A stretch of 38,160 bases of DNA from an uncultured Bacilli bacterium (GTDB lineage: Bacteria > Bacillota_I > Bacilli_A > RF39 > UBA660), in contig CANPYM010000010.1 in the NCBI GenBank assembly GCA_947588685.1, positions 1 through 38,160 on the forward strand. Reading direction: 5' to 3'. Of the stretch, positions 1-38,160 are shown one piece after another. Position 1 is the stretch's first letter. Each line of letters opens with the position of its first letter. The translations under genes were made by a program, and so were the position numbers. A model generated the notes under the pieces. The model had not been told where the DNA came from. It did not search any database and was given only the letters and a program-made list of their open reading frames with translations.

Positions 1-80
1 TGATTTTCATCATCCTCTATAACTAGATTCATTTATCAAATTTATTGTCCACCAACACTATTTGACAAAGAACCTTTTTT

Positions 81-947
81 TTAGCTTTGACAATCTAGAT
101 TAGCCAAATCTTTTTCATTTAATTCTTCAAAAGATAGTAAATATTTTTTATCTTCAGGTAGTTTATCTTTATCGATTTCATCCATATCAAACGTAAATGT
201 TAAGATACCTTTATCACTAATACTTGTTCCACTACTAATGCCATTAATATTTTCATATGTTTTATCAAAATTATCTTTTTCTTTTTCAATTGTTTCTAAT
301 TCATCGCCTTCAAAAGTATATGTATAGATAATCTTATTTACCACGTCACCCGTATAGTTAACTTCAATAATGGTATCAGAACTTATATCTGTGCGTCCTG
401 TACAGACAAGTTCAACTAATTCTTCTTTTTCTTCAGGTTCTTCTTTCGGTTTCTCTTCTTCTTTAGGTTTAGGCATTAAAGCGATAAGATCAAGACCGAT
501 TAAAAATAAGATTAGGATATAGTTAATAATGCTAAAGAATAGGGCGGCTGTTTTGTTTGTAACACTGACAAGGCAAAGGAGGAAAATAGATATAAAAAGT
601 AGTGTTAGTTTAAAAAGATTAGCTTTGGTTGAAAAGTCAAAACCGACATTAAGATATTCATAGATGAAATAGATTAAATAGCCAGTAACAAGAAAGAATA
701 AAATAAGTTTCATAATTAATTCTTTTTTATCAATATGTTCTTTCTCGTCCTTTTTCTCTTCTTTGATGTTTTCAATTTTTTCAATTTTCTCTTCTTTTTT
801 AAGAGCTGGTCTTTCTTCTTTAACTTTATTTTTTTCTTCCTTTACTTTTTCATCTTTGATAGTTGGCTCCTCTTTTTTTATGCTTTCTTTTTTCGAAACT
901 TTGATATCAAGCGTTTCTTCTTTTTTTTCTTCTTTCGTATTTTTCAT
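81..947 (-). CDS. Membrane protein with Lys/Glu-rich N-terminus, unknown function
   Basis: Encodes about 288 residues. The first ~85 are almost only Lys, Glu, Ile and Val in KEE/KKE runs, followed by three to four hydrophobic helices (about residues 80-165), a second Glu/Lys/Pro linker, and a C-terminal domain of ~110 residues beginning near VELVCTGRTD and ending DCQS. The two cysteines at its ends could form a disulfide if the domain is outside the cell. I chose the ATG at 947 because GGTGAT lies just upstream; an in-frame ATG at 971 gives 8 extra residues but lies upstream of that site and overlaps the promoter. A TATAAT (963-968) precedes it. The C-terminal domain faintly resembles YehR/DUF1307-type lipoprotein domains, but this is a guess. 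It is divergent from tagO and shows no operon partner in the window. Confidence 0.75.
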   Translation of the reverse strand: MKNTKEEKKEETLDIKVSKKESIKKEEPTIKDEKVKEEKNKVKEERPALKKEEKIEKIENIKEEKKDEKEHIDKKELIMKLILFFLVTGYLIYFIYEYLNVGFDFSTKANLFKLTLLFISIFLLCLVSVTNKTAALFFSIINYILILFLIGLDLIALMPKPKEEEKPKEEPEEKEELVELVCTGRTDISSDTIIEVNYTGDVVNKIIYTYTFEGDELETIEKEKDNFDKTYENINGISSGTSISDKGILTFTFDMDEIDKDKLPEDKKYLLSFEELNEKDLANLDCQS

Positions 948-991
948 ATTATCACCAATTATATTATACAATAAAAATTGTCATAAATAAA

Positions 992-1021
992 TTGGAAAAC
1001 ACATATAAAATATGCTATTAT
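992..1021 (+). promoter_or_regulatory. Promoter of the tagO-like gene
   Basis: TTGGAA (992-997), an 18-base spacer and TATTAT (1016-1021) preceded by TGC, an extended -10. The predicted transcription start is near 1028, only a few bases before the possible start codons at 1029, 1032 and 1038. Confidence 0.55.
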
Positions 1022-1031
1022 ATAAATAGTG

Positions 1032-2099
1032 ATGTATATGGAAAAAGAAATGTTATTAAAAATAGCTGAATTAGTTATTGTACCTTTTATTGTCGTCGCT
1101 TTAGTTATTCCTTTTATTAAGGATTTAGCGCGTCATTTAGGAGCGATGGATGAACCTGATGAACGTAAAGTACATAAAAAGCCGATTCCACGTATGGGTG
1201 GCCTTGGTGTATTCATTGGCTTTTTAATAGGGTATATGTTATTTGGTGAGACGACACCTATTATGAACTCTATTTTAATTGGTAGTTTCTTTATTATTTT
1301 AACCGGTGTTTTTGATGATATTATTTCTTTAAAACCCTTGACGAAGTTTTTAGGACAATTAGCGGCAGCTTTAGTTGTTGTCTTCTATGGTGGTCTTATG
1401 ATTAAAGATATCAGTGCTTTTGGTATCTATATTGATTTTGGTATCTTTGCCTATCCACTTACCATTTTCTTTATCTTGGGATGTATTAATTGTATTAATT
1501 TAATTGATGGCTTGGACGGCTTATCTAGTGGTATATCTAGTATCTTCTTTTTAGCTATTGGTATTGTTGCTGCTTGTCGTTATCAAATGGATTTAGCCTT
1601 TACTTTAACATTTATTATGTTAGGATCTTGTCTTGGTTTCTTATTATATAATTTTCATCCAGCTAGTATTTTTATTGGTGATACAGGATCAATGTTTTTA
1701 GGCTTTATTATGTCGGTTATAACGATGTTAGGTTATAAAAACGTTATGATGTCATCATTAATTATTCCGTTATTAATTTTAAGTGTACCAATATTAGATA
1801 CGTGCTTTGCTATTATTAGAAGAAAACTTAAGGGTGAAAGTATTTCTAAACCGGATAAATCGCATATTCATCATCAATTTTTAAAAAGGGGATTTACCCA
1901 TGTTGAAACAGTTTTAACAATTTATATAATTACTTTCTTGTTTGCGATGGCATCGGTTATTTATGTCTTAGTCAATGCCGTTTTAGGTTATATTATCTAT
2001 GGTATACTTTTATTTGCTTTAATTGTTTTTGCCTTAAAGACTGATATTATCGTTTCTCATAAAGATAGAGATAAAAAGAAAAAAGATAATAATATTTAA
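1032..2099 (+). CDS. tagO: Undecaprenyl-phosphate GlcNAc-1-phosphate transferase (TagO/WecA family)
   Basis: Integral membrane enzyme that moves GlcNAc-1-phosphate from UDP-GlcNAc to undecaprenyl phosphate, the first step of wall teichoic acid linkage-unit synthesis. Family marks (residues counted from the GTG at 1029): DEPDERKVH near 41-49, FDD at 95-97, NLIDGLDGL at 157-165, GDTGS at 217-221 and the HIHH cluster at 279-282 typical of TagO/WecA rather than MraY. About ten hydrophobic helices; length (~355) is normal. The start is uncertain: GTG 1029, ATG 1032, 1038 and 1050 are in frame, none has a convincing Shine-Dalgarno, and the promoter places the RNA start at about 1028, so it may be leaderless. 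The teichoic acid cluster downstream favours tagO over a role in an O-antigen-like pathway. Confidence 0.9.
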   Translation: MYMEKEMLLKIAELVIVPFIVVALVIPFIKDLARHLGAMDEPDERKVHKKPIPRMGGLGVFIGFLIGYMLFGETTPIMNSILIGSFFIILTGVFDDIISLKPLTKFLGQLAAALVVVFYGGLMIKDISAFGIYIDFGIFAYPLTIFFILGCINCINLIDGLDGLSSGISSIFFLAIGIVAACRYQMDLAFTLTFIMLGSCLGFLLYNFHPASIFIGDTGSMFLGFIMSVITMLGYKNVMMSSLIIPLLILSVPILDTCFAIIRRKLKGESISKPDKSHIHHQFLKRGFTHVETVLTIYIITFLFAMASVIYVLVNAVLGYIIYGILLFALIVFALKTDIIVSHKDRDKKKKDNNI

Positions 2100-2171
2100 A
2101 AGTAAAGTAATGATGAAAAATAATTTATTTACCTAGTTGTTTTTCCTTGTTTTCATTAAGGAAGTGTGAAA

Positions 2172-3122
2172 ATGAATAAAGAAAATGTTTTATATCTTGT
2201 TATTCCTTGTTATAACGAAGAAGAAATGCTTGATATAACAACTAAAGAATTAACGAAGAAGATGAATGATCTTATTGCTTCAAAAAAGATATCATCTAAT
2301 AGTAAAGTTATGTATGTTGATGATGGATCGAAAGATGCGACTTGGTCTTTAATATCTTCGGCTCACGAAGCTAATCCTCTTTTTACTGGTATTAAATTAT
2401 CGCGTAATAGGGGACATCAAAATGCTTTATTAGCTGGTCTTATGACGGCTAAAAAGTATGCTGATATAACGATTAGTATGGATGCTGACTTACAAGATGA
2501 TATCAATGTTATTGATAAGATGTTAGATGAATATAGTAACGGATCAGAAATTGTCTATGGTGTTCGTAGTTCTAGAAAAAAGGATAGTTTCTTTAAACGC
2601 TTTACGGCGCAAAGTTTTTATAAACTGATGCATTTGATGGGTGTTGAAATTGTTTTTAATCATGCTGATTGTCGTCTTATGAGTAGAAAAGCTTTAGAAG
2701 GCTTGGAAGAGTTTGATGAAGTAAATCTTTTCTTAAGAGGTATTGTCCCACAAATTGGTTATAAGACATCTATTGCTTATTATGAACGGAATAAACGTGT
2801 TGCTGGAAAGTCAAAGTATCCTTTAAAAAAGATGCTTAAGTTTGCGATTGATGGCATTACTTCCTTTAGTGTTAAACCTCTTCGTTTAATTACTTCTCTT
2901 GGCTTTTTAATGTCTATCTTTAGTTTTATTATTTTAGTTTATTCTGTTGTTGTTAAACTATGCGGAAATACGGTTGAAGGTTGGACCTTTATTGTATGTT
3001 CTATTTGGCTTGTCGCTGGTATTCAATTATTATCTTTAGGTGTCATCGGCGAATACGTTGGCAAAATATATATGGAAGTAAAACACCGTCCTAAATACAT
3101 TATTGAAAAGGAATTAGATTAA
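2172..3122 (+). CDS. Family 2 glycosyltransferase, polyprenyl-phosphate sugar synthase (GtrB/CsbB-like)
   Basis: A GT2 enzyme likely to transfer a sugar from a nucleotide sugar to undecaprenyl phosphate at the inner membrane face. The fold starts at LVIPCYNEEE (residues 9-18), with the acidic pair DDGS at 50-53 and the DADLQDD metal-binding stretch at 104-110. Two transmembrane helices close the protein (about 238-262 and 272-296), the GtrB/DPM1 layout. ATG 2172 is chosen because AAGGAAG lies 8 bases upstream; a GTG at 2166 sits too close to it. The stop overlaps the start of the GtrA-like gene (TAATG), so the two are co-translated. In Gram-positives such pairs supply the lipid-linked sugar for glycosylating teichoic acids. 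The third component, a GT-C transferase, is not in the window. Confidence 0.88.
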   Translation: MNKENVLYLVIPCYNEEEMLDITTKELTKKMNDLIASKKISSNSKVMYVDDGSKDATWSLISSAHEANPLFTGIKLSRNRGHQNALLAGLMTAKKYADITISMDADLQDDINVIDKMLDEYSNGSEIVYGVRSSRKKDSFFKRFTAQSFYKLMHLMGVEIVFNHADCRLMSRKALEGLEEFDEVNLFLRGIVPQIGYKTSIAYYERNKRVAGKSKYPLKKMLKFAIDGITSFSVKPLRLITSLGFLMSIFSFIILVYSVVVKLCGNTVEGWTFIVCSIWLVAGIQLLSLGVIGEYVGKIYMEVKHRPKYIIEKELD

Positions 3123-3541
3123 TGCGTTTATGGGATATTTATTGCAAGCATAAAGAGGGTATTAACTATCTTATCTTTGGTTTTCTAACAACGGCTTTAA
3201 CCCTTTTTACATATTATCTTTTAACCCTAACGATTTTAGATGCCAAAGTACCATTAGAACTGCAACTTGCCAATATCATATCTTGGATAGTAGGTTTTTT
3301 ATTCGCTTATATTACTAATCGTAAGTTTGTTTTTCAAAGTAAAAATAAACAAGTTACTAGTGAGTTTCTAAAGTTTTTAGGTAGTAGGTTATTTACACTA
3401 TTACTTGATATGGGAATTATGTATGTTTTTGTATCTTTAATGCATTTTGATAATCGTCTTATTAAATTAATTTCTCAGGTTGTTGTTATTGTTGGTAATT
3501 ATCTTTTAAGTAAATTAATTGTTTTTGTCAAAAAGAAATAG
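3122..3541 (+). CDS. GtrA-like family membrane protein (putative polyprenyl-P-sugar flippase)
   Basis: A 139-residue protein with four predicted membrane helices (about 13-35, 48-66, 90-106, 114-135). The GtrA signature is the Asn-rich turn after helix 2, AYITNRKFVF, and the first helix pattern NYLIFGFLTTALT. GtrA proteins such as Listeria/Bacillus GtcA are thought to flip the lipid-linked sugar made by the GtrB partner. The start codon overlaps the stop of the upstream GT2 gene by two bases, which supports functional coupling. Confidence 0.87.
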   Translation: MRLWDIYCKHKEGINYLIFGFLTTALTLFTYYLLTLTILDAKVPLELQLANIISWIVGFLFAYITNRKFVFQSKNKQVTSEFLKFLGSRLFTLLLDMGIMYVFVSLMHFDNRLIKLISQVVVIVGNYLLSKLIVFVKKK

Positions 3542-3559
3542 ATTTTATTTCTTTTTTGT

Positions 3560-3589
3560 TTGCTATTACATAGACTAATTTGTTATAAT
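3560..3589 (+). promoter_or_regulatory. Promoter of DHHW copy 1
   Basis: TTGCTA (3560-3565), 18 bases, then TGT-TATAAT (3584-3589), an extended -10. The -10 region is duplicated upstream of copy 2. Confidence 0.55.
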
Positions 3590-3624
3590 AAATGCGTATG
3601 CGATGAAATAAGAGCTGGTGTAGG

Positions 3625-4830
3625 ATGAAAAAGAAAAAACAAAAAAAGAAAGAAGAGAATAAATTAACTATAGTTAATATGATTTTTACCATTTGCTTTA
3701 TTGTAATAGTCGGTGGTGGGGGATTTGTGACTATCTTTAGGACTCCTAAAGAACGATCTTATATGGAAAATCGTAATTTAGAGAAGTTTACATTACCTAC
3801 CTTTAAAACTTTTGTCCGTGGTACTTTTCAGGAAAACTTAGAAACAGCGATGACGGATTAATTTCCTTTAAGTCAAGAGATTAAAGAAATAACGGATGAT
3901 AAATTAAACTTTACTAGTTACTTTTCCATCCCTAAAAAAGTTTGCCAAAATCATTATGTTTATATCCATAAAGAACGAGCTTTAGCTTCTTGCACCGATT
4001 ATATTGTTGAATTACCTTTAACGATAGAAGAACGTCAAAAAAATGTTGATAATCATTTAGCTTATTATAATGATTTTAATGAATTAGCCGATACCTATTA
4101 TTATGTTATTCCAAGGTCTTATGCTTTTGATTTTGAAAAAGGCGTCTTAACTTTTGATAGTTATACGCTTCTTAAAAATAATTTAAAGGGTAAATATCAT
4201 CTTGAGACGTTGGACGTCAAGAACCTCGAAGATTACCAGAAGTATTTCTTTAAAACGGATCATCATTGGAACAATAAAGGCCAATATCAAGGTTATAAGG
4301 ATATTATGAAAATGTTTGGTAAAGAAGATGAAATTCGTTCTGTTGTTGATGAAATAACCATTACCAATCCACCATTTTATGGAACATCTTCTACGTATGC
4401 TCGGCAGTTAAAACGAAACGAAGATTTTAGCTTTTATACTTTTGACATTCCACCATACTTTTATAAACGAGATGGTGTCCTTATGGAAAGTCCCCATTTT
4501 GATGAGGAAAGTGAAAGACATAAATTTGAATATTATTATATTTCGCTTTATGGTTCTGATTTTGGAGAAATTGTCTATGACTTTAAAGAACCTGAAAAGG
4601 AAAATTTAATGATTTGGAAATCATCATTTTCTAATCCTATTAATGAGCTTATTGCTAGCCATTTTAATAAAACATATATTATTGATGCTCGCTATTATGA
4701 AACCCATGATAATTTTGATTACGAAGAATACATTAAAGCTAATGATATTGATAAAATCCTTGTTTTAGCTTCAACTGATGTTGTCGATGGCTATGGATTT
4801 AATCTAAAAGTGAATAAAGAGGCTGCTTAG
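3625..4830 (+). pseudogene. DHHW-family O-acylation protein, copy 1, broken by one nonsense codon
   Basis: Homologous over its whole length to the intact copy at 4971. The reading frame is continuous from 3625 to 4830 apart from one TAA at 3859-3861 (codon 79), where copy 2 has CAA (Gln) in the same context (TD-Q-FPLSQ): a single C-to-T change. Downstream, the frame keeps the diagnostic TDHHWNNKGQ motif and ends two Ala before TAG. A TTG at 4210 could in principle start a 206-residue fragment, but it has no good ribosome binding site. The N-terminus has a Lys/Gln/Glu-rich tail and one membrane anchor (about 18-38), as in AlgJ/AlgX/DHHW proteins that act outside the membrane with MBOAT acyltransferases. 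Either a recent pseudogene, a suppressible stop, or a sequencing error. Confidence 0.85.
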
Positions 4831-4912
4831 TAGCTTAACTTTACCTTGTACGTCTTATCATTACTTTTTGTTATTTATTTTATAAATATCGTCATTACCG
4901 AAATTTGTTATC
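4821..4912 (+). pseudogene. Relic of the MBOAT gene 5' end
   Basis: The bases after DHHW copy 1 align with the first ~95 bases of the MBOAT gene at 6157: CTG-TT-AGTAG, then ACTTTTTGTTATTTATTTTATA, then AAATATCGT. The relic has lost the GGAGGTGAT ribosome site and the ATG (AGG in its place), has a one-base deletion that shifts the frame, and a further small deletion. It shows that the duplicated unit ended inside the MBOAT gene. Confidence 0.75.
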
Positions 4913-4934
4913 ACTTAGATTAATTTGTTATAAT
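4905..4934 (+). promoter_or_regulatory. Promoter of DHHW copy 2
   Basis: TTGTTA (4905-4910), 18 bases, TGT-TATAAT (4929-4934). The -10 region is the duplicate of the one at 3584, whereas the -35 falls within the decayed MBOAT relic. Confidence 0.5.
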
Positions 4935-4970
4935 AAATGCATTAGGCGATGACATAGAAGTTGGTATAGT

Positions 4971-6167
4971 ATGAAAAGAAAAAAACAAAAAAAGAAAGAA
5001 GAGAATAAATTAACTATAGTTGATATGATTTTTACCATTTGCTTTCTTATAATAGTAGGCGGTGGGGGATTTATGACTGTCTTTAGGACTCCTAAAAAAC
5101 TTTCTTACCTAGAGGGTCGCGAATTAAAGACATTTAAAATGCCTAACTTTAAAACTTTTGTGCTCGGTACCTTTCAGAAAAATTTGGAAGACGCGTTGAC
5201 TGATCAATTTCCTTTAAGTCAAAAGATTAAAGAGGTAACCGATGATAAATTCAACTTTACTAGTTATTTTCCGGTCCCTAAAAAGGTCTGTTTAAATCAT
5301 TATGTCTATTTGCATGAAGAACGGGCTTTAGCCTCATGCACAAATCAGATGGTTGAACTACCATTAACTGTCGAAGAACGGCAAGAGGATGTTGATAATC
5401 ATTTAGCTTATTACAATGATTTTAATGAATTAGCTGATACCTATTATTACGTTATTCCAAGGTCTTATGCTTTCGACTTTGAAAAAGGCGTACTAACCTT
5501 TGATACTTATTCTTTACTTAAAAATAATCTAAAAGGTAAATATCATATTGAGACGTTGGATGTTAAGAACCTTGAAGATTATCAAAAGTATTTCTTTAAA
5601 ACAGATCATCATTGGAACAATAAAGGCCAATATCAAGGTTATAAGGATATTATGAAAATGTTTGGTAAAGAAGATGAAATTCGTTCTGTTGTTGATGAAA
5701 TAACCATTAAAGATCCACCATTTTATGGTTCAGCTTCTAAGTATGCTCGGCAGCTAAAACGAAGCGAAGATTTTAGTTTCTATACTTTTGACATTCCACC
5801 ATACTTTTATATGAGGGATGGTGTTCTTACGGAAAGTCCTCATTTTGATGAGAAAAGCAAAAGGTATAAGTTTGAATATTATTATAATTCACTTTATGGT
5901 GATGATATTGGAGAGATTGTCTATGATTTTAAAGCACCTGAAAAAGAAAATTTAATGATTTGGGCTTCATCATACTCTAATCCTATCAACGAACTTATTG
6001 CCAGTCATTTTAATAAAACCTTTATTATTGATGTTCGATGGTTAGAAAGCTTTGATTATAAAGAATATATTAAGGCCAATGACATTGATAAAATTCTTGT
6101 CTTAGCTTCAACTGATGTTATTGATGGATATAGGTGGAATATGGGAGGTGATAAAGATGCTGTTTAG
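4971..6167 (+). CDS. DHHW-family membrane-anchored O-acylation protein, intact copy
   Basis: 398 residues: Lys-rich cytoplasmic tail (1-13), one membrane helix (about 18-38), then an extracytoplasmic SGNH-like domain. The family-naming motif is at 212-215 inside TDHHWNNKGQY; in AlgJ/AlgX relatives this Asp-His pair belongs to the catalytic site. A later Ser-containing LMIWASSYSNP near 323-333 could supply the nucleophile, as expected from SGNH architecture, but I cannot prove the pairing. Such proteins complete acyl transfer from an AlgI-type MBOAT to a surface polysaccharide. The stop codon overlaps the start of the MBOAT gene by 11 bases, so both are co-translated. It is the working copy of a tandem pair; copy 1 carries a nonsense codon. 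Confidence 0.85.
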   Translation: MKRKKQKKKEENKLTIVDMIFTICFLIIVGGGGFMTVFRTPKKLSYLEGRELKTFKMPNFKTFVLGTFQKNLEDALTDQFPLSQKIKEVTDDKFNFTSYFPVPKKVCLNHYVYLHEERALASCTNQMVELPLTVEERQEDVDNHLAYYNDFNELADTYYYVIPRSYAFDFEKGVLTFDTYSLLKNNLKGKYHIETLDVKNLEDYQKYFFKTDHHWNNKGQYQGYKDIMKMFGKEDEIRSVVDEITIKDPPFYGSASKYARQLKRSEDFSFYTFDIPPYFYMRDGVLTESPHFDEKSKRYKFEYYYNSLYGDDIGEIVYDFKAPEKENLMIWASSYSNPINELIASHFNKTFIIDVRWLESFDYKEYIKANDIDKILVLASTDVIDGYRWNMGGDKDAV

Positions 6168-7563
6168 TAGTTTAACTTTTCTTTGTATCTTCTTACCACT
6201 ACTTTTTGTTATTTATTTTATAAGTAGTGATAAATATCGTAATCTAATACTATTTGTTTTCTCCCTTGTTTTCTATGCTTGGGGTGAGCCAAAATATATC
6301 TTTCTTATGTTACTATCGATTAGTGTTAACTATGTTTTAGCTAGATTAATTGATAAATATCGTAAGCGCAAAAAAACTAGTAGAAGTATACTTCTACTAG
6401 CAACGCTATTTAACATATCGTTGCTAGTAATATTTAAATACTTTAACTTCCTAATTGATAATGTTAATGCTTTATTAAACTTAAATATTACTATTCGTGA
6501 TATTGCTCTTCCAATCGGTATAAGTTTCTATACCTTCCAGATTTTATCATATGTAATTGATGTCTATCGGGGCGAAGTTAAGGTTCAAAAGAATATTATT
6601 TCTTTAGGTACTTATATTTCTTTGTTCCCACAATTAATTGCTGGACCAATTGTTCGTTATAGTACAATTGAAAAACAATTAACTCATCGAACGGTTACAT
6701 TTGATAAGTTTACAAAAGGCGTTAAAAGGTTTATTGTCGGTTTAGGTAAAAAGGTTATTATTGCGAATAATATGGCTATGATAGCTGATACAATATTTGA
6801 TAGTAGTAGTGTTTCTGAATATAGTTGGATTATTATTTTAGTTAGTCTACTTGCTTATACTTTCCAAATCTATTTTGATTTTTCAGGATATAGTGATATG
6901 GCAATTGGTCTTGGTCATATGTTTGGTTTTGACTTTGAAGAAAACTTTAATTATCCTTATGCCTCATTTAGTATAACGGATTTTTGGCGAAGATGGCACA
7001 TTTCTTTATCATCATGGTTTAGAGATTATGTCTATATTCCTTTAGGTGGTAATCGTTGTAAAAAGCCCCGTTGGATTTTGAATCTTTTCTTAGTATGGCT
7101 TCTTACCGGTTTGTGGCATGGTGCTAGTTGGAATTTTGTTTTATGGGGACTATACTATTTTGTCATCTTACTTGTTGAAAAATTGTTCTTACATAAGTTA
7201 TTAGATAAATTACCTAAATTACTTCGTTATATATATGCTTTTGTTTTAATCAATATTGGCTGGTTAATTTTTAGAATTGAAGATATCAATACTTTATTAA
7301 TACTATTTAAAAATCTCTTTACTTTAAAAAGAGGGGATTTCTATTTAGATCTTGCTCATAATTATTATCTATTAAATTATGTACCATACTTTATCTTTGC
7401 AATTATCGGTAGTTTTCCAGTTGTAAAGTGGTTTAATCAAAAGATGAAAAACGAATTGTTTAAAACTTGTCTAAGCAATATTTTGTTACTCGCTATTTTA
7501 GGGTTATCAATTATTTTCCTTATTAATAATAGTTATAATCCATTTATCTATTTCCGCTTTTAA
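6157..7563 (+). CDS. MBOAT-family O-acyltransferase (AlgI/PatA-like)
   Basis: 468 residues and ~11-12 membrane helices. It moves acyl groups, usually acetyl, across the membrane for surface glycan modification. Marks include RNLILFVFSLVFYAWGEPKY (28-47), the WRRWHISLSSWFRDYVYIPL block (277-296) and LTGLWHGASWNFVLWG (316-331), whose His321 is the invariant MBOAT histidine. ATG 6157 is chosen because GGAGGTGAT lies 6143-6152; the frame is open further upstream, but that stretch is the end of the DHHW gene in another frame. Translational overlap with the DHHW gene indicates they form one acylation machine. DltB is a relative, but no dltA, dltC or dltD is present, so AlgI-like is the better call. 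Confidence 0.92.
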   Translation: MLFSSLTFLCIFLPLLFVIYFISSDKYRNLILFVFSLVFYAWGEPKYIFLMLLSISVNYVLARLIDKYRKRKKTSRSILLLATLFNISLLVIFKYFNFLIDNVNALLNLNITIRDIALPIGISFYTFQILSYVIDVYRGEVKVQKNIISLGTYISLFPQLIAGPIVRYSTIEKQLTHRTVTFDKFTKGVKRFIVGLGKKVIIANNMAMIADTIFDSSSVSEYSWIIILVSLLAYTFQIYFDFSGYSDMAIGLGHMFGFDFEENFNYPYASFSITDFWRRWHISLSSWFRDYVYIPLGGNRCKKPRWILNLFLVWLLTGLWHGASWNFVLWGLYYFVILLVEKLFLHKLLDKLPKLLRYIYAFVLINIGWLIFRIEDINTLLILFKNLFTLKRGDFYLDLAHNYYLLNYVPYFIFAIIGSFPVVKWFNQKMKNELFKTCLSNILLLAILGLSIIFLINNSYNPFIYFRF

Positions 7564-7595
7564 ATTAAAGGTAGATATATATCTACTTTTAATTT
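7562..7595. terminator. Near-perfect palindrome after the MBOAT gene, possible terminator
   Basis: A 34-base inverted repeat (arms AAATTAAAGGTAGATA and its near complement, one G-T wobble). It is A+T-rich and lacks a clean T-run directly after the stem, so termination is plausible but weaker than elsewhere in the window. Confidence 0.5.
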
Positions 7596-7622
7596 GCATA
7601 AAAGATGATTTTTTGTTAAAAT
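7594..7622 (+). promoter_or_regulatory. Promoter of the acyltransferase-3 gene
   Basis: TTGCAT (7594-7599), 17 bases, TGT-TAAAAT (7617-7622). GGAGTGG follows before the ATG at 7645. Confidence 0.5.
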
Positions 7623-7644
7623 AACTCGTGTTTGGAGTGGTTAT

Positions 7645-8754
7645 ATGAAAAAGAAGGAAACAGTTACAAAACATAATGGTATTATTGCCATATGGAAGTT
7701 TTTATTTGCTTTACTTATTTTATGCTTTCATTGTGCGATATTAATAGATCCTAATCCTAGTCGTTCTTTGTTTGTCAAGGGAAGCATTGGCGTTGAGTTT
7801 TTCTTTTTAGTATCTGGTTATCTTTTAGCTCGTAAGGTTTTTGAAGATGAAGCTAAAGATACAAGACCAATATATCAATCAACATGGCAATATCTTTGTC
7901 ATAAAATAAAATCTTTTTATCCATACCTTTTATTTGCTTTTGTTATTATTACAGCTAGTGATGTTTTCTTGCATCATAATTTATCCCCAATTATACATTT
8001 AGAAAAAATGGCGGAATTGACTTTACTAAATCAAGCCGGTCTTTCGTTCCCATTTTTCAGTAATGTATCGTGGTATTTATCAGCTTTAGTTATTGCTTCA
8101 GCGATTATTTATCCTTTATTAAAAAAATATCAAAAGACTTTTTCCTCATTAGTTGCGCCTATTTTAGGTATTTTGATTTGTTGTTTTTTAATTCATTATA
8201 ATAATGGTCATTTAAGGGGACCAGGTAATTATATATGTTTCGCTTATGAAGGATTTTTTAGAGGATTTGCTGAGTTATTACTTGGTATTACGGCTTATGA
8301 GTTAGTCTTAAGACTTAAAAAAGTTAATTTTACAAAGATTGGTTCCATTGCTTTATCAGTTGTTTGTTTTTCATCTTTAGCTTTTGTTTTTTTGTTTAAT
8401 GCTCTATACAAAAGAGCGATTAAAGTTGATTATATAAGTTTAATTTTACTACTGATAGGTGTTGTAGTAGCTTTCAGTGGCAAGACATTTTTCTTCGAAA
8501 AATGTAATAATAAAATATTTTATTATCTCGAACGACTATCATTACCATTATACTTAAATAATTGTATTTTCATTTATATTATAGATAGTGAATTAATCAA
8601 AGGGGCATTTACCTTATCATATCCTTTAAAGTTTGTACTTGTCATTCTTTTAACTATTCTATTCTCAGCTTTAGAATTATACCTAATGAAATATATTATG
8701 AGGCTATATGATAAAATTAAAAATAGATGTAAAAAAATTATAATAGAAGGTTAA
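7645..8754 (+). CDS. Acyltransferase family 3 membrane protein (OafA/YrhL-type)
   Basis: 369 residues with ~10 membrane helices. The family-3 signature is visible at the start: AIWKFLFALLILCFHC with His29, followed by the GVEFFFLVSGYLL stretch (49-61). These proteins O-acylate extracellular sugars or polyols. It has its own promoter and is closed by a strong terminator, so it is a single-gene unit between the DHHW/MBOAT module and the teichoic acid genes. The natural guess is a surface-polymer modification, but the substrate cannot be read from the sequence. It lacks the extra C-terminal SGNH domain of OatA. Confidence 0.88.
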   Translation: MKKKETVTKHNGIIAIWKFLFALLILCFHCAILIDPNPSRSLFVKGSIGVEFFFLVSGYLLARKVFEDEAKDTRPIYQSTWQYLCHKIKSFYPYLLFAFVIITASDVFLHHNLSPIIHLEKMAELTLLNQAGLSFPFFSNVSWYLSALVIASAIIYPLLKKYQKTFSSLVAPILGILICCFLIHYNNGHLRGPGNYICFAYEGFFRGFAELLLGITAYELVLRLKKVNFTKIGSIALSVVCFSSLAFVFLFNALYKRAIKVDYISLILLLIGVVVAFSGKTFFFEKCNNKIFYYLERLSLPLYLNNCIFIYIIDSELIKGAFTLSYPLKFVLVILLTILFSALELYLMKYIMRLYDKIKNRCKKIIIEG

Positions 8755-8772
8755 TAAATTAACCTTTTTTTT
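8747..8772 (+). terminator. Rho-independent terminator
   Basis: AAGGTTAA-TAAA-TTAACCTT, an 8-bp stem, then a run of T. It overlaps the stop codon of the acyltransferase gene. Confidence 0.85.
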
Positions 8773-8799
8773 GCGCTTTATATAGCGTTATGTTATAAT
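8771..8799 (+). promoter_or_regulatory. Promoter of the GT2-fusion/teichoic operon
   Basis: TTGCGC (8771-8776), 17 bases, TGT-TATAAT (8794-8799). The following genes to 13663 show no clear promoter of their own. Confidence 0.6.
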
Positions 8800-8828
8800 T
8801 AAATGGGATTGTTTAGGAGAAGAAAAGA

Positions 8829-11342
8829 ATGGAAAAAGTTAAAATATCAGTTGTTATACCAGTATATAAAGCTTATGATTATCTTGAAAAATGTCTTGAT
8901 AGTGTGCTTAATCAAAGCTTATCGTTTGAAGATAATATCGAACTTATTTTAATTAATGATGGCTCACCTGATAATAGCGAGGAGATTTGCTTAAAATATA
9001 AGGATATGTATCCTGATAATATCATTTATTTAAAGCAAGAGAATCAAGGTGTATCAACCGCTCGTAATAATGGTATAAGTAAGGCCCGAGGAAAATACAT
9101 TATGTTTTTAGATAGTGATGATTATCTAGAAGCTAATAGCCTTGAAGCTTTGGTAGCGTTTTTTGATGAACATTATGATGAAGTTGATTTAGTTACATAT
9201 CCACTATATTATGATACTTATGGTAAGATAAAAAGACATAAACGTTATGATATCTACAATGGAAAAACAGGGGTTTATGATGTTAATGATATGCCTTATG
9301 TTAATCAATCAACGATTAATGTCGTTGTTAAGAATGAAGAAAATAATCATTTGTTTGATACCCATATGCGCCTTCAAGAAGATCAAAACTATTGTACGGA
9401 AGTAATTATGAAGAAGGGTAAAATTGGGTATGTCAATGAAGCTATTTATTATTATCGTAAGTATGATGCTAGTGTATCGATGTCTCGAAATAACCCTTTT
9501 TATTGCTTTGAAGACATTATGGCTTATAATGAGGGCTTATTAAAAAAATATGAAAATAATGGGATTCCCCGTTATATTCAAAGTTTAGTATCTAATACGA
9601 TCAAATGGCGCGTTAACGAAGATAAATTATATCCATATCATTATCATCATCAAGAGTATGAAAAGGCCGTACGAAGGATTAAAAAAATACTAGAACAAAT
9701 TGATGTTGATATTATTGCGCATATGCCTAATACATCACTTTTAGTTAGAACTTATTTACTTACTTTAAAGGGTATTAAGCCAACTATAAGAAAAGACAAT
9801 GATGATTTTGTCATAACAGCACGTGATGAGGTTATCGACCGGTTTGATAGTATGCCTTGTGTGATTGATCATTTAGTTTTATCAAAATGTTCACTTAAAT
9901 TAGTAGCGACTTTATCTAAGCCATTATTTTCAGGTGATATGCCGGAAGTTTATTTAGTAAAGATGACTAGTGATGGTCTTAAGAAGGATAAGATAACTTT
10001 ACGGGAAGATAATAATGGTTATATTAAAAATATTCCTCTAGCGCCACTATATGGCTTTACTATTGATGTTCCACTTCAAGGCGTTAAAAAATTATCGTTA
10101 GAAGTAATAACGAAAGAGGGGATTTTACCAGTTAAGTTTACGGTTGGAAAGTTTGCATCAAAGATTAAAAATAATTATCACTTCCAGGTTCGTATTTTAG
10201 ATGATGTTTTAGAAGTTAAAAAGACTCATAAACTTGATAGTTTCTTTTATAATTTAAAAAAGATTCGTCGGTGTCCATTAAAAGGAGTAGGATATCGTCT
10301 TTTAACTTTAGTTTATTGCCACAAAAAGGATATTTGCCTATATTATGATAATGGTACTAAAGCTTTAGAAGGAGTGTTTGCTTCAAATAGTCATAAAAAT
10401 GACAATATCAAAAGATATTACATTTACGATGAAAAAGATAAAAAGAAAAAGCCATCTAAAAAGATGCTTAAGTTTGGTTCTTTAAAACATAAAGTTCTTT
10501 TCCTTATGGCAGATAAGTTAGTGACAACTGATTATAGGAGAACATTCTCACCCTTTGGGGCGATGATGAAAAAGTATGATGATATCCTTCATTATCAGCT
10601 TATCTATTATCCAACGTTTATTAATCATATAACCAATTTAAGTGTCTTATCAAGAGAATGTAGTGAGATTGATAAGTGGGTTATATCATCATTTTTTGAA
10701 AAAGAGAATCTAATACAAAAATACCATTTTCAATTAGATGATCTTATTGTTTCCAAAGTTGAAGTTAAACCATCTGATGAAGCTAAAAATAATATTATTA
10801 TTGATCTTGATTACCGGGCTTATTTAATTGGGGAAGAAGTTAATGGTAAAAGACTTCCTAAAGATGATGCTTTTATTCATTCATCTTATTTTAAAGAATT
10901 ATTTCAATTTTTTCATAATCCTAAATTAAATGCTTTGTTAAAACAAAAAAACCTAACATTAACTTTTAGGTTAGATTCACGTTTTAACTCTTATGCCTCA
11001 TATTTTGAATTACAAGGTTTAAATAATATTAAGTTAACTGATAAGTATCAGTTAACTAATCAAGATATTTTGATTACAGATTTTAGTTATCAACAATTTA
11101 ATGCCGCTTTAAAGCAGATTCCTGTTCTTTACTTTTTACCTGATGAGGCAGAGTTTAAAGCGGGTTTACATGATTTTTCAAGACTTGATTTACCATATGA
11201 GCAAGCCTTTGGCCCACTATGTAAAACAAGTGATGAATTGCTAGAAGCCCTTTATCTACTTAGTAAAAAACATTTTAAGGTTGATCCTTTATATCAAAAA
11301 ATAATGAATGATTTTTTTATTACGAAAGATAGTACTAATTAA
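8829..11342 (+). CDS. GT2 glycosyltransferase fused to a degenerate TagF-like domain
   Basis: 837 residues. Residues 1-~230 are a typical GT2-A domain: ISVVIPVYKAYDYLEKCLDS, LINDGSPDNS (41-50) and FLDSDDYL (93-100) are intact, so it should use a nucleotide sugar. A middle region (~230-480) has no family I can name. Residues ~500-837 follow the outline of a CDP-glycerol glycerophosphotransferase, ending in ITDFSYQQFN (~749), the position of the family's TDYSSVIFE. The catalytic histidines are missing: where paralogues have QLWHAMG this protein has LIYYPTF, and where they have KLHP it has FRLD. The C-terminal half may therefore bind or scaffold rather than catalyse. It heads the operon with two intact paralogues. 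RBS AGGAGA. Confidence 0.85.
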   Translation: MEKVKISVVIPVYKAYDYLEKCLDSVLNQSLSFEDNIELILINDGSPDNSEEICLKYKDMYPDNIIYLKQENQGVSTARNNGISKARGKYIMFLDSDDYLEANSLEALVAFFDEHYDEVDLVTYPLYYDTYGKIKRHKRYDIYNGKTGVYDVNDMPYVNQSTINVVVKNEENNHLFDTHMRLQEDQNYCTEVIMKKGKIGYVNEAIYYYRKYDASVSMSRNNPFYCFEDIMAYNEGLLKKYENNGIPRYIQSLVSNTIKWRVNEDKLYPYHYHHQEYEKAVRRIKKILEQIDVDIIAHMPNTSLLVRTYLLTLKGIKPTIRKDNDDFVITARDEVIDRFDSMPCVIDHLVLSKCSLKLVATLSKPLFSGDMPEVYLVKMTSDGLKKDKITLREDNNGYIKNIPLAPLYGFTIDVPLQGVKKLSLEVITKEGILPVKFTVGKFASKIKNNYHFQVRILDDVLEVKKTHKLDSFFYNLKKIRRCPLKGVGYRLLTLVYCHKKDICLYYDNGTKALEGVFASNSHKNDNIKRYYIYDEKDKKKKPSKKMLKFGSLKHKVLFLMADKLVTTDYRRTFSPFGAMMKKYDDILHYQLIYYPTFINHITNLSVLSRECSEIDKWVISSFFEKENLIQKYHFQLDDLIVSKVEVKPSDEAKNNIIIDLDYRAYLIGEEVNGKRLPKDDAFIHSSYFKELFQFFHNPKLNALLKQKNLTLTFRLDSRFNSYASYFELQGLNNIKLTDKYQLTNQDILITDFSYQQFNAALKQIPVLYFLPDEAEFKAGLHDFSRLDLPYEQAFGPLCKTSDELLEALYLLSKKHFKVDPLYQKIMNDFFITKDSTN

Positions 11343-11370
11343 TTTAAATAGTTATAGAAAGGGGTTAATT

Positions 11371-12504
11371 ATGCCCAAGAAGGATTATTTAAAAATCTTT
11401 TTACAACGTATGAGAATGATATATTATGTTATCGCATATCCTCTTTTTCAACTTTTTGTTAAAGAACGCGACAATAATATTTTATTCTTATCTGATTCTA
11501 GGACCACTTTTAGTGGCAATTTTGCCTTTGTCAAAGATGAGTTGGTACGGCGTGGGGGATATGAAATAAGAGGCATTTTTAAAAAATCTTTAAAAACGCC
11601 CCGCCCATTAAAAGATTATTTTCGTCTTGTCTATTTTTTAGCGCGATCAAAATATGTTTTTGTTGATGATTTTTATCCTTTAATTTATCCCATTCGTTTA
11701 AAAAAAAGCAAGGAATTAATTCAACTTTGGCATGCGATGGGTGCTTATAAAACAGTCGGATATGCTAGAGCTAATAACGGATATACATTAACGCACCGTA
11801 ATTATACGAAAGCGATTGTTAGTAGTGAGAAAATTCGTAAAGATTACGCTAAAGCCTTTGGTATTAGTATCGATAAGGTCTATGCTTTAGGTATTCCCAG
11901 AACAGACATTTTCTTTGATGCGGCGTACGCTAAAAGGGTAAAAGAGATGTGGTTTAAGAAATATCCTGTCTTAAAAGATAAAAAGATTTTACTTTTTGCT
12001 CCGACTTTTCGGGGAGCTGGTCAAAAGAGTGCGTATTATGATTTTAGTAAAATTGATTTTGCTAAAATAAAAGAAGTTTTACAAGATGAGTATATTTGTA
12101 TTATTAAGCTTCATCCTTTTATTCAAAATCGTCCTGATATTGATTTTGAAAATGATCCTTTTTACCTTGACTTAACAAGTGAAAGAGAAATTAATGATCT
12201 TCTTTTTATAACGGATTTGTTAATTACTGATTATTCGTCAGTTATCTTTGAATATTCTTTATTTAATAAACCCCTTATTTACTATGTTCCTGATTTAGAA
12301 GAATATATTGGCAGTCGTGATTTCTTTTATCCTTTTGATCATTATGATTATGGCTTGGTAGCTCATAATATGGATGAACTTGTAGCAGCTTTAAAAAATC
12401 CTCAAGTTGATTTAAAAAAGCTCAAGGACTTTAAAGATTATTTTTGCTCACAGTGTGATGGTGAGGCTACGAAAAGGGTAGTAGATACTTTTATAGGAGG
12501 ATAA
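11371..12504 (+). CDS. CDP-glycerol:poly(glycerophosphate) glycerophosphotransferase family (TagB/TagF-like)
   Basis: 377 residues, soluble or membrane-associated. It transfers polyol-phosphate units from CDP-polyol to the growing teichoic acid. Intact active-site blocks: QLWHAMG with His121, LFAPTFRG (208-215), KLHP with His248 and ITDYSSVIFEYS (285-296). ATG 11371 is chosen for its AGAAAGGGG ribosome site; the frame is open upstream only because it overlaps the previous gene. It is the second gene of the 8829 operon and is 1 base from the next gene. Compared with TagF (>700 residues) it is short, as in TagB/TarF-like enzymes. Whether it primes or polymerises, and whether it uses glycerol or ribitol, cannot be told. 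Confidence 0.9.
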   Translation: MPKKDYLKIFLQRMRMIYYVIAYPLFQLFVKERDNNILFLSDSRTTFSGNFAFVKDELVRRGGYEIRGIFKKSLKTPRPLKDYFRLVYFLARSKYVFVDDFYPLIYPIRLKKSKELIQLWHAMGAYKTVGYARANNGYTLTHRNYTKAIVSSEKIRKDYAKAFGISIDKVYALGIPRTDIFFDAAYAKRVKEMWFKKYPVLKDKKILLFAPTFRGAGQKSAYYDFSKIDFAKIKEVLQDEYICIIKLHPFIQNRPDIDFENDPFYLDLTSEREINDLLFITDLLITDYSSVIFEYSLFNKPLIYYVPDLEEYIGSRDFFYPFDHYDYGLVAHNMDELVAALKNPQVDLKKLKDFKDYFCSQCDGEATKRVVDTFIGG

Positions 12505-12505
12505 A

Positions 12506-13663
12506 ATGACATTTATATTAAAAATTGTAATCTTATTGATGCGCTTTATTTACTTTTTTATTAAATTGTTACCAACTAGAAATAAGGTTACTATGATTAG
12601 TAGGCAATCGAATAAGCCAACCAGTGATTTTCTTTTATTAAAAAAAGAAATAGAAAAACAAACATCATTCAAAGTTGTTATGTTAACAAAAAAACTAGAG
12701 CCAAGTATCTTTAAAAAGTTTTTATATGTTTTTCATATTCTAAGACAGATGTATCATATTGCGACATCAAAAGTTGTTCTTTTAGATAGCTACTGTCTTC
12801 CTGTTAGTTTACTCCATCATAAGAAAAAATTGCTTGTTATCCAAATGTGGCATGCGATGGGTTCACTTAAGAAGTTTGGCTATAGTGTTGTTGAAACCGA
12901 TACGGCATCATCAGCTTTTAAAAATAAGATGACTAAAGACCGTAAGAAAAGTATTGTTAAAGTAATGCGGATGCATAAAGGCTACGATTATATTTTAACG
13001 AGTAGTGATGAAAGTGCGCCACACTTTGCTGAAGCTTTTGGTTATCCTTTAGAAAAGATGGTTGTTATTCCACTTCCAATTGTTGATTTATTAACAGATG
13101 TTTTCTATCGAAAGCAGATGGAAGATGAAATTAAGAATATCTATCCTGAGATGAGAAAGCGGAAAAATATTGTTTATGTACCAACTTTCCGCCCTGAAGA
13201 AAAAGAGGATAAGATTCAAGAATTAATTGATAGTGTGGATTATGAACATTATAACCTTATTATTAAATTACATCCTTTAACTAAACTTAATCACTATGAT
13301 GAACGTGTTATTTGGGATAAACAGTTTACCTCCCAAGATATGCTTCTGGCATCTGATATAATTATTTCCGATTATTCAGCTATTATCTATGAGGCATCAT
13401 TACTTAATAAACCTTTGTATTTTTATATTTATGATTATAATGAATATGTTAAAATGCGAGACTTTTACACTGATTTTAAAAAAGAATTACCAGGTTTTAT
13501 GAGTGGTGAGGCCAAAAAAATTATCGATGCGATTACAAGTGAAAAATATGATTTAAAGAAAATAAAAGCATTTCAAGAAAAATATGTCAATATAACTGAT
13601 AAAAAAGCTTGTGAGCGGATTGTTGCGTTTATGTTAAAAGCGCTTGCTTTCAAAAGAAAATAA
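12506..13663 (+). CDS. CDP-glycerol glycerophosphotransferase family protein, second paralogue
   Basis: 385 residues with an N-terminal hydrophobic helix (about 3-20) that may tether it to the membrane. Intact motifs are IQMWHAMG (His116), YVPTFRP (224-230), IIKLHP (His256) and ISDYSAIIYEAS (287-298). It starts 1 base after the preceding stop, with AGGAGG before the ATG, so it is translationally tied to it. It is more divergent than the other two intact copies (Ser-Ala for Ser-Ser in the C-terminal motif, an Arg-Pro after the PTF block), suggesting a different step such as priming. There is no terminator behind it, but a new promoter precedes tarI. Confidence 0.9.
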   Translation: MTFILKIVILLMRFIYFFIKLLPTRNKVTMISRQSNKPTSDFLLLKKEIEKQTSFKVVMLTKKLEPSIFKKFLYVFHILRQMYHIATSKVVLLDSYCLPVSLLHHKKKLLVIQMWHAMGSLKKFGYSVVETDTASSAFKNKMTKDRKKSIVKVMRMHKGYDYILTSSDESAPHFAEAFGYPLEKMVVIPLPIVDLLTDVFYRKQMEDEIKNIYPEMRKRKNIVYVPTFRPEEKEDKIQELIDSVDYEHYNLIIKLHPLTKLNHYDERVIWDKQFTSQDMLLASDIIISDYSAIIYEASLLNKPLYFYIYDYNEYVKMRDFYTDFKKELPGFMSGEAKKIIDAITSEKYDLKKIKAFQEKYVNITDKKACERIVAFMLKALAFKRK

Positions 13664-13669
13664 TGTCAT

Positions 13670-13698
13670 TTTTCTTTTAAAGGGGTTTATGTTATAAT
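13670..13698 (+). promoter_or_regulatory. Promoter of the tarI-tarJ-tar transferase operon
   Basis: Extended -10 TGT-TATAAT (13693-13698); the -35 is poor (TTTTCT at 13670, 17-base spacer). Confidence 0.5.
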
Positions 13699-13727
13699 GA
13701 TTATGTGATAGAAAGTATGGTGAAATT

Positions 13728-14444
13728 ATGGTATATGCCGAAATATTAGCTGGTGGGATTGGCCGGCGCATGGGGAATAATGATATGCCAAAACAATTTT
13801 TAATGTTAGGTAATAAACCGATTATTATTCATACCCTAGAACAATTTTTATTAGTAAGTGAATTTTCCAAAATTATTATTGGATGCCCTAGAGATTGGAT
13901 GGGCTATATGAATGATTTGATTTTAAAATATATTGGTGTCGATGACAAAGTTGTTGTTATTGAAGGTGGTGCTGATCGTAATGGGACGATTATGAATGCT
14001 TGTAAGTATATTGAATTAAATTTTGGTTTAACAAGCAAAGATATTTTAGTTACCCATGATGCGGTAAGACCACTAGTTGACTATCGTATTATTACGGATA
14101 ATATTAAAGCATGTAAAAAATATGATGCTGTTGATACGATTATTCCGGTTGCGGATACGATTGTTGAGTCATTAGATGGTAAGGTTTTAAGTAGTGTTCC
14201 AATCCGTGATTATTTGTATTTGGGACAAACGCCACAGACCTTTAAAATTAAAGAGTTGGTTAATACTTATGAAAGTTTAACTGATGAGGAAAAGAAAATT
14301 TTAACTGATGCTTGTAAGATATTTGTCTTAAAGAATAAAAAGGTTGGTTTTGTTCAGGGTGAAGAATATAACCTTAAAATTACAACGATGCACGATTTAA
14401 AACTTGCTAATGCGATAGTGGAAGTTGGTTTAAACCATGATTAA
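13728..14444 (+). CDS. tarI: D-ribitol-5-phosphate cytidylyltransferase (TarI)
   Basis: 238 residues of the IspD/TarI fold. It makes CDP-ribitol from CTP and ribitol-5-phosphate. The CTP-binding loop ILAGGIGRRMG (6-16) and MPKQF (20-24) are intact, as is the THDAVRPLV block (109-117). It could be confused with IspD, but it overlaps a TarJ-type reductase by 8 bases and sits between teichoic acid transferases, which settles the role. GGTG lies before the ATG. Confidence 0.9.
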   Translation: MVYAEILAGGIGRRMGNNDMPKQFLMLGNKPIIIHTLEQFLLVSEFSKIIIGCPRDWMGYMNDLILKYIGVDDKVVVIEGGADRNGTIMNACKYIELNFGLTSKDILVTHDAVRPLVDYRIITDNIKACKKYDAVDTIIPVADTIVESLDGKVLSSVPIRDYLYLGQTPQTFKIKELVNTYESLTDEEKKILTDACKIFVLKNKKVGFVQGEEYNLKITTMHDLKLANAIVEVGLNHD

Positions 14445-15456
14445 TTGTCATTATCGTTTGCAATCACCACGACGCATTGGTCTTGATTTTATTGAAGAAG
14501 AATTAACGGATAACAAAGTTGTTGTAAGGCCAACTTATTTATCTATTTGTGCTGCTGATGAAAGATATTATCAAGGACAAAGAGATCCGGAAACTTTGAA
14601 GAAAAAATTACCAATGAGTTTAATTCATGAAGCTGTTGGTGAAGTCTTAAGAGATCCTAAGGGGGAGTTTGCTCCTAATACCAAAGTTGTCTTAATTCCT
14701 AATACGCCAACAGAACATGATAGTATTGTCAAAGAAAACTATTTAAGAAGTAGTAAGTTTCGTGCTAGCGGCTTTGATGGCTTTATGCAAAATGTCGTTT
14801 TAATGGATCGTGACCGGATTATTCCTTATAAAAATGTGGAAGATCGGATTGCTGTTCTGTTAGAACTTATGAGTGTGACAATGAATGCTTTGGAACACTT
14901 TAATCAATATAGTCATTTAAAAAAACAAACATTAGGTGTTTGGGGTTGTGGTAATGTTGGATATGTAACGGCCTTAATTTTAAAGAAGATATATCCAAAT
15001 GCTAAAATTATCGTTTTTGGAACCAATATTAATAAACTACATTATTTTCAGTTTGCTGATGCGACATATCTAATTAACGATATTCCTGAAGATGTCCATG
15101 TCGACCATGCTTTTGAGTGTGTTGGGGGACATAGTGCCGAAAATGCTATTAATCAGATAATTGATTTGATTAATCCTCAAGGCTCTATTGCTTTGATGGG
15201 TGTATCTGAAGATTTAGTTGGTATCAATACAAGAATGGTCTTAGAAAAGGGTATAACTATTCTTGGTAATAGCCGGAGTGGCCGTGAAGATTTTGAAGCC
15301 GCAATTAAGTTTTTAGATGATTTTCCCGAAACAAAAGAATATTTTGGTCGTATCATATCGGAAGAGATTGTTGTTAAATCAATTGCCGATATGACGAGAG
15401 CTTTTGAAGTTGACAATGATGCTGACTTTAAAACCATTATGAAATGGGATATTTAA
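14437..15456 (+). CDS. tarJ: Ribulose-5-phosphate reductase (TarJ)
   Basis: 339 residues of the zinc-dependent medium-chain dehydrogenase family. It reduces ribulose-5-phosphate to ribitol-5-phosphate with NADPH, feeding TarI. Visible marks are the Cys38 region (LSICAADERYYQGQRDPETL), the His64-Glu65 pair in LIHEAVGEV that binds the catalytic zinc, and the GCGNVG nucleotide loop (170-175). The start overlaps the end of tarI by 8 bases, the usual tarIJ coupling. The pair shows the cell makes CDP-ribitol, so at least part of its wall teichoic acid contains ribitol phosphate. Confidence 0.92.
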   Translation: MINCHYRLQSPRRIGLDFIEEELTDNKVVVRPTYLSICAADERYYQGQRDPETLKKKLPMSLIHEAVGEVLRDPKGEFAPNTKVVLIPNTPTEHDSIVKENYLRSSKFRASGFDGFMQNVVLMDRDRIIPYKNVEDRIAVLLELMSVTMNALEHFNQYSHLKKQTLGVWGCGNVGYVTALILKKIYPNAKIIVFGTNINKLHYFQFADATYLINDIPEDVHVDHAFECVGGHSAENAINQIIDLINPQGSIALMGVSEDLVGINTRMVLEKGITILGNSRSGREDFEAAIKFLDDFPETKEYFGRIISEEIVVKSIADMTRAFEVDNDADFKTIMKWDI

Positions 15457-15477
15457 AAATGACTTGGAGGTCTGATA

Positions 15478-16629
15478 ATGATTAAAAAAATAAAATTAGG
15501 AATAAAAATTATCATCATCAAAATAATTAATTTTATGTTTATGATTTTCCCTATTGATCAAAAGAAAGTTTTATTCTTATCTGATCAAAGAGCGGCATTA
15601 GGAGCTAATCTTGCTTGTATGTATGATTATATTAAAGATGATGAATATAAAAAGATTACGCTTCTTAAAAAAGATAATTTTCAACATCGTTCGTTAAAAG
15701 AAAATATTGTTTTAATCTATCATTTAACGACAGCTAAATATATTTTATTAGATGACTGGGCTAAGTTTGTTAGCATTATTCGTCGTCGTAAAAAACAGGT
15801 TATTGTTCAGCTTTGGCATGGACCTGGAGCATTTAAAACGTTTGGCTATAGTCGTCACGATTATACGAATAAGAAAAGCAAGTATCGGATGCATCGTAAT
15901 TATACGAAAGCGATTGTTACAGCTGAAGATATCCGGTGGTGCTTCGCTGAAGGTTTTGGTATGGATGTTGCTAATGTTAAAGCGACTGGCTTTCCAAGAA
16001 CCGATTGTTTCTTTGATAAAAAATATTGTGAAAATGTCAGACGCGATTTTTATAAATCTTATCCCGAACTTAAAAAGAAGAAGATTGTCTTATTTGCGCC
16101 CACTTACCGGGGTGAGACTTTAAGTGGAGCTTATTATAAGTTTGATGAATTAAACTTAAAAATGTTAAAAGATGCGTTAGGAGATGATTATGCTTTCATC
16201 ATTAAGTGGCATCCAGCTATTAACAGTTTACTTGAAAATGGTAAATTATCTTTTGATGCGAGTGGTTATGATGGCTTCATCTATGATTTTTCTAAGGAAC
16301 GGGATATTAACGATTTATTACTTATCACCGATGTATTAGTTACCGATTATTCATCAGTTATCTTTGATTATTATTTAGTTGATAAGCCAATCGTTTATTT
16401 TACTTATGACTTAGAAGAATATAAAAGTGGTCGGGGACTATATTTTCCTTTCTTAGATTATGTTTATGGCGCTACAGCAACTAATTGCGAAGAGATGATT
16501 AAAGCAATCAAAAAAGGGGATATGTGTGAGGATAAAAGAAAGAAATTTTATCAAAAGTTTATGAGTGCCTGTGATGGTAAGGCGACCGAAAAAACTTATA
16601 ATTTTATTTTTGATAAAGATCAAAAATAG
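15478..16629 (+). CDS. Teichoic acid polyol-phosphate transferase, probably ribitol type (TarL/TarK-like)
   Basis: 383 residues of the glycerophosphotransferase family with intact QLWHGPG (His114), LFAPTYRGE (205-213), IIKWHP (His245) and VTDYSSVIFDYY (288-299). It has a short hydrophobic N-terminus (10-24). It differs from the two upstream paralogues by WHGPG for WHAMG and KWHP for KLHP. Being third in the tarI-tarJ operon, it is the best candidate for the CDP-ribitol-using enzyme. GGAGG lies before the ATG. No terminator is obvious after it, and 45 bases later the strong OLE RNA promoter begins. Confidence 0.88.
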   Translation: MIKKIKLGIKIIIIKIINFMFMIFPIDQKKVLFLSDQRAALGANLACMYDYIKDDEYKKITLLKKDNFQHRSLKENIVLIYHLTTAKYILLDDWAKFVSIIRRRKKQVIVQLWHGPGAFKTFGYSRHDYTNKKSKYRMHRNYTKAIVTAEDIRWCFAEGFGMDVANVKATGFPRTDCFFDKKYCENVRRDFYKSYPELKKKKIVLFAPTYRGETLSGAYYKFDELNLKMLKDALGDDYAFIIKWHPAINSLLENGKLSFDASGYDGFIYDFSKERDINDLLLITDVLVTDYSSVIFDYYLVDKPIVYFTYDLEEYKSGRGLYFPFLDYVYGATATNCEEMIKAIKKGDMCEDKRKKFYQKFMSACDGKATEKTYNFIFDKDQK

Positions 16630-16668
16630 TCAATTATCCTAATTTTTGTCATATAATATGGTAAACTT

Positions 16669-16684
16669 CCAATTTGACAATTGG
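16669..16684. promoter_or_regulatory. Inverted repeat spanning the OLE promoter -35 (possible operator)
   Basis: CCAATT-TGAC-AATTGG, perfect 6-base arms, centred on the TTGACA box of the OLE RNA promoter. It is placed as expected for a repressor site, though the match could partly be chance because TTGACAA itself supplies several bases. Confidence 0.4.
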
Positions 16685-16702
16685 GGTAAAATTTGCTATA
16701 AT
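16674..16702 (+). promoter_or_regulatory. Promoter of the OLE RNA
   Basis: TTGACA (16674-16679), 17 bases, TGC-TATAAT (16697-16702): both hexamers are consensus with an extended -10, the best promoter in the window. Predicted start at about 16708-16710. Confidence 0.85.
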
Positions 16703-16707
16703 CTATG

Positions 16708-17323
16708 TCGTTAGTGGCACATTATTCTAGTCATTAACATTTGTTACGAAGACGGGGGTAAAATACCGCCAAAGAGCACATCTATGAAACTTCTGGTGTT
16801 TGCTTTTTACGCCCAGTTTAGGGTGAATGCTGGAAGGTAGAGTGTTGGGCATCCGTAATGGCATACGCAAATGACCCACCATTCATGGAGACCTATTTAT
16901 GTGTTAAGCCTATACGTACCATACTGATGGACTTAATACGGAATGGGATTAAACCTACCAAGTGATGAAAGTTACGGGTAGTGTAGCTTGTCTTGAGTGA
17001 TTATTGGGGATAATTAAGGATTAATGTAACCGTAGCTAAGTTATATTAATGATTTCGGGTTTGAAACAATAGTTGCAAAAAAGTACTAGGAACAAATGTT
17101 GTGGTGAGGAAATCTCCTAGAGTGCATTTTAATATAGGATTATAGTGCGTACTGAGTGGTAATCAAGCCATACAAACAGTGATGTTGTATTGGTTTCCTT
17201 AAAGGGGAACCGCAATTTGGTAACGGATTGTGGAAACCAGAGAAATTCTGCTTGACCTATGACGTAAAATTAACTATATTATTCGCCATATAAATGATAA
17301 ATAAAGGACTTAGTCCTTTTTTT
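16708..17323 (+). ncRNA. ole: OLE RNA (ornate, large, extremophilic non-coding RNA)
   Basis: About 615 bases without an open frame of note, bounded by a consensus promoter and a terminator (17303-17323). G+C is visibly higher than in the flanks, as for a structured RNA. Local helices that I can read: GTTAGTG (16710-16716) with CATTAAC (16732-16738); a hairpin at 16754-16770 (GGGGGTA/TACCGCC, one mismatch); GCCCA (16811) with TGGGC (16846); CTAGGA (17086) with TCCTAG (17115); and TGGTTTCC (17191-17198) with GGAAACCA (17232-17239). Length fits OLE (~600). The decisive evidence is the next gene, oapA, whose product is the known OLE partner in a membrane ribonucleoprotein. I did not match the RNA against a covariance model. 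ROOL, GOLLD, tmRNA or RNase P fit less well. Confidence 0.85.
17303..17323 (+). terminator. Terminator of the OLE RNA
   Basis: AAAGGAC-TTA-GTCCTTT stem followed by four more T. It separates the RNA from oapA, which has its own promoter. Confidence 0.85.
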
Positions 17324-17330
17324 CGTTTCA

Positions 17331-17359
17331 TTGACAAAGTATTATAAATAGTATAAAAT
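17331..17359 (+). promoter_or_regulatory. Promoter of oapA-tagG-tagH
   Basis: TTGACA (17331-17336), 17 bases, TAAAAT (17354-17359). AAGGAG follows at 17377-17382 before the ATG at 17388. Confidence 0.75.
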
Positions 17360-17387
17360 TATAGTGTTACATTCCTAAGGAGTTAAT

Positions 17388-17957
17388 ATGAAAAAAGATA
17401 TTAAAAAACAACTGGAAGATAAACGTAAAGCCAAAATGAAAGCTAATTTAAAGTGGAGCTTTAGTTTAATGTTGGTTGCTTTTCTAATATCAGTTGGTTT
17501 ATCGTTTATATCTGAAATAGCGATGAAGGATGTTAGCTTGTTAGTTGGAACAATCGTTATTTTGGTTTTTATTGGAATTGGTATTTTATTTGATACGATT
17601 GGTGTGGCTGTAACGGCAGCTGATGAAGCACCTTTTCATGCAATGAGTTCGAAAAAAGTTCGTGGAGCTAAGATGGCGGTTAGTTTAAAGAAGAATGCCA
17701 ATAAGGTTTCATCATTTTGTTGTGATGTTATCGGTGATATATGTGGTATTATATCCGGTGCTGCCGGTGTTGCGGTAGCTTCGATATTATCACTTAAGTT
17801 TAATTTATCAAGCTTACTTAGCAGTTTAATTATTACCGGTTTTATTGCGGCTTTGACGATTGGTGGGAAATCATTAGAAAAGTCGGCAGCTATCAATAAT
17901 AGTAATAAGATACTATACGAGTTTGCTAAAGTTTTAAGTATATTCAGTAGGAATTAA
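17388..17957 (+). CDS. oapA: OLE-associated membrane protein OapA
   Basis: 189 residues: a basic tail (1-21, KKQLEDKRKAKMKANLK), helices at about 24-43 and 49-69, a conserved central block, then hydrophobic segments near 118-136 and 142-160. The block DTIGVAVTAADEAPFHAMSS (69-88), continuing to KKVRGAK and then SSFCCDVIGDICGIISGAAG (108-127), is what I recognise as the OapA family. In Bacillus halodurans OapA binds OLE RNA and holds it at the membrane, and the complex is tied to tolerance of cold, alcohols and magnesium. The gene follows the RNA by 64 bases with its own promoter, and its stop overlaps an ATG leading into tagG. OapB and OapC are not in the window. Confidence 0.88.
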   Translation: MKKDIKKQLEDKRKAKMKANLKWSFSLMLVAFLISVGLSFISEIAMKDVSLLVGTIVILVFIGIGILFDTIGVAVTAADEAPFHAMSSKKVRGAKMAVSLKKNANKVSSFCCDVIGDICGIISGAAGVAVASILSLKFNLSSLLSSLIITGFIAALTIGGKSLEKSAAINNSNKILYEFAKVLSIFSRN

Positions 17958-17968
17958 TGGAGGATTAT

Positions 17969-18769
17969 ATGAAAAGATTTTTTCGTAATATAAAAAAGTA
18001 TTATAAGTATGCCATTTATTCAGCTAAAGCTGAACTAAAAAGTGAGGTAGCTGATTCTTATCTTAACTGGTTATGGTGGGTTATTGAGCCAATATGCTTT
18101 ATGCTTATTTATACTTTTATTTTTGGAACGGTATTTAATAATAGTGAAAAGTATTTCGCATCATTTGTTTTTATCGGTTTAGCGGCTTGGGAGTTCTTTG
18201 ATCGAATGATTACCGGTAGTGTTAAATTAATTATCAATAATCGTGATTTAGTAACGAAAGTCTATATTCCTAAATATATCTTGTTATTATCAAAATCATT
18301 TACGTATCTATTTAAGTTATTCATCTCGCTTGCGATTGCTTTAGGTCTAATGGTTTTTCAGGGTGTACCACTTACATGGCATCTTGTGTTTGTCATTCCT
18401 ATTTTAATTATTTTATATATTTTATCCTTTGGCTTGGGACTTTTACTTATGCACTTTGGGGTTACCTTAAACGATTTAGCTAATCTTACCAATATCGGTT
18501 TAAAGATGGTCTTCTATTTATCTGGTATTTTCTATAACATTTCGAAACGATTAAAGAATAAACATATTGGGCCATTAAAATTAAGTACATTACTTTTAAA
18601 AGTTAATCCGGTCGCCTTTTGTATGAATGAATTACGACAAGTATCTATTTATGCAAGTTTACCTAATTTTAAATGGTTGGGTATTTGGCTTGTTATAGCT
18701 TTGATTCTATGTGCTTTAGGTGTCCATGTTATTAATAAAAATGAAAATAGTTATGCGAAGGTGATATAA
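17969..18769 (+). CDS. tagG: Teichoic acid ABC transporter permease (TagG)
   Basis: 266 residues with six predicted membrane helices of the ABC-2 polysaccharide exporter type. N-terminal pattern YAIYSAKAELKSEVADSYLN, then WLWWVIEPICFMLIYTFIFG, is typical of TagG. It forms the membrane channel with TagH that exports undecaprenyl-linked wall teichoic acid. I chose ATG 17969 because GGAGG (17959-17963) precedes it; an upstream ATG at 17957 overlaps the oapA stop and the ribosome site lies inside it. The gene shares the oapA transcript, so its expression is linked to an OLE complex component. Confidence 0.88.
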   Translation: MKRFFRNIKKYYKYAIYSAKAELKSEVADSYLNWLWWVIEPICFMLIYTFIFGTVFNNSEKYFASFVFIGLAAWEFFDRMITGSVKLIINNRDLVTKVYIPKYILLLSKSFTYLFKLFISLAIALGLMVFQGVPLTWHLVFVIPILIILYILSFGLGLLLMHFGVTLNDLANLTNIGLKMVFYLSGIFYNISKRLKNKHIGPLKLSTLLLKVNPVAFCMNELRQVSIYASLPNFKWLGIWLVIALILCALGVHVINKNENSYAKVI

Positions 18770-18770
18770 G

Positions 18771-19508
18771 ATGGCGGAAAATAATAAAAAAATTGCAATA
18801 ACTGTTAAGAATCTTCATATAACTTATCGTGGGTTAAAGAAGACAAGTATTAGGGCTTCTTGGAAAAAATTAGGATCAAAAGTTGAGTTGTTTCACGCCT
18901 TAAAAGGTGTTAGTTTTGAAGTTGAAGAGGGTAAAATACTGGGTATTATCGGTAAGAATGGATCCGGTAAATCGACGATGTTAAGAGCAATAGCTGGTAT
19001 CTTCTCACCTGATAAAGGTAAAATTGATCTTCACGGCAATACGATTTCTTTATTATCCATTGGGGTAGGTTTCAATAAGAAATTAACCGGAAAAGAAAAT
19101 ATCTACTTATCAGGTATGTTACTTGGCTTCTCTGAAGAAGAGGTAGCTGAAAAAGAAAAAGAAATTATTGACTTTGCTGACATTGGTGATTTTATCTATA
19201 AGCCCGTTAAGACTTATTCGTCCGGAATGTATTCCAAATTAGCCTTTGCTATAACGGCTATTTTAGAGACAGATATCATTTTAATCGATGAGGTTTTATC
19301 AGTTGGTGATGCGAAGTTCAAAGAGAAAAGTTATAATAAGATGAAAGAACTTATCTCTGATGAACACCGGACCGTTATCATTGTATCGCATAGTTTAGAT
19401 ACCATTAAAGAACTTTGTGATGAAGTTTTATGGCTTAATGATGGCGAGGTCATTATGATTGGCTCACCAGATGAAGTCTTACCAAAATATGAAGAGTTTA
19501 TGAAATAA
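18771..19508 (+). CDS. tagH: Teichoic acid ABC transporter ATP-binding protein (TagH)
   Basis: 245 residues, a complete nucleotide-binding domain: Walker A GKNGSGKST (61-69), signature YSSGM (149-153), Walker B DIILIDE (168-174) and switch His207. The region after Walker A (SLLSIGVGFNKKLTGKENIYLSGM without line breaks elsewhere) is typical of polysaccharide exporters. It lacks the ~300-residue C-terminal extension of Bacillus TagH, so it is a short form. It starts 1 base after the tagG stop, with AAGGTGAT as ribosome site, and ends the oapA operon at a strong terminator. Confidence 0.92.
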   Translation: MAENNKKIAITVKNLHITYRGLKKTSIRASWKKLGSKVELFHALKGVSFEVEEGKILGIIGKNGSGKSTMLRAIAGIFSPDKGKIDLHGNTISLLSIGVGFNKKLTGKENIYLSGMLLGFSEEEVAEKEKEIIDFADIGDFIYKPVKTYSSGMYSKLAFAITAILETDIILIDEVLSVGDAKFKEKSYNKMKELISDEHRTVIIVSHSLDTIKELCDEVLWLNDGEVIMIGSPDEVLPKYEEFMK

Positions 19509-19528
19509 GCAGGTGACTGCTTTTTCTT
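19507..19528 (+). terminator. Terminator after tagH
   Basis: AAGCAG-GTGA-CTGCTT followed by T-rich sequence; overlaps the tagH stop. Confidence 0.8.
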
Positions 19529-19552
19529 TACACCCAAAAAGTGTAAAGTTTT
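19526..19552. terminator. Second hairpin behind the tagH terminator
   Basis: CTTTACAC-CCAAAAA-GTGTAAAG then TTTTGTT; a possible back-up terminator directly following the first. Confidence 0.6.
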
Positions 19553-19571
19553 GTTAATTTGACGTTTTTTG

Positions 19572-19599
19572 TTTGAAATAGCTTCAAATTTGTTATAAT
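19572..19599 (+). promoter_or_regulatory. Promoter of folD
   Basis: TTTGAA (19572-19577), 16 bases, TGT-TATAAT (19594-19599). The ~45-base leader has no riboswitch that I recognise. Confidence 0.55.
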
Positions 19600-19652
19600 T
19601 AAGTTAAGGATAGCCACTCACGGATTATCCGTTATAACAATGAGGTGAGATA

Positions 19653-20495
19653 ATGAGTGCAACAATAATAGATGGTAAAGAATTAAGTGCGAAAGTATTA
19701 GATGAAGTAAAAGCCGAAATTAAGGGATGTATGATTAGACCTAGCATCGCCGTTATTCAAGTAGGCGATAATCCTGCTAGTAATTCTTATATTGCTAACA
19801 AGGAAAAAGTATGCAGTAGTGTCGGAATCTATTTTCGTTTATTCAAGTTTGAAGATGGGACACCAGAACTTAGCATTATTAACAAAATAAAAGAATTAAA
19901 TAATGATGAATATGTCAATGGTATAATGGTTCAATTACCATTACCTGTTCAATATAATGAGAAACGTCTTCTTAATACGATTAGTAATGCGAAAGATGTT
20001 GATGGCTTAACGGATATCAATGTCGGACGTTTTGTCAATGGTAAAAAGAGTTTAATACCTTGTACGGCTTTAGGTGTTATGCGGATGTTAGATGAAGAGG
20101 GCATCGATGTATCTGGTAAGGATGTCGTTATTGTCGGACGGAGTAAATTAGTTGGTCGTCCTCTTGCTACTTTAATGCTAAACCGGGATGCGACGGTTAC
20201 AACTTGCCATCATTTAACAAAAGATTTAGCTGAACACACGAAAAGGGCCGATATCTTAGTTGTCGCTGCCGGGGTTCCTAATTTGATTACCGCGGATATG
20301 GTAAAAAAGGGCGCTGTTGTCATTGATGTCGGCATTAACCGGGTTAATGATACTTTATGTGGCGATGTTGATACCGCTGAAGTAGCTAAAAAGGCTTCTT
20401 ATATAAGTCCCGTTCCAGGTGGCGTTGGACCGATGACGGTGGCGATGTTAGTGGAAAATGTCTTGACTTGTTATAATGCTAAAAATAGTAAATAA
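19653..20495 (+). CDS. folD: Methylenetetrahydrofolate dehydrogenase/cyclohydrolase (FolD)
   Basis: 280 residues, full length. It interconverts 5,10-methylene-, methenyl- and 10-formyl-tetrahydrofolate using NADP. Marks: AVIQVGDNPASNSYIANKEK (33-52) with catalytic Tyr46 and Lys50, GIMVQLPLP, KDVDGLTDINVG, the VIVGRSKLVGRPLA nucleotide motif, VVAAGVP, and the PVPGGVGPMTVAML signature. Single-gene unit with its own promoter, AGGTGAG ribosome site and terminator. In Bacillus halodurans folD heads the operon that contains OLE RNA; here it lies 2.3 kb downstream of OLE on the same strand, a possible remnant of that arrangement. Confidence 0.96.
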   Translation: MSATIIDGKELSAKVLDEVKAEIKGCMIRPSIAVIQVGDNPASNSYIANKEKVCSSVGIYFRLFKFEDGTPELSIINKIKELNNDEYVNGIMVQLPLPVQYNEKRLLNTISNAKDVDGLTDINVGRFVNGKKSLIPCTALGVMRMLDEEGIDVSGKDVVIVGRSKLVGRPLATLMLNRDATVTTCHHLTKDLAEHTKRADILVVAAGVPNLITADMVKKGAVVIDVGINRVNDTLCGDVDTAEVAKKASYISPVPGGVGPMTVAMLVENVLTCYNAKNSK

Positions 20496-20523
20496 AATAT
20501 TGGTTATACGCCAATATTTTTTT
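20495..20523. terminator. Bidirectional terminator between folD and the flippase gene
   Basis: AAATATTGG-TTATACG-CCAATATTT, a 9-bp stem with T-runs on both strands between two convergent genes. Confidence 0.85.
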
Positions 20524-21817
20524 ATGCTTTATTTAAGATAAAAGTATTGATTTTATAACTGGCATAAAAACAGGTGAAAATAATATTTAATGATAAAGCG
20601 ATAAGAAGACCAACCATACCAAAAGGTAGATATAAGAAGATGGCAAGACCAATTGTTCTAATTAACATATTGATGAATGATATCCGCATATTAATCTTAG
20701 CTTTATTCATAGCTCCTAAAGTACTTAAAAGAGGTTGTTCTAAATAGTAAAAGATAAAGACAGGTAAAAGTAATTTTAAGTAATTGATACCTTCATTTGT
20801 TTTATATAAAACATTTAGTAAAGTCTTTCCACCAAAGAAAATAATGACACTATAACTTAGTCCAATTAAAAGGGAGATAGCTAGAGCTTGCTTTAATTTT
20901 CTTTTTACTTCCATCATATTCCCTTTAGCATAATTTTTACTTATATTAGGTATCAATGCTTGGGAGATGGCGCTGGTAAAAAAAGATGGTAACATAATAA
21001 TGGGCATAACATAACCATTGATAATACCATACTCAGATATGATATAATCATTACTAAATCCTCCTTTAAGTAAGACAAATGTTAAAATAATGGGTTCTAA
21101 AAAATAGGTAACCGATCCAATCAATCTTGAAATAACCGTTGGCATAGCAATATCAAAGATAGCTTTAAAATGTCTTTGATCGGGTTTTAAATCCTCTTTA
21201 GTTAACGAAAAATTAGGAAAATAGTGAAGAAAAATTAAAATTGATGATAATTCACTTAAGATGTTTGTAAGAAGGATAAACGTCAGCATCCTACCAATAT
21301 TATCACTAAAATATTTCGTAAAAAATAAGATTAATAAAAGTTTAATTAAATCTTCTAAAACATTACTGATAACATGGGGATACATTCGTTCATTCGCAAA
21401 ATAATAACTTCTAAAAATATTTGAAACACTAATAAAGGGAAGAATAAAGCCCATTGATAAAATTGGATAATATAAGATGGGATTATTTAAAAGATTACTT
21501 GCGATACTATGAGCAAACAAGAAAAGGAATATAATGATGATGAGATCTAGACTAAGGGAAATGATAAGAGCATAAAACATTAACTTTTTAACATTGTACT
21601 TCTTAGATGAAATTAAAACATTTAAAGCGGTTGTAAGACCCATTCCACTAACTGAAATAAGTAAAAGAAAAGTAGGACTCATCATCGCATAAAGACCCAT
21701 ACCTTTAGTGCCTATTTCTCTTGTTAAAACAATTTTGACAAGCATTCCTAAGATTTTCGTAAAAAAACCACCAATAATTAAAATGATGGATGCGTGAATA
21801 AATTTGCTTTTTTTCAT
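20522..21817 (-). CDS. MOP-superfamily lipid flippase (SpoVB/Wzx/MurJ-like)
   Basis: 431 residues with about 12-14 membrane helices and hardly any soluble part. The start, ILIIGGFFTKILGMLVKIVL, then TREIGTKGMGLYAMMSP is the typical SpoVB/polysaccharide-transporter opening. The family flips lipid-linked oligosaccharides, possibly lipid II here, but the substrate cannot be decided. It is shorter than usual for SpoVB/YtgP (~520). AGGAGAA lies before the ATG. It is one of only two genes in the window on the minus strand, divergent from secDF with ~120 bases between. Confidence 0.82.
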   Translation of the reverse strand: MKKSKFIHASIILIIGGFFTKILGMLVKIVLTREIGTKGMGLYAMMSPTFLLLISVSGMGLTTALNVLISSKKYNVKKLMFYALIISLSLDLIIIIFLFLFAHSIASNLLNNPILYYPILSMGFILPFISVSNIFRSYYFANERMYPHVISNVLEDLIKLLLILFFTKYFSDNIGRMLTFILLTNILSELSSILIFLHYFPNFSLTKEDLKPDQRHFKAIFDIAMPTVISRLIGSVTYFLEPIILTFVLLKGGFSNDYIISEYGIINGYVMPIIMLPSFFTSAISQALIPNISKNYAKGNMMEVKRKLKQALAISLLIGLSYSVIIFFGGKTLLNVLYKTNEGINYLKLLLPVFIFYYLEQPLLSTLGAMNKAKINMRISFINMLIRTIGLAIFLYLPFGMVGLLIALSLNIIFTCFYASYKINTFILNKA

Positions 21818-21876
21818 TATTCTCCTTTAAAAATAAAGTTATTTGATATATAATAATGTATGTAAAAAGTTGGGTG

Positions 21877-21890
21877 AATAGTATACTATT
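21877..21890. promoter_or_regulatory. Perfect 14-base palindrome between divergent genes, touching the secDF -35
   Basis: AATAGTATACTATT, fully self-complementary, between the flippase and secDF genes. The distance to TATAAT at 21913 puts its right edge on the -35. A candidate operator; no regulator is assigned. Confidence 0.4.
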
Positions 21891-21918
21891 TACGTTTTAA
21901 GCCAAAAACTGATATAAT
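21890..21918 (+). promoter_or_regulatory. Promoter of secDF
   Basis: TTACGT (21890-21895), 17 bases, TGA-TATAAT (21913-21918). Confidence 0.55.
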
Positions 21919-21944
21919 ATACGGGATTGGAGTGATGAGTGCTT

Positions 21945-24440
21945 ATGAGTAAAAAAAATACCAAAACAAATAAAAACCCAAAAAATGTTAAAGCACGTCA
22001 ACCTAAGGATGATGTTTTAAACAAAAAAGAAGTTTTAGAAAAAGAAACAAAAGAGAAAGTAAAAAAAGAAACTAAAAAGGAAGTAAAGGAAGAGAAAAAA
22101 GAAGAAATTAAAAAAGAAGAAAGAAAAGAAGAAGTAAAAGCTATTTCTAAAAGGGAAGCCAAAGCTAAAGCTGAGGTAAAATCAAAAAAGAAAAAATTCT
22201 TCAAGAGTTTATTCCTTTCTTTAATCATTTTAGTTGTTTCTGGCGTGTTACTTTATCCGATGTTAACTAGTACGCGTTTTGGTCTTGATTTAAGTGGTGG
22301 ATTTGAAATCCTTTATGAAGTTCAAGATGAAGATGGTAAAGAAGTTAGTGATGAAGCGGTTAAGAATACCTATAAGACGATTTTAAAAAGAATTGATATC
22401 TTAGGTGTTAGTGAACCAGAAATAACTATCGAAGGAAAAAATATTCGGATTGCCTTAGCTGGCGTTAACGATATGACGGAAGCTAAGAAAACTTTAAGTT
22501 CCATGGCTAAGTTAACTTTCCGTAATAGTAAAGATGAGAAACTAATGGATGCTGATGTTTTAAAAGCTAATGGTGTCCATGTAGCTGTCGATAAAGATAA
22601 TGTAGGAACATATTATTTAAGTATTGATATTGCTAAACCTGATGAGTTTTATGAACAAACGGAAAAGATAAGACAGACAGGGGATGTCTTAGTTACTTGG
22701 TTAGACTTTGATGAAGATGAAGATTCTTTTGATAAGGAAAAAGACAATTGTGGTTCTTTAAATAATTCAAGATGTATTTCTTATGCATCTATCGCGGGAC
22801 CTCTAACAGGTTCATCTGTTCAACTAACTGGTAATTTTACTTATGATGAAGCTAATAGTTTAGCCGAACTTATTAATTCCGGTAGTTTACCTACTAAATT
22901 AGTTGAACTATCTAGTAAAACGGTTGATGCATCATTTGGTGAGGATGCCCTAAAAGATACATTTATTGCCGGTATTGTTGCTGTATTACTAATTATGCTA
23001 TTTATGATTTGGATGTATCACTTTAGTGGTTTTATTGCTTCAATCGGTATTGTAACTTATACCATGTTAATTTTTGCTATCTTTAATATGGTTGGTGGTC
23101 GTCTTACTTTGCCTTCTATTGCCGCTGTTGTTATCGGTATAGGTATGGCGGTTGATGCGACCGTGTTAAGTTTTGAAAGAATTAAAGATGAACTTCGTTC
23201 TAAAGCTAATCTAGAACACGCCTATGAAGCTGGTAACAAGGGTTCTTTAGTATCAATAATCGATGCTAATATTACAACCTTAATTGCTGCTGTTATCCTT
23301 TTCATCTTTGGTGAAAGTAGTGTTAAAGGTTTTGCCACAATGTTAATTATCAGTATTATCGTAACATTATTCGTTATGGTTTACTTAGTTCGAGCTCTAT
23401 TAAAAGGATTTGTTTATAGTAATCGTTTTGAAGGGAAGTTTAACCGGTTTATCGGTTTAAAAAATGTTGATAAGAAACCTCTTGTGACGAAGTTTAATTA
23501 TGTTCATCATCGCTTTAAGTTTATCGCTCTTACTCTATTTATTTTAGTTGCTGGTGGTATCTATCTAGGTACCAAAGGATTAAACTTAAGTGTTGACTTT
23601 AAGGGTGGATCTAGTATTACTCTTAATACGAAAGAAAAAGTAAAAGCTAGCGATGTTAAAAAAGAAGTCGAACAGTTAGGTTATAAAGTAAATAATGCCG
23701 ATAAAATTAGTGAAGGCGTATATATGACTTTATCTGATACTTTAGATGCCGAAGATACAGCTAAGATTGAAACTTACTTTAATGAAAATGAAAAATATAA
23801 AGACGCAACGACAAGTATTGGTTCCGTTTCTAATACGGTTAAGAAAGAACTAGTTAAAAATGCCTTGATGTCACTTTTATATGCGGCTATTGGTATTATC
23901 ATCTATGTTTCACTTCGCTTTACTTTCCGTTATGGTATTTCAGCTATTTTGACATTACTACAAGACGTGTTAGTAACCATTATTCTCTTCAGTGTTTTTG
24001 GCTTTGAAGTCTCACCAATGTTTATTGCCGCTATTTTATCAATCATTGGTTATTCTATTAATGATACGATCGTTATCTTTGATCATATTCGTGAGAATAA
24101 AAAGAAACTATACAAAGACCGTGTTAAGACTTATGACGAATTAAAAGAATTAGTTAATACCAGTGTTAAAGCAACGGTTGTTCGTAGTTTAGTTACATCA
24201 ATTACAACTATTATCCCAGTTATTTTACTAATTGCTTTAGGATCACACGAAATTTTAACATTTAACTATGCTTTATTAATTGGTCTTACCGCTGGTACTT
24301 ATTCATCAATCTTTATTGCTTCTCAGATTTGGTTAATGTTAGAAAAACATAATGTTGGTAAGCCAGAAAAGAAGAAATGGTATGAAGTTGAAGTCAAAGA
24401 TGAAGTAGAAGAATTAAAAGTAAAAGGAATTAATTGCTAA
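21945..24440 (+). CDS. secDF: Protein translocase subunit SecDF (fused)
   Basis: About 831 residues joining SecD and SecF, as in many Firmicutes. It drives late stages of Sec export with the proton gradient. The first ~85 residues are a highly charged Lys/Glu extension, then helix 1 (about 89-107), GLDLSGGFEILYEV (115-128), the SecD periplasmic domain, five helices containing GIGMAVDATVLSFERIKDEL, then the SecF half: LSVDFKGGSSI (~550) and YSINDTIVIFDHIREN. The membrane helices look complete (12). Start uncertain: ATG 21945 is 12 bases from GGAG, whereas an in-frame GTG at 21939 has better spacing. The gene is closed by its own terminator. Confidence 0.95.
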   Translation: MSKKNTKTNKNPKNVKARQPKDDVLNKKEVLEKETKEKVKKETKKEVKEEKKEEIKKEERKEEVKAISKREAKAKAEVKSKKKKFFKSLFLSLIILVVSGVLLYPMLTSTRFGLDLSGGFEILYEVQDEDGKEVSDEAVKNTYKTILKRIDILGVSEPEITIEGKNIRIALAGVNDMTEAKKTLSSMAKLTFRNSKDEKLMDADVLKANGVHVAVDKDNVGTYYLSIDIAKPDEFYEQTEKIRQTGDVLVTWLDFDEDEDSFDKEKDNCGSLNNSRCISYASIAGPLTGSSVQLTGNFTYDEANSLAELINSGSLPTKLVELSSKTVDASFGEDALKDTFIAGIVAVLLIMLFMIWMYHFSGFIASIGIVTYTMLIFAIFNMVGGRLTLPSIAAVVIGIGMAVDATVLSFERIKDELRSKANLEHAYEAGNKGSLVSIIDANITTLIAAVILFIFGESSVKGFATMLIISIIVTLFVMVYLVRALLKGFVYSNRFEGKFNRFIGLKNVDKKPLVTKFNYVHHRFKFIALTLFILVAGGIYLGTKGLNLSVDFKGGSSITLNTKEKVKASDVKKEVEQLGYKVNNADKISEGVYMTLSDTLDAEDTAKIETYFNENEKYKDATTSIGSVSNTVKKELVKNALMSLLYAAIGIIIYVSLRFTFRYGISAILTLLQDVLVTIILFSVFGFEVSPMFIAAILSIIGYSINDTIVIFDHIRENKKKLYKDRVKTYDELKELVNTSVKATVVRSLVTSITTIIPVILLIALGSHEILTFNYALLIGLTAGTYSSIFIASQIWLMLEKHNVGKPEKKKWYEVEVKDEVEELKVKGINC

Positions 24441-24452
24441 TTCCTTTTTTTT
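24423..24452 (+). terminator. Terminator of secDF
   Basis: AAAGGAATTA-ATTGC-TAATTCCTTT with a T-run; overlaps the stop codon. Confidence 0.88.
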
Positions 24453-24464
24453 GAACTAATTATG

Positions 24465-24473
24465 TGATATAAT
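24465..24473 (+). promoter_or_regulatory. Extended -10 of the rel promoter
   Basis: TGA-TATAAT; no good -35 (the spacing falls on the T-run of the secDF terminator). Confidence 0.45.
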
Positions 24474-24496
24474 TTATTATAGTTTTAATAGAAAGA

Positions 24497-26674
24497 ATGA
24501 TGTTCGTGAGGAAAGATAATCCCAACATTACTTTTGATGAGTTATATGAGAAGGTAAGTACTTATATAACGGATAAGAAAGAATTAAAAACAATTTCAAG
24601 AGCTTATCTATATGCTTATGAAAAACATTTTGGTCAAAAACGTTTAACTGGTGAGGATTATATTACTCATCCATTGAATGTTGCCTCTATTTTAGCGGGC
24701 ATTAATGCTGATAGTGCGACGATAAGTGCGGCTCTTTTACACGATACGATTGAAGACTGTGATGCGACACCAGAAGAACTTGAAGAAAAATTCGGTAAAG
24801 AAATTGCGACATTAGTTAATGGTGTTACCAAGATTAACAAGTTAAAGTTTACTTGTGATAATGAAGCGGTTATTGCTAATCACCGGAAGATTTTAGTTGG
24901 TTTATGTGAAGATGTCCGAATCCTTATCTTAAAACTTGCTGATCGGCTTCATAATATGCGAACATTATGGATATTGTCGGAGAAAAAGCAAAAAGAAAAT
25001 GCGAAAGAGACGCTTGATATTCTAACGCCGATAGCGCACCGCTTAGGTATGAATCAGATTAAAAGTGAATTAGAGGATTTATCTCTTCGTTATTTAAAAC
25101 CGGATGTTTATTTTTCCATTGTTGAACAGTTAAATCAAACCCGTAAAGAACGTGATGCGATTGTTAATGAAATGATGGAAGAGGTCTCAAAAATGCTTGA
25201 TGAGCATAATATTAAACATGAGATTAAAGGACGCGCTAAAAGTATCTATAGTATTTATAAAAAACTAGATAAAGGAAGACGTTTTAGTGATATCTATGAT
25301 TTACTGGCTCTAAGAGTTTTTGTTGATACCATCCCTGAGTGTTATCAAGTTTTAGGTATTATTCATTCGAAGTATCGTCCCATTCCAAAGCGCTTTAAAG
25401 ATTATATCGCAATGCCGAAGACAAATATGTATCAATCACTTCATACAACTGTTTTTGGTCTTGAAGGCTACTTATTTGAAATTCAAATTAGAACGTATGA
25501 GATGGATCAAGTGGCAGAACATGGTATCGCATCGCACTGGTCATATAAAGAACACGGTAGCAACGTTAAAGCTAGTATGCAAAGTGCGATGGAACAAAAA
25601 CTTCAATTCTTTAGAGAAATTATGGAATTAAAGGAAGAAAAAAATGATGAACTTTTTGTCCATAATGTCCAAGAAGATGTTTTAAATAATACGATTTATG
25701 TCTTTACCCCTAAAGGCGATGTTATTGAATTACCGCAAGGTTCAACGCCAATTGATTTTGCTTATCGGGTCCATAGTGGGGTCGGAGATAAAATGGTTGG
25801 TGCTCTAGTTAATGGCAATATTGTATCTTTAGATTATCAATTAAATGATGGCGATATTGTCAAGATTAACACGAATAAAAACTCTAGTGGTCCATCACGT
25901 GAATGGATTGATATGGCCTTTACGGCGCAAGCTAAAAATAAGATTAAAAACTTCTTCAATAAGATTGATAAAGAAGAAAATCTTAAAAAGGGTACCGAGA
26001 TGCTTCAAAAAGAAGTTAAAAAAAGAAAAATACCTTTCGCGGAGTTTTATAGTAATGAAAACATCGACCGCTTACTTGAAGAATTAAAGTTTAGTGATAT
26101 GGTCGAACTTCATACCAATATCGGTAATGGAAAGATTACACCTCTTCAAGTGGTCAATGCTCTTTATAATGAGTCTAAAACAAAACAAGAATTAGTTTTA
26201 GATCGTGTCATTAATCAAGACGAAAAGAATGTAACCGTTAAAGGAGATATTGTCGTTGATAATATCGATCACATTAAAATCAATGTGGCATCTTGTTGTA
26301 AGCCGGTACCCGGTGATGATATCGTGGGCTATATCAGCAAGGGCCATGGCATTAATGTTCACCGGACGACGTGCCCTAATATTGCCGATTTGGATGAACG
26401 GATTATCGATGTCAAATGGAATGATGTCATTACCAAAAAATATGCAACGAATATTTTAATTACGGCGAGTGAAAATAATAACCTGTTGATTAATATAATT
26501 AATAAGACATCAAATAGTGATATAACTATTCAAAGTATTAATACTATCGCATCATCAGATCGTTATATGTTTGATATCAATTTATTAGTTGATAATACCG
26601 ATAGATTAAATAAGTTTATGAGTGAAGTTTTCACTTTACCTGGTGTTATCAATGTGGAAAGGATTATTAAATAA
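24497..26674 (+). CDS. rel: Bifunctional (p)ppGpp synthase/hydrolase (Rel/RSH)
   Basis: 725 residues, full RSH architecture. HD hydrolase domain: EDYITHPLNVASIL (His58) and ALLHDTIED with His82-Asp83 intact. Synthetase domain about 240-360: GRAKSIYSIYKK, DIYDLLALRV, RFKDYIAMPK (299-308) and QSLHTTVFG; the RFKD form is that of bifunctional enzymes rather than RelA. TGS domain about 390-450 (IYVFTPKGDVIELPQGSTPI), then a Cys-rich RIS/zinc-finger (NVASCCKPVPGDDIVG, HRTTCPN; about 595-635) and a C-terminal ACT domain. The ribosome site is weak (AGAAAG); ATG 24497 and 24500 are equally possible. Its stop overlaps the start of dtd, a common rel-dtd pairing. Confidence 0.95.
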   Translation: MMFVRKDNPNITFDELYEKVSTYITDKKELKTISRAYLYAYEKHFGQKRLTGEDYITHPLNVASILAGINADSATISAALLHDTIEDCDATPEELEEKFGKEIATLVNGVTKINKLKFTCDNEAVIANHRKILVGLCEDVRILILKLADRLHNMRTLWILSEKKQKENAKETLDILTPIAHRLGMNQIKSELEDLSLRYLKPDVYFSIVEQLNQTRKERDAIVNEMMEEVSKMLDEHNIKHEIKGRAKSIYSIYKKLDKGRRFSDIYDLLALRVFVDTIPECYQVLGIIHSKYRPIPKRFKDYIAMPKTNMYQSLHTTVFGLEGYLFEIQIRTYEMDQVAEHGIASHWSYKEHGSNVKASMQSAMEQKLQFFREIMELKEEKNDELFVHNVQEDVLNNTIYVFTPKGDVIELPQGSTPIDFAYRVHSGVGDKMVGALVNGNIVSLDYQLNDGDIVKINTNKNSSGPSREWIDMAFTAQAKNKIKNFFNKIDKEENLKKGTEMLQKEVKKRKIPFAEFYSNENIDRLLEELKFSDMVELHTNIGNGKITPLQVVNALYNESKTKQELVLDRVINQDEKNVTVKGDIVVDNIDHIKINVASCCKPVPGDDIVGYISKGHGINVHRTTCPNIADLDERIIDVKWNDVITKKYATNILITASENNNLLINIINKTSNSDITIQSINTIASSDRYMFDINLLVDNTDRLNKFMSEVFTLPGVINVERIIK

Positions 26675-27117
26675 TGCGTGTTTTAGTTCAAAGAAGCAAA
26701 GAATCAAAAGTTACTATCGCTGGCAAAGTGAATGGTAAAATAGCTTCCGGCTTAGTTTTATTTGTTGGCTTTACTGATGGTGATACCATTGAAGATGTTA
26801 AATACTTAGCTAAAAAGGTTGTTAACTTACGCATTTTTGATGATGAAGATGGCGTGATGAACAAATCCTTATTAGATGTTGGCGGCAGTATCTTATCGAT
26901 ATCCCAGTTTACTTTATATGCTGATACAACAAAAGGTAATCGTCCTAGTTACATTAAGGCGATGAAAGGGGATATGGCAACTACTTTATATGATATGTTT
27001 AATGAGGAATTAAGAAGTTATAATATTGATGTTGCAACTGGTATCTTTGGTGCGGATATGTTAGTTAATATTAATAATGATGGACCAATTACCATTTGGT
27101 TAGAAAGTAGGAAATAA
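26674..27117 (+). CDS. dtd: D-aminoacyl-tRNA deacylase (Dtd)
   Basis: 147 residues, normal length. It removes D-amino acids (and Gly from tRNA-Ala) from tRNA. Both active-site signatures are present: SISQFTLYADT (about 95-105) and NDGPITIWLE near the C-terminus, where the usual Gly-Pro-Val-Thr reads Gly-Pro-Ile-Thr, a conservative change. The ATG overlaps the rel stop (TAATG), so it is translationally coupled to rel. Confidence 0.95.
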   Translation: MRVLVQRSKESKVTIAGKVNGKIASGLVLFVGFTDGDTIEDVKYLAKKVVNLRIFDDEDGVMNKSLLDVGGSILSISQFTLYADTTKGNRPSYIKAMKGDMATTLYDMFNEELRSYNIDVATGIFGADMLVNINNDGPITIWLESRK

Positions 27118-27118
27118 T

Positions 27119-28201
27119 ATGTTAAAAAAAGATCGAATTGATTTTAAATTAGTTAATTTAGCCATTGTTGCTCTTACAATCTATTTGATGTATCATACTG
27201 GTCATTTATGGATTGGTATCTTTAATAAGACTTTTAATATTTGCTTACCATTTATCATGGGTTTTGCTGTTGCTTATGCTGTTAATCCAATTGTACAAAA
27301 ATTGCGTGATAAAGGTTTACCCAAGGGCTTAGCTATCTTTATCGTTATTTTAGGATTACTCCTTTTATTAGGCTTTATGGTTTATGTTATTAGTACTACT
27401 TGTGTAAGCCAGATATCTAATTTATTTGATAGTATTAATGCCTTTATAACTAAACTTTCAACTTATGATTGGAATATTAATTTAAGTGGTTTACAAGATG
27501 TATTAAATACTAACTTTCAAGAGATTTTAAATGGTATTACAAAGTATGTATCTGATGGCGCTATTAACTTAGTCTCATCATCCATCAATTTAGTTGGTAA
27601 ATTATTTATCGGTGGGGCAGCTTTCATCTATTTCTTAATTGATATGGATAGTATTAGAAAAGGTGTTAAAAAGTACTTTAAAAAACGTAGCCGTAAGACT
27701 TACCACTTTGTTAAAGTATTGGATACAGAAATGCGTAATTATTTAGGTGGCTTAGTTCAAGTTATGATTATTTCTGTTTTTGAATATGGCGTTGTTTATG
27801 CTATTATTGGTCACCCCAATGCTATTGTTTTAGGTATTATGGCGGGTATTGCTAATTTGATTCCTTACTTTGGTGGTATTGCTAATAATATTGTGGCGGC
27901 AATTACGGCCTTTATCGTTAGCCCCCAGTTGTTCATTAGAACGCTTATTGCTTTCTTCTTATTATCTAGTTTAGATAGTTATGTTATTAATCCTCACGTT
28001 TATGGCAAGACAAACTCCATCCCACCACTACTTACCATCTTTGCTCTATTTGCCGGTGGCGCTATCTTCGGCATTTTAGGTGTCTTTATATCTTTCCCAT
28101 TAGCTATTCTTATTGTTTCTTTATATAAATTTTATAAAGATGACATTAGTGAGGGAATTGAAAAGATAAAAGAGAGTAACAAAAAAGAGGTAGCCAGTTA
28201 A
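27119..28201 (+). CDS. AI-2E family transporter (membrane permease)
   Basis: 360 residues with about eight membrane helices: an N-terminal pair followed by PFIMGFAVAYAVNPIVQKLR, a mid-region soluble stretch, and a C-terminal block (GIANLIPYFGGIANNIVAAI, then SLDSYVINPHVYGK) characteristic of the PF01594 family (YtvI/PerM/TqsA). Despite the family name, members include sodium/proton antiporters and putative exporters, so the substrate is unknown. It follows dtd by 1 base and is the last gene of the rel operon, with a terminator after it. Confidence 0.88.
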   Translation: MLKKDRIDFKLVNLAIVALTIYLMYHTGHLWIGIFNKTFNICLPFIMGFAVAYAVNPIVQKLRDKGLPKGLAIFIVILGLLLLLGFMVYVISTTCVSQISNLFDSINAFITKLSTYDWNINLSGLQDVLNTNFQEILNGITKYVSDGAINLVSSSINLVGKLFIGGAAFIYFLIDMDSIRKGVKKYFKKRSRKTYHFVKVLDTEMRNYLGGLVQVMIISVFEYGVVYAIIGHPNAIVLGIMAGIANLIPYFGGIANNIVAAITAFIVSPQLFIRTLIAFFLLSSLDSYVINPHVYGKTNSIPPLLTIFALFAGGAIFGILGVFISFPLAILIVSLYKFYKDDISEGIEKIKESNKKEVAS

Positions 28202-28210
28202 ATGTAAGAT

Positions 28211-28246
28211 AAAAGTGTACACAAATCTAGTGTATGCTTTTATTTT
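28211..28246 (+). terminator. Terminator after the AI-2E family gene
   Basis: AAAAGTGTACAC-AAATCTA-GTGTATGCTTTT, a 12-bp stem with two G-U pairs, then a T-rich tail. Confidence 0.75.
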
Positions 28247-28248
28247 AG

Positions 28249-28277
28249 TTGATAAATGACTAAAAAAATGTTATGAT
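28249..28277 (+). promoter_or_regulatory. Promoter of hisS
   Basis: TTGATA (28249-28254), 17 bases, TGT-TATGAT (28272-28277). The leader (~15 bases) is too short for a T-box. Confidence 0.65.
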
Positions 28278-28299
28278 AACGATAGTGGAGCTGATATAA

Positions 28300-29616
28300 A
28301 TGACAAAAAAAGTACAGCCAAAAATTTTACCAGGATTTATGGAATTATTACCTCAGGATCAACTCCTTTTTAATCAGATGGTCGATACAATAAGAGGCGT
28401 CTATGAAGAGTTTGGTTTTATGCCTCTTGATACACCGGTTATTGAGTATGCTGATGTTTTACTAGCGAAAGCTGGGGGCGAAACCGAAAAACAGATATAT
28501 CGTTTTAATAAAGGAGACAATGATTTAGCGTTACGCTTCGATCTTACAGTACCTTTAGCGCGTTATGTGGCTCTTCATTATAATGACCTTACTTTTCCTT
28601 TTAAAAGATATCAGATAGGAAAGGTTTATCGTGGTGAGAGACCCCAACACGGAAGGTATAGAGAGTTTTATCAATGCGATATCGATGTGATTGGCAATGC
28701 CAGTATTCCTCTTACGTATGATGCTGAAATGCCAGCCATTATCTATGAGATATTTAAACGATTAGATTTTGGACCTTTTGTTATTAGATATAATAATCGT
28801 AAGATTTTAAATGGCTTTTTTGCTTCTTTAGAACTTACTGATATGGTTAGTGATGTTTTAAGAATTATTGATAAATTAGATAAAATTGGTCTTGATAATG
28901 TTAAAGAAGAGCTTGTTAATATGGGTATTAGTCAAGATAAGATTGATAAGATTCTCTCTTTTATTCAAATTAAGGGAACTAATCAAGAGATACTTACGAA
29001 ATTGATGGAGCTTGCGATTGATGACGAAAACTATCGTTTAGGTGTTGAAGAGTTAAAGACAGTAAACGATATGATTGCCGATTTTAATTTAGATTCAGCA
29101 TCTTATCAAATTGATCTTACGATTGCAAGAGGACTTGACTATTATACCGGAACGGTATATGAGACTAGTTTAGTTAATTATCCTTCTTTAGGTAGTGTTT
29201 GTTCTGGGGGCCGGTATGATAATCTAACAGGATTTTATACAAGCGAAGAATTACCTGGTATTGGTATATCAATTGGTCTTACAAGATTATTTAGTCAACT
29301 TAAAGAAGCGGGGCTTATTAAAGCTAGTAAGAAAAGTTTAATTGATGTTTTAGTTGTACCGATGGATGATAATAACTTGTCTTACACTTTAAAGGTCGCT
29401 GATATGTTAAGGAAAAGTAATCTTAAAGTCGATATCTATTATGGTAATAAAGGTATGAAACAAAAAATGAAATATGCTGATCATATCGGTGTCAATTATG
29501 TTATTATCATTGGCTCCGATGAAGTTCAAAAAGAAATGGTCAGTTTAAAGAATATGATAACGTTTGAACAAGAGAATGTCTTATTAACTGATCTTGTTAG
29601 TAAATTAACTAGTTAG
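28300..29616 (+). CDS. hisS: Histidyl-tRNA synthetase
   Basis: 438 residues, class II synthetase that charges tRNA-His. Motif 2 region KVYRGERPQHGRYREFYQCD, histidine-binding loop TIARGLDYYTGTVYE and motif 3 GIGISIGLTRL are intact, and a C-terminal anticodon-binding domain begins near IDVLVVPMDD. GGAG lies 9 bases before the ATG. The HisS-AspS gene order often found in Firmicutes is kept, but two small genes lie between them. Confidence 0.96.
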   Translation: MTKKVQPKILPGFMELLPQDQLLFNQMVDTIRGVYEEFGFMPLDTPVIEYADVLLAKAGGETEKQIYRFNKGDNDLALRFDLTVPLARYVALHYNDLTFPFKRYQIGKVYRGERPQHGRYREFYQCDIDVIGNASIPLTYDAEMPAIIYEIFKRLDFGPFVIRYNNRKILNGFFASLELTDMVSDVLRIIDKLDKIGLDNVKEELVNMGISQDKIDKILSFIQIKGTNQEILTKLMELAIDDENYRLGVEELKTVNDMIADFNLDSASYQIDLTIARGLDYYTGTVYETSLVNYPSLGSVCSGGRYDNLTGFYTSEELPGIGISIGLTRLFSQLKEAGLIKASKKSLIDVLVVPMDDNNLSYTLKVADMLRKSNLKVDIYYGNKGMKQKMKYADHIGVNYVIIIGSDEVQKEMVSLKNMITFEQENVLLTDLVSKLTS

Positions 29617-29625
29617 GAGGATATT

Positions 29626-30147
29626 ATGGCGTTTATATTTGATCCAAATGAAGGGTTATTTGATGATGATTTAGATGAAGCTGAAGATATGGATATGGGT
29701 CCAAGACGGCATCACATCAAAAAAAGAACACCAAAACAAGTAGCTATTGGCGTTGGTAAACAAATTTTTGATGTTGCTTTAGCAACGGGCACGGTTCTAG
29801 CAATGCACTTTTTACCATTCTCACCATTTTCATTTACTGCCGGTGGAGCTATTTTGATGGGATCAGCTATCTTTGCTGGTAAAAAGGTTCTTAATACCGG
29901 ATATCGTTTTGGAAAAAAGCATTTTATTAAAGCGCGGACTAAAGGTGAGAAAAAATCAGTTTATATGATGAGGGCACTTGAGGCTGCTGCGGTTATTATT
30001 CCTTTATTAACTATCGGTGTATCACCAATTACTTTAGTAGCTGGTGGCATTGCGGGAATAGCATTTGCTAGGAAAAATCGCCGATTGTTTAGAAAATATT
30101 ATCGAGATAAGAAAAATGCCAAAGCGGCAAAGAAGATAGGAGGATAA
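29626..30147 (+). CDS. Small membrane-associated protein, unknown family
   Basis: 173 residues, not recognised. An acidic N-terminus (residues 6-25 rich in Asp/Glu/Met) is followed by a basic HHIKKR patch, a hydrophobic region (about 48-85, rich in Gly/Ala/Phe), a basic loop (86-112), a second hydrophobic region (117-147) and a strongly basic tail (148-170, many Lys/Arg). The charge split, acidic head and basic tail, is unusual. It has a strong AGGAGG site 9 bases after hisS and precedes another small gene by 3 bases, so it is read as part of the hisS transcript. Confidence 0.75.
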   Translation: MAFIFDPNEGLFDDDLDEAEDMDMGPRRHHIKKRTPKQVAIGVGKQIFDVALATGTVLAMHFLPFSPFSFTAGGAILMGSAIFAGKKVLNTGYRFGKKHFIKARTKGEKKSVYMMRALEAAAVIIPLLTIGVSPITLVAGGIAGIAFARKNRRLFRKYYRDKKNAKAAKKIGG

Positions 30148-30150
30148 AAA

Positions 30151-30393
30151 ATGGTTGAAGTAGGAGAGATACTAACTTTAGAAGATGACAAAAATTATGT
30201 TGCTGTTGCATCTACCATCCTAGATAACATCAATTACGTTTATTTGATGGATGAAAATGATTATAGTAACTTTATGTTCTGCGCTTATGATCAAACTGAC
30301 GGCTTATATGAAGTTGAAGATGCAGAACTACTTGATAGACTACTTGAAATATTCAATGAACAATTAGCAAATCGTCAAGACGATGACGAATAG
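30151..30393 (+). CDS. Small acidic protein, possibly DUF1292-like
   Basis: 80 residues, very acidic, ending in QDDDE. Layout resembles DUF1292 proteins (YrzB type): LTLEDDKNYVAVAS, then NYVYLMDENDY, then LYEVEDAELLDRLLEIFNEQ; this is a pattern impression rather than a proven match. No membrane segment or signal peptide. The AGGAGG lies inside the end of the previous gene, and a terminator overlaps its stop, so it closes the hisS operon. Confidence 0.75.
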   Translation: MVEVGEILTLEDDKNYVAVASTILDNINYVYLMDENDYSNFMFCAYDQTDGLYEVEDAELLDRLLEIFNEQLANRQDDDE

Positions 30394-30414
30394 AATCGTT
30401 TTCGATTCTTTTTT
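30392..30414 (+). terminator. Terminator of the hisS operon
   Basis: AGAATCG-TTTT-CGATTCT followed by a T-run; overlaps the stop of the 80-residue gene. Confidence 0.88.
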
Positions 30415-30415
30415 C

Positions 30416-30444
30416 TTGCCATCGAAGTTTTAGAGGTGTAAAAT
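30416..30444 (+). promoter_or_regulatory. Promoter of aspS
   Basis: TTGCCA (30416-30421), 17 bases, TAAAAT (30439-30444); GGGAGTGAT before the ATG at 30477. Confidence 0.6.
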
Positions 30445-30476
30445 ATTAGTGTTGAAAACCACTAGGGAGTGATAGA

Positions 30477-32219
30477 ATGAAAACAATCGAAAATAATAGT
30501 TTGTCAATTAGTGATGTTGGTAAACAAGTTGAATTATATGGTTTTGTTAGTAAAAAAAGAAATTTAGGGGGGTTAATATTTGTCGATTTAAGAGATCGTA
30601 GTGGGATTATCCAATTAGTATTTCGCCCTGAGGATAAGGATTATGCCACTGCCGAAACTTTGCGTAATGAATATGTTATTAAAGTTAATGGTGTAGTCAG
30701 TGAAAGGGAATCTAAAAATGATAAAATCGCCACAGGCGAGGTTGAAATCATTGTTCAAGAACTTACTGTTTTAAACACGGCTTTAGAAGTGCCATTTGCT
30801 ATAAGTGATGACACAACAGCGCTAGAAGATACCCGCCTTAAATATCGCTATTTAGATTTAAGACGTAATACTCTTCAACATAATTTAAAAGTTCGTCATA
30901 AAATAACGATGGCCGTAAGAGAATATATGGATTCTCAAGGTTTCTTAGAAATTGAAACACCAGTTTTGTGTAAATCAACCCCAGAGGGAGCTAGAGACTA
31001 TCTTGTTCCATCTAGGGTTAATGATGGCAAGTTTTATGCTTTACCGCAGTCACCACAAATCTTTAAACAATTACTAATGGTTGGTGGTTTAGAGAAATAT
31101 TTCCAAATTGCGAAATGTTTTCGTGATGAAGATTTAAGAGCTGATAGACAACCAGAGTTTACCCAAATTGATATCGAAGCTAGCTATGTTGATGAAAATG
31201 ATATTATGACCATCGCTGAAGGACTTGTTGCTTATGTTTTTAAGAAAATTAAAAATATTGATATTCATTTACCTTTAAGAAGAATGCCTTATAATGAAGC
31301 AATGCGCCTATATGGTAGTGATAAACCGGATTTACGTTTTGCCATGCCAATAAATGATATTACTGATGTTTTAAGAAATACGGAAGTATCATTCCTTAAA
31401 GATGCTATTGATAAGGGTGGTATAGTTAACTGCCTTGTTGTAAAAGATGCTGCTTCAAAATACTCTCGTAAAGAAATCGATAAGCTAACCGAGTTTGTTA
31501 AAACTTATAAAGCGCAAGGACTTGTTTTCCTAAAAATGGAAGAAGAGCTTACAGGTAGTATCGTTAAAAACTTAACAGATAGTGAAACAAGTACTTTAAA
31601 AGAAACACTATCATTAGAAAATAACGATTTAGTTCTTATAATCTGTGGCGAAGAAAAAATAGTTAAAGTAAGTTTAGGTGCTTTAAGATGTAAGTTAGCT
31701 CGTGATTTAGATTTAATCAATAAAGATGATTATCAACTACTTTGGGTAACTGATTTTCCAACTTTCGAATATAGTGAAGAAGAGGGACGCTATGTCTCTT
31801 GTCACCATCCATTTACCTCACCTAAAGATAGTGATGTTGATAAGCTTCTTACAGATAAAGCTAACTGCTATTCTAAAGCTTATGATATCGTTATTAATGG
31901 TTATGAAGCCGGTGGGGGAAGTATTAGGATTCATGACCAAGAAGTTCAAGAAAAAGTCTTTGAAGCTCTTGGCTTAAAGGAAGAAGAAATTAGAGAAAAG
32001 TTCGGCTTCTTTGTTGACGCTTTAAAGTATGGAACCCCACCACATGGTGGTATTGCCTTCGGTTTGGACCGCTTAGTAATGCTTTTACTTGGTACTGAAA
32101 ATATTCGTGATGTTATCGCTTTTCCAAAAACAGCTTCGGCTTCTTGCTTGATGAGTGAAGCTCCAAATGCTGTTTCTGATTTACAACTAAAAGAATTACA
32201 TATAAAATTAGACAAGTAA
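30477..32219 (+). CDS. aspS: Aspartyl-tRNA synthetase
   Basis: 580 residues, bacterial-type class II enzyme. N-terminal OB-fold anticodon domain (GLIFVDLRDRSGIIQLVF, about 32-49), catalytic core with LPQSPQIFKQLLMVGGLEKY, then FRDEDLRADRQPEFTQID (motif 2), a GAD insertion domain, and motif 3 GIAFGLDRLVMLL. The last catalytic segment (RDVIAFPKT) is intact. Whether it also charges tRNA-Asn cannot be decided here. It has its own promoter and terminator. Confidence 0.96.
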   Translation: MKTIENNSLSISDVGKQVELYGFVSKKRNLGGLIFVDLRDRSGIIQLVFRPEDKDYATAETLRNEYVIKVNGVVSERESKNDKIATGEVEIIVQELTVLNTALEVPFAISDDTTALEDTRLKYRYLDLRRNTLQHNLKVRHKITMAVREYMDSQGFLEIETPVLCKSTPEGARDYLVPSRVNDGKFYALPQSPQIFKQLLMVGGLEKYFQIAKCFRDEDLRADRQPEFTQIDIEASYVDENDIMTIAEGLVAYVFKKIKNIDIHLPLRRMPYNEAMRLYGSDKPDLRFAMPINDITDVLRNTEVSFLKDAIDKGGIVNCLVVKDAASKYSRKEIDKLTEFVKTYKAQGLVFLKMEEELTGSIVKNLTDSETSTLKETLSLENNDLVLIICGEEKIVKVSLGALRCKLARDLDLINKDDYQLLWVTDFPTFEYSEEEGRYVSCHHPFTSPKDSDVDKLLTDKANCYSKAYDIVINGYEAGGGSIRIHDQEVQEKVFEALGLKEEEIREKFGFFVDALKYGTPPHGGIAFGLDRLVMLLLGTENIRDVIAFPKTASASCLMSEAPNAVSDLQLKELHIKLDK

Positions 32220-32222
32220 AGG

Positions 32223-32248
32223 AAGGATATGTTTAACATATCCTTTTT
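32223..32248 (+). terminator. Terminator of aspS
   Basis: AAGGATATG-TTTAA-CATATCCTT, a 9-bp stem with a T-run. Confidence 0.88.
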
Positions 32249-32250
32249 AG

Positions 32251-32279
32251 TTGAATTAGTTATCAATTTGTGATAAACT
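32251..32279 (+). promoter_or_regulatory. Possible promoter of the zinc-ribbon operon
   Basis: TTGAAT (32251-32256), 17 bases, TGA-TAAACT (32274-32279). It leaves an ~85-base leader that can fold (GAAAAGTA near 32295 with TACTTGCTTTC), of unknown meaning. Confidence 0.35.
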
Positions 32280-32371
32280 TATTTTAGTATAGAATGAAAA
32301 GTAGGGCTTCATACTTGCTTTCTAGTTTTATGTTTTATGATTTAATAATAAATTAGAAAAGGATGTATAAG

Positions 32372-33259
32372 ATGAATCAAGAAAATAATAATACTATTCC
32401 TAATCAAGAACCACCAAAAGCTGTTTATCCTAAAGAGTATCAAGCACCATCGACGACAGCTGATGCGTATACTTTTGATTACAATCAGATATATAATGTT
32501 GCGCCAACCCAACCAGCTATAGAAAATAATACAGCTAATCAATTAAATAATGGTGCTATAAGTTCGGAACAATTTAATCCCCTTAGTAACAATTTTGTAT
32601 CTGAGAATAATCCAGTAACACCAATGAATGCTTCTAATGTGACACCGATGAATTATGATGTCAATGCTTCTTTTGAAAGTTTAAAAATGGCGGCGCCACC
32701 ATCATTTGAATTACCCAAAGAAGAGCCAAAGGAAGAAGTAGTAACACCTATTATTCCTGATGTTCAAAAAGAAGATTTGGTTAGTATTGATATTATTGAA
32801 CCATCAGCGCTACCTGTTGGTAATGCTGTTCGGGATAGTATGTATTTAAATAATGGACCTGTGCCAAGTGAAAGGGTAGTAGATGTACCTAAACCAGTAG
32901 CTAATAATCAACCTTCAGCTATGCAGATGAATCCTTTTGCTCCAACGCCACAAACGCAAGCACCAGTAAATGTAGCTTTCGGTGTTAGTCAACAACCTCA
33001 AAGACCTGTAAGTCAGCCACCAAGTCCTCAACCTGTTCAACAAGGACCACAGGCGGGATTAGTATCTGATCCGATGTCTATCTTTGGTGTTGAATCAGGA
33101 CTTCGACCAACTGCTGGTGAGGCTTTAAGTGGCCAACAGCAAACTGGTGTTAGACAAGCGCCAACACCTAGTGAAGGTATCGGCGTATGTCCTAGTTGCG
33201 GCTTTACTGTTAAGCCAGATCAACCAATTTGTGTTGTGTGTGGGTATCGGTTTAAATAA
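32372..33259 (+). CDS. Disordered protein with C-terminal zinc ribbon
   Basis: About 295 residues. The first ~265 are low-complexity, rich in Asn, Gln, Pro, Ala and Ser, with no recognisable fold or membrane helix. The end is a clean zinc ribbon, CPSCG at 273-277 and CVVCG at 287-291. ATG 32372 is chosen because AAAAGG is 9 bases upstream; the ATG at 32363 abuts it. The stop overlaps the start of the next gene, which also carries a zinc ribbon. By position it would fill the role of the zinc-ribbon member YdjG in the Bacillus pspA-ydjGHI operon, but the body is not visibly related. Confidence 0.8.
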   Translation: MNQENNNTIPNQEPPKAVYPKEYQAPSTTADAYTFDYNQIYNVAPTQPAIENNTANQLNNGAISSEQFNPLSNNFVSENNPVTPMNASNVTPMNYDVNASFESLKMAAPPSFELPKEEPKEEVVTPIIPDVQKEDLVSIDIIEPSALPVGNAVRDSMYLNNGPVPSERVVDVPKPVANNQPSAMQMNPFAPTPQTQAPVNVAFGVSQQPQRPVSQPPSPQPVQQGPQAGLVSDPMSIFGVESGLRPTAGEALSGQQQTGVRQAPTPSEGIGVCPSCGFTVKPDQPICVVCGYRFK

Positions 33260-34008
33260 TGAAAACAGGTTTGTTTATAATCATTGTGTTTGCTACTTTT
33301 GTAGTTGCATTCTTAGTTACATTCTTTATCGTATTGCATTATATTAAAATAAAGATGCGTTGGTTAGGTTTTGATACTAATGTTAAAAATTTTACGGAAA
33401 CGATGCATACTCTAAAACTAGAAGATAGCAAAAGAGCGCGAAGTGCTTCGGGTATGACGAAAGTTCTTTTACCGACAATTCGTAGAGATTTTCCGGAGTT
33501 TAACGAAAATCACTTGTATAATCTGACAGAAGAGAGTCTAAGAATTATCTTTAGAGCTTTGACAGAAAAAAGAACTGATGAACTAGCCAAAGTACCTCTT
33601 CTTAAAGAAAATATAACAATGATGCTTGATGATATGCGAAAGAATGATATTGCACATATCTATCGTGACATTATTTTCCATGACTTTGCTATTAAGGATT
33701 ATCATCGTGATAATGGCGTTGCGACCATAACGGTTAGTGTATCTTTAGAGTATTACTACCGGAAGACGAAAAATGAAGCCATCTTAATTGATGATAAGTA
33801 TAAACGCCAGACGCGTTATGCGTGTGAGTTTATCTATATTTATAATGAGTCTTTAGTTAAAGACTATGAAAAGGTGTTAGCAACTAATTGCCCAAATTGT
33901 GGAGCGGTTATTAAATCCCTAGGCCATAAGTATTGTGAATATTGTGGTACCGCTATTAAAGAAATCAATTTGAAAGCTTGGGCATTTAGTTCCTATAAAG
34001 AGTATTAG
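33259..34008 (+). CDS. Membrane-anchored protein, Tim44-like domain plus zinc ribbon (YdjH-like)
   Basis: 249 residues: one N-terminal membrane helix (about 4-28), a linker, then a domain (about 65-200) whose beta-rich end, IIFHDFAIKDYHRDNGVATI, then TVSVSLEYYYR resembles the Tim44-like fold, then a zinc ribbon with Cys211, Cys214, Cys226 and Cys229 (CPNCG / CEYCG). The last 18 residues are Trp/Tyr/Lys-rich. The order anchor, Tim44-like, zinc ribbon next to an SPFH gene matches Bacillus YdjH. The start overlaps the upstream stop (TAATG). Confidence 0.75.
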   Translation: MKTGLFIIIVFATFVVAFLVTFFIVLHYIKIKMRWLGFDTNVKNFTETMHTLKLEDSKRARSASGMTKVLLPTIRRDFPEFNENHLYNLTEESLRIIFRALTEKRTDELAKVPLLKENITMMLDDMRKNDIAHIYRDIIFHDFAIKDYHRDNGVATITVSVSLEYYYRKTKNEAILIDDKYKRQTRYACEFIYIYNESLVKDYEKVLATNCPNCGAVIKSLGHKYCEYCGTAIKEINLKAWAFSSYKEY

Positions 34009-34023
34009 AAAGAAGGTTAAAAA

Positions 34024-35205
34024 ATGGGATTAATTAAAGCAGCCATAGGGGCCGTCGGATCCACGTTAGGAGATCAATGGGAAGATTATATAAACTGTGA
34101 AAGTATGGACAATAATACCCTAGTTGTCAAAAGAACAACAAAATCAGGACAAATAAGTTCTAAAAGTAGAATTCAGGTTAACCCTGGACAAGTAGCTATT
34201 ATCTTTGATTCTGGTAAAATCTTAGATGCTACTGCTGAAGAAGGTATTTATTCATTTGATTCATCATCATCACCAACTTTATTTGCTGGTCAATTTGGTG
34301 AGGTATTTAAAGAAGCTGTTCAACGTTTTACATATAATGGTACACCAGCTAAGGAACAAGCAGTATATTATATCAATGTAAAGGAAATATTTGATAATAA
34401 GTTTGGTTCATCATCACCAATACCATATGATGATCCAGAATATCATGATATTAGAATTAAGTATCATGGCCAATACACATTTAAGATTTCTAATCCATTA
34501 GTTTTCTTCCAAAATGTTGTTGGTAATGTTACCGATGTATATACGAAAGATACTTTAATGGAACAAGCTGATGCTGAGTTCTTAACTTGCATCGCTGGCG
34601 CTATTGGTAAATGTGCATCTGATGGTATCAAATATAGTTATTTAACAAATGAACAACAAAGAATTGCTGATTATATGAATGATGCCTTAGATGAAAAATG
34701 GCGTAATTTAAGAGGTATGGAAGTTGTATCTGTTGCCTTAGATACACCAGTACCAGATGAAAAATCACAAGAAAGAATTGAGACATTCGCTGATTCTAAG
34801 TTCTATAGTAAGCAAGAAAATGCTGCCGGCCGAATGGTTGCGGCTACAGCTACAGCTATGGAAAGTGCTGCTAGTAATGAAAATGGAGCGGCTAGTGGCT
34901 TTATGGGATTAGGTATGATGAATATGGCTGCTGGTAATATGATGGGGGGAACCTCTCCAATTGCTTATACAAAACCATCAGAAGAACCTGCACCTGCAAC
35001 TGCTACTCCAGCTAATGAAGTTCACTGTGCTAATTGTGGCACTGTTGTAACTGGTAAGTTCTGTTCTAATTGTGGAACTAAAGTAGAAGAACCAAAAGAA
35101 GAAGTTAAAGAAGAACCACAAGTAAAGAAATGTCCTCAATGTGGTACCGAAGCAGCTTCACCTGAGGCTAAATTCTGCGGTAATTGTGGTACAGCTTTAG
35201 AATAA
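34024..35205 (+). CDS. SPFH-domain protein with two zinc ribbons (YdjI-like)
   Basis: 393 residues. An SPFH/band-7 domain fills about 10-270 (RIQVNPGQVAIIFDSGKILD near 49-68, IKYHGQYTFKISNPLVFF near 140-158), without a clear membrane helix. A Gly/Ala/Met-rich linker with GMMNMAAGNMMGG follows, then two zinc ribbons: Cys335/338/347/350 and Cys370/373/385/388. Between and around them is a Pro/Glu/Lys spacer. In Bacillus YdjI is a SPFH protein that helps localise PspA at stressed membranes. AAGAAGG precedes the ATG; a terminator follows the gene. Closing gene of the three-gene operon. Confidence 0.85.
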   Translation: MGLIKAAIGAVGSTLGDQWEDYINCESMDNNTLVVKRTTKSGQISSKSRIQVNPGQVAIIFDSGKILDATAEEGIYSFDSSSSPTLFAGQFGEVFKEAVQRFTYNGTPAKEQAVYYINVKEIFDNKFGSSSPIPYDDPEYHDIRIKYHGQYTFKISNPLVFFQNVVGNVTDVYTKDTLMEQADAEFLTCIAGAIGKCASDGIKYSYLTNEQQRIADYMNDALDEKWRNLRGMEVVSVALDTPVPDEKSQERIETFADSKFYSKQENAAGRMVAATATAMESAASNENGAASGFMGLGMMNMAAGNMMGGTSPIAYTKPSEEPAPATATPANEVHCANCGTVVTGKFCSNCGTKVEEPKEEVKEEPQVKKCPQCGTEAASPEAKFCGNCGTALE

Positions 35206-35210
35206 TTATT

Positions 35211-35236
35211 AACCACTTCCTTAGAAGTGGTTTTTT
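35211..35236 (+). terminator. Terminator of the SPFH operon
   Basis: AACCACTTC-CTTA-GAAGTGGTT with a T-run. Confidence 0.88.
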
Positions 35237-35247
35237 ATATGCAAAAA

Positions 35248-35256
35248 TGATATAAT
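35248..35256 (+). promoter_or_regulatory. Extended -10 of the truB promoter
   Basis: TGA-TATAAT with no recognisable -35; the spacing falls in the preceding terminator. GGTGAT lies before the ATG at 35274. Confidence 0.5.
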
Positions 35257-35273
35257 TTAGTTATGGTGATTAT

Positions 35274-36143
35274 ATGGATGGCATCTTTTTAATTGATAAA
35301 GAAGCGGATTGTACAAGCCGTGATGTAGTTAATGAAATTATTAAAAAAGTTGAAACACCTAAAGTTGGTCATACCGGTACATTAGATCCGATGGCGACTG
35401 GGGTCTTAATTGTTGCAGTTGGTAAATGCACGAAGCTAATTAATACCCTTACAGCTGATGAAAAAGAGTATGAAGCAGAAATAACCCTAGGTATTCGGAC
35501 TGATACGTATGATATAACGGGTGAAATATTAGAAGAAAAAGATGCTTTAGTTAGTGATGATGATATTGTAAAAGTTTTAAACTCTTTTATTGGTGGTTAT
35601 CTTCAAGAAGTGCCACTTTATTCGGCGGTTCGGGTTAATGGTAAAAAATTATATCAATATGCTAGACATAATGAAAAGGTAACCTTACCTAAAAGACAAG
35701 TTGATATTAAAGAGTTAGAACTTATCTCAAAAGTCGTTATTAAAGATGGACGTCCAACATTTAAAATTCGGACTGTTGTTAGTAAAGGAACTTATATTCG
35801 CTCCTTAGTTAATGATATAGCTGGGAAATTAAATACGATTGGTGTCATGAGTTCTTTAAGACGCACTAGAGTAGGATCAATAACAATTGATATGTGTAAA
35901 ACGCTAGATGAATTATCTTTAAAAGATTTAAAAAAGCCTCTTTTTATGCTTCAAGATTTTCATCAAGTCATCATTGATGATATATTGAAAAAAGACATTC
36001 TAAATGGTAAAATTATAGATAGAGTTTATGATGATGATAGAGTTCTATTCGTTGACCAGGATCATAGTGTTTTAGCTATATATAAAACGTATGAAAAAGA
36101 TCCAACGAAAATGAAACCTGATGTAATGTTAGGAGGGATATAA
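35274..36143 (+). CDS. truB: tRNA pseudouridine-55 synthase (TruB)
   Basis: 289 residues, normal length. It isomerises U55 in the T-loop of tRNAs. The catalytic block GHTGTLDPMATGVLIVAVGK (32-51) has the nucleophile Asp39; LYSAVRVNGKKLYQYAR (120-136) and the ISKGTYIRSLVND-type motif near 180 (VSKGTYIRSLVND) follow. The small C-terminal region is the PUA-like part. The usual neighbours rbfA and ribF are absent; instead truB overlaps the start of a nucleotidyltransferase gene. Confidence 0.95.
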   Translation: MDGIFLIDKEADCTSRDVVNEIIKKVETPKVGHTGTLDPMATGVLIVAVGKCTKLINTLTADEKEYEAEITLGIRTDTYDITGEILEEKDALVSDDDIVKVLNSFIGGYLQEVPLYSAVRVNGKKLYQYARHNEKVTLPKRQVDIKELELISKVVIKDGRPTFKIRTVVSKGTYIRSLVNDIAGKLNTIGVMSSLRRTRVGSITIDMCKTLDELSLKDLKKPLFMLQDFHQVIIDDILKKDILNGKIIDRVYDDDRVLFVDQDHSVLAIYKTYEKDPTKMKPDVMLGGI

Positions 36144-37033
36144 TGACACTAGTTATAATGGCCGCCGGTATGGGTAGCCGGTTTGGTGGTTTGAAACAAG
36201 TAACGCCAGTCGGCCCTAATGGTGAGTTTATTATTGATTATTCCATTTATGATGCGATAAAAGCTGGATTTAATAAAGTTGTTTTTATCATCAAAGAAGA
36301 AAATTATGAATTATTTCGAACGACGATTGGTCATCGGATTGAAAACAAAATTGATGTCGATTATGTTTTTCAAAGTAATGATGATGTAAAAGAGGATGTT
36401 GAAATACCTAGTGAAAGAGTTAAACCTTTAGGTACTGGTCATGCCATCTTATGTTGTAAAGATGTTGTTAATGAACCCTTTGTCATTATTAATGCCGATG
36501 ATTTTTATGGCGCTGATGCCTTTCTAACCGCTAGTAAGTTTATCAAAGAAAACGTTGATGAACATAATTACGCAGTTGTTGGGTATAATATAGCTAATAC
36601 GATTAGCGCTAATGGCGCTGTTAAAAGAGGCGTTTGTACTGTTCAAGATCATAAACTAATTCGTTTAATTGAATCAAGTGTTGAACGCTTGGGTAATCAA
36701 ATTGTTGCGACACCGATATCAGGTGCTCCTTCATTTGTTGTCGATAAAAACGCAACAGTTTCTATGAATATGTTTGTTTTTTATCCTAATCTTTTTGATT
36801 ATTTAAAAAACGATTTTGACGAATTCCTTAAGACAGCTAATTTATTAAAAGATGAGTTTTATATTCCTAATGTTGTTTTTAAACATATTTATACGCGGGA
36901 TATTACTTGTGATGTTTTAGCGACAACAGCTGTATGGAAAGGAATTACCTATGCATCTGATTTAGATGCTTTTAAAGCTTATATTAAAGACGAAATAGAA
37001 AGGGGAGTCTACCCGGTAGACTTGTATAAATAA
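36143..37033 (+). CDS. Nucleotidyltransferase, GlmU/RfbA-like fold, substrate unknown
   Basis: 296 residues. The nucleotide loop MAAGMGSRFGGLKQ (6-19) and the LGTGHA motif (96-101) belong to sugar-nucleotide transferases; NADD (117-120) supplies the metal-binding Asp. The first ~220 residues form the catalytic fold, and the remainder has no left-handed helix repeat, so it is not GlmU. It could activate a sugar or another phosphorylated alcohol; the exact substrate is not visible. The ATG overlaps the truB stop (TAATG) and AGGAGGG lies within the truB end. Confidence 0.85.
   Translation: MTLVIMAAGMGSRFGGLKQVTPVGPNGEFIIDYSIYDAIKAGFNKVVFIIKEENYELFRTTIGHRIENKIDVDYVFQSNDDVKEDVEIPSERVKPLGTGHAILCCKDVVNEPFVIINADDFYGADAFLTASKFIKENVDEHNYAVVGYNIANTISANGAVKRGVCTVQDHKLIRLIESSVERLGNQIVATPISGAPSFVVDKNATVSMNMFVFYPNLFDYLKNDFDEFLKTANLLKDEFYIPNVVFKHIYTRDITCDVLATTAVWKGITYASDLDAFKAYIKDEIERGVYPVDLYK
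37007..37021 (+). other. Small hairpin between a Shine-Dalgarno-like sequence and a start codon
   Basis: GTCTAC-CCG-GTAGAC. The purine run AGGGGA (37001-37006) is directly 5' of it and the ATG at 37035 is 13 bases 3' of it. The hairpin could bring the ribosome site close to the start. It also encodes the last residues of the upstream gene. Confidence 0.35.
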
Positions 37034-37034
37034 T

Positions 37035-37895
37035 ATGTTTGCAGATTTAGAAGTATATAAAGAAGAAAAACAAAAATTTCAACAACAATTAATTGATTTA
37101 CAAGCTTCGCAACTTGATGATAAAGAGATTCGCGCTCGTGAAATGCAAGCTAAATTTCGAGATGATATTAGAAAGTATTTACCTACTTGTCTAAACATCA
37201 TTAATAATCTCTATCATTGCCATTTTTCTATTTATAAAATAGGTAAAGATTATGATGCAGCTTTTCGAGTTATTGAAACAAATGTTAAAAAGACGAAGGG
37301 TGAGATTGAGTGTGAACTTACCAATTATCGTAGTTCTGTTAATATGGATACTTTAAGTGAACTTGATCGTAATCGCCTCGATTTAGCAACGGAAATTATC
37401 CTTACGTATGTTGGTGATGATGACAATTCCGAAAAAAATAAATATCTAGAACATTCAAGACCAGTTGGCAGTAGTATTGTAAGTCAAACTAATACCCCAA
37501 TGGAAGGCGTTTTATCAAGTGCTAATGAAGCGGGAGAAATTCAATATAATCCTTATGCTAATCAACCAATTGTAACTAGTGATCAAACATCTGAAGAAGC
37601 TAATTTAGGCATTTTTGGTTCCAACGTATCTAATCAAGCTGTAACTAGTGATGCTGATTATCGTAATATGGTTGATCAAAGTGCTTCAAACATTAGTGGT
37701 AAGTTCTTCAGTACTGATATCTTTGGTGTTGGTAGTGGCAACCTTATGGCTGAAGATGAAGTTGTTACTAACAAAGAAGCAATGAAAGAAATAGCTAAAA
37801 ACCCTAATGCTAGTCAAGGAATGGATTTAGGTGGCTTACCTGAAAAAGAAGAAACAAAAAAAGACGTTAATGATCTTTTAGCGCCTATGGAATAA
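37035..37895 (+). CDS. Uncharacterised protein, helical N-terminus and disordered C-terminus
   Basis: 286 residues, not recognised. Residues 1-~130 are charged and helical (KEEKQKFQQQLIDLQASQ, then EIRAREMQAKFRDDIRKYL), likely a coiled coil with a small folded core containing Cys54 and Cys64. The rest is Ser/Asn/Gly/Glu-rich and looks disordered, with the repeated fragment VTSD (twice) and a DIFGVGSG stretch similar to SIFGVESG in the protein at 32372. There is no membrane segment. It starts 1 base after the nucleotidyltransferase and lacks a normal ribosome site. Confidence 0.75.
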   Translation: MFADLEVYKEEKQKFQQQLIDLQASQLDDKEIRAREMQAKFRDDIRKYLPTCLNIINNLYHCHFSIYKIGKDYDAAFRVIETNVKKTKGEIECELTNYRSSVNMDTLSELDRNRLDLATEIILTYVGDDDNSEKNKYLEHSRPVGSSIVSQTNTPMEGVLSSANEAGEIQYNPYANQPIVTSDQTSEEANLGIFGSNVSNQAVTSDADYRNMVDQSASNISGKFFSTDIFGVGSGNLMAEDEVVTNKEAMKEIAKNPNASQGMDLGGLPEKEETKKDVNDLLAPME

Positions 37896-37899
37896 AAAA

Positions 37900-37921
37900 G
37901 ATAGAAGTTTTAACTTCTATC
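37900..37921. other. Perfect hairpin after the last complete gene
   Basis: GATAGAAGTT-TT-AACTTCTATC, 10-base arms, without a T-run. It lies just before the true terminator. Confidence 0.6.
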
Positions 37922-37966
37922 AGACTGTTGACAAATGAAAATTTGAAAACAGTCTTTTATTATTTT
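37922..37966 (+). terminator. Terminator of the truB operon
   Basis: AGACTGTT, internal loop GA/AA, CAAAT, GAAA tetraloop, ATTTG, AACAGTCT, then a T-rich tail. Confidence 0.75.
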
Positions 37967-37989
37967 CAAAAATATATTATAATAAGAAT

Positions 37990-38040
37990 GTAAGGTTGCT
38001 TTATTATTCCTAAAAAAAGCTTACAAACCTTACTTTTTTT
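37990..38040 (+). terminator. Terminator-like hairpin, possible tiny RNA or attenuator before the last gene
   Basis: GTAAGGTT (37990-37997) pairs with AACCTTAC (38026-38033); GCTTT pairs with AAAGC inside; seven T follow. A weak TATAAT (37978-37983) lies 7 bases upstream, so a ~50-base RNA could begin and end within the hairpin. Alternatively it is an extra terminator. Confidence 0.5.
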
Positions 38041-38058
38041 ATCGCAATTTGGTATAAT
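38030..38058 (+). promoter_or_regulatory. Promoter of the last (partial) gene
   Basis: TTACTT (38030-38035), 17 bases, TGG-TATAAT (38053-38058). Confidence 0.5.
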
Positions 38059-38094
38059 AAATATGGGAATAATAAAGAAAGTAAGTGATAAAAT

Positions 38095-38160
38095 ATGTCA
38101 ATGACCAAAAGACCAAAAAGAAGTTATTCAAGTGAGATAGTGAATTTAGAAAGTATGATT
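38095..38160 (+). CDS. Start of an unidentified gene, cut by the window end
   Basis: 22 codons without a stop, beginning ATGTCA after an AAGTGAT ribosome site; an alternative ATG lies two codons downstream. The visible residues begin MSMTKRPKRSYSSE and are basic. No family can be named. The start is supported by the extended -10 promoter upstream. Confidence 0.55.
   Translation, partial: MSMTKRPKRSYSSEIVNLESMI

Follow-up and report, generated by a model that had tools for sequence, protein, structure and literature searches.

Genes at the locus and conservation of their order

We analyzed a window of 38,160 nucleotides, the whole stretch of DNA given here, from an uncultured Bacilli bacterium. 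An earlier note on this DNA had described three neighbouring zinc-ribbon genes on the + strand at 32372-35205. We confirmed three open reading frames, here called P1, T and S, with four ribbons in total, followed by a terminator-like element:

32372-33259 (or 32363-33259), + strand: P1 gene, open reading frame of 295 aa from the ATG at 32372 or 298 aa from the ATG at 32363
33259-34008, + strand: T gene, open reading frame of 249 aa
34024-35205, + strand: S gene, open reading frame of 393 aa
35211-35237, + strand: intrinsic-terminator-like hairpin and T run just 3' of S, a 9-pair stem and then TTTTAT

The end of P1 shares one base with the start of T, and 15 bp separate T from S. A Shine-Dalgarno-like GAAAAGG abuts the ATG at 32363 and, as judged by eye, has normal spacing only to the ATG at 32372, and we therefore preferred the latter start for P1. 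Terminator-like sites numbered 8 in the whole window, against a shuffle mean of 1.8.

The P1-T-S order was kept in all 12 genus genomes (our own and 11 others), and it stayed constant although the genes 3' of S varied in five of them. P1 was recovered by protein search in 9 of the 12; in G099, G100 and G106 its assignment relies on gene position together with a short match at the C-terminus (E 1.5e-5 to 4.6e-8), and in two genus genomes its reading frame is truncated by a contig end. The source organism is a small gut bacterium, represented by an assembly of 1.16 Mb in 30 contigs that is 88.7% complete. A literature search covering few subscription journals and preprints found no paper on this gene set.

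S is an SPFH protein and T a Tim44-like protein with a predicted membrane helix

S is a YdjI-like SPFH protein with two C-terminal zinc ribbons and no predicted transmembrane segment, whereas one was predicted in T:

34150-34770, + strand: SPFH/Band_7_1 domain of S, residues 43-249 (PF13421, E 5.9e-15)
33277-33333, + strand: predicted transmembrane segment of T, residues 7-25 (Kyte-Doolittle scan)

The assignment of S to the SPFH proteins was borne out by the Band_7_1 profile, by an AlphaFold model (pLDDT 72.7) and by a Foldseek match of that model to human stomatin (E 3.2e-9, with TM-scores of only 0.32/0.44). The model also matched HflK/C assemblies, and the S profile reached stomatin among PDB sequences at 0.047. 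An amphipathic N-terminal helix in S was considered and rejected, since the moment was not above that of shuffled sequences (326 to 849 of 2000 shuffles were as high, in tests of 16 of 32 aligned sequences).

T combines an N-terminal transmembrane helix with a Tim44-like (NTF2/cystatin-like) domain that carries a zinc ribbon. Its likeness to Tim44 came from its relatives and its predicted structure, while the window copy itself lacked a Pfam match: Tim44 (PF04280) was not among the 18 families matched by T up to E 10. Fifteen of 55 aligned relatives matched PF04280 at E <= 0.001 (best 8e-8), as did 3 of 28 in a second alignment. The AlphaFold model of T (pLDDT 88.8; helix at residues 2-35) found the human Tim44 C-terminal domain (2cw9) as its best Foldseek match (E 2.8e-4, TM 0.43/0.55) and aligned to human Tim44 (VIA) with Z 11.8 over 152 residues at 3.9 A. 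Comparing the T profile with a profile of ten PF04280-matching proteins gave E 2e-22; against PDB sequences the T profile reached human Tim44 at E 0.68 only. T is thus like the PF04280 family (human Tim44, 2cw9; yeast, 3qk9) in predicted fold, and differs from it in having a ribbon ahead of the last strand and an N-terminal transmembrane helix. The alignments for structure work used 54 of 77 T references and 31 of 50 S references.

P1 is a largely disordered chain without a clear ortholog in 97 other genera

The first protein had been taken for a largely disordered Asn/Pro/Gln chain, and its composition agrees (32% N+P+Q). Its Pfam result was a weak ribbon match only (7.7e-4). Two short motifs stand out in the genus alignments:

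32777-32821, + strand: P1 short motif of L-V-S-I-D-I-x-E-P-x-x-L-P-V-G type, residues 139-153, in the disordered chain
33068-33112, + strand: P1 short motif IF(G)...(L/I)RP, N-terminal of the ribbon, from 12-row and 11-row alignments

Within the first, P151 is invariant and S141, I144, E146, P147, L150 and V152 are conserved at >=90% (12-row alignment); within the second, I240, R248 and P249 are invariant. P1 orthologs in 7 of the 12 genus genomes start with a DUF5684 (PF18936) membrane domain. They are like other DUF5684 proteins in that domain and differ from them in its fusion to a long stretch of disorder and a zinc ribbon. The window P1 lacks DUF5684, and none was found elsewhere in its assembly.

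A C-terminal profile was built from 11 of the 12 genus P1 tails (L094 was excluded for a long insert) and searched against 97 genomes of other genera. It matched at E <= 0.001 in 35, the best at 2.5e-7 compared with 2.3e-27 for the window. These matches begin at model position 11 or later and so are mostly or wholly ribbon; the exception, in G090 (model 2-57), falls within that genome's S gene. The search thus gave no clear P1 ortholog among the 97 other genera, which places P1 outside any general system.

Zinc ribbons of the three proteins

The four ribbons lie as follows:

33188-33256, + strand: P1 zinc ribbon, C-x2-C-x10-C-x2-C (C276, C279, C290 and C293)
33889-33954, + strand: T zinc ribbon, C-x2-C-x11-C-x2-C (C211, C214, C226 and C229)
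35026-35079, + strand: S zinc ribbon 1, C-x2-C-x8-C-x2-C (C335-350)
35131-35193, + strand: S zinc ribbon 2, C-x2-C-x11-C-x2-C (C370-388)

The ribbon cysteines of S and P1 are kept in every row of the genus alignments (12 rows each), and all four of T are present in 55 of 55 aligned sequences. That each gene ends in one or two ribbons holds for P1 and S; in T the ribbon precedes the last strand of the fold, which is conserved, with W241 directly N-terminal of that strand. Run singly, the P1 and T ribbons scored under the curated Pfam cut-offs; in a genome-wide search the T ribbon passed and that of P1 failed. The ribbon loops are each conserved in their own family and differ between the families in length and residues, a pattern that is neutral on the mutual recognition of ribbons suggested in the earlier note. 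The assembly holds 11 Zn_Ribbon_1 places (E <= 0.01), three of which fall in this 2.8 kb; when 11 ribbon genes were drawn at random among an assumed 1,100, three were consecutive in 0.07% of trials, a post hoc figure, as the cluster was noticed first.

Comparison with the YdjGHI proteins and PspA

According to PMC11237479, YdjH is a protein with a TPM domain; in YdjG, two ribbons come first, ahead of an NTF2-like domain plus a membrane segment. PMC8581546 describes B. subtilis YdjI as having no membrane segment and forming foci that depend on YdjG and YdjH; the ydjG and ydjH primers given there, translated by eye, would start YdjG with a CxxC and end YdjH without one. The earlier note had matched the last two genes to YdjH and YdjI. 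This stood for S, which has the YdjI architecture (SPFH and C-terminal ribbons), and failed for T: YdjH is a TPM protein, TPM was not among the 18 Pfam families of T up to E 10, and a TPM gene lies elsewhere in the genome. We likewise rejected the idea that T is a YdjG with its parts rearranged, which has no support beyond the ribbon: when profiles of T and of 16 YdjG-like proteins were compared, the result was E 1.2e-8 over 73 columns that were chiefly ribbons.

Each of the 12 genus genomes has, at a separate locus, a TPM gene with a YdjG-like gene beside it, the latter identified with a profile made from six YdjG-like proteins; in our own genome the pair is on contig C7, away from S. T is therefore an extra part of a system that is divided between two loci and has not been pared down.

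The absence of pspA from the window was upheld, and the genome search that the earlier note had asked for gave no match in the rest of the assembly. PspA (PF04012) matched in none of the 12 genus genomes, seven of which are >=90% complete and <=5% contaminated, while a control search was positive in 9 of 14 well-known genomes. The class relatives G129 and G152 have pspA, YdjG-like and YdjI-type genes adjacent to one another (Pfam was run for G129 only); S differs from their YdjI-type proteins in start and sequence. An NCBIfam search yielded nothing useful.

Set beside B. subtilis pspA-ydjGHI, the gene set likewise has an SPFH protein that carries ribbons at its C-terminus and lacks a transmembrane segment; both have membrane partners that bear ribbons, and the genus genomes contain YdjG-like and TPM genes too. 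It differs in that PspA was not found in the 12 genus genomes, that the YdjG-like and TPM genes are at another locus, and that T, with its Tim44-like domain and ribbon, and the disordered P1 adjoin S.

Linkage of T and S in other genomes

Using one ribbon-containing pattern, we confirmed at least 290 loci and kept the best 80, the loci of named genomes, at least 6 of them from the window's own genus; the named set therefore represents those members of a larger family that lie nearest. Linkage was counted in 78 of these 80, leaving out two without a called T gene. A gene run was defined by the same strand and gaps <500 bp and took in at most 3 genes ahead of T and 4 behind it, and PspA, YdjG-like and TPM genes were called with purpose-built profiles from 7, 6 and 3 sequences, respectively. 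T and S shared one gene run in 48 of the 78 named loci (from the best 80 of at least 290), in both Clostridia and Bacilli records. Of the 48, 12 also included both a YdjG-like and a TPM gene, and a further 12 included a YdjG-like gene. In 28 of the 78 the run had neither S nor a YdjG-like gene, 9 of these lying <2.5 kb from the locus end; T may therefore also act alone. No PspA-profile match occurred within any of the 80 named loci themselves (the best 80 of at least 290).

In a class sample of 296 genomes, any S-profile match was seen in 116 and a strong one (E <= 1e-30) in 42, the latter counted by hand from the 116 with the line drawn afterwards. T or Tim44-type matches at E <= 1e-10 were found in 9 class genomes (4 with T proper), all among the 42 (hypergeometric 1e-8, or 1.8e-4 using the 116, both uncorrected for relatedness). 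At the same threshold 33 of the 42 strong-S genomes had no such match, so that S does not generally depend on T. Among 13 class S loci read, a YdjG-like gene was present in 7 and a Tim44-type gene in 4 others. A PspA match was missing in 40 of the 42. The overlap of strong S with PspA (2 observed, 1.6 expected) is at chance level, and S therefore does not avoid PspA; the overlap of T with PspA (0 observed, 0.33 expected) is too small to inform.

A proposed SPFH scaffold without PspA and its alternatives

We propose that P1-T-S forms a unit of a PspA-free YdjGHI-type SPFH scaffold, in which T, and P1 in this genus, are extra membrane partners; we hold this reading to be about evenly balanced between right and wrong. 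The three genes would be transcribed as one unit. S, having no membrane segment of its own, would use its SPFH domain to oligomerise on the membrane's inner side, and T, anchored by its single N-terminal helix, would display the Tim44-like domain with the built-in ribbon and help to keep S at the membrane. P1 would add a long, flexible chain that docks on the same assembly by its ribbon, with DUF5684 as a putative membrane anchor in 7 of the 12 orthologs and not in the window copy. The YdjG-like and TPM (YdjH-like) membrane proteins from the second locus would join as well, and, with no PspA involved, the assembly would probably organise or repair complexes of membrane proteins when the envelope is stressed. 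The gene set, its domains, conservation and co-occurrence and the missing PspA profile match are observed; from there we infer physical interaction, an order of recruitment, ribbons as docking sites and the role in stress.

A broader version, in which T takes over membrane recruiting in an SPFH complex that gut Firmicutes run without PspA, with lineage-specific tethers such as P1, we put forward tentatively and rate below an even chance, a rating lowered slightly by the 33 strong-S class genomes without a T or Tim44-type match. If true, an envelope-stress or membrane-assembly machine would operate without an ESCRT-III protein.

These genes might instead belong to an ordinary Psp system, with a diverged PspA/ESCRT-III protein, or one lost in an assembly gap, acting with S and missed by us. 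The incomplete, 30-contig assembly, the nearness of S to YdjI in architecture and the pspA genes beside YdjG-like and YdjI-type genes in G129 and G152 favour such a protein; the genus-wide absence of PF04012 in the face of a working control and the named loci without a PspA-profile match (best 80 of at least 290) argue against it, as do the 40 strong-S genomes without one, though chance gives the same, and we think it very improbable. T could also work as mitochondrial Tim44 and MRPL45 do and tether a translocon, an insertase or the ribosome at the membrane, with S as a holdase ring like HflK/C for FtsH. The matches of the T fold to human Tim44 and to mitoribosomal large-subunit chains (Z up to 12.4), which we take to be mL45, fit this, as does the resemblance of S to HflK/C assemblies. 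The same fold, however, occurs in ARC6/PARC6 and many NTF2-like entries and thus does not reveal function, and we judge this role unlikely, if less so than the hidden PspA.

Between these two in probability, and also doubtful, is that P1, T and S merely share a promiscuous ribbon module and have unrelated jobs. The 11 ribbon places across the 1.16 Mb assembly, the unlike ribbon types in loop length and conserved residues, and the lack of T in most class genomes with S speak for this; the order kept in every genus genome despite changing genes 3' of S in five, the recurrence of the T-S linkage in Clostridia and Bacilli records (best 80 of at least 290 loci), and the one-base overlap and 15-bp spacing speak against it.

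YdjI and its partners are studied as PspA helpers. For the proposed scaffold, the genus-wide retention of SPFH, YdjG-like and TPM genes without detectable PspA, together with Clostridia T-S loci without a nearby pspA, points to a separate task for the helper complex. T is a defined candidate membrane anchor. Its fold, Tim44-like with a ribbon inserted, offers a handle on the membrane placement of some bacterial SPFH assemblies.

A defence system was considered separately and rejected, as PADLOC gave weak matches only and none for P1, T or TPM; these were PDC-S64 (2.4e-5, weak, in the ribbon region) and SspE (0.012) for the YdjG-like protein, and Csx1 (0.083) for S.

P1, T and S look like one transcription unit

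Three ORFs lie between two genes that we take, by recognition, to be aspS (30477-32219) and truB (from 35274):

32372-33259, + strand: P1, disordered Asn/Pro/Gln-rich protein with a ribbon
33259-34008, + strand: T, membrane-anchored Tim44-like ribbon protein
34024-35205, + strand: S, YdjI-like SPFH protein

P1 and T share one base, the gap from T to S is 15 bp, and a hairpin resembling a terminator lies 3' of S; the three genes look like a single transcription unit. The window corresponds to contig C10; the whole assembly amounts to 1.16 Mb and is 88.7% complete. Among the 80 best of at least 290 T-like loci, the closest named record comes from a metagenome and bears the label uncultured Bacilli bacterium, with T 87% identical in the best segment.

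P1-T-S was found in all 12 genus genomes, although protein search alone gave P1 in only nine; in the other three its assignment rests on position plus a short match at the C-terminus. The finding of the earlier note is real and, apart from the naming of T, mostly well described. Its four ribbons are borne out by their cysteines, which never vary in the 12-row genus alignments of S and of P1 or in 55 of 55 T sequences. Zn_Ribbon_1 matches 11 places in the assembly at E <= 0.01, three of them within the P1-T-S stretch.

S is an SPFH protein and T is Tim44-like

S matched Band_7_1 at 5.9e-15. Its model is of middling confidence (pLDDT 72.7), with human stomatin as the top fold match (E 3.2e-9, modest TM-scores). 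S is an SPFH protein, and no transmembrane segment is predicted in it.

Window T gave no match to Tim44 models up to E 10. Among its relatives, 3 of 28 in a first alignment and 15 of 55 in a second (best 8e-8) matched Tim44 at E <= 0.001. The AlphaFold model of T, built from the window and named loci, is good (pLDDT 88.8) and runs from an N-terminal helix through helices to a curved sheet. Foldseek placed the human Tim44 C-terminal domain first (E 2.8e-4). In VIA that domain scored Z 11.8 (152 residues aligned, 3.9 A), level with mitoribosomal and ARC6/PARC6 entries. When T was compared by profile with ten longer Tim44-ZnR proteins from the same bacterial family, each of which matches PF04280, the E value was 2e-22 across the domain, to which the ribbon contributes part. 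T is Tim44-like. In the model its ribbon (211-232) comes before the last strand (242-248), with conserved W241 alongside, so the ribbon is part of the fold rather than an end appendage.

A second kind of Tim44-ZnR gene occurs in this bacterial family (loci L046, L047, L049, L053, L054 and L056), often at least two in a row, with products of about 175 aa and about 285 aa. The 285-aa type begins with a signal-like sequence, after which a Gly/Ser-rich stretch often comes, and these genes adjoin S in L053, L054 and L056.

Counterparts of YdjG and YdjH lie at a separate locus

YdjG is described as combining two ribbons with an NTF2-like domain and a membrane segment, and YdjH as a TPM protein, alongside a band-7 protein with a C-terminal ribbon (PMC11237479). 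The earlier equation of T with YdjH is therefore wrong: a TPM gene directly adjoins a YdjG-like gene at a separate locus in 12 of 12 genus genomes. The window's own assembly carries this pair on contig C7:

L241:3595-5489: YdjG-like gene and TPM gene

The YdjG-like protein there has two N-terminal ribbons and one C-terminal membrane segment. The genome thus holds YdjG, YdjH and YdjI counterparts, and T is an addition. Upstream of the pair, many genus genomes have two further ORFs, one small and presumably DUF1292-like, the other conserved and roughly 190-415 aa long.

The search for PspA (PF04012) matched none of the 12 genus genomes and nine of 14 control genomes. Across the class it matched 11 of 296 genomes, seven above the cut-off, and 40 of the 42 with strong S (E <= 1e-30) had no PspA match, the overlap of two being at chance level. 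PspA is simply rare in the class, so its absence is no special loss by S-owning genomes. Two class genomes, G129 and G152, have pspA, YdjG-like and YdjI-type genes in a row, which indicates that our tools can see the classical arrangement. The proposed module without PspA makes best sense as a variant of the YdjGHI-type complex that is split, is PspA-free and includes a Tim44-like ribbon protein.

In B. subtilis, YdjI is described as having no membrane segment, and membrane foci of YdjI and PspA as requiring YdjG and YdjH (PMC8581546). By analogy with this YdjI, S would form an SPFH oligomer beneath the membrane, held there by ribbon-bearing membrane proteins: T, P1 in much of the genus, and the YdjG-like/TPM pair. 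From the same analogy we infer that the partners may contact one another, that recruitment may run in this direction, and that the system may act in stress.

T accompanies S, which has other partners

In the family sample, 27 of 98 genomes matched T at E <= 0.001, and 16 genomes of other genera did so at E <= 1e-20; no clear P1 ortholog was found among the 97 other genera sampled. Scanning named genomes gave at least 290 T-like loci, of which the best 80 were retained; most of these are from Clostridia and Bacilli records, and 78 have a called T gene. In this best-80 set, S lay within the T gene run at 48 of 78 loci; 12 of the 48 also had YdjG-like and TPM genes, and 12 more YdjG-like alone. 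YdjG-like without S occurred in two runs, and 28 lacked S, YdjG-like and TPM, nine of them less than 2.5 kb from the locus end.

T is not a general feature of the class: T or Tim44-type matches at E <= 1e-10 occurred in nine of 296 genomes (T proper in four), and S at E <= 1e-30 in 42, of which 33 lacked T at its threshold. All nine fell among these 42 (hypergeometric 1e-8; 1.8e-4 against all 116 S-profile matches; kinship ignored in both). Thirteen class S loci were read, with a YdjG-like gene in the stretch at seven, a Tim44-type gene at four others and neither at two. Together, these results indicate that T accompanies S, and that in the absence of T other partners go with S.

One locus (L144), in a record titled Bacteroidales, has the order S, YdjG-like, T, which otherwise occurs in loci of Lachnospiraceae; the record may be contaminated or mislabelled, or the genes may have been transferred.

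P1 varies in length and membrane domain

P1, correctly called unlike YdjG, is 32% Asn, Pro and Gln, and its ORF spans 298 to 891 aa, excluding those cut by a contig end (two of 12). Three parts are conserved: a SIDIxEPxxLPVG-type motif, an IF(G)...RP motif and the ribbon. A DUF5684 membrane domain starts the ORF in seven of 12 genomes, and family search puts the match within the P1 frame; a Pfam check on two of the seven gave 5e-13 and 6e-12. P1 of the window and of genome G102 gave no DUF5684 match. In one genome (L093) a separate DUF5684 ORF (8580-9203) lies directly upstream of the disordered-ribbon ORF (6621-8561), with 18 bp between; P1 appears to be split there, which is either a natural step to the DUF5684-less window P1 or an assembly or reading-frame break.

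A 286-aa protein at 37035-37895 (+) of the window, with no Pfam or NCBIfam match above cut-off, has IFG-type motifs, e.g. STDIFGVGSGNL, resembling SIFGVESGLRP of P1. This likeness recurs in some genus genomes, with SIFGNNS in both proteins of L093, and the two proteins may have a common binding partner. As IFG occurs in five other ORFs among the 32 window ORFs of at least 100 aa, the likeness is only a lead.

Further ribbon-ending genes lie a few genes from S, at L033:8379-9542 (LppM-like) and, as short genus proteins, at L095:2553-3269, L096:8506-9150, L097:7891-8496 and L099:8158-9584. These neighbours hint at further ribbon-tagged clients.
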